Source of the DNA: Chiridota heheva | Lineage: Eukaryota > Echinodermata > Holothuroidea > Apodida > Chiridotidae | Reading direction: 5' to 3' | Assembly (NCBI GenBank): GCA_020152595.1 | Contig: JAIGNY010002177.1 | Span: 392,001-456,000, forward strand | Length of the DNA: 64,000 nucleotides | Shown here: one piece after another, positions 1 through 64,000 of the stretch | How positions within the stretch are numbered: the stretch's first letter is position 1 | Layout of the letters: each line of letters begins with the position of its first letter | Position numbers and translations under genes: made by a program | Notes under the pieces: model-generated | Seen by the model: the letters and a program-made list of their open reading frames with translations, nothing else | The model's database searches: none | What the model was told of the DNA's origin: nothing

Positions 1-844
1 TGGAAGCTCTTGCAAAAGTGACATTTGAAGGGGAAAAAAAGTAGTCAAAATTAATGTCAAAGAAAGATGTAATATACAAAAACAAAATTATGAAAACGCA
101 TCATGTGGAAATATAATATTTTATTGTTCACGTTTCTGTGCATGAATATAGGTCTATGGTCACTCTTTGAAAAATATGTGTAGTATAAAAGAAAAATGGT
201 TGATAAGCTCCTAATAATTTAGTATAAACATTTGTAAATTTGGTCAAACTTTTTAAACGAACCTGTTCTATATCTTACCCCATCCCGCTTTATTTCTCAG
301 TGGCTTAGTTCATGTGTTAAATACAATATTGCGCAAAGTATTGATATATTACTAATGGATTATTTAACATTTTCAAACTTTTCCTCTCAGGAACGCCTTT
401 TTTCAGAGAAAGTGCTCCTTTGAAATTTAAATACATAATAAGCACTTGGAATTTCAAAGCTTATTAAAACTACCGGAAGGGTTCTGACCATTTGACGAAT
501 CTATAGCCATCTCTTGGGGAAAGAACCTGATGTAGAATGTCGCGATCCTACTTAAATTTTTCTGAGGTGCAGGAATGAAGTGCCCTTTTATACGCAAAAA
601 CAAACTCCCTCGCAAAGTCCTGTGCTACTTTAAGTCCTGCCTAAGAAAAATCTATATTTGGAATCATAATATTCTCCAAAAAGTCTGCTGTTTAATGTAG
701 GCTTTTCAAAAACAAAATGTTACTGCAAAATTAACAAAATGAAATGGGCAGCTTTTTATTTGTAAAGAACACTTGGAGGTCTTAATACAATTATGATGTT
801 ACCCATGTTTTATGATGCAAGTGAGCAAACGGACTTTCCAAAAT
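1..844. other. No feature recognised
   Basis: AT-rich sequence with no long open frame and no recognised repeat. It may be an upstream MADD intron or flanking DNA. Confidence 0.5.
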
Positions 845-1037
845 GTAGAAAATAAATATATCCGCTTTCAGGTACAAAATAAAAATATCCGCTTTAGGTA
901 GAAAATAAATATATCCGCTTTCAGGTAGAAAATAAATACATCCGCTTTCAGGTAGAAAATAAATATATCCGCTTTCAGGTAGAAAATAAATATATCCGCT
1001 TTCAGGTAGAAAATAGATATATCCGCTTTCAGGTATA
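845..1037. repeat. 27-bp minisatellite, about 7 units
   Basis: The unit reads GTAGAAAATAAATATATCC followed by GCTTTCAG, with single-base variants and one shortened unit. Junctions between units read CTTTCAG|GTAGAA, which resembles an acceptor fused to a donor. The 60-residue frame on the minus strand here is a product of the repeat. Confidence 0.95.
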
Positions 1038-1499
1038 GGCCATTAGGCAATAGTCAATAGTGCCAGCATCCAATAAAGCCCAGTTATAACGTGTTGGAAT
1101 CAGGTCAGGGAGGTGGGTTGTCATTAATCAGGCAGAATGCAAGTAATTATGACCATATGACTGGACATTTTCATTCTAGTCAGGAAAAGCATGAAGAAAG
1201 AGTAAGCATTTCTTTCTTCATGTTTCCATTCTATGGGAACATGACGTTTCACATCAGGTTTTTTTTCCCAAGAGAAGGCTATAGAATTGTCAAATGGTCA
1301 GAACCCTATTACAGAAAATGTGTTAGAAAAGCTGTTGTTGTATATGATTGAAGAATATTGTAATTGTGGACTGCATGATCTGTGCTATCATATAAAGAGA
1401 ACATACGAATTAAATCTCGGGTGTGATTAAAAATATAAAAATTACAAATGATTATTGGAGGGGCTTCTTCCCCCTATTTAAAATTATTGGGGGCCCAGA
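1038..1499. other. No feature recognised
   Basis: An 86-codon + strand frame (1091-1351) has no family resemblance and no supporting context, so I do not call it a gene. Confidence 0.4.
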
Positions 1500-1705
1500 C
1501 CCCTTTCCCCACCCCTGCTCCCACCCCTGCCCTACCCCTTTCCCACCCCTTCCCCACCCCTGCCCACATCCCTTCCCCAGCCTTTTCTCCACCCCTGCCC
1601 CATCCCTGCCCCCACCCTTCTTCCACCCCTGCCCCCATCCCTTCCCCACCCCTCCTTCCACCCCTGCCCCATCCTTCCCCCCACCCCTGCCCCACCCCCT
1701 TAATT
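1500..1705. repeat. C-rich low-complexity tract (CCCCACCCCTGCC-like)
   Basis: About 200 bp of irregular CCCCACCCC, CCCTGCCCC and CCCTTCCCC blocks on the + strand. The minus strand has many runs of three or four G and could form G-quadruplexes. Open frames in several phases are artefacts of composition. Confidence 0.9.
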
Positions 1706-3110
1706 TTGTAATTTGCATCATTCAAGTAAAAGAAAAAAATCACTTGCAAATGTGATAATGTAAGGATTGAATTACAAGTAGAAATATTTGTGGTTGAAAA
1801 AGTATTCATCTTCATCTCAAACATACATTTTTTATTTTCTGAAATGTCCTTATTTTTTTCCTAAAAACACCATAACTTCCACTGATTTTTCTTTTGTAAA
1901 TTCCTTGAACATGGAAGCACAATTTAGCTTTCCTTTGGCTAACTCATGCTTTCTCCATATGGCATAAATCCATCTGCATTAGCACATCTAAATGGAGCAC
2001 AATTTGGATATATATAGCATTAATTGGATGCAGCTGTCTGCCTCCCTCTCTCAGGCCCCAAACTGTAATTTCCACAAGTAAACCTTCCTAAAAGCAGCAG
2101 AAAATGCCGCCTCTTTCTTCATGCTTTCAACCTCTTTCGACCTTTGGTGATAATTGCATGCTCCATCAGAGACGTGCAGAAGAAAGACCTAGCATTAATG
2201 TAGAAGAACTTAAGGTGAAAGTGAGTGGTTGATCAGACTACTTGTTCAATGTAAATGGAATCCAGAAGGTGTATGCTCACCTACAATTATTTGCTCATTT
2301 ATTTATTATTAAAAAGAGCATAAATCTATGTGTAAAACAGGTTTTAAAATTTGGAAACAGTATTTCTATTTTTTGTGTTCCAGTCCGTCAGAGATCCTAT
2401 TTTATGGAACCTGTAGAAAACCGGAGCTAATAGACGTCCAACAGCCATTTTTTTCATACTTTGCGTTAAAAATGTCCAGAAAGATTAAGTGAGAGACACA
2501 TTTAGATTGCAAGATTTTGCGATGTGTAATTTTATTCCTTAGAATCTGCCATCTCAATGACAAAGTGATACTGTTACAAATATTTAAATGTTTAAAATGA
2601 CTGTTTAGCACCTAAAAACCTACCTTTTCTTCCTGATTTTTCCTCTTATTTCAAAAATGGCAAACATTTAAAAGGGAGTGGATAATATTTAGCTATGAAA
2701 GCAATGAAGGTTTATCACAGTTCTAACTTTTGCCAGGCAAGACATTTTTTGCGGAGGCATTGAAAATTATAACGCTACATAAGGCTTTAACGTTATTATA
2801 GCAAAGCATCATGGGAAATATCACAAACTGGCGATGTCCATGTCATGAAAAGTTTCTAATATAAGGAACCGTTTGGTTCCTTATTTAAGGACCTCTCCTG
2901 GACCGTTTGGACTGATCAATGTATGAGCAACAAGTTTGCTTGAATTCTGTTCATGAATTTCCTTCCTTTATTTGGATCTTGGAGTATAATGAGACAATGA
3001 TGGCAAAGCATATTTGAAAATGGAAGTAAGGGGGTGGGGGTGGGGAAGGCTAAACATGTTAATGAGGATCATAATAATGCCAAAATTGCCAAATAAATTG
3101 CATTGCGAAT
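1706..3110. other. No feature recognised
   Basis: AT-rich non-coding sequence. A short G-rich run (GGGGGTGGGGGTGGGG) lies near 3030. No splice-bounded exon or known repeat was found. Confidence 0.4.
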
Positions 3111-3111
3111 C

Positions 3112-3560
3112 CATACATGGTTCAGGGGGGAATCCTCTGAAAGGCTAGCAATTGTTGGTATTTTGCAGCTATAAAATGACGAAGCAGATGTTATGTAATA
3201 AACATGCAATGTAGAACTGTCGGCCATGATAGAAATATTGTTCAAGTGCTTATTTGATGTTTCATTTTTATCGCCCATAGTACATAAGTCACATGTTTAT
3301 TCTTATCATATTTTACATTGTGAGTTCATACAAAGTTCAGGGGGGAATCCTCTGGAAGCCCAGCCTTTTTTGTAAACTGGCAAAGCAGACAGCATGCAGT
3401 GAACAATTTTAGACCTGACGGCCATGACAGAGAAATTGTTCACATGTATAGCAACAACTGAGGTATTGTGTTCCAAGCAAGGCAGAGGTGGCACATGTTT
3501 ATTTGGTATCTCTTTTTTATCATTCGTAGCACAAAGATGATTCCGAATCACTCAAAGTAA
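3112..3560. repeat. Two diverged tandem copies, about 210-220 bp each
   Basis: Both copies carry GTTCAGGGGGGAATCCTCTG near their start (about 3120 and 3337), then CAAAGCAGA-like, CGGCCATGA and AAATTGTTCA motifs in the same order. This is an old tandem duplication of an unidentified sequence. Confidence 0.7.
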
Positions 3561-3986
3561 GTAGTGGCCATGTCATGTGACCAGGTTTGTTCTTATCATA
3601 TTTTGCACTTGGTGCAGGGTTTTGAATATTCATGGCTTCCTTATTTGCATGAAGAGATGATAACTTACATTGTAGATATTCCATCCAAAAGACTTCTTCA
3701 TTAGCACCAAGTAATGTATTTAACAAAAATACCAAAAACCATTTTGCAAATTTTCTAAAATTTTTAAATTCTGTCAGTGTAGATTAATTCTTTTAGTGTT
3801 TCTGCAGTATGTGTTAAATGAATATTAATTGTTTTTGGCGTTAATTAAGTGCGCATTTAAGAAAAATGTGGTTAAGGATAAGTTACACATGTAGAAAGTA
3901 TTGTCTTCTGTATCTAAGAGCAAGAATCAATTTGATGATTATGCATATGTGGAAATGAGATTATCATGACTGAAATTACATTAAAA

Positions 3987-4229
3987 TATTAGTTCAGTGG
4001 TCAAGCAAGTCTATCTTGTGTGAAAGAGGACTTTAATAGAAATGAAATGGTTAACAAACTACTTCAAAATATTATTCCGTTAATGAGATATTCAAGTTGA
4101 AACCTTTTTCGTATAAGATGAACTTGCTTGACCACTGAACTAATCCTTTATCTTCTTAATGGAATAAGTTTTTTGAACAAGTTCTTCACCATTTTGTTTC
4201 TTTTAAAGTCCTCTTTCAAGAAAGATATT
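3987..4229. mobile_element. Foldback element family A, rearranged copy
   Basis: Contains TTAGTTCAGTGGTCAAGCAA on the + strand and its inverted complement near 4120-4145, together with the family motifs ATTCCGTTAA.GAGATATTCAAG and TTCACCATTTTGTTTCTTTT. The order of the right arm is disturbed, so this copy is rearranged. The family is described at 14611. Confidence 0.7.
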
Positions 4230-4511
4230 TTTTTTTTAAGAACGATTCCATGAAGCAAAAGCAGGGCAGCCTGCAGTTATTAAGTCTTATCATGGTAAAC
4301 ACTGTTTTCCTCTTTCACTCGAATCGACATGCAAGGTCTTTACTGTGAAATAATGCTATACATTAATTACAGTCCCCACATGTTTATAGGTTAATACAAC
4401 AAAACATGTTGCCTCTTGATTCTAGTGAAAATTTGCCCCAGAATTCTTTCATGCATTTTCGGTTAATTTTTGGGTCAAGTTGCTTGATGCCTTTTGGACT
4501 TGCTTGCATCC

Positions 4512-5715
4512 TTTTATTGGTTCGCATGTAAAGCATTATGCGAACCTATGTCATGGCGATTACGTCCGTCTGTCTGTCCGGCCGTCCACAAATGTGTCCT
4601 AAGATTTCCTCAGATATCCTTATGGAAAGTTAGAGTTTTGTTATAAAATTTGAAAGTTTTTCAGAGATACTTAAGACAGGATTGAAGACTATTTTCCTTA
4701 AAAAGTGTACAAAACAGTTGATATTTTCTTAGAAGATAACTGTAAAATGATATAATCTTCCAATAATCTGCAGAGGTCCTCAAGTCTCTCTTGTAGCATT
4801 TGAGATTTAAAATCCTTAAAATTCTTCAAAATATTTGGGCACCAAGAGTTGTATCAGGTATGATTATTAAAGTCCACCTTTATTATTGTGCTCATTTGCA
4901 TAAAGTTGCTACAGTATATGAACTGACCAGACTTTTTTAATTTAGTATGCTTAGTCAAGGAGTGTGACAGGATGTGAATGCATATGGATGGATATAGAGA
5001 GGGATGGCATGTGGGACATGAATGGGGCCATGGGGGACATATGGTATAATATATACCATGTGATATACACCAAGGGCTATATCAGGCATAATTATTTGAC
5101 TCCACCTTTTTTCTTATTCAACAACTCATTTGCATATAAGTTATTATATGAACTGACACTTTCATACATAGTATGCTCAATCAGGGACTGTGATAGCTAG
5201 GATGAGACTTCTTATGGAGCCTATGGGATGCCATGTGAGACATAGGGTGGCATGCCATGTGGGACATGGGGTGGGATGTCATGTGGGACATTGGGTGGGA
5301 TGTCATTTGGGACATGGGATGTGATCCATGTGGGGCATAGGGTGGAATGCCATGTGGGTGATAGGATGGGATGCCCTGTGGGACATATGATGGAATGCCA
5401 CTTGGGACATGGGATGGGATGCCATGTGGGAGATATGGTGGAATGCCATGTGGGACATGGGATGGGATGTCATGTGGGACATGGGATGGGATGTCATGTG
5501 GGACATGGGGTGGGATGCCATGTGGGACATGGGGTGGGATGCCATGTGGTACATGGGGTGGGATGCCATGTGGTACATGGGGTGGGATGCCATGTGGCAC
5601 ATGGGATGCCATGTGAGACTTAGTGTGAGATACCATTTTTAAAATTGGCTGGGTCATATGATATAGGTATCAATTTGCATGGGCATGCGAACCATGACGG
5701 TATTTACCGTTCTAG
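4512..5715. mobile_element. GGTTCGCAT-type element carrying a minisatellite
   Basis: The left end reads GGTTCGCATG, then ATGCGAACCTATGTCATGG, forming a short hairpin. The right end near 5678 reads GCATGCGAACCATGACGG and TACCGTTCTAGTT. The complementary CGAACC/GGTTCG termini suggest a non-autonomous element of about 1.2 kb. The interior has a directly repeated segment (about 4840 and 5060) with the 24-bp array at 5210-5640. No coding sequence was found. Confidence 0.55.
5210..5640. repeat. 24-bp minisatellite, about 17 units
   Basis: The core unit is GGGATGCCATGTGGGACATG plus GGGT, with many variants. The unit length is a multiple of three and lacks stops in most frames, so five overlapping open frames appear on both strands; none has other support as a gene. 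Confidence 0.9.
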
Positions 5716-6139
5716 TTATTTATTAGGTACAGTAGTATCATTCATGATGCCTGTGTGAGTTCTGTACATAACAAGCTGAGAGCATAATAAGGAAAGACCA
5801 GAATCACTGAGAGGGTGTCAAAGGAAGGCGGGGAGCCCGGGGTCCTAGGGGTCCAGGTCATAAGGGCCCATCAAAATTAAGAAAGGAATGAGTGTTCAAA
5901 AATTGATCAAAACCCATGCTTGTCAATGGCGAAAACAGCATAAAATTGGAACAGAAATAGGTGATGAACTTTTTTTCCTCTCTGATATATCTGGGCCTGG
6001 ATTTTCACCCCCCTCCCCTTCTTTCCCCCTCCCCCTTCCTCCTCCTTCTGGGCCCATGATTCTGTCGGCAGCCCTGAAAAAGACCACTAACCACCTATCT
6101 TCAAGTATTTCATGCATAAAACAGTGAAGTGTGGAGAAA

Positions 6140-6245
6140 AGAGACATGGACAGACAGACAGACATGAATATATAGACAGATAGTCATAGATAGACTGACA
6201 GACATAGACAAACAGACAGGCATAAATAGACTATAAATATATCTG
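6140..6245. repeat. GACA/GATA-rich microsatellite
   Basis: Imperfect GACAGACAGACA and ATAGACAGATAG runs. Confidence 0.8.
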
Positions 6246-6479
6246 TGACACCTCTAGTGTTGTTTGTTTGATTATTGTTTAAAGATCTATGGTCATACAG
6301 GTAGAGGCAAAATTAGCTATTGTTTTAAATTTCGGTACAAACCATGAAAATAGCAAAAAATCACATCAAATAAGTTGAAAATTATCATCTCACAACACAT
6401 CAAAATTTAAGGATGCATATGCAAATTTTGATGCAAATTTAATATATGAATGGGCATTTCTCTACTTTATTATTCAAAT

Positions 6480-7480
6480 CTTCTGTTTTTGGTTCCGATG
6501 CCAACGGCATCCGGAACCTTTGCAGTTGCTTTGGCATGTGTGCAAACATGTATGTGTGTGGGTGTGTGACGGCTAGTTTGTTCTCACATAATCTCATGAG
6601 CCATACACTGCAGACTTATCATATTTAGTACAAGGACTTATATGGCGTACAAGTTTTTGGTGATGATATCATGCATATTAATGAGTGGGCGGGGCTAAAT
6701 TTAAAATTCTTGAAATTGAGATGATTTAGCAACCGTTTGTCAGTTTTATGTAATACTTGCTAAGCTACTCTTATAAGGTATTGTGCACATGTCTACATTG
6801 TTTGCAGATCTCATATAAATAATATGCATGGTGGGCAGAGCTTGATGTGAAATTGCTATGAAATGCTTGTTCTCACAAAATCTCATGAACTGTACACTGC
6901 AGACATGTCATAATTAGTATACAGAATGCTTATATGTAGTACGAGAACCCTATTATGTTTGGTGATGATAGCATGCATATTACAGAGGGGGCGGGGCTAA
7001 TTATAAAATTATTGAATTAGTGATTATTAAGCATTGTTTGAGTTTTATGTAAAACTTGCTATGCTGCTGTCATTAGGTATTGTGCACATGTCTACGTTGT
7101 TAGCTGGTCTTATATCATTATTATGCATGGTGGGTAGGGCTTGATGTGAAATTGCTATAAAATGCTTGTTTTTATAATATCTCATGAACCATACACTGCA
7201 GACATGTCATAATTTGTATACAGAATGCTTATATGTAGTACAAGAACCATGTCATTCTTTGGTGATGATATGCATATTAATGAGTGGACAGGGCTAATTA
7301 TACAATTCTGCAATAACTGATTATTAAGCAGTCGTTTAACAGTTTGATGTAATACTTGCTATGCTACTGTTATTAGGTATTGTGCACATGTTAATGTTGT
7401 TAGCAGGTTTCATATCATTAACATGCATAGTGGGCAGAGCTTGATGTGAAATTATTTTCAAATGCTCGTTCGTACAAGAA
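6480..7480. mobile_element. GGTTCCGATGC-type element with three internal ~300-bp repeats
   Basis: The left end reads TTTTGGTTCCGATGCCAACGG. Inside, a unit with CATGCATATTAATGAGTGGG, GTATTGTGCACATGT and CTCATGAACCATACACTGCA-like motifs recurs at about 300-bp spacing (near 6665, 6965 and 7265). The right end is not clear. It is the same superfamily as 9876-11246. Confidence 0.6.
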
Positions 7481-9875
7481 TCTGTTCATAAATGAATCTG
7501 ATATTTGGTCAGAATTTAATGAAATATTTAATCCATAGATAATATCTTTGCTAACTAATGATGACCAATAGAAGCAGATCTAAGAACAATTTCTTTTATC
7601 TAAAAAAATGAAAGGAATATTCAAATAATCGTATGAGACAAGAGGGAAAAAAGTTCACAAGTTACAGAAATTTTAGAGTTTCTCTATATAGGAAAAGCTA
7701 GCAGCAGTAAATTTCAAACACCTATGATATCACACAGGCAAATTAACATACTTGTCAATTGTTTTGATTGTGATCTTAAACTTTAGGCTGTTTTCTTTTT
7801 ATGGCAGTGTTGTACCTTTAAAGTGCTGTATTTTGAAATTGAAATAATTTTTTCTTTTTTAAAGGAACACTTTCATCATTTTTAAAGGATATATATGTAT
7901 AATTTTGATAAAAGTAGGGGACACATGCCCCCACTCCCTATCCCCCCTCCCCTTTGGCATAGGCGTATGGGCAATTATCAAATTAGGGCTGGGATTTTTT
8001 TGCCTAAATGAGCACGGGTGTTGATCGGCGTTTTATCGGCAATCTGAACGCGGAAGTGCGACCAATGTGGCGTGGGGTTCTGGAGCCCGCTAAAGGCTCA
8101 TTTCGACCCTCCCACCGCATACTGATGAATGTCAATTTTTTTGTGAAAAGAAACTGGATTTTTATTTCCGCATAGTGACACATGTCAAAAAACCGCAGAA
8201 AATAGGATTTAACCTAAAATATTTTTACAGTTGTCAAAAGATTGGTGTTTTCTCTTTCTAAAGATGTATACAACTATTTAATACGTTAATATCTATTTGA
8301 TCAAACTTTCAACTTTTACATTCGTCACTATGCGGCGTCACTAAGCAAATGACATTCGTCACTACGCGAAAAAGAGGGACATAATTTGGTTCACTGGCGC
8401 CGGAAGGTTTCCAGGGCGCCCTCGGTTGAAAAGTGAGAGCCTATTTTTTTACTAATTCGTGGGAATTTTTAAATAACAGAGGCTTCCATTTTGATGCTAT
8501 TCATTTCAATTGATTATGGTTTATTGGAACATTCGCACCAATGGGTTGAAGTTCCATAACATGTACGAAGCTTGCGTTTGAATATTCTAGAGACTGCAGA
8601 ATATTAATACGCTCTCACATTTTGGACCGGTGCTCCTTGAACCCTTTTGCACAAATAGTAGGGTTGTAAACATTCAAAAATAGCTTCTTTTTCTCATCCA
8701 TTTATCTTGTATTTAAACAGTTGATGCCAGAGCTAGTGCATGCTTTCAAGCTTGACTTTTATTTATCAATTTGATTTTTTTCCTAAGTTGAACTGAAATA
8801 AAATGAAACATAAATAGATACAATCACACATTTATGCATGTTTTTCTAATGTTTTTGATATCACTCTTTTTGGAAACCCTTTTTTGATAAACATTTATTA
8901 ATGCATGTGACATTTGTTTAACTTGTACTCACAGTAACGATGCAACACAAATAAATAGTACTGGAAATTCAAGTGTTAAATAAAACCCATGTTCTTAGCT
9001 AGTCCCTTAATAAAAGGAAACCTACATGTAGGTGGTACAGTACTTAATGAGTGCATAGGGAAGACTGAACACTATACAAAACTATATGGGACTGTATTGA
9101 GCAGCCATGTTGGTGGCCATCACATGATGATCATCTGATCGGTACAGAAATGCTGAGACATAGTATGTCATCAGTGCTAATCTGAACTGTGCAAATCTGC
9201 CTAATTTATAAGCATAACAATCTTAGAATTCACCTCATCTCTCACTGTAGAATTTTATTTTATTCAAACCTAGCATTATTTTTCTCTGATTATTATTACC
9301 TACTTATTCTGGATTGTCACACTCAACACTGTAATGACCTGTAACAACTATTACAGATCATGTACATTACCTTCCCTATACCCATTGTATTATATCTCCA
9401 CCTATCTTTATCTTTTACATCTTTACGTACCCACCTCACAATATTAATAATTAATTTACTAAATTTAAAAAAAACAAAAAAAAAAAAAAACACTATCCTA
9501 AAATCTTATTCCATTCTCAAGTTATCCAAGTTTGAGGTTGTACAGTACAATACACTCTGCCATTTTGTGTTGAAATCATGCCAATGATGACATAATTTGC
9601 CATACACTATGTGATAACACATGTAATGTATTTTTTTAAATTTTCTTTGTAAAATTTTCTTTTCCAAATGCTTTGATATAAAGTTCCAAGAGCTTGAATC
9701 ATTAGTATTCTGTACAAATAAAATTCATAGACCCATGCATGCAAAGAAAAAAAATATTTTGCAGCATAAACTACTCTTATGATATCTGAAGCTCTCTCTC
9801 TCTGTGTGTCTGTCTCTCTGTCTGTCTTCCTCTTCTGGTTTCACTCACCTTACAGTCCACCTCTATTAGTTTCTA
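7481..9875. other. No gene recognised; AT-rich, with one GC-richer island
   Basis: The segment 7980-8420 is richer in CG dinucleotides and carries TTAGGGCTGGGATTTTTT near its start, reminiscent of a hAT-like end, but no matching right end was found. A poly(A)-rich run is at 9465-9490, and a TCTCTC/TGTCTG run at 9790-9830. Confidence 0.4.
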
Positions 9876-11246
9876 TCCATTTTGGTTCCGATGCGATAGC
9901 ATCATGAACCTATGCAGTCATGATGGCGTGTGTGTGTATGTATACATTTGTGTGTATGTGACAGCCAGCTCGTAAACACTGTATCTCAAGAATGGTACAG
10001 TGGATTCATATCATATGGGTATACAGATAGCTCATGATCCGTAGCTGTGCCATATTGTTTTTATTGGTGATGTCATGCATATTAAGTGAGTAGGCAGGGC
10101 TTAATGTAATAATTTTGAAATGCTCTTATTCTAACAACAGTAAATCTGTTTTGTTTCATATTTAGTACAGTTATGATGTTAGCTAGTGTGTGTGCATGTT
10201 CATGGTATGAAAATGTTGAATTTCATTATAATGCATAGTGGGTAGGGCATAATATGATTATGCTGAAAAGAGCTTGTAAACATGATATCTAAAGAACAAT
10301 AGACTGGATTCAAGTCACATTTGGTACACAGATAGCTCATTGTCCATAGATGTTCCCTGTTGATTTTAGTGACGATGTCATGCATATTAGGAGGCGGGGC
10401 TTATAATGTATAAATTTTGAAATGCCTATATATTAGCAACCGTATACATGTTTTTCATATTTGGTACAGTTATGATGTTTGCTAGTGTGTACATGTTCAT
10501 AGTATAAAAACTTTAAATTTCATAAAATGCATAGTGGCGGGGCTTAATATGATTTTGCTGAAAAGAGCTTGTAAACATGATATTTAAGAATGATGAACTG
10601 GATTCAAGTCATATGTGGTACACAGATTGCCCATTGTCAGTAAATTTGCCCCATTGTTTTGGTGGCGATGTCATGCATATTAATGAGTGGGCATGGCTTA
10701 ATGTAAAAAGAAAAAAATGCTCATATTATAACAACCACATATATGTTTTGTTCATATTTGGTACAGTTATGATGATTGCTATGTACATGTTCATGGTATA
10801 AAAACGTTGATTTTCATTAGTATGCATAGTGGGCGGGGCTTAATATGATTTTGCTGAAAAAAAAAACTTGTAATCACGGTATCTAAAGAACGATAAACTG
10901 GTTCAAGTGGTACACAGATAGTCCATGGTCTGTGATGTGCATTATTGGTTTTGATTGTGATATTAATGAGTAGGCGGGCTTAAAATAAAATTCTTCAAAT
11001 ATGATACATGTCTGTTTTGCATTATACTTGCGATGATAATGGTGTAAATTATTGTGCACATGCTAGTGTTGTCAATAGGTATGTCTATTTTATTGATCTG
11101 CATCATGCGTGGTGGTCATGGCTTATGAATGAATATCCTTAGAATAAATATTTCGTGATTTGCAATGACATGACAATTAATACGAAACTTGCAAATCAAT
11201 CAGCATATGAAAAAAAGCATTGGAACCACAAAACTTTTTGGTTCTG
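9876..11246. mobile_element. GGTTCCGATGC-type element with four internal ~300-bp repeats
   Basis: The left end is TTTTGGTTCCGATGCGATAG; near 11220 the right end reads GCATTGGAACCACAAAA, an imperfect inverted match. Internal units each carry CATGCATATTA, GGCGGGGCTTAATAT, GGTACAGTTATGATG and CTTGTAAACATGATATCTAA-like motifs. No coding capacity. The unit structure matches the element at 6480. Confidence 0.65.
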
Positions 11247-11432
11247 GTATTAAATCTATTTTACATTCTCTTGATTTTCACTTCAGTTTTGTTATATTTT
11301 ATATAAAAACTATTGACCTGAGCAAATAATTTGCAGCCAAACTGGAACCTGCATTGTATTTGCATAATTAAAGTTAATCCACTTGCGTATATAGGCCTTT
11401 AAAGCCGGTTTCCTTAGTTCAAGTGGTTGAGA

Positions 11433-11901
11433 GGTAGCACAGAACTAAAAAGAAAGTATCACTACACCAGCCAAAAATGAGAAACCTGAGAGAAAAGGCC
11501 ACTAAAAAAAAAAATCGCATATTTTTAAGAGGTCCTATTCATGGGACAAGAAGTTGAGAAGTTGAAAATTTCAGGAATGATAGAGAACGCAATCCAAACT
11601 TGACAAGATTTGTTTCAGTAAAAGTTTCATGGGACTATTTTACCATGAACCCATACCAAAATTTCAGTGATTTGGTGAAGGGTGTATAACATCTCTTCAC
11701 TTCAGCCAAAAAAAAAAGGGGTCAAAACATCTAGTGACCACCTATTGAAAGTACCCTGATCTGAGAAATATTAGATGTTATTTTTTGGAAAACATCACTA
11801 AAGATCTCAAATCTATAACATTCTGGTACAAAAAGGACCCCGAACTTGACTCTTTCATTATAGGCTTCAATGGGGCAAATAATGATTAGTTCTGTGCTAC
11901 C
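11433..11901. mobile_element. 469-bp TIR element with 5-bp target duplication
   Basis: The termini are exact 16-bp inverted repeats: GGTAGCACAGAACTAA at 11433-11448 and TTAGTTCTGTGCTACC at 11886-11901. Both outer flanks read TGAGA, consistent with a 5-bp target-site duplication. There is no open frame of note, so it would be non-autonomous. The superfamily is not assigned. Confidence 0.75.
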
Positions 11902-11924
11902 TGAGAGTCATACTGATTCTTCTT

Positions 11925-12065
11925 GGATGGGAAATAGTCATTATGTACAGGTTAACTCCTCAGAAAGGCTGATAGTCATTTACAGCTGAGTGGACTGAAG
12001 CAAGTGGTATATATTATCATGTCAAGGACGCAACACTTGACTCATGCAGAGATTCAAAGCCATTG
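11925..12065 (-). mobile_element. SINE fragment, reverse orientation
   Basis: TTTACAGCTGAGTGGACTGA and the following AGCAAGTG are the reverse complement of the CACTTGCTTCAGTCCACTCA core of the SINE at 15655. GTCAAGGACGCAA and GAGATTCAAAGCC continue the match in the same reversed order. The fragment ends about 110 bp before MADD exon 1. Confidence 0.65.
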
Positions 12066-12184
12066 CATTTTATTCAGAGTTTTATTCTCCATGAGTCAGT
12101 GCACTGCCTCACCTATGAGTCGTAACCCTTGCAAAAGTCACCAACCTTTTCACTAATTGTTGTGTTTTGTTTCTTATTTTTCAG

Positions 12185-12265
12185 ATCACCATATCAGGTC
12201 GAGTGGAGGCTATCCCAGTATTGCCGGAACCAGAGGGCAGTGTCCTCAAGAAACATCTCAAACAG
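12185..12265 (+). CDS. MADD: MADD exon 1 (visible), DENN module
   Basis: The exon has 81 nt and 27 codons, entered and left in phase 0. The acceptor is a pyrimidine-rich tract ending TTTTTCAG and the donor is CAG|GTAGG. The frame reads ITISGRVEAIP, then LPEPEGSVLKKHLKQ; the LPEPEG...K.HLKQ block is typical of MADD just before the conserved ALASMSL segment, which begins the next exon. The longer open frame on both sides (about 12167-12490) is intron read-through. This segment lies in the C-terminal part of the DENN module by comparison with the family. The preceding exon was not found in the 12 kb upstream. Confidence 0.9.
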
Positions 12266-12799
12266 GTAGGTTGCCACCAGGGGTATATCCATTGGGAAGG
12301 GCCCAGACCCCCTCCCTCTAGAGAAAAAGCTACGTTGATATTTTGTTCCATTGAGGAGATATTAAACATAATAAGTTCTCATATTCTTACTTTCTGTACT
12401 ATTGTTAATGCATTTTTTGAACAAACAATGCTGATGAACACAAAAGAACTGATAATTTGTTTAGAAAGTCAACCATGCCAAATATTGTAATTTAATAAGA
12501 TCTGGACAAAGTTTTAGGAACTGGCTGTAAGTTAAACAAGGAATCATGTACCAAGAAAATTGTTGTACTCTTCATTGATAATTCTCATACATATTAGTGA
12601 TGTCACTTCCGTGGTAGTCATTGATTGGTTTGTCAGTTTTAATGTAATATTCTCAACCAATCGGAAAGAGTTGAGCTGTATTGTATATTATCTCCACATT
12701 AAAATGATGACACCAGATTAACACAAGATTAACTACAAGATTAAATACAATGAAAATTCTTTCCAATTCATCAATGTTTGATTTCCTTTTCCCGTACAG

Positions 12800-13135
12800 G
12801 CTCTTGCAAGTATGAGCCTGAATTACCCTCCGCCAATCAAAGACTTCAACAAAGCTAAAGGCGGAGAGATCGAGGCCATCCACCGTCAGCGTGACATGTC
12901 ACCTGACAACAGCTTCAACCCGTTCATCTTCGGCAATGATGTGGATTCAGTCGATGTTGCCACCAGGGTGGCCATGGTCAAGTTCCTAATGTCACCCAAT
13001 GTCCTGGGGAACCACACAGAGCATACCAGGACACTCAGGTTACACCCTCGGCCGGTGGTTGCCTTCCAAGTGCAGAGCTTTTTGGCATCTAGGCCGGTAA
13101 AGACAGACTTCATCGATAGGCTTGCACGAACTCAG
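12800..13135 (+). CDS. MADD: MADD exon 2 (visible), dDENN region
   Basis: The exon has 336 nt and 112 codons, phase 0 at both ends, with acceptor CCCGTACAG|G and donor CTCAG|GTTTG. It opens with ALASMSLN and contains [38 protein letters not shown] and SFLASRP, ending LARTQ. These blocks are diagnostic of MADD and belong to the dDENN end of the Rab guanine-nucleotide exchange module. An in-frame continuation into intron 2 gives a longer but spurious frame to about 13201. A G-rich, degenerate repeat begins about 60 nt after the donor. Confidence 0.95.
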
Positions 13136-13194
13136 GTTTGTAATAAATCAATTATTTTATATCACCAACATGATAGTGAGATTATAGCATCTAT

Positions 13195-13460
13195 ACCATG
13201 AGTGGGTAAGGGTCGGTGTGTTGGGGAAGCTAATTTAGTGGGTTTGGAATGGTACTTTGGTGAAGGTGTTTATGTGGAGGTTAGGGAGGATGTTTGGGTA
13301 GGTTGGGGAAAGTACTTTTGTGAGGTGGGGAAGCTATTTTGGTGGGTTGGGGAGGGTACTTTAGTGGGTTTGAGAAGGATTTTGATAGGGTTTGAACAGG
13401 AGTTAGAGGGTAGTTGGTGTTACTCTGAATTGAAGGTATGGACAAGTTTAGAGAGGTAAA
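13195..13460. repeat. Degenerate GTGGGTTTGG-rich tandem sequence
   Basis: Irregular repeats of GGTTGGGGAAGNTA, TTTTGGTGGG and AGGGTACTTT fill the second half of the short intron between exons 2 and 3. An open frame here (13202-13459) reflects composition. Confidence 0.7.
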
Positions 13461-13535
13461 GTGAAAGTCACTGCTTGCATAAGTCAGTAATAATTACCAG
13501 TGTAATTTCATCATCATTGTTTTTATGTCTTTCAG

Positions 13536-13875
13536 GCGGTTGAATATTTTGGAGAGTATTGTTTGAGTCCTAGTAACGTCACTTTTCTGAGAATCCAGAC
13601 TGGCCTGTTTGATCCTCAAATGATCGGAGACAAACAAAAATGGTTCCGGGAACAACTACTCCCGGTAACATTTACCGTCTACTTTGACAACTGTACACTG
13701 ACTGCTGCTCTCTCACACAATTCTGAGGAGGTATCTGATTCGTCGAATCCGACGGATGAAAGTGGAGAAGAGAGTGAGAGGGAGGCAGACAGCGATGGTA
13801 GCTCATCGTCCTATTCTTCTCTCGAGGATTATGTAAATGACATGATGAACAGTGACATCAGCGGTGACGTCCAAG
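13536..13875 (+). CDS. MADD: MADD exon 3 (visible), post-DENN and acidic serine-rich linker
   Basis: The exon has 340 nt, is entered in phase 0 and left in phase 1, with acceptor GTCTTTCAG|G and donor CAAG|GTGCAG. It starts AVEYFGEYCLSPSN, directly continuing LARTQ as in other MADD proteins, and goes on with FDPQMIGDKQKWF. The second half is acidic and serine-rich, with a run reading SDGSSSSYSSLEDYVNDMM and then SDISGDVQ. In the family this linker follows the DENN module, is phosphorylatable and is subject to alternative splicing. The donor is weaker than those of the other exons. The frame would also read through to a stop at about 13919, so an intron-retained short form is possible but unproven. 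Confidence 0.93.
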
Positions 13876-14610
13876 GTGCAGGATTTATTTTTATTTTATG
13901 CTTATATCTTTTGTTTTAAGATGACGATTAAGAATTTGCGGGGAAAGTGGAGTAATTCCTATCACTATACGCATAAACTATGGTTTGTTTTTGAGATTTG
14001 GACCAATTAGCAGCAAGCTATTCATGAATGCTACCTATTCCTGAAGGGCTTGTAATGAACTAATTGAAATGGAAGGTAATATTACACCAAAAATTGTCAG
14101 AAAATACCTGAAATGGGTCAATCAGATTGCTTAACAAGTGTTGTCGATAACATCTGATACTTTAAATGCCTTCGGGGCCTAGATTAGACCAATCAGATGG
14201 CCCTTTGTCAGTCAGATCAGCCGAATTGTATGATTTAAACCTTTAACCTGTACAGCCTGTTTCAGTGTTATCCAGCAATATTATTGAAGTGAATGTTATT
14301 ATTGAATTATATATTATATTTTATTGAAATGGGTTTGCTTTGCCCGCCTATTACTACACTGCTAATGTCCACAGAATAATTTCATATTTCCCGAAAAATT
14401 ATCCTCATAAATGTGTGGTGCTGAGACTTGAGTAGCCTCTATATATTTAATAGGTAATCAAGCAGAAAGGAAGAGGAACACAGATTTCCAATTACCTTTC
14501 GGGGGATTTAGGTTATGTCGAGATGGCTCTTACTTTAATTGAAAGAATAAATTCACCAACAAAAGTCTACTTGATAAGAGTTGTGACTAGATAGTTTGAA
14601 CTGAAGCTTA
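13876..14610. other. Intron 3, unannotated part
   Basis: AT-rich intron sequence with no recognised element before the foldback element at 14611. Confidence 0.5.
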
Positions 14611-15175
14611 AAAGGATTATTTTAGTGGTCAAGCATCTTCATCTCATATGAAAGATGACTTCAAAAGAAACAAAATGGTGAAGAAAGCATTCAAAAATCT
14701 TATTCTGTTAAGGAGATATTTAAGTTTAAAGTTTGTTATCATTTCTGTAGAAGCAACTGAAATGAGACTATTCGTGATGTCATAGCCTCAGATTCCTCAA
14801 AAGTCTTTATGTATTGTATCATATTTTATCCTGTGATTTTGTGGCTTGAAAACCATGGGATATGTCAAAAAAGTAGTAAAACTGAATCTAGGAAGAGTAT
14901 CTATGATATATTACCTAAAGAAAGTTTGAGAATAATTTAAAAGTGACAAAATTAAATATACATTCTTTAAAACACATAAAGATTTTGAGGAATCTCAGGC
15001 TGTGACATCACAACTAGTCTGATTTCAGTCGTTTCTACACAAATGATACCAAACTTTAAACTTGCATATCTCTTAAACGGAATAAGATTTTTGAATGATT
15101 TCTTCACTATTTTGTTTCTTTCGAAGTCCTCTTTTGTATAAAATAAAGTTGCTTGACCCCTGAACTAATCCTTTA
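14611..15175. mobile_element. Foldback element family A, most complete copy
   Basis: A 565-bp palindromic element. The left arm begins TTAAAAGGATTATTTTAGTGG and runs through AAAGAAACAAAATGGTGAAG, CAAAAATCTTATTCTGTTAAG and GTGATGTCATAGCCTCAGATT. The right arm is the inverted complement of the same segments and ends GACCCCTGAACTAATCCTTTAA. Arms are about 200 bp and imperfect. The centre carries ATGGGATATGTCAAAAAAGT. It encodes nothing, so it resembles a long-TIR MITE; the target duplication could not be fixed. At least eight more copies or fragments are in this window. Confidence 0.85.
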
Positions 15176-15654
15176 AGAGATCAAACCAATCAATTGATAT
15201 AACAGATACAAATGAAGCAATTGTAATCACTTTCTGTTCGGCAATCATTCGCGGAAGGAAACTATAAGTTTCAAGCATGATATTTGAGAGTTGTTGGTCT
15301 TGTTGATTGTTTTATGAATGAATGCATCAAGTTTGGATTTGACTAACCTTCTGAAATCATCAGCTCCTGATGGTAAAATAAAGCTGCCATCAATAACCGA
15401 ATGCGTTGGCGGATGAATGAATATTTAATGATGAAGTAGTTGAGTTTTACAATCCAATCAGTTTCTGATGGCGGATCATGCAACTGAGTGTTTTTGTTTA
15501 TCATTAGAGAAATTGACTTGTATGCAATCTAGCCTCCTGTGGCTTATGCCAAGTGATGGAATCATACGAGAGCAATCTTAGGATTGAAAGTGAATGATAG
15601 TAATGATATCCACAGCTTTCGTTGTGACACTTTGCAGGAAATTGTTTTTAACTG

Positions 15655-15975
15655 GGCTGACAAATTGACTTACGCCCATGTAAAGATCATGAGTTGCATT
15701 GGTTAAGGATTCTAGCCTAAATTTGAAAGGTAGGGGGTTTAATTTCCGTCATGAGCGCTGCATTGTGTCCTTGAGCAAGACACTTTACTTGCTTCAGTCC
15801 ACTCAGCTGTAAAGTGAGTGCCAGTACTGCTGGGGAGTTAATCTGCAATGGACTGGTGTCCTGTCCAGGGGGAGTTATGTGCTCTCATCCACTTGCGTCA
15901 TCGAAACAGGGATAAGCACCGTCCCTTATGGGCCTAAAACGGTTCAAATGGATTTAGCTTTAGCCATGTAAAGGT
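15655..15975 (+). mobile_element. SINE-like element with CTTGAGCAAGACACTT core
   Basis: A tRNA-like head is strongly decayed (GGGTTTAATTTCC near the expected B box). It is followed by TGTGTCCTTGAGCAAGACAC, TTGCTTCAGTCCACTCAGCT and, at the end, TTATGGGCCTAAAACGGTTC. The CTTGAGCAAGACACTT motif resembles the conserved central domain shared by SINEs of many aquatic deuterostomes. The named SINE family was not determined. Confidence 0.65.
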
Positions 15976-16213
15976 AATCAAAAATGTGGTATTTGAACAA
16001 ATAAATATTTGACATGAAAAGATCATAAATTCATTTCTTTATAGGCCGTTTCTCTTTAACCATTTAGTTAACAAACAAAACAACACCCAGCAAACTTGAA
16101 AATTTGAAAGTAAAAAGTGAAATTTGTCAGAACGACTTTTGAGGAATGTGAGGATGTGATGTCACAGCTAGTCTAGTTTCAGTCGTTTCTACACAAATGA
16201 GACAGAACTTTCA

Positions 16214-16739
16214 AGGATTAGTTCAGTGGTCAACCAATTTTATCTTACATGAAAGAGAACTTTAGTAGAAACAACATGGTGAAGAAGTACTTCAATATCT
16301 TATTCTGTTAAGGAGATATTCAAGTTTAAAGCTCTGTCTTATGTATGTGAAATGACTAGTGTAGTATGTCCACTGTGGTAGTTTAAAAAAAAAATGTGTT
16401 TTACTACTATTTGAATTGTTTTGCCCCAAAGTTTCTTCAGGTAGCAAATTATAATTACCCCTTACAAGATCCTTACAAGACTCTGTTTTACTACTTTTCC
16501 GACATATCCAATGGTCACAGGACAAAATATAATGAACTGCATAAAGATTTTGAGGAGTCTGAGACTATGACATTACAACTAGTCTGATTTCAGTCGTTTC
16601 TACACAAATGATGCCAAACTTAAAACTTAAATATCTTAATGGAATAAGATTTTTGAATGCTTTCTTTACCATTTGGTTTCGTTGTAAGTCCTCTTTACAT
16701 GAGATTAACTTGTTTAACCACTGAGGTAAATCTTTCAGA
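16214..16739. mobile_element. Foldback element family A copy
   Basis: The left arm starts CAAGGATTAGTTCAGTGGTC and the right arm ends TTTAACCACTGAGGTAAATC. Internal TTCTTCAGGTAGCAAATTA and CATATCCAATGG are shared with other copies. The 85 bp immediately upstream carries an extra piece of right-arm sequence (TTTCAGTCGTTTCTACACAA), suggesting a nested or partially duplicated copy. Confidence 0.8.
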
Positions 16740-17767
16740 ATCTAAAAAGGTGATACTATCCTTAACTCTGTAAACTACCTAGTTTTTTCTTTACAGTCCT
16801 CTTTTATCCATTATCAGAACCTTCCAGAATTCAACTTCTAGGCTGAAATATTCAGACTTTATTCATTTATTTTCTTCAATGTCTTGCTGGTGGCACAAGG
16901 CATAGCTGTACTTCATTACGATCCTAAAGCCGCATTAAAAATATGTCCTAAACACCTGATAATTAACAGAAAACTGGTCGGGTGATCATATTACGTACCC
17001 CCGCTTCAGATTTGCATCACTTGTTTACTCGCGCATTAAATTATAGGATACAGTTTCCAAGCTCCACGACACAATTCATGCATAAGTGATTAAACTAACG
17101 TGAAGGATTGTAAGGCATGCAATCGTGTCTGGAAATTCTCCTGCTATGCTTGAAAGTCGATATTACTTTTGTGGGTTGTTCCAATTAGTGGAGGTGAGAT
17201 GTTGCATGCATTCAATTTGGACAATTTTTTAATGTGGCGGCTAGATTGTCGTGTTCATCACCTTTTGTAAAGATCAGATTCCTCACTTGTGACATTGCGT
17301 AGGTTTTCCACGTTTGACATTTGGTTGAAAATGTTAAAGTATGTGGAAATGTAGAACAGTTTTCTCTTCAACCACTCACCGAAAAAAACATGAAATTCTC
17401 AATTTAATAGTCTTTGATTTTTGAAAATAGGATATAGTTTTCGAGTTTTGGGTAAAGTAAAACAGTTTCTTTTTTCATCATATTGAAAAAATATGGTGTA
17501 TAAACAGGAAAACACATCAAAATGCCTTCTCCAGCTTGAAATTGGTTGGGGTTTTGGGGGAGGTAGGGAGGGGGTATGGTAAACATATAATCCTCTTCAT
17601 TAGGATTATCTTCCCTCGATATATTGAAGAATTTTGTTAGTTATTTTAGATTTCAGAAATTTTATCCAGAGATTTATCTTTGATTTATGTTATTTTTTAC
17701 TGTATTTTAGATTAAAGATATTTTTACTGTATTTCAGATTTAAGATATATTTTTTGTTCTCAAACAG
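16740..17767. other. Intron 3, last part, no feature recognised
   Basis: Unique-looking AT-rich intron. It ends with TTTTACTGTATTTNAGATT-like near-repeats just before exon 4; these include AG dinucleotides upstream of the real acceptor. Confidence 0.4.
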
Positions 17768-17916
17768 AAGATAAAGATGCTTGTGGAAGCCTGTACAGTG
17801 GAGTGGATGAGACAAGCATTTATCAGCCGCCCGATTCCCTCCAGATACCGCCTGAAATCGCTCAGAACGACTCAAGTCAGTCCATGCCTGACAGTGACTC
17901 CTCCAGTAGCCAGGAT
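17768..17916 (+). CDS. MADD: MADD exon 4 (visible), variable linker
   Basis: The exon has 149 nt, is entered in phase 1 and left in phase 0. The acceptor is TTCTCAAACAG|A and the donor is GAT|GTAAGT, a near-consensus site. Joined to exon 3 it reads EDKDACGSLYSGVDETSI, then PPDSLQIPPEI, and ends SDSSSSQD. This region is poorly conserved between phyla, so the assignment rests on strand, splice sites, exact phase agreement with exons 3 and 6, and the acidic serine-rich composition expected here. It was missed by simple open-frame scanning because the exon is short. Confidence 0.8.
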
Positions 17917-17954
17917 GTAAGTGCTTTGTATATTGTATAGTCAATGATAACTTA

Positions 17955-18141
17955 CAGGACCAGTGATACCTCAATCATCAAGTATCAGGTTGTCTGAAGT
18001 TGCATTTAAGTCAAAGGAACACAAACTGCCCTTTCTATAGCTGTAACATTCGTTTGCTGTACATATATATGTATGTAGGTATGTATGTATGAAGGTATGT
18101 ATGTATGTAGGTATGTAGGTATATAGGTATGTATATATATT

Positions 18142-18177
<36 letters not shown>

Positions 18178-18311
18178 ATATTTATATATATATAATATAT
18201 ATATAGATATATATGTATATATATATATATTATACATACATATATTTATATATATATATTATATACATATACAACATACATTTCATACATATACATACAT
18301 ACATACCTACA

Positions 18312-18347
<36 letters not shown>

Positions 18348-19235
18348 TATTATATAGATTCATTTAATTGCTGTATATATATATATATATATATACATAT
18401 ATACATATATATATATATAGATAGATAGATACATACATACATACATACATACATACATGTTTAAAATTAACAAGAACTTAAAGGACCAGGGACATCTCTA
18501 ATCAACTAATCTTAGATTGTTGTAAGATGCTTTAAAGTCAAAGGAACACAGCCTTGTCTTGTATACATCTGTTACACATTTATTTTTTTGTAGATTTTTT
18601 AAAAACCTGCAGGAATGTAGAGGACCAATGACACCTAAACAACAATTGTTGATTGTCTTAAGGTAGGACCTAAACAACAATTGCTTCATTGACACCTACA
18701 CAACAATTGCTTGAATGTTTTAAGATAAAGATATATTTAACCTTATAAAGTATTTAAAGAATCAGGGACACCTCTAATCAACATATACCTGATTGTCTAA
18801 AGGAGCTTCAAAAGCATAGGGACACTAAAGTGACATTTATACAGCTTTAACATTCATTTTCCCCATAAATATTTATAATCAAAAAAAAAAAAAAAAAAAA
18901 ATCGTTTCAGGACCAGGGACGCCTAAATCAACCAATTTTAAACGTGTCTTTAAGTGGCTCTAAACTCATAGGACAAATAAACAGTTCTTACATGGTTTTA
19001 GACTCAAGAAGTAGTTAGCGGGCCTAGGACACATGTAATCAACAATCACCAGAATGCCTTAAGCAGCTTTAAAAATCATATCAGCCCATAAAATTACATT
19101 GATACAGCTTCAACATTCATCTGCTGTACGTAATCTCATGAAGAATTTAAAGGGCCAGTGACACCTAATCACCAATCACCAAATTTGTCTTAAATAGCTT
19201 TAAGAATCAAAGAAGCACATAACATGTGGTTTATA
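17955..19235. repeat. Degenerate tandem units of about 115-130 bp interrupted by a microsatellite
   Basis: Each unit holds GGACCAGGGACACCT-like, CAATCA, GATTGTCTTAAG-like, TTTAA.TCAAAGGAACACA and TACAGCTNTAACATTCAT motifs in that order. Units are near 17955, 18480, 18615, 18765, 18905, 19020 and 19150. The series starts about 40 nt after the exon 4 donor. A poly(A) run of about 21 is at 18881. Confidence 0.7.
18061..18460. repeat. (GTAT)n / (AT)n / (ATAC)n microsatellite cluster
   Basis: About 400 bp of GTATGTATGTAG, long TATATA and CATACATACATA tracts. The two halves are roughly inverted complements, so a large cruciform or hairpin is possible. The frame at 18213-18428 is low complexity and not a gene. 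Confidence 0.95.
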
Positions 19236-19950
19236 GAATATCAGATTTTGGTACTTTTTTATGCAAAGAATTATTCAAATTTATAATTTGTGATAGGTGC
19301 TAGTTTGTGATTTTGTGATTATCAGAGAATGCATTATCCGTGACATAGTGACATTTTGTGACAAAATTTCATTCTCCAAAAATCTGTGACATTTTGAAAA
19401 TTTTGTGACAAAATGTGACAGAATGAACATAAACAGATGCATTAAAATTTGTCTGGCATTTTATGATGTTTTACCCCTTCACTCACATTTATTTATTGGT
19501 AATTTGATGCTGCATTTTAGTGGTGAATGCCATTTTTATGAAACAGACATAACCAAATGATCCTTTTATGAGTATCACCGGTCAACTGGTCATGATGTGT
19601 GAATCTATACTAATCAAATGTGACAACGGGCAAAGGCAAAACAGATTTGACTTTCTGTGCAAAAGGTGCCAAAAGTTATAAGACATTTATGTGACATTTG
19701 AAATTTTGTGACATGACATTTTGTGACAAGCCATGGATCATCACTCCATTCTCTGGAATGGAAAAGTGATAGGAGCCAAAAATACCAGTTATACCCCTTT
19801 GCTAGATTTTGATGATTGATTATTGAAGAAATTATTCAAATTTATCACTTGTGATTGCTTGTAGTCTATAATTCCCTTAAAAGAACCATGAAAAGGGAGG
19901 GGGAAAAAATGTCATTTTGACACCTTTTGTCAAACTTTTGATACTTATTA
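19236..19950. repeat. Low-complexity TTTTGTGACA-rich stretch
   Basis: Scattered repeats of GTGACATTTTGTGACAAAAT and ATTCAAATTTAT. No gene. Confidence 0.5.
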
Positions 19951-20570
19951 GAGGGATTTCATCACTCGACTCTGACTCCACTGGAAGCCATTTTGCAGGG
20001 CAGGGCGTTGTTGCGTTTCACACATCTTCACACAGCTCAGTCACATCACACGTACATGTATAACAAACATACTATATGCTAACCTACCAACAAATTTAGC
20101 AAATTTTACTGATTGCAGTTTTTTGTTCGCTTACAATTTTACTTCATATTTTCTTTTAAGTTTTATATATTCACGGGAATACAAAGAGTACCTTTTACTT
20201 GAACGCCATCTGATTGTTTGTTAGACTCAGACAAATCCTACACACCTGATATAAAGTGCTCGCTGCAAATCCTAGTGTGTATAGTAGGTTGAAAGCCGTC
20301 ACGTCATACAACAGAAACCCACTTTAAATGCCATTCAGGATCAGATGGAAATAGAGAAAATATCTTTTCATTCCCCCGCACACATCTATTAGTGCAACTA
20401 ACGGACAGCAAGATTCCTGTATAATCATCTTACAAAAATAATCTTATATAACAACATGAAAATGTACGTAGTCTAATTAAGTGTACAGCAGGCGACAGTG
20501 TTCCTGCCCGAAAAAATGGCGATGTAATCAGTCATGTGACCTCATAACGTCAGCTGAAACCCTTAATGGC
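19951..20570 (+). repeat. Dispersed repeat E, copy 1 (about 620 bp)
   Basis: Closely matches 41479-42110 in the same orientation along its whole length, from GGGATTTCATCA through CATTTTGCAGGGCAG, CTCGCTGCAAATCCTAGT and CCGCACACATCTATTAGTGC to TGTGACCTCATAACGTCAGC. No open frame. Origin unknown. Confidence 0.85.
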
Positions 20571-21004
20571 AAGAATTTACAGCTTTTCATGGGGCCATGG
20601 TAATGAGGGTTCCCTAAACATCAGTATTCAAAATCATTTTCATTGAAAAACAATTTTTGTGCAACTTATTCTTCCTGGTTTTCAACTTTGAATAGTAGGT
20701 GAACATCAAATGTTTTAAAGCTCTCGGCATGTAAAAATACTTAGTGAATACTAGTGAATACTAGTACTAATAGCCATCCAGAGTGGAATGCAATTACTTT
20801 GGAAAATTTGCACAAATTTCGCACAAAACAATTTCAACCAGCCTTAGAATGTTGTCAGTTTTCTGTAAGATAACTTGCTCTACAAATTCCTGAACAGTTA
20901 CAAGAATGGCAAAAATTAATTTTTTAATTGAGTTTTTTCTGTATACCTTTTAGCATTAGTATTTAAGATAAGATAACTAATATATTTGGGTATGCATGAA
21001 TTTG
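20571..21004. other. Intron 4, no feature recognised
   Basis: AT-rich sequence with a short direct repeat of AATACTAGTG near 20745-20765. Confidence 0.4.
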
Positions 21005-21486
21005 TTAGGGATTGATATGGTAACAGCAAACAAACAATGTTTGGGGTTGATATGGTAATAGCAAACAAACAATGTTTGGGGTTGATATGGTAACAGCAAA
21101 CAAACAAATTTGCGTTTAATATGGTAACAGCAAACACACTGTTTGGGGTTGATATGTTAACAGCAAGCACACAATGTTTGGGGTTGATATGTAAACAGCA
21201 AGCAAACAATGTTTGGAGTTGATATGGTAACAGTAAACAAAAAATGTTTGGGGTTGATATGGTAACAGCAAACAAACAATGTTTGGGGTTGATATGGTAA
21301 CAGCAAACAAACAATGTTTGGGGTTGATATGGTAACAGCAAGCAAACAATGTTTGGGGTTGATATGGTAACAGCAAACAAACAATGTTTGGGGTTGATAT
21401 GGTAACAGCAAGCAAACAATGTTGATATGGTAACAGCAAACGCACAATGTTTGGGGTTGATATGGTAACAGCAAACAAACAATGTA
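21005..21486. repeat. 35-bp minisatellite, about 13.5 units
   Basis: The unit is TTGATATGGTAACAGCAAAC followed by AAACAATGTTTGGGG. Because 35 is not a multiple of three, each frame cycles over three units; the minus strand stays open for over 100 codons in three overlapping frames. These have no independent support as genes. Confidence 0.95.
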
Positions 21487-21964
21487 TATTGGTGGCCTGA
21501 TGAATTCTAAGCAATAATTGTAAGAAGTGTTTTCTAGTTGCTGCTTTATATTATATTGATATATGTTTAACCTTTGATCAACTGTGTATAGTAAAACTAA
21601 CATTTGTTTAGTAAAGATCAATGTTGAGGCAGAGTGTTTATATGCATATTTAATTGAATGACCTGACTTTAGGAGGGTCATTTGTGAGTGCAAAGTCCTT
21701 TGAACCTTACATTAAATATGCCTATAAACACAATACCAAGACATTAAGCATTTTAGAAATTTGTTGTGTTAGATTGTTTAAAATACATTAAAAACAACTA
21801 AAAAGAAATAAAAATTACATTTATTTTATGCTTTAAAAAAAAAAATTACCTGTTTTAAAAATGGAATAAACCAAATAATCATTGTCGTACATTAACAGTA
21901 TTTAATGCACGGATGCAAATATTCCATATAAATTTTATAAATTAAGGAAAAGAGTCAGTCAGTG
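21487..21964. other. Intron 4, no feature recognised
   Basis: AT-rich spacer between two tandem arrays. Confidence 0.4.
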
Positions 21965-22600
21965 GCGCTCAAATTTAGAGGATTTGGGGATTCAGGTTGT
22001 AGGAAGATCAGTTTGGGGATCGAATTTGGGGGATTTAAATTGTATGAAGATCAGTTTGGGAATCGACTTTTGAGGATTTAACTTGTAGGAACATCAGTTT
22101 GGAGATCCCATTTGGGGATTTAAGTTGAGGAAGATGAGTTTGGGGATCAAATTTTAAGGATTTAAGTTGTAGGAAGATTAATTTGGGGATCGACTTTTGA
22201 GGATTTAAGTTGTAGGAAGATCAGTTTGGGGATCAATTTGGGGATTTTGGGCATTTAAGTTGTAGGAAGATCAGTTTGGGGATCGACTTTTGAGGATTTG
22301 GGGGGATTTTAGTTGTAGGAAGATCAGTTTGAGGATCGACTTTTGAGGATTTGGGGAGATTTTAGTTGTAGGAAGATCAGTTTGGGAATCAATTTGGGGA
22401 TTTGGGGCATTTAAGTTGTAGGAAGACCACCCTAGGGATTGAATTTGGAGCATTTAAGTTGTAGTAACATCAGTTTGGAGATCGAATTTGGGGAATTTAA
22501 GTTGTAGGAAAATCAGTTTAGGGATCAAATTTTGAGGATTTGGGGCATTTAAGTTGTAGGAAGATCAGTTTGGGGATATTTGTAGAGGGTTGTACAAGGG
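21965..22600. repeat. Irregular minisatellite of 43-52-bp units
   Basis: Core AAGTTGTAGGAAGATCAGTT then TGGGGATCGA and either CTTTTGAGGATT or ATTTGGGGATTT. About 13 variable units of unequal length. Confidence 0.9.
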
Positions 22601-22662
22601 GAAATATGGAGCAGGAAAGTAGATAAATGGTTAAAATGGATAGTTTGGGCATAAATAGATTA

Positions 22663-23431
22663 AAGGAATATTTCCACGTTTTTTTTTGTTTTTTTTATTT
22701 CCATGTTTTTTGATAAAATTTCCATATTTCTTTAGTAAAATTCCCATGGTTTTTTGTAATATTGCCATGGTTTTTTTTTGTAATATTCCCATGGATTTTT
22801 GGTAAAATTCCCATGGTTATTGGTAAAATTCCTATGGTTTTTTGTTATATTCACATATAATTTTTGTAATATTCCCATGGTTTTTTGTAAAATTATTTTG
22901 AAAGAGCATACTTTTAGAGCCAATTTGGTACAAAATTCAGGTTGATATCATATTCCGTTCAGGAGATATGGATTTTGAAAGATTTCCCAATTGCATTTTA
23001 AAGTTTTTGTACAGCATGATGAATTCGTATTTGATGATTTCATAGAGGCAATTCTATTACAAATGTTTATGTATTTCTTTGAAGGTTAATTCGTTGTTTC
23101 TGTATAATTAGAAACAATTTTCCAAAAGATATTGCAGTAGGGCATTTTTGGCAATGTATATAAATACCTAACTTTCATCAATTTATTTTTCTATTTGATA
23201 AAAAGGATGATAGATTTTAATGAAATACATGAACTTTGTGGGACAATGTGTTGCTGTGATGTCATAATGAGCCTTTTCTTATTCGTTTACTAGCATTTTT
23301 TGTGAACTCTCAAATTTGAATATCTCCTTGTAGGAATAACATATCAACATGAATTTTGTACTAAATTGTTTCTAAAAATTGTTCTCTTTCTTATTAAAGG
23401 TTATGAAAATACATGGGAGTATTCCTTCAAG
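22663..23431. mobile_element. Palindromic element family B, copy 1
   Basis: Begins AAAGGAATATTTCC and ends GGGAGTATTCCTTCAA. The left half has GAGCCAATTTGGTACAAAAT and TTCCGTTCAGGAGATATGGAT; the right half has their inverted counterparts (AATATCTCCTTGTAGGAATAA, TTTTGTACTAAATTGTTTCT). The arms meet at a centre with AATGTATATAAATACCTAACT. The left terminus is amplified into about nine copies of CCATGGTTTTTTGTAATATT-like sequence (22700-22890). Confidence 0.8.
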
Positions 23432-23519
23432 GAAGGGTACTTTGTAGAAAGAAAAAGAATTAAGGGTACTTTGTAGAAAGGAAAAAGACATTTTTTTTTT
23501 TTTTTAAATTTATATATAG

Positions 23520-24135
23520 TAGTGCTGTCATGACATATCTATTACCGCGATATCTCTTTTTCCACGACATGAAATATGCCTCTTGCGACATATCGCGATA
23601 CCAAAAACCAATACTCAACTAAGAAATTTTCACGCAACTATGCTAGGCTTCTTCGTATGTTACAATTCTAAGGTTACGATATTAAATCTGAACGTTAAGT
23701 TTTGGCCTTTAGAAACGTGCAAAAATATAGTGAAACATAAAAAAGTAATTAAAAATCATGCTCCTTCACCCGATACTGGCACGCTCCGATGTAAGTTGGC
23801 CAAAGAACACAAAATTTGCCCAGAACATGCCTTTTGAGGCTCTCACTTCGATGATTCATGGTCACATCACGTTGGCTGAATTACCAAACACGTGTGTGAT
23901 GCGTGATGAACGTGATAGTCACGCGATCATGCCGTCTGCTAGATCTGCAAATATTTTTTTTTGCGTTTATTATATCATCGAGTAAATTGTAACTCCATGG
24001 TCATATAACGTTAGTGATATCAACAATTTGTGTCTTGAGTCAGTTTTCTTGAAAAGTATCGCGATACTACGATATTTCACGATATTTTTCTTCACGATAA
24101 TCGATACGTAATAGAGCCATGTCGTGACAGCACTA
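23520..24135. mobile_element. Non-autonomous hAT-like transposon, 616 bp, with 8-bp TSD
   Basis: Termini are TAGTGCTGTCATGACAT on the left and the inverted complement of TAGTGCTGTCACGACAT on the right, 16 of 17 matching. Exact 8-bp copies of ATATATAG lie on both sides (23512-23519 and 24136-24143), the target duplication length of the hAT superfamily. Subterminal TATCGCGATA motifs recur near both ends. No transposase frame remains; the two short frames at 23583-23985 are not recognisable. Confidence 0.9.
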
Positions 24136-25055
24136 ATATATAGTTAGTTATATTTAGTTTCATATCCTCAGTGGTACAAGTGTTATCACTCACTGGGATG
24201 ATTAAAGGTAGAGTTCACGTTATTTACTCATTAAAAGGAGTTGTATACCTTTGTGTAATGTCCTCCAAGAATTGAATCCTTCTAGAAATATTCTTTAATT
24301 GTCAAATACCTTCAATATTTGAGTTAATTTTAAAGGGCTTATTTACCTTTAAAGTCATGAAACAACATTTTATTTCACAACTTGTGGAAAAGTACATAGA
24401 AGGCAGCGTATAATCTTTATGAATATCTTGTTTGGCCTTTTATTTTCCACCATAGACAAACAATGGTTATTGAAAGTTAAAAGGGCTATGGATATTAGCA
24501 GATTTAAGATACAGTATGTGAAAGAACATGAAAATCTGAGGATAATAGTTTTTAGAATTTGTAAAAAGCTTATTTAGTGTTCAAGCTATGACCGAACAAA
24601 GTTTCAAAATTTGTTGATTTGTGCGGAATGTGGGATATAGTAAGAGGAACACATCTCAAAATCTTTGTGTAATTCTTTCAATTTGTTCTTCAAATTCAGC
24701 TACCTGTGAATTTTATAATGCCTGTACTAGAGGTTGATAAACTATCAGAATTTGAAGTCATTTCATGTGGTCACTGCACATGGTTAGTAATCATGACATT
24801 AGCATAATATTTACATTAAAATTGACAAAATAATTACTATTTTGAATAAATTGTTTTTCCAGCAAAATTCTTTTAGTAAATTGTTTTCAGCAAAAAATCA
24901 ACGGAGTGTGTGTGTGAGTTTATACCATGAATTCCCTCAAGTGACCATGAATTCAAAGTTATTTATTCGATTATTTTACAGGGTAGGAAAATTCTCAAAT
25001 ATTCCCTCGGGGTAAAATATTGTGCTTAAAAGTATTTGCACTATTGCAAATATGA
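24136..25055. other. Intron 4, no gene recognised
   Basis: AT-rich sequence without clear repeats. Confidence 0.4.
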
Positions 25056-25620
25056 TTTAAAAGAAAGCAAGAAAGCATTCAAAAATCTTATACCGTTAAG
25101 GAGTTATTAAAGTTTAAAGCTCTGTCTTATCTGTGTAGAAATGACTGGTGTACTAAGTCTACTATGGAAGGTTGGCCCCGTCATCCTCACATTCTTAACA
25201 ATTGTTATTGTATTTCAGATAAAATTAATTCTACTTTTTTACCGTTTGAATTATTTTCCTTAAACTTTCTTCAGGTGGTAAATTATTAGTTAAGACGTAA
25301 CCTATTCTGTTTTTCTACAGTCTGACATAACCAATGGTTTTTAAGCCACAAAAGTGCTAGACAAAATATGATAGACTACATAAATTGCATTGAGGAATCT
25401 AAGGCTAAAGATTGGTTTAGTAATTCTACTATGCATCTTCATCCTCATTTTCTTAAAAATTGTTAATGTATTTTAAAGAAAATTATTTAACCTTTAACTA
25501 TTTAATTTATATGTCTTAAACTTTCTTCAGGTGGTAAATTATGATTACCCTTAAATGGTTTTAAGCCACAAAATCCCAGGACACAGTATTGTACCTACTG
25601 ATGACCTAGATCATTTTATC
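25056..25620. mobile_element. Foldback family A fragments, two partial copies
   Basis: 25065-25410 has CATTCAAAAATCTTATACCG, AAGCTCTGTCTTATCTGTGT and CTTCAGGTGGTAAATTA. A second partial series starts near 25415 with the same CATCCTCATTTTCTTAA, CTTCAGGTGGTAAATTATG and TTTTAAGCCACAAAATC motifs. Terminal arms are missing. Confidence 0.7.
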
Positions 25621-26190
25621 AGAGGTCGATAAACTGAGAATGGAATTAATTTTATATGCTTATTTCAATAGGGTTATCAATCATGAAAGTTGACAAAATA
25701 ATTACAATCTTTAATCAATTGTTTTTTAGAGAAAATCACCAGAGTGTGTGTGAATTTGTACCATGAAATTTTTTTAAAGTCACATTGAATTCAAAGTTTT
25801 TTAAATAATTGAAAGGGTATAAAAATTTCTCCAAAATTCCCTGAGGTAAAATGTTGTGACTAAATGTATTTGAACTATTGCAAACATAATTAAAACATGG
25901 AAGATGAATAGTGTGTGATAAAGCATTACATGTAATTTTAATTAGTTTTCATGTTTTGGGAAATAATTCCAGTCTGCGGTAAGATAAACCCTTACAACAA
26001 AAAAAAAAAAAAAAACGACCAGAAAAATGGTGGTCCTCTACTTTACCTGGTTGTTTTTTTTAATTAATAAAATACATAAGGATTTTCCACCTTTTCCATC
26101 ATTGTCTAACAAGAGCACATTTGGAACTACAGTATTTCTTTGTTTCCCATGTTTGATAACCATTGACAACAAATGGGTGGTTGGGCTTCA
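25621..26190. other. Intron 4, no gene; poly(A) run
   Basis: Contains AGAGTGTGTGTGAATTTGTA and GGTAAAATGTTGTG segments that repeat, diverged, sequence around 24905-25030, so part of this is a duplicated block. A 17-A run is at 26000. Confidence 0.5.
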
Positions 26191-26405
26191 ATGACCACCT
26201 TTTTTCCAATTTGACCACCTTTTTCAACCAAAAACCACCATTTACACGACAAAACCAATTGTTGGTTGGCAGTGGTGGTTAATGCCAGGTCAATGGCCCG
26301 ACATCATTTCCCCCATCATACTTTTTCAACCAAAAACCACCATTTACAGGACAAACCAATTGTTGGTTGGGAGTGGTGGTCAATGCCTGGCCAATGGCCT
26401 AACAT
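26191..26405. repeat. Tandem duplication of about 104 bp, rich in ACCACC
   Basis: Two copies of TTTTTCAACCAAAAACCACC, then ACCAATTGTTGGTTGG, AGTGGTGGT and CAATGGCC, start near 26221 and 26325. The CCAATTGTTGGTTGG core is self-complementary. Confidence 0.85.
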
Positions 26406-27207
26406 CATGTTTTTATGTATACATATATTGTATTAAACAAATTATATGCTAAGACAATACGGTTGTCAATGCAGGTTTAGTAAAACCTACAAATTTCACC
26501 ATTTAAAACCAAGTTCATGCCTCATATAAAAACCAACATGTTGACCACAATGATGTGGGAAAAGGTAAAGGAAATCTGATAAACGTAGGAAAAGGTGGTA
26601 AACTATAGTCTACCCACCACATAAAATATTGGTAATGGTTGTCAAAAATGAAAGTGTTGTTAATGTATGCTAATGCTTGTCATATAATGGTAAAATATTG
26701 GTTAAAAGGGTAGGAATTAAAGCAAGGGTGATTTTTATTGTTATATGAAAGTTTCAGGGAGAAAAGTGGAAATTTAAACATCTGTGGGTTGTTTTTTTTT
26801 GTTTTTTTTTTTTTTTTGGGGGAAGGAGGCTCAGCCGACAAGAATTTAATATTGTTGTGGAAAAATTATTCAGGTTTGTGATCCCATAAATTGATGGAGG
26901 AAGCTCAGTTGACAAGAATTTCTATTTATGTGGTTGAATCTGATAAAAATGTGGTATGTATTGAAAATTGAATTTTGTAAAGGTGATGAAATATAAAAGC
27001 AATATTTCCTCATTTTCATTACAATGAGCATCAACGGTAACTTTAATTGAGGTTGTAGTGTGGTAACTAAGGCGATAGCAGCTTTGGCTGATGGGATGGA
27101 AAGTATGATGGCATCAATAAAAAAACTCTTTTTACTGATGTAAATCCTCTGCCATAATATGTTGCCTATTTACATGTACAGATACAAAAGAACTACTATA
27201 GCTCTTT
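26406..27207. other. Intron 4, no gene recognised
   Basis: Contains a T-rich run followed by GGGGGAAGGAGGCTCAG (26790-26835). Confidence 0.4.
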
Positions 27208-28103
27208 CAACTGCCAGGAATAATACTTAAAAGGAATATTCCGTGAATTTGTATTTTCATATGTATGATAGAGGACGATGAAAGAAGCAATTTGGTGTCA
27301 AAATCACGTTGATATGTTATTCCGTTTAGGAGATACTACATTTCTAAGATTGCATGAGTCTGTTGAAAAATGACCTCACAGTGTACAGTGTGATGTCACA
27401 AAGGCAAATCCAAGACAATATTTTTTGTATTCAACTGCCAGGAATAATAATTGGAAGGAATATTTCCGTGAATTTTTATTTTCATGTGTATGATAGAGGA
27501 TGATGAAAGAAGCAATTTGGTGTAACAATCATTTTGATATCTTATTCTGTTAGGAGATGCTACATTTCTAAGATTGCGTGAGTCTGTTGAAAAATGACCT
27601 CACAGTGTACAGTGTGATGTCATAAAGGCAAATCCAAGACAATGTTTTTTGTATTCAACTGCCAGGAATATTACTTGAAACGAATATTTCCGTGAATTCT
27701 TATTTTCATGTGTATGATAGAGGACGATGAAAGAAGCAATTTGGTGTAAAAATCATTTTGATATCTTATTCTGTTAGGAGATGCTACATTTCTAAGATTG
27801 CGTGAGTCTGTTGAAAAATGACCTCACAGTGTACAGTGTGATGTCATAAAGGCAAATCCAAGACAATATTTTTTGTATTCAACTGCCAGGAATAATACTT
27901 GAAAGGAATATTTCCGTGAATTCTTATTTTCATGTGTATGATAGAGGACGATGAAAGAAGCAATTTGGTGTCAAAATCATGTTGATATGTTATTCCGTTT
28001 AGGAGATACTACATTTCTAAGATTGCGTGAGTCTGTCGAAAAATGACCTCACAGTGTACAGTGTGATGTCACAAAGGCAAATCCAAGACAATATTTTTGT
28101 ATT
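27208..28103. repeat. Four tandem copies of a 224-bp unit (family C arm)
   Basis: Starts of CAACTGCCAGGAATA fall at 27208, 27432, 27656 and 27880, exactly 224 bp apart. Units are highly similar, with TTCCGTGAATT, GTATGATAGAGGACGATGAA, AGCAATTTGGTGTNAAAATCA, GAGATGCTACATTTCTAAGAT and CCTCACAGTGTACAGTGTGA. The same motifs form one arm of the palindromic element at 42168-42722, so the unit looks like an element half amplified in tandem. Confidence 0.93.
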
Positions 28104-28926
28104 GTTTTTGAAAATTAATTGCCTTGTTCTAAATTACTGAAAGTATTTTTTTTTTTTATTTATTGAGCTGGGGTATAACATGCACTTTATAAGAATGTGC
28201 TTTGTCCATTTCTTACACTATAAGTAAACAAAAATTGCAGGAATATATCTAAAGAAATAATGGTCAATTTGGAAGGGAAAAAATGTGATTGTGATTTTTC
28301 CTCTGTTCTTGATTTCTAATGGATTTACAAACCCTTTACAAACCCTTTTATGGTATCTGGAAACCCAGTCTCCATATTGATTGATTTTCATTGAAAAGAC
28401 CTTTAAATCTTGAAAATTACTGGCAGTAAATTTTTGCCTCTGAAAATTTACGATTTGATGTTGTCTGAGCAGGGTGGAATGATAAATTTCTAAAAGGTTG
28501 AGAGGAAAAGATGGGGAATTTGTTCATGTGCTAGAGGAAAGAACCTTTGATTTAGTGTTGCCACTGTTTACCTACATATTGATGTTTTTACAATTTTTCA
28601 AATTAAGGGGGTCCGTAGAACGGGCGAAAATAATCGTACTGATCATTTTCGCCCATTGCATATCCACAAAGTGATGTGTTTGTAATTGTGAAATTTGTTT
28701 AATTTAGTGTTTAGTTACAACTGGGAGAGCAAAATTGATTTTGATATAAAAAAGAATGATAATAATTTGTTCATGTGCTTAGAATAATTTTTAGTCTGAA
28801 GGATAATTAGGGGCCTCTGTAAAAACACAGAGTAATTTCTGGAAAATTCTGGATGTCAGGTATGAGCTGTTTATACTGAAATGGATTATAAAAATGGTTG
28901 TTTACCAACTGTAGTGGCAGCCCTAG
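28104..28926. other. Intron 4, no gene recognised
   Basis: AT-rich sequence with the palindromic pair GGGCGAAAATAATCG and GATCATTTTCGCCC (28622-28657), a short perfect-ended hairpin. Confidence 0.4.
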
Positions 28927-28934
28927 TTTGATAT

Positions 28935-29393
28935 TAGGGCTGTAAAGGTCTAGCGATTAATTGCCAAGCGAACACATGTAAATAACCTGTAAGAAAAATC
29001 TACATAATCGTTTTTATATCTCCATTTTTGTGAATGCCACTTATCAAACAAAACGTTTTCTGAAATGATAGTTCTTTAGGTTGTACAGAAGTTTTGCAAG
29101 ATGTGTCGGCATACCATTTCGTCCCATTACACACAGTGGTCACACAACAGCATTACCATTGTTTTGGGTAGTTCTCTCTAGGATGCAGGGAGAAGCGCGC
29201 AACTAATAGAAACCACAGCAGAAGCCAACTTTTGTTTTATCCGCCCCACTTGCGTGATTTTTTTATATACGCAAAATTTTAAGCTGTAGGTATTTGCCTG
29301 TTTTTAGCTTGATTTATCACGATTAATCGCCAAATGCTCAGAAAGTTCTTGCGATTAAACGTTGAATGAATTCACTGAACGTTCACAGCCCTA
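28935..29393. mobile_element. Non-autonomous hAT-like transposon, 459 bp, with 8-bp TSD
   Basis: The left end is TAGGGCTGTAAAGGTC; the right end TTCACAGCCCTA inverts to TAGGGCTGTGAA. Exact 8-bp copies of TTTGATAT flank it (28927-28934 and 29394-29401). GATTAATCGCC and GCGATTAATTGCC are inverted subterminal motifs. No coding capacity. Only 28 nt lie between the right-hand TSD and candidate MADD exon 5. Confidence 0.92.
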
Positions 29394-29429
29394 TTTGATA
29401 TGAAATCATTTTCTTTTATTATTCGTTAG

Positions 29430-29462
29430 TCTTCTCCAACGGATGAAGAACTGCCTTACAAA
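29430..29462 (+). CDS. MADD: MADD candidate micro-exon 5 (33 nt, probable cassette)
   Basis: The segment is 33 nt long, with a pyrimidine-rich acceptor TTTTATTATTCGTTAG|T and donor AAA|GTAAGG. In the phase required by exon 4 it reads SSPTDEELPYK, with no stop, and leaves in phase 0 as exon 6 requires. Because exons 4 and 6 also join directly in phase, this exon could be included or skipped without changing frame. Alternative short exons in this linker are known for MADD in vertebrates. Only 28 nt separate its acceptor boundary from the end of a hAT-like element, and a 15-bp tandem repeat begins at its donor. The call rests on signals and phase only; no conserved sequence was recognised. Confidence 0.6.
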
Positions 29463-29465
29463 GTA

Positions 29466-29550
29466 AGGACCATTATATGTCAGACCATTTTATGTTGGAC
29501 CATTCTATGGTGGACCATTTTATGTTGGACCATTTTATGGTGGACCACCA
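29466..29550. repeat. 15-bp tandem repeat, about 5 units, starting at an exon donor
   Basis: Units of GGACCATTTTATGTT and GGACCATTTTATGGT alternate. The first unit (GGACCATTATATGTC) begins inside the donor GTAAGG of candidate exon 5. Confidence 0.85.
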
Positions 29551-29849
29551 TGCTTGCTTGTTTCTGTAATTATTTGTTGTTCCTCATTTTCTTTGATTTT
29601 TCAAGTTTGTGTCCTCCCATTTCATTCAAACACCTCAATCTCACTTTCAAGCTTTGTTTGAAAATCCACTCCATCTTGGTATCAATGCACAAGTTCCTTT
29701 ATTTTTGTGAAATGTAAAACTTCACTGCCAAGGGGGTAATACTTCAACCCCCTTCCCTTTAATTTTTCATCAAGAAATTTTAAGAAGTGGGAATTGTGCA
29801 AGTAATTTTATCCTTGTTGGTTAGGTAAAATTTTGAATTCAACCTCTAG

Positions 29850-29906
29850 TATTTTTGAGTACCCTTGGTGTTTTCGAGTACCCTTGGTGTTTTCGAGTAC
29901 CCTCAG
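29850..29906. repeat. 21-bp repeat, about 2.5 units
   Basis: GAGTACCCTTGGTGTTTTC repeated, in a 70-codon open frame with no other support as a gene. Confidence 0.8.
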
Positions 29907-31524
29907 AGTATCATTGACTTGTTTTAATTTTAAAATCTGGGTCCAGTGCTCCATCTCATTGTGCTCTGAAAGGAAATTTAAATTTGTCTTTAATTTTAAA
30001 ACTTATTTGGATTTTAGTTCAATAAAGAGAGAACAATTATTCTGAAAAATTAAATGAAAAGTTATTTCTTTTCTGTCATAGCTATAGATAGTGGACAGTT
30101 TTTGCAGTTTTCTTTCTTTTGATGATTAGATAAAGCTAAGGCACAGCTAGAATACAAGTTTGTGCAGGTGTTTTTCAGTGTTCTTGCCTGATTGCCTCCC
30201 ATGTAATTCTCTGGACATCTGATGATTTGGGACATTTTGAAGAGAAGAGTTTTGATTTAAAGGAAAGGTATAAATTTAGAAGTGAACACCGCTGTGCTGG
30301 TATTGTCACTTCCGGTTTTCAATTTTCCTTATTGATGGCGAGAAATCTGTGATAGTTGTCTTGCTATCAATAGAGAAAATTGAAAATCGAAAGTGATGTT
30401 ACCAGCACTAAGGCATTTACTTCTGAATATATGTATGGGATGGATGATACCTGTCCTTAAAGCTGCTAATTGGTTGACTAGTTGTTGAAGTAAAAGAATT
30501 TGAATGCCTAGTGAGTGATAGTTATATTTTGGAGTGGCTTGGGGTGGAGGTGAAAAGAAAATGCTGAAAAAGATCATGTTTGCCATGAAATACTTTATTT
30601 AAAGATGACAGAACAACATGTTTGTTGTTGTGTTTGGGGAAAAAAGTTTTGCGGTGATGAAAAAGATTTTGTGTCTTTGAAAACTAATCCAACAATAATT
30701 TGAAAAAGGTTTTCCTTGTCTTCAGTATCCTAAGTTTCACAGTCATGCTGTAGTTTTTTGTTGGCTAACCCACTCTTTTAAAAGCATTTGAAATCTTAAG
30801 TCTTTGAATGATATCTGATTAAAATAAATATATCATTTGCCCCAGTTGCTTATTTCTGCACCCAAGCTCTCCTACCAGTGTTCACACTAGAGTTAAACAT
30901 TTGGGAGGGGGGGGAGAGGGGGGGGGGGAATTAACCTCTTCTGTAATTTTTTGGAGCGGAGGAAGAATTATGAGAGAAAAAAAAAATAAGGCCAAAAATA
31001 CCCCAAAATTGGCAAAAAGGCCAAATTTGGCCTTTTTTGGATTTATTATTATTTTTTGCATGAATTTATCCCCATCACTTATTTTTGAGGGGGATTTTAA
31101 TAATACGTATGGGAATCACGCAATCATGCACCCTAATGTGAACACTGTCTCCTTCCCCTGCCAAGTGTGCCCCAAACTCTGGTTTCTTCCATCAGTCACT
31201 ACTCATGAATGTCAGTCAATAAAACTTTGCTTACTAACTCTCCTCAAAAGTATGAGGATGTTATTTTTGAAAAAAAATATTTGTTGCCGTTAACATTCAG
31301 CTTACCAACTTTCATTTGTTGTGCCTTGTGAGCCTGAGATTCCTTGCTGTTTGGTTACTAACTGTACCTTCTATCGAATAAACCTATTGGTAGCATGCAA
31401 ATAATTGTGATCCCTAGTGGAACCCGTAAAGATATCAAATCCACGATTTTATTTTTGCTAGGAAGAGAAATTTAGGCAGAAGACATTATTTTGAAAGAGC
31501 TCCAAATAAAGTTTATAGTTTCAT
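29907..31524. other. Intron 5, no gene; G-rich run
   Basis: A G-run stretch (GGGAGGGGGGGGGAGAGG and following) at 30903-30930 could form a G-quadruplex. The 130-codon frame at 30901-31293 begins in this run and has no recognised domain. Inverted copies of TTTTCAATTTTC and GAAAATTGAAAATC lie near 30315 and 30378. Confidence 0.4.
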
Positions 31525-32252
31525 TGAAGGATTAGTTAAGCGGTCAAGCAAGTCTTACCTTATATATGCCAGAGGACTTCAAACAGAAACAAAATGGGAA
31601 GAAAACATTTAAAAATCTTGTCCGTTAAGGAGAAAATCTAAGTTAATGTTTGGCATCATTTGTGTAGAAATGACTAAAATCAAGACTTGTTGTGATGTCA
31701 CAGCCTCAGATTCTTCAGTCTTTATAATAATAATAATAATAGTAATAATAATTAGGATTTATAACTCACACATATCCATCCTAATGAATGCCCAAGGTGC
31801 TGTACATATAACAACAAAATTACAGATGATTATACATGAAGAATAAGATAAATGAACTGATTTTAAATTAACTACATATTTGCATAGGCATTACACATGA
31901 GATGGGTTTATGTATTCTATTATATTTTGTAGACTTAAAAATCAAGGGATATGTCAAAAAAGTAGTAAAACTGAATTAGGAAGGGTATTTATAATATACC
32001 ACCTGGACAAAGTTTGAGGAAAAATTAATATAGATAGTGATTTTTTTTTATTAACTTTCTATGAAATATACATTAACAATTGTTAAAAATTGTGAGGATG
32101 AAGATGCCAACTTTCCAGAATAAATTTCAGATAAGACGGAGCTTTAATTTAACTTAATATCTCCTTAACGGAATTAGATTTTTGAATGCTTTCTTCACCT
32201 GAAGTCCTCTTTCATGTAAGATGGACATGCTTGACCCCTGAACTAATCCTTT
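31525..32252. mobile_element. Foldback family A copy with a nested insertion
   Basis: The left arm begins TGAAGGATTAGTTAAGCGGTC and the right arm ends GACCCCTGAACTAATCCTTTT. The centre has been interrupted near 31725 by (ATA)n and AATTAGGATTTATAACTCAC with CCCAAGGTGCTGTACAT, a sequence resembling the end of another short interspersed element. Confidence 0.8.
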
Positions 32253-33287
32253 TAGGAATCTTATCAGGATTTTGCCATTTTTTTGCCAAAAGTGTAAGTT
32301 GGCAGATAATTGAGGATAAGTTCAGACAACTATATTGTATGATTGAGTTCAGTATTAGGGAACATTACTATGATAAATCATCTGTGTGATATTGCATTCT
32401 GTGGATATCAAATTTATTCTTGGGCTTGTTAATAAAAGTGCCTATTTTTATTTACCCATTTCTAATTTGGACCAGTTGATAAATAAATACACAATTAGTT
32501 GTGTGCTACCTATATTGATAATTTCATGCCAACATGCACACATCTACCCATCAATAAATCCTTCTAATCATAAATTGTCATTTCCATTTGTTGCTTAGCA
32601 ACCCTTTTCAAGAGACACCTGAGTGTGAAATGATGACTTTTAGGGCATATTGTGGTGAACTTGACACTCATTGTCAACAGTATTTTTTGTCATTATGTAA
32701 CAATTCAAGGGATAAGTTAAGATTGTGTAATGTTAGAAGACTTATGTGAAAACAGCTCAAGGGCTTTGCATACTTTTAATGGTGTTTGTTTTGAGTTTTA
32801 CTGAAAAATGCTGTTTACTTTAATCTTATTTTAGTAATGATATATTGTAACATTTAGGTTTTGTGTGAAAAGAGCTTGGATGCTGTTCACACACATGATA
32901 CAAATCTGTTGCAATGGATTTTCAGTCCAAAATCCTCAAATCCTACAAGGTTGAACAAAACATCACTTAAAATCACTTTTTAATAAACAAACAAAACCCA
33001 TCACTGTTAAATACCATCCTATTTGTAAATTACTACTTTAAGCCAGACACATTGACCACAGGGGAAAACTTTCATTCTTATGTTGAGTGTGAAAGTCAGT
33101 ACAGCTGCAGTGAAATATGTTTACTATCAATGTCAGATTATGATGATAGAAAGTGAGGTAAAGTGTGTGGAAATCCCTGCTGTAATTGCTAATTGCTTGT
33201 GCTGGATTGTGGTTCTGTTGTGAGCAATATAGACCCCCCCTCCCCCTCCCCTCCCTTCCGACAGATTTTAGATTTTGTCAGGGCTTA
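32253..33287. other. Intron 5, no gene recognised
   Basis: AT-rich. Two 67-70 codon frames (32186-32598) lack domains and codon support. A C-rich run is at 33233-33260. Confidence 0.4.
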
Positions 33288-34105
33288 AAGGAATATTCCC
33301 ATGTTTTTTGTAACCTTTCATAAGAAAGAGAAAAAAAGTAGAAACAATTTAGTACACAAATTATGTTGATATGTTATTCCTGCTACAGTAGGAGGTATTC
33401 ATATTTTAAGGTTCACAAAAAATACCAATAAACAATTAGGAAAAGGCTCAGTATGAAATTACAGCAACACATTCTATCACAAAGTTGATGTATTTCATTT
33501 AAATCTATCATTCTTTTTATTAGTAAAACCTGCTATGAAAATAAATAGATGAAAGTTAGGTATTTATATAAACATTGCCAAATATAGTCTACTTCAATAA
33601 ACTTGGAAAAATGTTTCTAATCATACAGAAACAACCATTTAACCAACAAAAATTTGCCTTGGAATTCTCTCTATGACATCATCAAACACGAATTCATCAT
33701 ACTGTACAAAAACTTTAAATTGCACTTGGGAAATGTTTAAAAATTTGTATCTCCTAAACGGAATATGATATCAACCTGATTTTTGTACCAAATTGGCTCT
33801 AAAAGTATGCCCTTTTAAATAAAATTGTACAAAAAAACACAGGAATATTACAAAACACTATTGGATTATTACATAAAAAACATAAGAATATTACAAACAA
33901 AAAAACATGGGAATTTTACAACAACAAAAAAAACGGAGAAATTTTACACAAAAGAAAAACGGGGGAGTTTTACCCCCCCCAAAAATGGGAATTTTATTCC
34001 CTAAAGAATGGGAATTTTACACAAAAACAATTTTTTTTTACAGAAAACCATGGGAATATTACACAAAAAAACAACAATAGGAATATTACAAACAACCATG
34101 GGAAT
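33288..34105. mobile_element. Palindromic element family B, copy 2
   Basis: Begins AAAGGAATATTCCCATG. The interior matches the other copies in inverted orientation (AATTCATCATACTGTACAAAA, TCTCCTAAACGGAATATGATA). The right terminus is expanded into about eight variable copies of ACAAAAAAACATGGGAATAT-like sequence (33820-34100). Confidence 0.8.
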
Positions 34106-35042
34106 TTCTTTTAAGACACAAAATGTAATGGGAGGTTTAGACTTAATGATGTAAAGCTGTTTTGTATGAGTAAAGAGATTATGCTGTTTGCTTAAATTTT
34201 GATTTAAGTGTTATTCATGTTTTAAATATTACTAAAATTTCTGACTAAATTATTGATGTTTTTTCCACATTTCGTTAATGGTCTATGCATCAAACGATTG
34301 TACAGAATGTCAGTAAATGTATGTGGACCGTGGGATAACAATAATCATTTTAAAATCCATTGAAGGATGATAACATTTCTATGCAAAATAATTGAAAGCT
34401 TGTAATGACATGATTTGGCAGACCTAGGCCCGTACGTTAATTCATTGTAATCTGTGAGTGTGAAGGAAATAAGTGACAATTTTAGGTGAAATCCTAATGT
34501 ATTTAAAACACTGCTTTATCTTTTTAATTTTTCATATTTTTGGTCCTTTCCTCCTTTTCTTTGGGAACACATGCCCCCTTTTGCCTTCTCTTGGCTACCT
34601 ACAGTACCTGCTCTAAAGTACACAATTCAGAATTTAAAAACCTGAATTTTATTGCTTTTTATTTTCCAATTTAAATATTTCTTAGTTTTCTGCCGCAATT
34701 GCATTCCTATTCTTTTAAATCAGAATTAGCACTTTCAGCTGCTTCTCGATCAATTTTTCTACTTACAAATGTTTTGCTACAAATCAACTTCCCATTTGCA
34801 GATGTGAAGACTGTGTTTTTTGTTCATTGCATGTTTTTTTGGTTAAATTCAGCAAGTCTAGAGTTCAGTTTTATCCATGCATGTTTGATGGATGTCAGTG
34901 ACCATCAAAAAGTGCACCGTTGTTGTTGTTGTTGTGACTTTCTTTCACCCATGCCATCAAGATGTGGTCATGCCATCATTATCAGAATCTTGATTTTGGA
35001 AACTATGATCACACATCGGCATTTACCTTGAGATTTATTCAA
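34106..35042. other. Intron 5, no gene recognised
   Basis: A 110-codon frame at 34699-35031 has no recognised features. It lies just upstream of the large 21-bp array. Confidence 0.4.
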
Positions 35043-37872
35043 GAGGGGCACAAGGACCATGCCAAAGGACACAAGAACCATGTCAAAGGACACAAGAACC
35101 ATGCCAAAGGACACAAGAACCATGCCAAAGGACACAAGAATCATGCCAATGGACACAAGAACCATGCCAAAGGACACAAGAATCATGCCAAAGGACACAA
35201 GAACCATGCCAAAGGACACAAGAACCATGTCAAAGGACACAAGAACCATGCCAAAGGACACAAGAACCATGCCAAAGGACACAAGAATCATGCCAAAGGA
35301 CACAAGAACCATGCCAAAGGACACAAGAACCATGCCAAAGGACACAAGAACCATGCCAATGGACACAAGAACCATGCCAAAGGACACAAGAACCACGCCA
35401 AAGGACACAAGAACCATGTCAAAGGACACAAGAATCATGCCAATGGACACAAGAACCATGCCAAAGGACACAAGAACCATGCCAAAGGACACAAGAACCA
35501 TGCCAAAGGACACAAGCACCATACCAAAGGACACAAGAACCATGCCAAAGGACACAAGAACCATGCCAAAGGACACAAGAACCATGTCAAAGGACACAAG
35601 AATCATGCCAATGGACACAAGAACCATGCCAAAGGACACAAGAACCACGCCAAAGGACACAAGAACCATGCCAAAGGACATAAGAACCATACCAAAGGAC
35701 ACAAGAACCATGCCAAAGGACACAAGAACCATGCCAAAGAGCACAAGCACCATACCAAAGGACACAAGAACCATGCCAAAGGACACAAGAACCACGCCAA
35801 AGGACACAAGAATCATGCCAAAGGACACAAGCACCATACCAAAGGACACAAGAACCATGCCAAAGGACACAAGAACCACGCCAAAGGACACAAGAACCAT
35901 GCCAAAGGACACAAGAATCATGCCAAAGGACACAAGAACCATGCCAAAGGACACAAGAACCATGCCAAAGGACACAAGAACCATACCAAAGGACACAAGA
36001 ACCATGCCAAAGGACACAAGAACAATGCCAAAGGACACAAGAATCATGCCAAAGGACACAAGAACCATGCCAAAGGACACAAGAACCATGCCAAAGGATG
36101 CAAGAATCATGCCATAGGACAAAAGAACCATGCTAAAGGACACAAGAACCATGCCAAAGGACACAAGCACCATAGCAAAGGACACAATAACCATGCCAAA
36201 GAATGCAAGAATCATGCCAAAGGACACAAGAACCATGCCATAGGACACAAGAACCATGCCAAAGGACACAAGAATCATGCCAAAGGTACAAGAATCATGC
36301 CAAAGGGCACAAGAATCATGCCAATGGACACAAGAACCATGCCAAAGAGCACAAGAATCATGCCAAAGGACACAAGAATCATGCCAAAGGACACAAGGAC
36401 CATGCCAAAGGACACAAGAACCATGCCAATGGACACAAGAACCATGCCAAAGGACACAAGAACCATGCCAAAGGACACAAGAACCATGCCAAAGGACACA
36501 AGAACCATGCCAAAGGACACAAGAATCATGCCAAAGGACACAAGAATCATGCCAAAGGTACACGAATCATGCCAAAGGTACAAGAATCATGCCAATGGAC
36601 ACAAGAACCATGCCAATGGACACAAGAACCATGCCAAAGGACACAAGAACCATGCCAAAGGACACAAGAACCATGCCAAAGGACAAGAATCATGCCAAAG
36701 GTACAAGAATCATGCCAATGGACACAAGAACCATGCCAAAGAGCACAAGAATCATGCCAAAGGACACAAGAATCATGCCAAAGGACACAAGAACCATGCC
36801 AAAGGACACAAGAACCATGCCAAAGGACACAAGAACCATGCCAATGGACACAAGAACCATGCCAAAGGACACAAGAACCATGCCAAAGGACACAAGAACC
36901 ATGCCAAAGGACAAGAACCATGCCAAAGGACACAAGAACCATGCCAATGGACACAAGAACCATGCCAAAGGACACAAGAACCATGCCAAAGGACACAAGA
37001 ACCATGCCAAAGGACACAAGAACCATGCCAAAGGACACAAGAACCATGCCAAAGGACACAAGAATCATGCCAAAGGACACAAGAATCATGCCAATGGACA
37101 CAAGAATCATGCCAAAGAGCACAAGAATCATGCCAAAGGACACAAGAATCATGCCAAAGGACACAAGGACCATGCCAAAGGACACAAGAACCATGCCAAA
37201 GGACACAAGAACCATGCCAATGGACACAAGAACCATGCCAAAGGACACAAGAACCATGCCAAAGGACACAAGAACCATGCCAATGGACACAAGAACCATG
37301 CCAATGGACACAAGAACCATGCCAATGGACACAAGAACCATGCCAATGGACACAAGAATCATGCCAAAGGTACAAGAATCATGCCAAAGGACACAAGAAT
37401 CATGCCAAAGGTACACGAATCATGCCAAAGGTACAAGAATCATGCCAATGGACACAAGAACCATGCCAAAGGACACAAGAATCATCAAAGGACACAAGAA
37501 CCATGCCAAAGGACACAAGAACATGCCAAAGGACAAGAATCATGCCAAAGGTACAAGAATCATGCCAAAGGACAAGAATCATGCCAAAGGACACAAGACC
37601 ATGCCAAAGGACACAAGAACCATGCCAATGGACACAAGAACCATGCCAAAGGACACAAGAACCATGCCAAAGGACACAAGAACCATGCCAATGGACACAA
37701 GAACCATGCCAATGGACACAAGAACCATGCCAATGGACACAAGAACCATGCCAATGGACACAAGAATCATGCCAAAGGTACAAGAATCATGCCAAAGGAC
37801 ACAAGAACCATGCCAAAGGACAAGAATCATGCCAAAGGGCACAAGAACCATGCCAAAGGGACATTCCATCAA
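35043..37872. repeat. 21-bp satellite-like array, about 130 units, open in all six frames
   Basis: The core unit is GACACAAGAACCATGCCAAA plus G. Variants swap AACC for AATC, AAAG for AATG, and some units lose 3 bp (GGTACAAG). Because the unit is seven codons and contains no stop in any frame, long frames occur on both strands. The + strand ones read GHKNHAK, DTRTMPK or TQEPCQR repeats, up to 1002 codons (34962-37970); the - strand ones read FGMVLVS, LWHGSCV or PLAWFLC repeats. Later units contain indels that move one reading into another without a stop. There are higher-order blocks, e.g. 36340-36590 resembles 36730-36900 and 37110-37440. It sits in a MADD intron; nothing shows it is translated. 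Confidence 0.95.
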
Positions 37873-38126
37873 AAGAACACAATACCATAACCCTGCCAAT
37901 AAGTGAAATAATTATGTCGAATGGCAAAAGAATCATGCCAAAGACTCCTAGTTTTCCTGGTGAAGTATGACCTCCAATACAGGTGGCAGTTTTGAAGTTT
38001 GTTGCACAGTTATATTGTTGCATTCATTAACAGTGTTAACTTGTGACTTTGTGTCTTTATTAACCTGACTGTGTTTTGTTCAATATCACATTTTAACATG
38101 ATACTTATTGTGTTTGAAAATGCTTT

Positions 38127-38850
38127 AAAGGAATATTCCCATGGTTTTTTGTAAATTTCTGTTTGAAAGCACATACTTTTGGAGCCAATTTGGTACACAA
38201 ATCAGGTTGATATCATGTTCTGTTCATGAGATATGGATTTTTAAAGATTTCTCAATTGCATTTTAAAGTTTTTGTGCAGTATGATGAATTCGTGTTTGAT
38301 GATTTCATAGGGACAATTCTATTGCAAATGTTTATGTATTTCTTTGAACGTTAATTGGTTGTTTATTGTAGTATGGTATATTTGGCAATATATATAAATA
38401 CCTAACTTTCATCAATTTATTTTTCCAGCAGGTTTTAGTAATAAAACAGATGAAAGATTACAGTGAAATACATGAACTTTGTGAGAGATTGTGTTGCTGT
38501 GATGTCATACTGAGCCTTTTTTATTTCTTTATTGACATTTTTTGTGAACCTTCAAATTTGAATATCTCGTGTTAGGAATAACATATCAACATGATTTTTG
38601 TTCTAAGTTGGTTCGAAAAAATTATTTTTCTTATAAAAGGTTATGAAAAAAACATGGAAATATTCCTTTAAAAACATGGGAATATTCCTTAAAAACATGG
38701 GAATAATGCTTCAAAAACATGGAAATATTCCTTTAAAAACAGGAGAATATTCCTTTAAAAACATGGGAATATTCCTTTAAAAACAGGGGAATATTTCTTG
38801 AAAAACAAGGGAATATTCCTTTAAAAACAGAAGAATATTCCTTAAACACT
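38127..38850. mobile_element. Palindromic element family B, copy 3
   Basis: Starts AAAGGAATATTCCCATGG. The interior closely follows copy 1 (GAGCCAATTTGGTACACAAA, GTATGATGAATTCGTGTTTG, AATATATATAAATACCTAACT). The right terminus is amplified into about nine copies of AAAACATGGGAATATTCCTT (38640-38850). Confidence 0.85.
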
Positions 38851-39289
38851 CTGCTTTGAAGGAGGAATTTATAAGGATGTTGGCCTGGAATTATTTTTAG
38901 AATGTAAATCATATTTGGTGTCATAGCATGGACAGGATGGGGTTGTCATGTGATGTGTTGGGGATGTATTGGGACAGCTAAAAGATGCTTATTATGCAAA
39001 TAATTTGGGAGAACCTGAAAAGTTTGAACCCTTGGAGAGAGTGTAGTTTACATTTAGCATTTTGGTCTTGCACTGTTTTTTTTTTTCATTTCCTTTACAC
39101 TTGCTTTTTATTTTTGGTCAAAAATGAGTTAGATTATAAAAAATTAGAAGAAGTTGTTATTCTTTGAGAAAGCCAAGGCAAATAATAAGAGAGAAACAAT
39201 ATAAAGTCATTATGTAATTTCTGCCATTTTTCATTTTCATCCTTTCGGGCACATTACAAACCTTATGAATATTCATATTTTGTTTTCAG
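38851..39289. other. Intron 5, last part, no feature recognised
   Basis: AT-rich sequence leading to the exon 6 acceptor. Confidence 0.4.
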
Positions 39290-39764
39290 ATGAGAGTGCC
39301 ACAGGAAATGTCGCTATCATCAGCCGCCGATACAGACCACGATGTAGACAGCACACAGTACGACTCGGACGGTGCCCCGCAAAACTCCCGAACAACACAC
39401 AAAACTAAACGACAAAATCCAGATGGAAGCAATTCTCCGTCGTTCATGGATAAAGTCAACGCCTTCTTCAGGTCAGACTCATCCGATTCCTCGGCCCCGC
39501 CCAGTCCATCCAAGAACAATTCCAAATCGTCACTTCTGAAAAGTTTCATGGATCTTGCTCTGGAGGTGCCGCCCAATCAGGACAGAGAACCTCCAGGTTC
39601 CCCGACTTCCTTGAAGAGTGAAAGAAACGGGTATTCTGCGAGTATAAAATCAGACCCTGGACCGCCAAGAAGAGGGAGTGGATTTTCATTCAATAGTTTT
39701 GGTACCACGACGAGCATGGGACTACCCACCAGGAAGAAGAAACCCTCGCATTCGTTGATAGGTG
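39290..39764 (+). CDS. MADD: MADD exon 6 (visible), serine/proline-rich central region
   Basis: The exon has 475 nt, is entered in phase 0 and left in phase 1, with acceptor TTTTGTTTTCAG|A and donor GGTG|GTAAGA. It begins MRVPQEMSLSSAADTD; the first codon happens to be ATG, but it follows a splice acceptor and should not be taken as a start. The content is low-complexity and hydrophilic, with SFMDKVNAFFRSDSSDSSA, PPSPSK, a basic KKKPSHS stretch and several SP/TP motifs, consistent with the disordered, phosphorylated centre of MADD. Read-through past the donor reaches a stop about 100 nt later. A 108-bp tandem array starts roughly 60 nt into the following intron. Confidence 0.85.
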
Positions 39765-39822
39765 GTAAGAAAAACATTACAACTCTTGCATTTTCAAAAG
39801 TAGTTTCTGGAAGCTTAACACC

Positions 39823-41108
39823 CGCCTCCTCTATTAAATATTGTCCCCGAGTGTGGATATGATATGCTATAATAAATGTAGTAAATGATAATCTCAGAGA
39901 TTTGCCGATTGTTTTGATCAATATTTACACCTCCTCTGTTCAATATTGTCCCCCAGTGTGGAAATGATGTGATTTAATAAATGTAGTCGGTGATAATCTC
40001 AGAGATTTGCCGATTGTTTTGATCAATGATTATTATACCACCCTGTTCAATATTGTCCCTGAGTGTGGAAATGATATGATATAATAAATGTAGTAAATAA
40101 TAATTTCAAAGATTTGCCGATTGTTTTGATCAATAAATATTACACCACCCCTGTTCAATATTGTCCCTGAGTGCGGAAATGATATGATATAATAAATGTA
40201 GTAAATAATAATTTCAAAGATTTGCGATTGTTTTGATCAATAAATATTACACCTCCCTGTTCAATATTGTCCCTGAGTGTGGAAGTAATATGATATAATA
40301 AATGTAGTAAATAATAATTTCAAAGATTTGCCGATTGTTTTGATCAATAAATATTACACCACCCCTGTTCAATATTGTCCCTGAGTGCGGAAATGATATG
40401 ATATAATAAATGTAGTAAATAATAATTTCAAAGATTTGCCGATTGTTTTGATCAATAAATATTACACCTCCCCTGTTCAATATTGTCCCTGAGTGTGGAA
40501 GTAATATGATATAATAAATGTAGTAAATAATAATTTCAAAGATTTGCCGATTGTTTTGATCAATAAATATTACACCTCCCCTGTTCAATATTGTCCTGAG
40601 TGTGGAAGTAATATGATATAATAAATGTAGTAAATAATAATTTCAAAAGATTTGCGATTGTTTTGATCAATGATTATTATACCACCCCTGTTCAATATTG
40701 TCCCTGAGTGTGGAAATGATATGATATAATAAATGTAGTAAATAATAATTTCAAAGATTTGCCGATTGTTTTGATCAATGATTATTATACCACCCCTGTT
40801 CAATATTGTCCCTGAGTGTGGAAATGATATGATATAATAAATGTAGTAAATAATAATTTCAAAGATTTGCCGATTGTTTTGATCAATGATTATTATACCA
40901 CCCCTGTTCAATATTGTCCCTGAGTGTGGAAATGATATGATATAATAAATGTAGTAAATAATAATTTCAGAGATTTGCCGATTGTTTTGATCAATAAATA
41001 TTACACCACCCCTGTTCAATATTGTCCCTGAGTGCGGAAATGATATGATATGTTAAATGTAGTCAATAATCTTCAATGATTTGCCGATTGTTTTGATCAA
41101 TAAATATT
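39823..41108. repeat. About 12 tandem copies of a 106-108-bp unit
   Basis: The repeated CAATATTGTCCCTGAGTG lies at 106-108-bp spacing (e.g. 39941, 40048, 40156, 40262, 40370). Each unit also has ATGATATAATAAATGTAGTA and GATTTGCCGATTGTTTTGAT. Unit alternation of CACCACCCC/CACCTCCC and of AATAAATATT/AATGATTATT shows a higher-order pattern. The array starts about 60 nt after the exon 6 donor. Minus-strand frames here are repeat products. Confidence 0.95.
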
Positions 41109-41478
41109 AGTTTTACAAGTCTGCAATCAGATCTTTTGTTTGCAGATGACACTGCTACTTACAACACATTAAGAATGAGCATTTATCTAACATTTCATGG
41201 ATTTTTCGCTTTTAATGTTAGAGTTGATCACTTCTATCAAAATTACCCACAAATTTAACAAAAGCATCACCTTCATTTTTTGACTGAGTCCTTCTCATAA
41301 GATTCTTAAAAAAAAATTGACACCTATATACACCAGTATGTCATTTATGGATCCTTGATACTTCCTCAAAGTCTTTGTTGGACAAAATGTTTTTTTTTGG
41401 ACAATACCTGAGCATGGACAAAGGAATTATCTCTGCATTAATTAAATGTAAAACAAGTCAATAACCTTGGGAGTATAA
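41109..41478. other. Intron 6, no feature recognised
   Basis: AT-rich spacer. Confidence 0.4.
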
Positions 41479-42110
41479 AGGGATTTCATCATGTGACTCT
41501 AACTCAACTGGGCTCCATTTTGCAGGGCAGCAGCATTGTTCATTTTATGCGTATTCACACAGCTCATTCACATCACACGTGCAACAAACATCAACACAAA
41601 CACTGCTGACCTACCAGTACCAGTTCAGCGAATTTTACTGATAGCAGTTTTTTGCTCGCTTCCCATTTTTCTTCATATTTTCCTTAAGTAAATTATATTT
41701 TCAGTGGGTACATGAAGAGTAACTTTAACGGTAACACCATCTGATTGTTCATTATACTCAGACAAAGCCTACATACCTGATATTAAGTACTCGCTGCAAA
41801 TCCTAGTTTGTAAGCCCTACTGTAGGTTGAAAGCCATTGTGTCATACAGCAGAAACCTACTTCGAACGTCGATCAGGATCAGACGGTAATCTAGAAAATG
41901 TCTTTTTATTTCCCCGCACACATCTATTAGTGCAACCAATGGCACAGCAAGTTTCCAGCATAATTATCTTACAAAAATAATATTTTATAACAACATGCAA
42001 ACGTATGTAAGTCTATTTAAGTGTACAGCAGACGACAGTAGTTTTGACCGACAAAATGGTGATGTAAACAAAGTCACGTGACCTCATGACGTCAGCTCAA
42101 ACACCTTGAT
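41479..42110 (+). repeat. Dispersed repeat E, copy 2
   Basis: Direct-orientation match to 19951-20570. Near its end it carries a perfect E-box CACGTG (42075-42080) and a perfect CRE TGACGTCA (42087-42094), which are slightly altered in copy 1. Confidence 0.85.
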
Positions 42111-42167
42111 ATGAGGAATTTGCCTGTTTTAATATTTTACAAACTTATGCAATATGGGTGGAAAGTC

Positions 42168-42722
42168 TTGAAAGAAATATTTCAGTGAATTTTCATTTTC
42201 ATATATATCATAGAGGAATATTATAGAAACAAATTGGTGTAAAAATTATGTTTATATCTATTGCAGTTTAGGAGTTATTTGATTTCAAAGATTGAGCGAT
42301 TGTGTTGAAATGTGACCTTGCTGTGTACAGTGTGATGTGTTAAAGACTGATCCAAAACAATTCTTATGTTTTTCTATAAAACATTTTCTCGTGTGCTTAT
42401 GAGTGTCTAGTTCATTAGCAGATGGGCAAAGTACATTATATTTTTAGGAAGTATATGTTATACCCCATCTCAATGAATAACCTACAAATGCTCCGAGCAA
42501 TTAAGGAAGAGGCAATTAAGTTTTTAAAAAAATACGCCAAATTTGTTTTAGATTTGCCTTTATGACATCACACTGTACACTGTGAGGTCACTTTTCAACA
42601 CAATTGCGCAATCTTTGAAATGCAATGACTCCTAGTCGGAAAAAGATAACAACGTGATTTTTACACCAAATTGTTTCTTTTATCGTCCTCTACCATGTAT
42701 ATGAAAATAAAAATACTGACAG
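42168..42722. mobile_element. Palindromic element family C
   Basis: The left arm has GAATTTTCATTTTCATATAT, ACAAATTGGTGTAAAAATTA and TGTACAGTGTGATGT; the right arm holds the inverted complements (ATCACACTGTACACTGTGAG, TTTTTACACCAAATTGTTTC, ATGTATATGAAAATAAAAAT). Arms are about 200 bp around a 150-bp centre. The left arm corresponds to the 224-bp unit at 27208. Confidence 0.8.
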
Positions 42723-42791
42723 ACTGTATTTTGAAAAGAAAAACAATTTCTTCTCTGTTCTTGTTTTATTTCTTTAACATTTGTTTCACAG

Positions 42792-42888
42792 ATACCAGGA
42801 AGCACTTGGAGAGGACATCTTTGATCAGACACAGCTCCACCAAAAAACCAGACAAGAAGGTATCCCTTTCAAGTGAACGACCTAATAG
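42792..42888 (+). CDS. MADD: MADD exon 7 (visible)
   Basis: The exon has 97 nt, is entered in phase 1 and left in phase 2, with acceptor TTGTTTCACAG|A and donor AATAG|GTGAGT. It reads DTRKHLERTSLIRHSSTKK, then PDKKVSLSSERPN. The short basic motif SLIRHSSTKKP resembles the basic stretch that precedes the conserved FLKE block in vertebrate MADD. The phase joins exactly to exon 8, forming the serine before EDQLFLKE. The donor GTGAGT is itself the first bases of the 23-bp minisatellite that fills most of the next intron. The last 68 nt are duplicated at 44857-44924. Confidence 0.88.
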
Positions 42889-44826
42889 GTGAGTGCTCCC
42901 ATCACAGGGTATAGAGTGCTCCCATCACAGGGTATAGAGTGCTCCCATCACAGGGTATAGAGTGCTCCCATCACAGGGTATAGAGTGCTCCCATCACAGG
43001 GTATAGAGTGCTCCCATCACAGGGTATAGAGTGCTCCCATCACAGGGTATAGAGTGCTCCCATCACAGGGTATAGAGTGCTCCCATCACAGGGTATAGAG
43101 TGCTCCCATCACAGGGTATAGAGTGCTCCCATCACAGGGTATAGAGTGCTCCCATCACAGGGTATAGAGTGCTCCCATCACAGGGTATAGAGTGCTCCCA
43201 TCACAGGGTATAGAGTGCTCCCATCACAGGGTATAGAGTGCTCCCATCACAGGGTATAGAGTGCTCCCATCACAGGGTATAGAGTGCCCCCATCACAGGG
43301 TATAGAGTGCCCCCATCACAGGGTATAGAGTGCCCCCATCACAGGGTATAGAGTGCTCCCATCACAGGGTATAGAGTGCTCCCATCACAGGGTATAGAGT
43401 GCTCCCATCACAGGGTATAGAGTGCTCCCATCACAGGGTATAGAGTGCTCCCATCACAGGGTATAGAGTGCTCCCATCACAGGGTATAGAGTGCTCCCAT
43501 CACAGGGTATAGAGTGCTCCCATCACAGGGTATAGAGTGCTCCCATCACAGGGTATAGAGTGCTCCCATCGCAGGGTATAGAGTGCTCCCATCACAGGGT
43601 ATAGAGTGCTCCCATCACAGGGTATAGAGTGCTCCCATCACAGGGTATAGAGTGCTCCCATCACAGGGTATAGAGTGCTCCCATCACAGGGTATAGAGTG
43701 CTCCCATCGCAGGGTATAGAGTGCTCCCATCGCAGGGTATAGAGTGCTCCCATCGCAGGGTATAGAGTGCTCCCATCGCAGGGTATAGAGTGCTCCCATC
43801 GCAGGGTATAGAGTGCTCCCATCGCAGGGTATAGAGTGCCCCATCGCAGGGTATAGAGTGCTCCCATCGCAGGGTATAGAGTGCTCCCATCGCAGGGTAT
43901 AGAGTGCTCCCATCGCAGGGTATAGAGTGCCCCATCGCAGGGTATAGAGTGCTCCCATCAGGGTATAGAGTGCTCCCATCACAGGGTATAGAGTGTCCCA
44001 TCACAGGGTATAGAGTGCAGGGTATAGAGTGCTCCCATCACAGGGTATAGTGTGCTCCCATCGCAGGGTATAGAGTGCTCCCATCGCAGGGTATAGAGTG
44101 CTCCCATCACAGGGTATAGAGTGCTCCCATCGCAGGGTATAGAGTGCTCCCATCGCAGGGTATAGAGTGCTCCCATCGCAGGGTATAGAGTGCTCCCATC
44201 ACAGGGTATAGAGTGCTCCCATCACAGGGTATAGAGTGCTCCCATCACAGGGTATAGAGTGCTCCCATCACAGGGTATAGAGTGCTCCCATCACAGGGTA
44301 TAGAGTGCTCCCATCACAGGGTATAGAGTGCTCCCATCACAGGGTATAGAGTGCTCCCATCACAGGGTATAGAGTGCTCCCATCACAGGGTATAGAGTGC
44401 ACCCATCACAGGGTATAGAGTGCTCCCATCACAGGGTATAGAGTGCTCCCATCCCATCACAGGGTATAGAGTGCTCCCATCAGGGTATAGAGTGCTCCCA
44501 TCGCAGGGTATAGAGTGCTCCCATCGCAGGGTATAGAGTGCTCCCACAGGGTATAGTGTGCTCCCATCAGGGTATAGAGTGCTCCCATCGCAGGGTATAG
44601 AGTGCTCCCATCCAGGTTATAGAGTGCTCCCATCACAGGGTATAGAGTGCTCCCATCACAGGGTATAGAGTGCTCCCATCACAGGGTATAGAGTGCTCCC
44701 ATCACAGGGTATAGAGTGCTCCCATCACAGGGTATAGAGTGCTCCCATCACAGGGTATAGAGTGCTCCCATCACAGGGTATAGAGTGCTCCCATCACAGG
44801 GTATAGAGTGCTCCCATCGCAGGGTG
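42889..44826. repeat. 23-bp minisatellite, about 84 units, starting in the exon 7 donor
   Basis: The unit is GTGCTCCCATCACAGGGTAT plus AGA. Variant blocks carry TCGCAG for TCACAG (43690-43935, 44055-44190) or CCCCC for CTCCC (about 43285-43335), and a few units are truncated. The first unit overlaps the donor GTGAGT of exon 7. The 1.9-kb array fills most of the intron up to the exon 7 relic. Confidence 0.97.
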
Positions 44827-44856
44827 TACAATATAATATAATAATGACCTCATTCA

Positions 44857-44924
44857 TTGTTCAGACACAGCTCCACCAAGAGACCAGGCAAGCAGGCATC
44901 CCCTTCAAGTGATTGCTTTAATTG
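44857..44924 (+). pseudogene. Partial duplicate of MADD exon 7 beyond the minisatellite
   Basis: This 68-nt segment aligns without gaps to 42821-42888, the end of exon 7, at about 80% identity or more. The frame is conserved and reads FRHSSTKRPGKQASPSS. A cryptic acceptor ending TTGTTCAG lies inside it, and splicing from exon 7 to it would be in phase, but the position of the original donor GGTGAG is now GTTGTC and no in-phase donor is evident. It is best read as an exon relic left by a tandem duplication whose interval is now the 23-bp array. Use as an alternative exon is not excluded. Confidence 0.75.
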
Positions 44925-45067
44925 TTGTCATGGCAATCTCTACCATCATCATTACCATTGTCATTGGTGGCAGCAATGGTGGCGTTGTCATCAGAGCCAC
45001 TACCGCAATCATCCTCATTATAATTTTAATTGTCATCAGCATTATCATCTTTTTCTTTGTTGTCGTT

Positions 45068-45121
45068 ATCTTCAAAATCATCATCACAATCATCATCATC
45101 ATCATCATCTTCATCATCATC

Positions 45122-45194
<73 letters not shown>

Positions 45195-45770
45195 CCATCA
45201 CCATCATCATCATTACATTGTCATCAAAATAACCATCACACTATCTGTAACATCTACATGGTTTGAATTTTTGAAGTTGTAGTCATTGTCTTTATCACTA
45301 CTCCTGGCAGTAATAGTAACGTCACTATCATCCTCATATCATAACCAAAATCATAATGGCATTATTAGGAACATCGTCGTGGTCGTCATCATCAGCATCA
45401 TCATCATCATTTTTTCATTTTAATGGACTAAAATCACCATCATCATCATCATCACCATAATTTTCATAATCGTCGTCATCTTCACCATCATTATCGTCAT
45501 CATCATAATCATCATAATCACATCATAATCACATCATCATAATCATCATCATAATCATCATTACCATAATTTTCATAATCGTCATCATCATCACCATCGT
45601 CATCATTATCATCACATCATCATCACATCATCATCATCATCTTCATCATCACATCATCATATTCACATCATCATCATCATCGTCATCACCATAATCATCA
45701 CCATAGTTTTCATAATCGTTATTATCATTACCACCATTATATCATAATCGGCATCATCATCATTGATCTA
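45068..45770. repeat. (ATC)n microsatellite and degenerate ATC/ATA-rich tail
   Basis: A near-perfect CATCATCAT run spans about 45095-45215, then an impure tract continues to 45770. Frames giving poly-H, poly-S, poly-I or poly-M are artefacts. Confidence 0.95.
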
Positions 45771-45837
45771 AATTTGATGTAAAAGGATAAAGTTGATGAA
45801 TTGTTCATAATTTGATATTTTTCTCTACACATTACAG

Positions 45838-46015
45838 TGAGGATCAGCTGTTTTTGAAAGAAATAACTGGAAGCGTGCTGCAAGGAAACAACGTGGGCTG
45901 GCTAAACTGGCCCCGCCTCAAGAAACTGATGCAAAATGAGAATCTGCGAGCGCAGGTGATTAGCCAGCTGTACCCGCAGGACAATACCATCAAGGAGGAG
46001 TACATTGAGGATGTG
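45838..46015 (+). CDS. MADD: MADD exon 8 (visible), conserved central helix block
   Basis: The exon has 178 nt, is entered in phase 2 and left in phase 0, with acceptor CTACACATTACAG|T and donor GTG|GTAGGT. It reads EDQLFLKEITGSVLQGNN, then VGWLNWPRLKKLMQNE and LRAQVISQLYPQ, ending YIEDV. The pattern FLKE..xSVL.G...GWLN...R.L is strongly conserved in MADD and identifies the gene with confidence. A foldback repeat element begins about 30 nt into the following intron. The open frame extends at both ends into intron sequence and is not coding there. Confidence 0.95.
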
Positions 46016-46047
46016 GTAGGTGGATCTCACGATGCAACATGCTGCTT

Positions 46048-46651
46048 TAAAGGATTAGTTGGGGGGTCAAGCAAGTCACATTTCATATGAGAGAGAACTT
46101 TTAAAACCCATTTCATATGAGAGAGAACTTTTAAAAGAAACAGAATGGTGAAGAAAGTATTCAAAAATCTTATTCTGTTAAGGAGATATTCAAATTTAAA
46201 AGCTCCCTTCTTATCTGTGTAGAAAGGACTGTTGTAGTGTGTCTAACTATGGAAAGTTGGCACCCTCATCCTCACATTCTTAACAATTGTTAATGTATTT
46301 TAAAGAAAAATATTTTATTTTTTCGCTTTCAATTATTTTTCCTCAAACTTTCTTCAGGTGGTATATTATAAATACTCTTCCTAATAGGTTCAGTTTTACC
46401 AGATTTTTGACATATCCCATTGTGTTTAAGCTACAAAATCTCAGGACAAAGTATGATAGAATACATAAAGACTTGAAGGAATCTGAGGCTATGACATCAC
46501 AAGTAGTCTGGTTTCAGTCATTTCTACACAATTGATACCAAACTTTAAACTTAGATCTTCTTAACGGACTAAGATTTTGTAATGCTTTCTTTTCCATTTT
46601 GTTTCTTTTGAAGTCCTTTTTCATATGAGATGGACTGCTTGACCACTGAAC
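46048..46651. mobile_element. Foldback family A copy next to exon 8
   Basis: The left arm starts TTTAAAGGATTAGTTGGGGGG and the right arm ends CTTGACCACTGAACTGGGTC. A 33-bp stretch with TTTCATATGAGAGAGAACTT is duplicated at the left (46080 and 46111). The element begins about 30 nt after the exon 8 donor. Confidence 0.8.
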
Positions 46652-46683
46652 TGGGTCTGCACGTATGGCATTACAATGTGTAG

Positions 46684-47265
46684 TAGTGCTGTCTCTTTTT
46701 CCATGACATGAATGAAATATGCCTCTTGCAACATATCGCGATACTAAAAACTAATACTCAACTAAGAAATTTTTACGCAACTAGGCAAGGCTACTTCGTA
46801 CGTTACAATTCTAACGTTACTTAATCTAAAAGTTAAGTTTAGGGAATTAAAAATGTGCAAAATAATCGTGAAACATAAAACCAACTAATTAAAACTCGTG
46901 CTCCGTCACCACACACTGGCACGCGCCGATGTAAGTTGGCAAAAAGAACAAAAAATTGGTCTCGAATGTGCCACTCAGGCTGTCACTTCGATGATTCATG
47001 GTCACGTTGGCTGAATTACCAAACACGTGCGTGATGCGTGATGAACGTAATAGTCACGCGATCATTTTGTCTACTAGATCTGCAAATAAGTGTTTCTTGC
47101 GTTCATCATATCATGGAGTAAATTGTAACTTTATGATCATATAACGTTAGTGATATTAACAATTTGTGTCTTGAGTCATTTTCTTGAAAAGTATCGCGAT
47201 ACTACGATGTATCGTGATATTATATTATATATTATACATAATAGAGCCATGTTGTGACAGCACTA
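46684..47265. mobile_element. Second copy of the TAGTGCTGTC hAT-like element, 582 bp, with 8-bp TSD
   Basis: Same ends as 23520-24135 (TAGTGCTGTC... and ...GTGACAGCACTA) and similar interior. The left end lacks the segment that follows the terminal 10 bp in copy 1. Flanks are exact 8-bp repeats of ATGTGTAG (46676-46683 and 47266-47273). Confidence 0.9.
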
Positions 47266-47284
47266 ATGTGTAGTGCATGTGCTC

Positions 47285-47375
47285 ATTTTCCAGCACATTG
47301 GTGAAACCTTTGAAATTTAATGACCCCAAAACGGAATAGAATATCAACATGGTTTTTTACACCAATTTGTTTTCG
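47285..47375. mobile_element. Family C arm fragment
   Basis: CACATTGGTGAAACC, GAATAGAATATCAACATGG and TTTTACACCAATTTGTTT match one end of the palindromic family C element. It joins directly to LINE sequence. Confidence 0.55.
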
Positions 47376-48318
47376 AGAAAGCTTCCGACACTACTTGGAA
47401 AAAACGGCACCAAACTTCACACCATCCGCCTCAGAGGCCACCTCCCCATTTTTATTAAAACTTTTTCTCCCTCAGGCAGTTCCAAGTTCGTATTGGCCAC
47501 ACCCTCTCCAATCCAAGGACGGTGACAAGACAGCTGCTGCTGCCGTCATCCAAGACATCACCCTCGGTAGCAAGCTTCCCAATTACTCGTCCTTCTTCTC
47601 GGTTGAGGCCAAGGCCATCCTCCTCACCCTCAACTTTATTGAGTACTCCCCGCTCAGCCTCATTGCCATCTTTGTCAACTCAAAGGCTGTCCTTGCTTCT
47701 TTACTTAATCTTAAATGGGATAACTCCACATCTCACCTCTTCCGTAAACTCCTTTCGCCCCCTCTCCTTTCTCCTCCTGCAGGAAAAGTATTTTTTTCTT
47801 CTGGATACCCAGCCATGTTGGCATCCCTAGCAATGGCAGAGCTGATGCAGCCGCTAAGCTTGCCCTCAACCACCCCCCCCTCCCCCTCTCACTCATTTTC
47901 CTTAGACCCTTTCTGACATCAAACCGCTTATCGTTTCCCTTGTTCGTGACCGCTGGCAAACCTCATGGGACTCTCAAATTGATAACAAACTTCACGTCGT
48001 CCAGCCCACCATTCTGATCAAACCCACCATCCACAACCTCTCCCGTATTGACAGTGTCCACATTACCCGCCTTAGAATAGGTTACACCCACGTCACTCAC
48101 TCCCACCTCATTATTGGCTCACCCCACCCCTCTGCAACAATTGCCATTGCACCCTCACAGTCCATCACGTCCTCCTTGCTTGCCCCTTGTTCAATCTTCC
48201 CAGAGCTTCCCTTGCTCCCCACAACTCAATAGCCGAGCTCTTCCAGAAAAACCCTCCGGATGAAATTATCTCCTTCCTTCATCATGCTTTCCTCTACAAC
48301 CATATTTAGTCCTCCTCT
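47376..48318 (+). pseudogene. Decayed LINE: reverse-transcriptase remnant joined to RNase H region
   Basis: The start holds two pieces in different frames, LRGHLPIFIK and RQFQVRIGHTLSNP, that resemble the central part of a non-LTR reverse transcriptase. They run directly into an RNase H-like segment (AAAAVIQDITLGSKLPNYSS, FSVEAKAILLTLNFIEYSP, FVNSKAVLASLLNLKWD). The catalytic palm with its YADD-type motif is missing, so there is an internal deletion. Further on, separate frames give SLVRDRWQTSWDSQ and HITRLRIGYTHVTHSHL, typical of the C-terminal end of Jockey/CR1-like elements. Several frameshifts and stops; not functional. Same sense as MADD. Confidence 0.85.
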
Positions 48319-48324
48319 CACACC

Positions 48325-48470
48325 CCCAAATTTTCAATGGATGTGGATGGAAATTAGATTTTCAATGGATGTGGATGGAAATTGAATTTTAATTGATGAT
48401 AATGGAAATTGAATTTTCAATGGATGTGAATGGAAATTGAATTTTTAATTGATGTTGATGGAAATTGTCG
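48325..48470. repeat. 28-bp tandem repeat, about 5 units
   Basis: Unit GAAATTGAATTTTCAATGG plus ATGTGGATG, with TTAATTGATG variants, ending about 75 nt before exon 9. Confidence 0.85.
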
Positions 48471-48544
48471 ATATTTTCTTAAGTTTTGATCAGTTTTCAA
48501 ACTCTGCTAGTTTTAACAAATGTGATTTTCTTGTGATTTTTCAG

Positions 48545-48935
48545 AGCATAGACAAGGCCTCGTACAAGGGCGTGGTTACCATCTTGAAGGCTATCATCGC
48601 AGGTTTTGAACAATCTTATGAGCACCACACGGCGGGTGGAATGGCAAGCGCTCTTGCGCTCCTTGAAATGGCGCACATACATTACTTTGGCAAGGAGCCA
48701 GAAAGGGTGGAGAAAACTAGAAAGTCACGACACCACCACCGGTCGCAGCCTCAGCCTCCCGATGCTGAACATGGTGCGTATCTCCTAGATAGTATGCTGT
48801 CGCAACGGCGAACCCAGAAATTGCATAGCGTGTCGGAAATACCAGTCCCACCAGCAGGGCCACCCATGGGTCCCGTCTGGCGTGGGATGACTCAGTCCCG
48901 AAGCCTTAATGAGGATAATTTTGTGGCAGCTTTAG
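48545..48935 (+). CDS. MADD: MADD exon 9 (visible), last exon seen
   Basis: The exon has 391 nt, is entered in phase 0 and left in phase 1, with acceptor TTGTGATTTTTCAG|A and donor TTTAG|GTGAGA. It reads SIDKASYKGVVTILKAI, FEQSYEHHTAGGMASALAL, LLEMAHIHYFGKEPER, a basic histidine-rich stretch, and finally RSLNEDNFVAAL. The YKG...LK...EQSY....GGMAS...LLE.A..HY..KEP pattern and the SL.E.NF.A block are MADD hallmarks. The next exon, expected to begin the charged region after NFVAAL, was not found in the remaining 15 kb. Confidence 0.95.
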
Positions 48936-49918
48936 GTGAGATGGTTTGTAGGTGCATGGAGTGGTTGAGTTTGTGGCATCCTGTAGAATTTGTAGTGTTT
49001 GTTGTGAGAACCCTCCATGACACATGTACCTTTTCAGAGTTACAAACCTCCTCACCTCACTTTTCATCTCCCTATCCACTACCCACCCACCTATGCCTTA
49101 CACCCACCTCATGTCAGAATATTTAATTACACCCACCTCATATCAGAATATTTAAGAGTGTGTTGACAGATGTAAAAATTTGAAACAGTGTTGGAAATTT
49201 AAGTAAGATTGGTCATTTTAAGGAATTGTCCCTTTGTTGCACATTTGCTTTTCATTTGATAGAGGACAATTACAGTAAAAAATGCAGAAAAAGTACATTG
49301 ATGTCATGTTTTTTTTCTAAAAGGTTTGTTTGTAAGAGGGGTGTAGGTAGTAATTCTAATTCATTTATGTGATGTAATATAAGCACTTACACAGACCTGG
49401 TTACAACCGCAAGAATCTACGTTACTGCTAGTTATAACTGCGGGAACAATAAGAATTTGCGGAAAGATTTTTTTTTTCTCTCCAGGTTTCTTGAGTAAGC
49501 AGCTGTATTTGTGGTAAATATGTGCTCTTAAACCTCCGCCATATAATTGTGTGATGAAAAGTGCGTTAACTTGGGAAGGAGGGGAGCCTTTGAAGATGTA
49601 TTTACTACATTAGTATTATTTCTGTCATCATTGTTTGTGGGAAGACTTTTGACACCTTTATTTAAAAACGTGGGAAATTAATCATAAAAATTAATTCCAA
49701 CTCTGTACATACAATTAAATTTAAATATATTTGTTTAATTAATTACCCGGTACTGAATACTTAGGATTATTATTATTGGGATATGGTATAAATGAAAGTG
49801 GTTTGCTTGGTTCATGTGCCAAATAGTTTATTATTTTGATCCGGGCTTCTTCATTTCACAGCCATCAATATTTACTTCAAGTTATACCTTACCTTCCATG
49901 CTTAAATATGCAATCTGG
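48936..49918. other. Intron 9, no feature recognised
   Basis: The frame of exon 9 reads on to about 49126 without a stop, but the donor at 48936 is strong and the read-through sequence is not conserved. Confidence 0.5.
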
Positions 49919-50223
49919 TCCATGACATGATTGCTGAGTTCTTCCAAAAAAATCCTCCAGATAAAATAGTCTCCTTCCTTCAGCATGCATCCCTCTACAA
50001 CCATATTTAATTCTCCTCTTCCACCCCCTCTCTACTTTGTTTTTAGTTTTACCCATGCACCTCCTCTCTCGATCACAGCTTTCTGGCTTTTGTTCTTGAA
50101 TTTCTCTCATTCTTCCCCTGGTCTCTTTCCTTATTACCTTTAAAATGATCTGACCTCTCAGGCACAATTTGACCTTCGTTGTCGTGGTGCCGTTAAGACC
50201 TCATCAAACAAACAAACAAACAT
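49919..50223 (+). mobile_element. LINE 3' end fragment, copy 2
   Basis: Starts with TGCTGAGTTCTTCCAAAAAA, reads IAEFFQKNPPDKI and LYNHI to a stop, then a CT-rich untranslated region and GTGGTGCCGTTAAGACCTCA with a (CAAA)n tail. The same LINE family as 47376. It represents a 5'-truncated insertion. Confidence 0.8.
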
Positions 50224-50249
50224 GATTCTAACGCACTTCTAACCAACCT

Positions 50250-50738
50250 TAACTGACCGTGTCGACAACGTCTACATTACCCGCCTTAAAATAGGTCACA
50301 CCCACCTCACTCACTCCCACTTCCTTACTGGCTCCCCTCCCCCACCCCTCTGCAAGAATTGCCATTGCACCCTCACAGTTCATCACATTCTCCTTGCTTG
50401 TCCCCTGTACAACCTTCCCAGAGCTTCCCTCGCTGTGCACAAGTCAATAGCTGAGCTCTTCCAAAAAAAAACCTCCGGATTAAAATATCTCCTTCCTTCA
50501 TCATGCTTCCCTCTACAACCAAATTTAGTCATCCTTCCCCACTCTCTCTCTCTCTACATTATTTTTTCACCCATACACCTCTCTCGGTCCCAGCTTTCTG
50601 TCTTTTAGTTCTCGTGTCTCTCTCAATCTCCCACTGTTTACTCTCCTTCCTACCTCTGGAATGATCTAACCTCTCAGGCACAATTTGACCTTTGCTGTTG
50701 TGGTGCCGTTAAAGTCTCATCAAACAAACAAACCAACC
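50250..50738 (+). mobile_element. LINE 3' end fragment, copy 3, with CCHC knuckle
   Basis: Encodes YITRLKIGHTHLTHSH, then CKNCHCTLTVHHILLACPL, a C-x2-C...H-x4-C knuckle typical of the C-terminus of Jockey/CR1-like elements. The interval then runs through a CT-rich stretch to GTGGTGCCGTTAAAGTCTCA and (CAAA)n. Frameshifts present. Confidence 0.85.
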
Positions 50739-51387
50739 TTAAAAATGTAGTTACCAGCCCAGCCCTGACCCCCGTAATACCTCTAACATCCCTCACTCTT
50801 TTTCAGCGCGTTGTTATCACAACATCGCTGGAACTGGTCTTAATTTTTCTCTGAAAAATTTTCACCAACAATAGTTGGTCTATGAAACATAATTCACAAT
50901 TCTTTGAATGTACAGACAGATAGATGGAAGAAATCCTTTTCATGGCTATCTCAAAATAGAAAAATGGCAAAAATTCCAATTTAATTTTGTAAAGGCAGTA
51001 CACAACATTGAATATTCAGATATCGATATGCAAATTTGTATGCAAATGTGTATTGCCCTTTTATGTATATTAAATGTTAGTATATCCTGCCACAATTCAG
51101 TGGGCGCGACAGTTTACAAAAGAAGATGAGCCTGATGTGATAACTACTTTTTATGTATTGTCTTACTAAATGAAGTGCTGGCTGAACAATTGGCATTTGA
51201 ATTGAGAGACTTTGAAACCTGTCTGTCCAACAACAGCTTTAAATTTCCCTCAACATTTGACTCGAAGCAGATTTGAGGTTTTATGTTATTCAGCCTATAA
51301 TTTGGCTTCTAATTATACCAACATAGCTCTCTCCCATAACATAAAGATTTTAGGCTGTGCACTTCAGTCATGCATCACAATTTAAAC
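50739..51387. other. Intron 9, no feature recognised
   Basis: AT-rich spacer with no repeat identified. Confidence 0.4.
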
Positions 51388-51766
51388 GATTAGTTCAGTG
51401 GTCAAGCAAGTCTATCTTATAATGAAACAGGACTTCAAAAGAAACAAAATAGTGAAGAAAGCGTTCAAAAATCTTATTCCGTTAAGGAGATATTCAAGTT
51501 AAAAGTTTGGTATCATCTTGTAGAAATGACTGAAATCAGACTAGTTTGTGATGTCACAGCCTCAGATTTCTCAGCATCTATATGTATTTTAAAGTATTTT
51601 AGAATATGATAGAATACATAAAGACACTGAGTAATCTGAGGCTATGACATCACAACTAGTCTGATTTCAGTCATTTTTACAAAAATGATACCAAATTTTA
51701 AAGTTTAATATCTCCTTAATGGAATAAGATTTTTGACTGCTTTCTTCACCATTTTGTTTTTAGCAA
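51388..51766. mobile_element. Foldback family A copy, right end truncated
   Basis: The left arm begins AACGATTAGTTCAGTGGTCA; the right arm runs to TTCTTCACCATTTTGTTTTT and then stops, so the last 50 bp of the element are absent. Confidence 0.8.
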
Positions 51767-52279
51767 TTTAAAAGAAACAAAGGATTTACATTAGGATATA
51801 GGAAATTCCGTCATACATCACAAGAGGAACTTCAAAAGAGGAACACAAATTTAATTTTGGCCTGAAAATTCAAAATGCTCTAAAATGGTCAATTTTTAAG
51901 CGATTTAGATGGAATTTGTTGCTATTTTCATAATTTTTCATAAATTTTAAAGCAATTTAGCATAAGTTCCATATACCTCTAAGAAATTCACCTGTTGTAA
52001 AAATGGACTAAGCCAAATACTGAAGGTCGTGCATTACAGGGATATAATGCACGGGTCATGACAAATGAAAGTACTCCATAGAAATTTTATCAACAAATAT
52101 GGGAATAATCTATTAAGCCTTAAATCTGGAATTCAGTACATATCATTTTTTAAACTTTTTTTGCATATTTATAAACAACCACCTACTCACGTCTCTAAAC
52201 AATGATTTGTGTCAAGTATTAGGATTTTATTATTTCTCTGTTTCAATAATATGATCATTTTGCAGATTTGAAACAATGT

Positions 52280-52870
<591 letters not shown>

Positions 52871-52979
52871 AGATGTGTTTCTGTACAAATTGCATGTGTA
52901 CATACAGATACAGGTGGTTCAAGGTTCAAGCGTCGGTCTGTGTTATATGCATGGATGTACCCAGGTGAGTTCCATACAA

Positions 52980-53440
52980 TCAATCATTTATGGTCTATGG
53001 ATGTGTAAAGACAACATTAGCTCAAATGCTTTCAAATCTATCAAAAACAAACTTGTAACAAAAAACTTCTTCAAAATCTGTATTATCTTACTTACTATTT
53101 TTCTTGTAATTGTTGACTTGGGTGTTTTCTTATATAATTCCTTTTCATTTTAATTGTTATTATAATTCTTTGAAAAGGTTCAGTAAATACTGACCAAACA
53201 TTTTTGGGCCAATTCTTTGTTATCCAAGTTGTAGTAGGAAGTGAACCCTTCTCATCATCTTCAGAGATTTAAGGAGAAAATTTATAAAGAATTACATAAA
53301 GATTTTTAGTGATTGCCCAGCCACACATTAGCTTTGTTGGCACTATTTCTGAATATCAAAGACAGTTCTACCCAAAGTTTGAATTCCTTTGTATAAGATG
53401 TTTAACTCTACACATCTATATGCCTTTAACATCTCACGCT
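52980..53440. other. Intron 9, no feature recognised
   Basis: AT-rich spacer before the 25-bp array. Confidence 0.4.
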
Positions 53441-54250
53441 GAACCCCAATTAACCCCCTTTGGCTGAACCCCAATTAACCCCACATACACATGTCCCAAT
53501 TAACACCACATACACATGCCCAATTAACCCCACATGCACATGCCCAATTAACCCGGTATACACATGCCCCAATTAACCCCACATACACATGCCCCAATTA
53601 ACCCCACATACACATGCCCCAATTAACCCGGTATACACATGCCCCAATTAACCCAGTATACACATGCCCCAATTAACCCGGTATACACATGCCCCAATTA
53701 AGCCCTTATACACATGCCCCAATTAACCCGGTATACACATGCCCCAATTAAGCCCACATACACATGCCCCAATTAACCCCACATACACATGCCCCAATCA
53801 ACACCACATACACATGCCCCAATTAACCCGGTATACACATGCCTTAATTAACCCGGTATACACATGCCCCAATTAACACCACATACACATGCCTAATTAA
53901 CCCCACATACACATGCCCAGATTACCCCACATACACATGCCCCAATTAACACCACATACACATGCCCTAAGTAACCTGGTATACATATGCCCCAATTAAC
54001 CCCACATACACATGCCCCAATTAGCCCCACATACACATGCCCCATTTAACCCCACATACACATGCCACTAGTAACCCCACATACACATGCCACAAGTAAC
54101 CCCATATACACATGCCACAACTAACCCATATACACATGCCACAAGTAACCCATATACACATGCCACAAGTAACCCCACATACACATGTCCCAATTAACCC
54201 TATATACACATGCCCCAATTAACCCCTATACACATGCCCCAATTTAACCC
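53441..54250. repeat. 25-bp minisatellite, about 32 units
   Basis: Unit ACACATGCCCCAATTAACCC plus CACAT, with a common variant in which CCCCACAT is replaced by CCCGGTAT. Later units shift to CCACAAGTAACC. Confidence 0.95.
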
Positions 54251-54339
54251 CATACCAGTATGAATCCATGTTGCATAGTATTACATAACAAAGACCTTTT
54301 GTGGAGTACAATTCTGGGCAGATATGTCGCTTTAGGCCA

Positions 54340-55130
54340 CAGAGGACAAATTTTGTCTTGTAGCCATGACATGTCATCTTGTAGCTATGACACATGTCAT
54401 CTTGTAGCCATGACACATGTCATCTTGTAGCCATGACACATGTCATCTTGTAGCCATGACACACCTGTCGTGTTGTAAACAACAGACATGTCATCTTGTA
54501 GCTATAACACATGTCATCTTCAGGCCATGACACATGTCATGTTGTAACCATGACACAAATGTCCTCTTGTAGCCATGACACAAATTTTGTCTTGTATTCA
54601 TGACACACGTGTCGTCTTGAAGCCATGACACATGTCGTCTTGTAGCGATGACACACTTGTCATCTTGTAGCATGACACACATGTCGTCTTGTAGCATGAC
54701 ACACATGTCGTCTTGTAGCATGATACATGTCGTCTTGTAGCAGACACACATGTTGTCTTGTAGCATGACACATGTCGTCTTGTAGCCATGTCATTTTGTA
54801 GCATGACGCACATGTTGTCTTGTAGCTATGTCATTTTGTAGCATGACACACATGTCATCTTGTAGCATGACACACATGTCATCTTGTAGCATGATACGTC
54901 GTCTTGTAGCAGACACACATGTTGTCTTGTAGCATGACACATGTCGTCTTGTAGCCATGTCATTTTGTAGCATGACGCACATGTTGTCTTGTAGCTATTT
55001 CATTTTGTAGCATGACACACATGTCATCTTGTAGCATGACACACATGTTGTTCTGTAGCATGACACACATATCGTCTTGTAGCAGACACACATTTTGTCT
55101 TGTAGCATGACAAACATGTCTGATATCTTG
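54340..55130. repeat. 24-bp minisatellite with a 169-bp higher-order repeat
   Basis: Basic unit ATGACACACATGTCGTCTTG plus TAGC. A block starting CCATGTCATTTTGTAGCATG recurs at 54786 and 54955, 169 bp apart, showing that larger pieces of the array have duplicated. Confidence 0.93.
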
Positions 55131-55162
55131 TTCTGTCAAATTTTGAAACGTTAAAAGTTTGT

Positions 55163-55268
55163 TTAACCCTTACTCTACCATGCGATGATATTGCCGTTTT
55201 GGGTTCCCCATCTTTGACTCCGCCTCCCAAGCGCGTTTTCAAAAAAGTGCTGGTAGAGTAAGGGTTAA
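55163..55268. mobile_element. piggyBac-like MITE, 98 bp plus TTAA flanks
   Basis: TTAA at both ends (55163-55166, 55265-55268) encloses inverted repeats CCCTTACTCTACCA and TGGTAGAGTAAGGG. TTAA target duplication and CCC-starting termini are the hallmark of the piggyBac superfamily. No coding capacity. Confidence 0.8.
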
Positions 55269-55404
55269 TCAACCCGCGGCAAGTGAGCCAACAAAAAAAT
55301 GTATGCAGCATGATCCCGATAGGCGGCCCACCAGGTCATTGAAGCGGAACGATCCCGACTCTGTTTCTCGGAAGACAGAGGACCCTTTAATAATCAGCCT
55401 GTGC

Positions 55405-55491
55405 TTAACCCTTACTCTAACATGGGTGCCCCATCTTTGACTCCGCCTCCTAAGCGCATTTTCAAGAAAGTGCTGGTAGAGTAGGGATTAA
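55405..55491. mobile_element. piggyBac-like MITE, shorter copy
   Basis: TTAA|CCCTTACTCTAACATG at the left and CTGGTAGAGTAGGGA|TTAA at the right. It shares CATCTTTGACTCCGCCTCC with the copy at 55163. Confidence 0.75.
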
Positions 55492-55562
55492 AAATGACTT
55501 GTTGTGGAAAGTGTACTTCGCCATACCCTAATTTTCTGTATATTTGGTAAATTATCTTACTT

Positions 55563-56138
55563 AAAGGGCCATGCGCCCAAAAAAGAAGGCGCTGCCACTT
55601 CTACTGTCTTAGATTTTCTGCGAGACTTGCATTTATTCCATACACTAGTCTAACACACAAATGTACGGAGCATCTTTGATATAAATATTTAAATCTGAAA
55701 TGACTTATGTCTTCAGCCGACTATGTACAGTTTATCACGTTGGTGATTGTGTATGCGAGCAACAAACAAACAAACTGATTGGTTATCAAGTTTTCACGCC
55801 TAGAATTAATAGTTTTTTCTTGAAATTCTAGGCATCTATTGTTGTTCAGCTGGATATATTAACGAATTTCATTTGGATCCATTGCATTAGCGATTGTATT
55901 TTGCCAAATTAAGTCCGTTTGCCAACTTTTGTAACTTTGCTGTTACTGTAACATGTCGTTAGGCCTTGTGGTAAGTCTGTAAGTTGTACTTTCTATGCTG
56001 TGTGAGTGTTTACTGTACCAGGTGAATAGAGACTTAAGAAAAACAAAACCAATGACATCTAGCAATTGACAAGCGCGAGATAATATCGCATGCTGCAGGA
56101 ATGTTTAAGCACCTCTATTCTGGGGCGCATAGCCCTTT
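55563..56138. mobile_element. TIR element of about 576 bp
   Basis: The left end AAAGGGCCATGCGCCC and the right end GGGCGCATAGCCCTTT are inverted repeats with 15 of 16 matches. No open frame. I could not fix a target duplication, so the superfamily is open. Confidence 0.65.
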
Positions 56139-56380
56139 CAGAATTACTGAGACAATTCTTTTGGATTGATCATTGATTAACTGACAACTTAAGCATCACA
56201 CTTGACTATAATGGAACTGGATTAATATACAAGTGATTACATTTGTTAATCAGGTATATCTTGAAAATCTACCAAATTTGTTGACATTTGCGATTTCATT
56301 TTCACAAAATTGTGCATTCCTAGGGAGGAAAAAAATCATTTCTATTTTGTAATTAAAAACCTACCTGCTGATTGACTTAA

Positions 56381-56760
56381 TGAAAGCTCAGTCGGCTTAG
56401 CGTACGACTGAGATGCTGAAGGGCCCAGGTTCGAGTCCAACAGTGATTTAACCAGTGATTTTACCATAAATATGCAGAACGATATACACTGACATCAAGC
56501 GCAGAGGTTTGTCTTCTGCATCACACCTTCTCGCCCACACGACCTTTGTGAAAAGTGGCCAATGGTTGGGTGACGCTCACCGTCCTTTTTAGGGGACGTA
56601 AAGCCGTCGGTCCCGATGGTAGGAGTTTCACTTGCTGGTTCTCTAAACACTACTTGAATAGAGCAGGGTGTTAACCCGGTGTTCATCCACTTTCCATCGT
56701 GGCAAATTCATCGGGTACACACTGAAAACAAGTCATTGTGACTTACGTGTGCTTTCCCTG
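56381..56760 (+). mobile_element. tRNA-derived SINE
   Basis: The head has an A-box-like AAAGCTCAGTCGGCTTAG (from 56383) and a perfect B box GGTTCGAGTCC (56428-56438), the internal RNA polymerase III promoter. The tRNA fold is incomplete, so this is not a functional tRNA. The body continues with GACGCTCACCGTCC, AGGGGACGTAAAGCCGTCGG and GTTAACCCGGTGTTCATCC. The 3' limit is approximate. Confidence 0.75.
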
Positions 56761-57880
56761 GCATATGCCTTAAAGTGAAATACAATAATAGTCTCTTGTG
56801 CTTTAATATGGTTTAATGTCATTCACAACCTGAAAGATGATACTTGAACTTTTAAGAAAATATAAGAAATAAATAAAGCTACAAACTCAAAATCACAATG
56901 AAAGCTTTCGTAGTGAGCACTCTTTATCTGATGGTAGGTGGTAGGCATTCAGCAAAGTAATGCATGTTCTATTGGCCCCAGCAAATTTATTCTCATTGCA
57001 CAATCTGCCACGACACACACAGACACCTCGTTTCACACCTTTTTGTCGCACTAATCTTTGTGTTAACTGCAGTCTCACTTCTGACACTACACATCACCCA
57101 TGCATCTGCTCAGTGCACTCCATGAAAGAAATGAGAAATGAAAACAGTATTGGTGCTGACATGTTCTGAAAATTAAGCTTTTTGATTACGATGTAAGATC
57201 TTAAAAAACAAAAGATATTTTCCTAAGAAATCCCCCCCTCCCCTGGGGAGTGTCTAGCTTTTTATTTTTAGGGGGCTTCAAGCCCCTATAAACATTCAAG
57301 GGCTTGACACAGATTTAGGATTAGGGGCTAGGACAGAGGTGTAGGTAATTGGGGCACTTCCCCTCCCACAAATGGTTTCTTCTTCCCAGTTGCATGCTTG
57401 TTTCCCAGTTGGGAGGACAATTAATAATATCATTTCAAATTGCCAACATTTGCTTAAAATTTCTCGAAATTGACTGATTTTCCGGAATGGTAATTGTAGA
57501 AAATTTCCTGGAAATTGAAGTATAAATGCTGGCAATTGAAGAAAATTTTACGCAAATGTAGGAAATTGCACAAAAAGTGCAGGAGATTTCCCAAAATTGA
57601 CGAAGATTTTCCGAAAAATTCATTGAAATTGAAACAAATTTCCTGGAATTTGTATAACCAAAAAGAATAGGCTACGGAAATTTTAGGAGGATAAGCCCTT
57701 AATATCTCCCTTAGATACACCACTGTCCCCCAACCAATTGGTATACTTTTTCTGCAGTAATATCTGATTACGAATTTGCTTCTCCAGTCTCTCGCAGCAC
57801 AAACCACGTAAATTATGTTTACGCTCCAGCTCATTGTGCTCCTATGCAACAACTCAATTCACTGAATATTTATCACTGAG
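56761..57880. other. No gene recognised
   Basis: 57440-57650 is rich in AATTTCC/GGAAATTG words in both orientations (irregular repeats). Frames on the minus strand here (57296-57852) have no family support. Confidence 0.4.
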
Positions 57881-58090
57881 ATCATCCATCATCAATGTTC
57901 AATATGAAGTACATCACTCATTGAACATTCATCACTAAGAACATTCATCACTAAGAACATTCATCACTAAGAACACTCAATGAATATTCATCACTGAAAA
58001 CATCACTCAATGTATATTCTTCACAGAAAATCACACAGTGAATATTCATTACTGAGAATTATCTTCAATGAATATTCATATCTGAGATCA
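57881..58090. repeat. Irregular 17-26-bp repeat with ATTCATCACTAAGAAC
   Basis: Three close 17-bp units at about 57927-57975, with looser copies carrying AATGAATATTCATCACTGA before and after. Confidence 0.85.
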
Positions 58091-58610
58091 GCAAAAAAAA
58101 TAATCTTTGAATCAACCAATTAATTAATAATTAATTTGTTAGATCCACTTTTCACAAGTCACCTGACGAAACATTGAATATTCATTACTTCATTTGTGTC
58201 TTCTATATTCAGCATCACACATAGCACATCAGTTTGGGAAATAATTGTCAGTTTCTCAGATTGTATTGTTACTTGTCCAGGTATGGAAAATAGATCATAG
58301 AATGTTCATCACCTTAATAAGCTAATAAAATCCATTATTAGATGATATTATCAGACTGATCATGAATATGCATTGTCAAAAAAATCATTCACTTAAAGTT
58401 TTTTTGCATTTAGAATGTCTTAAAGAAATTGTAAGCTTGCTTTTAGATCATCAATGAGTCTGCTCTTGTTCATCTTCAAAATAACAACTTTCTAAAGGTT
58501 CCAAGGAGCCCATAGTAACTGTAAGTGAACAGTTGAGTAAAATCACCAGGAAAGTAAAAAACATTTTTCACATTTTTATTACATAAATTTCAAACTTGGA
58601 TTCAAATTTT
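58091..58610. other. No feature recognised
   Basis: AT-rich spacer with no clear repeat between the ATTCATCAC and AAGTCAT arrays. Confidence 0.4.
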
Positions 58611-58619
58611 AAATATATG

Positions 58620-59540
58620 TCATGTTTGTAACATTCAAGTAAGTCATTAGTATAAGCATTTAACAGTTGAGCAAGTCATTTACATTACTTGCTCAAGTCA
58701 TACTTATATTACAATCAAGCAAATCCTAATTGTAATTCAATCAAGTCATATTTATAACAGTCAAACAAGTCATATTTACAACAGTTGAAGTCATTTTTAA
58801 CAGTCAGTCGAATCACACTTTATATTACATTCAAGCAAATCATAAAAATAAGTCAATCAAGTCATATTTATAACAGTCAAAAAAGTCATATTTTCAACAG
58901 TTGGAGTCATTTTCAACAGTCAAATAAATCACACTTATAATACAGTCAGGCAAATCATAATTATAAGTCAATCAAGTCATGTTTATAACAGTCAAACAAA
59001 TAATATTCTCAACAGTTGAGGATGTCTTTTACAACTGTCAATCAAGTCACACTTATGTTATATTCAAGCAAATCATAGAAATACGTCAAGTCATATTTAT
59101 AACAGTCAAACAAGTAATAATTTTAACAGTTGAGGATGTCATTTACAATGGTCAGTCAAGTCACACTTATATTTCATTCAAGGAAATCATAAAAATAGGT
59201 CAATTAAGTCATATTTGTAACAGTCAAACAAGTCATATTTTCAACAGTTGGTCATTTTTAATGGTCAATCAAATCACACTTAAATTACAGTCAAGCAAAT
59301 GATAGTTTTAAGTGAATCAAGTCATGTTTATAACAGTCAAACAAGTAATATTTTCAACAGTTGATGTCATTTACAACAGTGAAATCAAGTAATGCTTGTA
59401 TTTACAGTCAAGTAAATCATAGTAATAAGTCATATTTATAACAGTCAAGCAAGTCATTTTTATAACAATCAAACAAGTCATTTTTTTAGAAGTTGAACAA
59501 GTCATTTACAACAGTCAATAAAGTCTTGTTTTCAACTTTC
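58620..59540. repeat. Complex tandem array of AAGTCAT/ACAGTCAA words
   Basis: Higher-order units of about 120-180 bp hold AAGTCATATTTATAACAGTC, AAACAAGTAATATTTTCAAC, AGTTGAGGATGTCATTTACA and TTCAAGCAAATCATA in fixed order. Confidence 0.85.
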
Positions 59541-59580
59541 GTTTGACTCCGTCTCGGTGCCGTTAAACCTCAACAAACGT
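59541..59580 (+). mobile_element. LINE 3' terminal tag
   Basis: TTTGACTCCGTCTCGGTGCC and GTTAAACCTCAACAAAC match the 3' end of the LINE copies at 50200 and 50705. Confidence 0.55.
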
Positions 59581-59909
59581 CAATTAAGTCATACTTTTTT
59601 TACAGTCAATTGTTTCATGGATTGGGATATATATATTTTATCAATGAACTTTGTTGTTTGTGTTACAGATATAAATGTATGCTGCTTTTGAGAAGTCTGA
59701 GTTTTGAATGACTGTGATGTCACAGATGAACAATAATTGTGACTTTGACACCACCTTTGTGTGACATTCATTTTCATGATTGTCAGAAATATATGACACT
59801 TAAGTTTTATGGTAATGAGATTTAATCTCTTTGTGACACGTAGCAATATGACATTTATATCATTGATATGTAAGGAAAGTGGCAACTAGTTTTTCTTAGA
59901 TGTGATATT
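59581..59909. other. No feature recognised
   Basis: AT-rich spacer; a 98-codon minus-strand frame (59589-59885) has no recognised domain. Confidence 0.4.
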
Positions 59910-60484
59910 TATTTGGATGACATGTATGAGGTGATGTTTATTTGGATGACATGTATGATGTGATGTTTATTTGGATGACATGTATGATGTGATGTTTATT
60001 TGGATGACAGGTATGATGTAATGTTTATTTGGATGACAGGTATGATGTGATGTTTATTTGGACGACATGTATGATGTGATGTTTATTTGGATGACAGGTA
60101 TGATGTGATGTTTATTTGGATGACAGGTATGATGTAATGTTTATTTGGATGACAGGTATGATGTGATGTTTATTTGGATGACATGTATGATGTGATGTTT
60201 ATTTGGATGACATGTATGATGTGATGTTTATTTGGATGACAGGTATGATGTGATGTTTATTTGGATGACAGGAATGATGTGATGTTTATTTGGATGACAG
60301 GTATGATGTGATGTTTATTTGGATGACAGGTATGATGTGATGTTTATTTGGATGACAGGTATGATGTAATGTTTATTTGGATGACAGGTATGATGTGATG
60401 TTTATTTGGACGACAGGTATGATGTGATGTTTATTTGGACGACAGGTATGATGTGATGTTTATTTGGATGACAGGTATGATGTT
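59910..60484. repeat. 29-bp minisatellite, about 20 units
   Basis: Unit GTATGATGTGATGTTTATTTG plus GATGACAG split as GTATGATGTGATGTTTATTT and GGATGACAG. Variants: ACAT for ACAG, GTAATG for GTGATG, GGACGAC for GGATGAC. Confidence 0.95.
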
Positions 60485-60947
60485 GGTGCAAGACATCAGA
60501 GATGATTACTTACTGTAGGTGTGCAGTTTATTATGTGTACTTGGAGTGTGACACATCACTGGTTTGTCACATTGATGATGAGTGACGATGAGTGTAAAGT
60601 GTATGTTACTTTGAGTTACTGATACTAATGTCATCAAGTTACCGGTCAAGTTAATGGTGTTCGATCATGGCAATTCTTGCACAAAACCTATCAAAGTTAA
60701 AAATTGTCACCAGGCCCTATGCTGGCGCCTGAGATTAAATTTGAAATTGATATTTCAAAAAAGCCTCTCTGCTGTACGAAGCTCTTATATAATATCAACC
60801 CCCACACTTGTCCCCTATCTATGACACATCCACTATCATTTGAACCCATCTCTTTTCCCGCCAAAAAACCCTTACCCGCCCATCTCCTTCATTGCATCAT
60901 TCATTTGTATTTTCTATTAGTTACCTAAGAACTACTGTAACTTAAAG
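60485..60947. other. No feature recognised
   Basis: A 74-codon frame (60704-60928) has no recognised features. Confidence 0.4.
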
Positions 60948-61056
60948 TTAACCCTTACTCTACCACGTGGTGATATTATCGCCATTATGAGTGCCCTGTC
61001 TTTGGCCTCGCCTCCCAGGTGCATTTTCAAAAAAGTGCTGGTAGAGTAAGGGTTAA
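60948..61056. mobile_element. piggyBac-like MITE, copy 3
   Basis: TTAA|CCCTTACTCTACCACG at the left and CTGGTAGAGTAAGGG|TTAA at the right; interior as in 55163. Confidence 0.8.
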
Positions 61057-61192
61057 TCAACCCGCGACAAGTGTGCCAACTTGAAAATACATGCAGCATG
61101 GTCCCGGTGGGCGGCTTACCGGGTCACTCAAGCAGAACGAGCCCGACTTTGCTGCCCAGAAGACAGAGGACCCTTTAAAAATTAGCCTGTGC

Positions 61193-61297
61193 TTAGCCCT
61201 TACTCTACCATGCTGTGATATTATTGCCATTTTGGGTGCCCCGTCTTTGGCCCCACCTCCCAGGTGCCTTTTCAAAAAAGTGTTGTAGAGTTAAGGG
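61193..61297. mobile_element. piggyBac-like MITE, copy 4, decayed ends
   Basis: The left TTAA has become TTAG before CCCTTACTCTACCATGC; the right end reads GTTGTAGAGTTAAGGG with an inserted base. Together with copy 3 and the spacer between, it repeats the arrangement at 55163-55491. Confidence 0.7.
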
Positions 61298-61558
61298 AAA
61301 GTGCCGCTTTAATAGGCCTGAGTCGGATAGCAAAACATTGGATCTGTGTACCCAATATTATTACCCGACTGGATAACGGGCACCTTGGTACTTAACTCAG
61401 GCCCAGTGCCGCTAAACCAAACCAAGCTATACGTGGGTGGTCTAAGATGCTAAAATGTTGTGGTTTGGAGTTTTTCCATTAGATGGATCTCATCCTGTAA
61501 ATTTGTAAACTAGTGGTGTCATTGGTTACTTTGGTATACCATCTTTCTCATTTCTTCT

Positions 61559-62132
61559 TCAAGGGTCCAGCAAGTCTATCGTATATAAAAGAGAACTTCA
61601 AAAGAAACAAAATGGTGAAGAAAGCGTTCCAAAATCTTATTCCAATAAATAGATATCTAAGTTTAAAGTTTGGCATCATTTATGTAGAAACAACTGAAAT
61701 CAGACTAGTTGTGATGTCATACATAGCCTCAGATTCCTCAGTTTTTATGCACGCTATCATATATTGCCGTGTAATTTTGTGGCTTAAAAACCATGGGATA
61801 TGTCAAAAAAGTAGTGAAATTGAATGTAGGTAGGGTATTTTCAATATACCACCTGAATAAAGTTTGAGGAAGAATAATTTAGATAGAGACAAAAATTAAA
61901 CTTCCTTCCAAATACATTACAATTGTTAAGAATGTGAGGATGCAGACACCAACTTTCCATACTAGACTTACTACTCCAGTCATTTCTACACAGATAAGAC
62001 AGAGCTTTAAACTTAAATATCTCCTTAACGGAATAAGATTTTTGAATGCTTTCATTACCATTTTGTTTCTTTTGAAGTCCTCTTTCATATAAGATGGACA
62101 TGCGTGACCTTGAACTAATCCTGCAATTTTGC
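61559..62132. mobile_element. Foldback family A copy
   Basis: The left arm reads TCCAGCAAGTCTATCGTATA then AAAGAAACAAAATGGTGAAG; the right arm reads TATCTCCTTAACGGAATAAG and ends TGACCTTGAACTAATCC. The centre has AACCATGGGATATGTCAAAA and CCACCTGAATAAAGTTTGAGG. Confidence 0.85.
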
Positions 62133-62195
62133 ATTCTCGCTCTTTTCTCTGCATGCTGTTTTTGCCATCTTAAAATTTGTTCGATTCTCTTTAAA

Positions 62196-63788
62196 CCCTT
62201 CAGTACCTGATCTCCTTTCATTGTTCTCTCTTTCTGGTTCCTGCACCTCTGCCTTCAGTACCTGATCTCCTTTCATTTTCTCTCTTTCTGGTTTCTGCAC
62301 CTCTGCCTTCAGTGCCTGATCTCCTTTCATTTTCTCTCTTTCTGCTTCCCGCACCTCTGCCTCCAGTACCTGATCTTTCATTTTCTCTTTTTCTGGTTCC
62401 TGCACCTCTGCCTTCAGTACCTGATCTCCTTTCATTGTTCTCTCTTTCTGGTTCCTGCACCTCTGCCTTCAGTACCTGATCTCCTTTCATTTTCTCTCTT
62501 TCTGCTTCCTGCACCTCTTCCTTCAGTACCTAATCTCCTTTCATTTTCTCTCTTTCTGCTTTCTGCACCTCTGCCTTCAGTACCTGATCTCCTTTCATTT
62601 TCTCTCTTTCTGCTTCCTGCACCTCTGCCTTCGGTACCTGATCTCCTTTCATTTTCTCTCTTTCTGCTTTCTGCACCTCTGCCTTCGGTACCTGATCTTC
62701 TTTCTTTTTCTCTCTTTCTGCTTTCTGCACCTCTGCCTTCAGTACCTGATCTCCTTTCATTTTCTCTCTTTCTGCACCTCTGCCTTCGGTACCTGATCTC
62801 CTTTCATTTTCTCTCTTTCTGCTTCCTGCACCTCTGCCTTCAGTACCTGATCTCCTTTCATTTTCTCTCTTTCTGGTTCCTGCACCTCTGCTTTCAGTAC
62901 CTGATCTCTTTTCATTTTCTCTCTTTCTGGTTTCTGCACCTCTGCCTTCAGTACCTGATCTCCTTTCATTTTCTCTCTTTCTGCTTTCTGCACCTCTGCC
63001 TTCAGTACCTGATCTCCTTTCATTTTCTCTCTTTCTGCTTTCTGCACCTCTGCCTTCAGTACCTGATCTCCTTTACTTTCTGCACCTCTCCTTCAGTTGA
63101 TCTCCTTTCATTTTCTCTCTTTCTGCTTTCTGCACCTCTGCCTTCAGTACCTGATCTCCTTTCATTTTCTCTCTTTCTGCTTTCTGCACCTCTGCCTTCA
63201 GTACCTGATCTCCTTTCATTTTCTCTCTTTCTGCTTTCTGCACCTCTGCCTTCAGTACCTGATCTCCTTCTCATTTTCTCTCTTTCTGATCTCCTTTTAT
63301 TTTCTCTCTTTCTGCTTCCTGCACCTCTTCCTTCAGTACCTAATCTCCTTTCATTTTCTCTTTTGCTTTCTGCACCTCTGCCTTCAGTACCTGATCTCCT
63401 TTCTTTTTCTCTCTTTCTGCTTCCTGCACCTCTGCCTTTCTGATCTCCTTTCATTTTCTCTCTTTCCTTTCTGCACCTCTGCCTTCGGTACCTGATCTTC
63501 TTTCTTTTTCTCTCTTTCTGCTTTCTGCACCTCTGCCTTCAGTACCTGATCTCCTTTTATTTTCTCTCTTTCTGCACCTCTGCCTTCGGTACCTGATCTC
63601 CTTTCATTTTCTCTCTTTCTGCTTCCTGCACCTCTGCCTTCAGTACCTGATCTCCTTTCATTTTCTCTCTTTCTGGTTTCTGCACCTCTGCCTTCAGTAC
63701 CTGATCTCCTTTCATTTTCTCTCTTTCTGCTTTCTGCACCTCTGCCTTCAGTACCTGATCTCCTTTCATTTTCTCTCTTCCTGCACCT
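62196..63788 (-). repeat. 54-bp minisatellite, about 29 units, reading as K/E-rich 18-residue repeat
   Basis: On the minus strand each unit reads MKGDQVLKAEVQKAEREK, with alternatives V/P at position 7-8 and A/P or K/E near AVQ. On the plus strand the unit is a CT-rich sequence with CTTCAGTACCTGATCTCC. The minus frame is strongly charged and helix-prone, but it is broken into at least six pieces (62115-62435, 62218-62514, 62530-62760, 62757-63047, 63056-63454, 63557-63769) by stops, deletions and frameshifts. No start, splice signal or unique flanking coding sequence is seen. I treat it as a repeat; a degenerate repeat gene on the minus strand is a less likely alternative. Confidence 0.85.
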
Positions 63789-64000
63789 CTGCTTTTCTAA
63801 AGTTTTTGCTGTCTTTAACTGTAGTGCCTTCTCCTTTGTAAAATCCAGTATTTACATCGGAAAATTTCAAGGGGGTCCTATTATGTATCACAAAGTAGCA
63901 TAAGAACTTGATGCATATAAATGCCTGAAAATTCAAAAACTAAATATAACAATTTCTATAAATATAATATATATATTTTAAAACAATTTTGCTAACATTA
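63789..64000. other. No feature recognised
   Basis: AT-rich end of the window. Confidence 0.4.

Follow-up and report, generated by a model that had tools for sequence, protein, structure and literature searches.

A fragment of exon 7 of what looks like an animal MADD-like gene recurs, in decayed form and on the same strand, in the intron that follows the exon, and a minisatellite of 23-bp units lies between the two copies. We regard it as probable that the fragment derives from an old, local and partial duplication of exon 7 that is now a dead relic, and that the minisatellite has grown in the intron between the copies, a reading based on one assembly. The window referred to throughout is the whole stretch of DNA that was analysed, 64 kb in length. 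The arrangement makes it legible how a piece of an exon decays within an intron that a minisatellite, starting at the donor, has lengthened. Known processes most likely account for it, as a tidy fossil, and by itself it amounts to ordinary genome decay; if donor-anchored arrays with exon relics were common in the lineage, they would offer a path, open to testing, by which small duplications lead to long introns, alternative exons or new introns.

Exon 7 and its copy in the following intron

The identity of the gene was assessed with approximate human MADD queries, which in tblastn searches gave ordered matches at 12203-12268 (E 0.001), 12800-13138 (E 2e-29), 13533-13868 (E 1e-22), 45824-46015 (E 2.4e-9) and 48548-48934 (E 1e-13); the first residues of one query had been shaped by the window, and its match at 12185 was excluded. 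Residues 1-409 of the N-terminal query have no match in the window at E 0.1, and the gene therefore probably starts beyond the window. With the query whose first residues had been shaped by the window, exons 6 and 7 and the part past residue 689 gave nothing better than E 0.8, and the probable exon near 17768 (17768-17916) has no match to the human MADD queries; these three exons were assigned from their position, splice signals and frame. The exon numbering is that of an earlier note on this DNA, whose attribution of exon 7 to MADD holds insofar as the other exons match in order, but exon 7 itself is unmatched. The single Pfam match to the translations of seven exons is dDENN, below threshold (E 0.053).

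On the forward strand, exon 6 occupies positions 39290-39764, exon 7 positions 42792-42888 and exon 8, which closes the array-bearing intron, positions 45838-46015. Exon 7 is 97 nt long, enters in phase 1 and leaves in phase 2, and is delimited by a CACAG acceptor and a GTGAGT donor, while exon 8 is defined by the tblastn match at 45824-46015, its splice sites and its frame. The three exons join in frame. The G+C content varies between 29 and 45% across the window in 2-kb steps.

The earlier note had claimed that the last 68 nt of exon 7 recur without indels, and an ungapped comparison of 42821-42888 with 44857-44924 does give 55 identical bases out of 68, the second-best ungapped places for this segment in the whole window reaching 34/68 on the forward strand and 35/68 on the reverse strand. 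Local alignment and BLASTN agree on a gap-free secure core, in which 51 of the 59 bases of 42818-42876 are identical to those of the relic core, 44854-44912. The local alignment score of the exon 7 region against the region after the array is 78, whereas 1000 dinucleotide-preserving shuffles averaged 18.4 and went no higher than 30. When exon 7 with 60-nt flanks was compared with the array-masked window, BLASTN returned one strong off-site match (E 3.5e-15), the next having an E value of 0.038, and neither this search nor the ungapped scan found a further copy of the exon 7 segment on either strand within the 64 kb. With such scores and no second copy in the window, the similarity is therefore real and local to the window. 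The core covers 59 of the 97 bases of exon 7, and a significant same-strand match of this kind, between an exon and an intron of one gene, is what characterizes a degenerate partial exon duplicate.

The end of the match is less secure than the earlier note had it. In the final 12 exon bases before the donor, which pair with 44913-44924 and fall outside the secure homology, 6 of 12 are identical; this has a probability of 0.07 by chance and of 0.003 at the core's own identity, the latter figure being biased, since the aligner picked the core for its high identity. The first 25 bases of the intron, compared with the 152 bases after the relic (44925-45076), score 7 against a null mean of 6.3 (P 0.36), and the best piece of that comparison, CTCCCATCA / CTACCATCA (8/9), which lies in an ATC-rich stretch, was rejected at the same P value. 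No match past 42876 rises above chance when the exon end and the intron start are compared with the DNA after the relic, and the 25 bases between the array and the relic do not resemble the start of exon 7 and the intron upstream of it (P 0.32). Because the tail reaches only 6/12 and the intron start is at chance level, the duplication is supported for exon DNA only, and its extension across the donor or into the array lacks such support.

The 23-bp minisatellite at the donor of exon 7

Direct splitting of the array on the forward strand, at 42891-44828, yields 85 units of 14 types, and TRF reports 83.9 copies at 42891-44825, in agreement with the earlier description of about 84 copies of a 23-bp unit, the first of which overlaps the donor. 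The array begins 2 nt from the first base of the intron and thus lies at the splice site itself; its first unit overlaps GTGAGT and supplies donor positions +3 to +6. Its head-to-tail units of some tens of bases make it an intronic minisatellite. It measures 1,938 bp, and without it the two exon 7 sequences would be 98 bp apart in register, compared to 2,036 bp now.

Fifty-two of the 85 units are identical, including all of the first 17 at the donor end; runs of 8-9 units of the same type also occur farther along, and units with indels are found mostly in the middle and later parts of the array. Since more than half of the units are identical, with 17 of them consecutive at the donor end, against an identity of 86% in the relic core, the array looks either young or homogenised. 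A search of the window for the unit with up to three mismatches gave 75 places, none of them outside the array, and the exact 23-mer is absent from viral contigs, which says little.

The consensus of the unit was compared with the sequences from which it might have been derived. Against exon 7 its local score is 5, where the null mean is 7.1 (P 0.999), which lends no support to exon 7 as its source, and against 44925-45076, after the relic, the comparison gives P 0.65. As the unit shows no resemblance to exon 7 or to the sequence past the relic, growth of the array from duplicated DNA finds no support in these comparisons.

Most array units also contain an acceptor-like sequence, CTCCCATCRCAG followed by G, that outscores the acceptors of exons 6, 7 and 8 in a simple, approximate matrix. 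Among the top eight kinds of such sites, the three commonest account for 74 sites with 10.7-11.5 bits, above the real acceptors, in a scoring that ignores the branch point. With this matrix, the true donor of exon 7 has 10.9 bits, and the commonest donor-like site of the units, present at 83 places, has 2.3 bits. The acceptor-like sites might act on the splicing of exon 7.

Possible origins of the arrangement

Under the explanation we favour, a segment of 59 bases or more in the 3' half of exon 7 was copied, as the similarity shows, a short way downstream into the following intron. The copy, having lost its donor or never having had one, would have drifted since then as non-coding DNA. Separately or later, a 23-bp unit starting at donor position +3 would have expanded to about 85 copies, leaving the two exon 7 sequences about 2 kb apart, and splicing would still join 42888 to 45838, so that the whole intron would be transcribed and removed and the protein left unaffected. 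The spacing of 98 bp that remains without the array fits the scale of a local duplication. The order of duplication and expansion, the origin of the array and any causal link between the two events are parts of the scenario that we infer; the homogeneity of the array, which can also arise by concerted evolution, does not date their order.

The earlier note went further and proposed a tandem duplication whose intervening DNA became the minisatellite. Part of that proposal is borne out, in that exon 7 has a partial same-strand copy in this intron and a minisatellite separates the two. Its other parts, a duplication reaching the donor and an array grown from duplicated DNA, are not borne out by the comparisons given above, in which no match above chance continues past 42876. 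As no homology was found that extends to the donor or into the intron, support is lacking for a simple tandem duplication that spanned the boundary, and a copy of exon DNA alone into the intron fits equally well.

Degenerate copies of exons that lie in introns have been described as a class, and Exonize classifies exon duplications that include an intronic match (PMC12343006). As in that class, an exon is matched in part by an intron of its own gene; our case differs in having a long minisatellite between the copies and, when set against the class by its description, in a match that covers 59 of the 97 exon bases. Human tandem repeats at exon-intron boundaries have also been discussed (PMC2812944).

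Among the alternatives, the one that survives best is that the relic and the array are causally unrelated, sharing an intron by chance, with the array starting at the donor by chance as well; we hold this to be possible, if rather doubtful. Nothing among our comparisons ties the 23-mer to duplicated DNA, and the window is rich in repeats, 41 merged tandem arrays making up 29% of it. When the set of arrays was shifted at random, 8.9% of 20,000 trials brought some array end to 2 nt or less from a located splice site, and 18% to 5 nt or less; these P values are approximate, as the test used 14 splice sites, several of which (those of exons 3, 4, 5 and 9) are tblastn or eye estimates. Because random shifts produce it in about 9% of cases in so repeat-rich a window, the placement of the array at the donor is, alone, weak evidence of anything. 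Against the chance reading stands the comparison of the 150-nt flanks of the 41 arrays (200 shuffles; flanks entering another array masked with N), in which only the exon 7 array was found to have exon sequence repeated across it. Four of the 41 flank pairs exceed the maximum of the shuffles, namely those of the exon 7 array and of the arrays at 18063-18455, 57488-57548 and 29467-29547, and the exon 7 array is the only one of the four with an exon located in our analysis. A general rule by which the arrays here sit between exon copies is thus rejected. The runner-up pair, 17949-18023 / 18475-18550, flanking the array at 18063-18455, is intronic, with related stretches nearby. It should be noted that our assessments of the different readings do not exclude one another, because that of unrelated events overlaps with the favoured explanation, which leaves the link open.

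A second alternative, which we judge unlikely, is that the array is a degenerate form of the structures known as mirages, in which repeated exon-intron boundary units would have lost their exon part and the 23-mer would be the remaining intron part. Mirages are known from the amphioxus globins BflGb6 and BflGb9 (PMC3087553) and from PGBD5 (PMC3902484), and those papers also cite mirages in Adh3 and troponin C; among the openly licensed papers, they are the nearest published structures that we found. Mirage units carry exon-intron boundaries; those of the globin genes are about 150-160 bp long, those of Adh3, as cited in these papers, 10-72 bp, and normal splicing is argued to be undisturbed (PMC3087553, PMC3902484). 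With the amphioxus cases as so described, our array shares tandem repeats at an exon-intron boundary and a duplicated exon edge in the neighbouring intron: it begins in the donor itself and a fragment of exon 7 recurs beyond it, and BflGb9 carries a duplicated 3' boundary of exon 2 (PMC3087553). However, the mirage units of those descriptions span the boundary and contain exon sequence, whereas the 23-bp consensus, in an array that runs from donor position +3, contains no detectable sequence of exon 7, and by this definition the array is not an amphioxus mirage. It also differs in having a single decayed exon fragment whose secure match ends 12 nt short of the boundary.

We give still less credence to a duplication of the boundary that seeded a donor-anchored array, whose first unit would be kept by selection on the donor and would go on supplying the array with copies of itself; exon-edge duplication and the birth of a minisatellite at a donor would then be a single type of event. 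Such a process would predict the 17 identical units in a row next to the donor, but runs of 8-9 occur elsewhere in the array.

It is highly improbable, in our judgement, that the relic functions, or is beginning to function, as an alternative exon (7b) spliced between exons 7 and 8, 44865-44978 (114 nt, phase 2 to 2) being one example. The earlier note was right that a cryptic acceptor in phase with exon 7 (TTCAG, the first base after it being 44865 on the forward strand) lies in the relic and that no donor is present at the homologous place. Hypothetical splicing of 42888 to 44865 keeps the phase, with an open frame up to a stop ending at 45282, and a weak in-phase donor (4.2 bits) after 44978 would allow a 114-nt inclusion that keeps the frame. 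With the approximate matrix, the relic acceptor scores 5.8 bits, more than that of exon 8 (3.6) but less than those of exons 6 and 7 (7.3 and 8.1), and 8.6% of the AGs of the window score at least as high; the donor falls far short of the one at exon 7, and the frame beyond the relic is rich in His, Cys and Trp. The 13 substitutions of the relic, distributed 5/5/3 over the codon positions, cause 9 amino-acid changes and leave 1 codon silently changed in 22, while 13 changes placed at random alter 8.3 amino acids on average and leave an open frame in 63% of 20,000 runs. The open frame that had been pointed out is indeed there; since random simulations match it, neither it nor the supposedly conservative nature of the changes is evidence of selection, and the changes are in fact slightly harsher than random (mean BLOSUM -0.67 vs -0.47, with 66% of the stop-free runs at least as mild). 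We thus find no support for coding constraint on the relic; its substitutions look neutral, and it is probably not used as an exon.

That the exon 7 match is a dispersed repeat or an assembly artefact we find scarcely credible: the window is rich in dispersed repeats, but a check on this possibility, which the earlier note had itself raised, found no additional copy in the 64 kb, and an identity of 81-86% would seem too low for two stitched haplotypes.

The copy of exon 7 could also be thought of as the source of the intron. In the RdRp gene of potato, an intron has reportedly been gained through the duplication of AG/GT proto-splice sites. The mechanism, attributed to Rogers as cited in PMC3087553, resembles our case in the duplicated exon DNA with an intron between the copies, and differs in that here about 0.9 kb more of intron follows the second copy before exon 8. 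Because of this distance, with exon 8 starting at 45838 and not at the relic, gain of the intron by AG/GT tandem duplication fails as an explanation, and the duplication of exon 7 does not look like the source of the intron.

Other repeats in the window

A second boundary copy was considered at exon 6, whose acceptor region, 39275-39302, resembles 41131-41158 (82%, E 0.11); the match is not significant and was rejected. An array of about 12 copies of a 108-bp unit, at 39837-41109, begins 72 nt past the donor of exon 6, and 41131-41158 lies beyond it. Upstream, 135 copies of a 21-bp unit at 35049-37859 are accompanied by a forward-strand open frame of 1010 aa (34938-37970), which is mechanical, because 21 is a multiple of 3, and is no evidence of a gene. 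An acceptor-like short repeat (TACTGTATTTTAG / TACTGTATTTCAG) at 17691-17754 ends 14 nt ahead of the probable exon at 17768-17916, and an ATC-rich repeat of about 690 bp, at 45077-45763, lies past the relic and stops 75 nt short of exon 8.

Besides that of exon 7, the BLASTN matches of exons to the window below E 0.01 comprise one of exon 5 and six that fall in the intron immediately downstream of exon 8, each of the six within or beside a dispersed repeat. The exon 5 match is a perfect one of 18 bases, 13776-13793, to 2033-2050 on the other strand (E 0.002). The self-comparison of the window, from which near-self matches were left out and of which 120 of 185 matches were listed, revealed a family of dispersed repeats that reach about 0.5 kb in length and occur in both orientations; it includes, among the matches listed, the copies at 14611-15176, 16210-16735, 46137-46650, 51381-51759 and 61564-62122. 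The copy at 14611-15174 also matches its own reverse complement, again among the matches listed, and the family is possibly a MITE-like element. Finally, two related open stretches, at 47906-48232 (..ITRLRIGYTHVTHSH..) and 50243-50608 (..ITRLKIGHTHLTHSH..), resemble the end of a LINE-type element.
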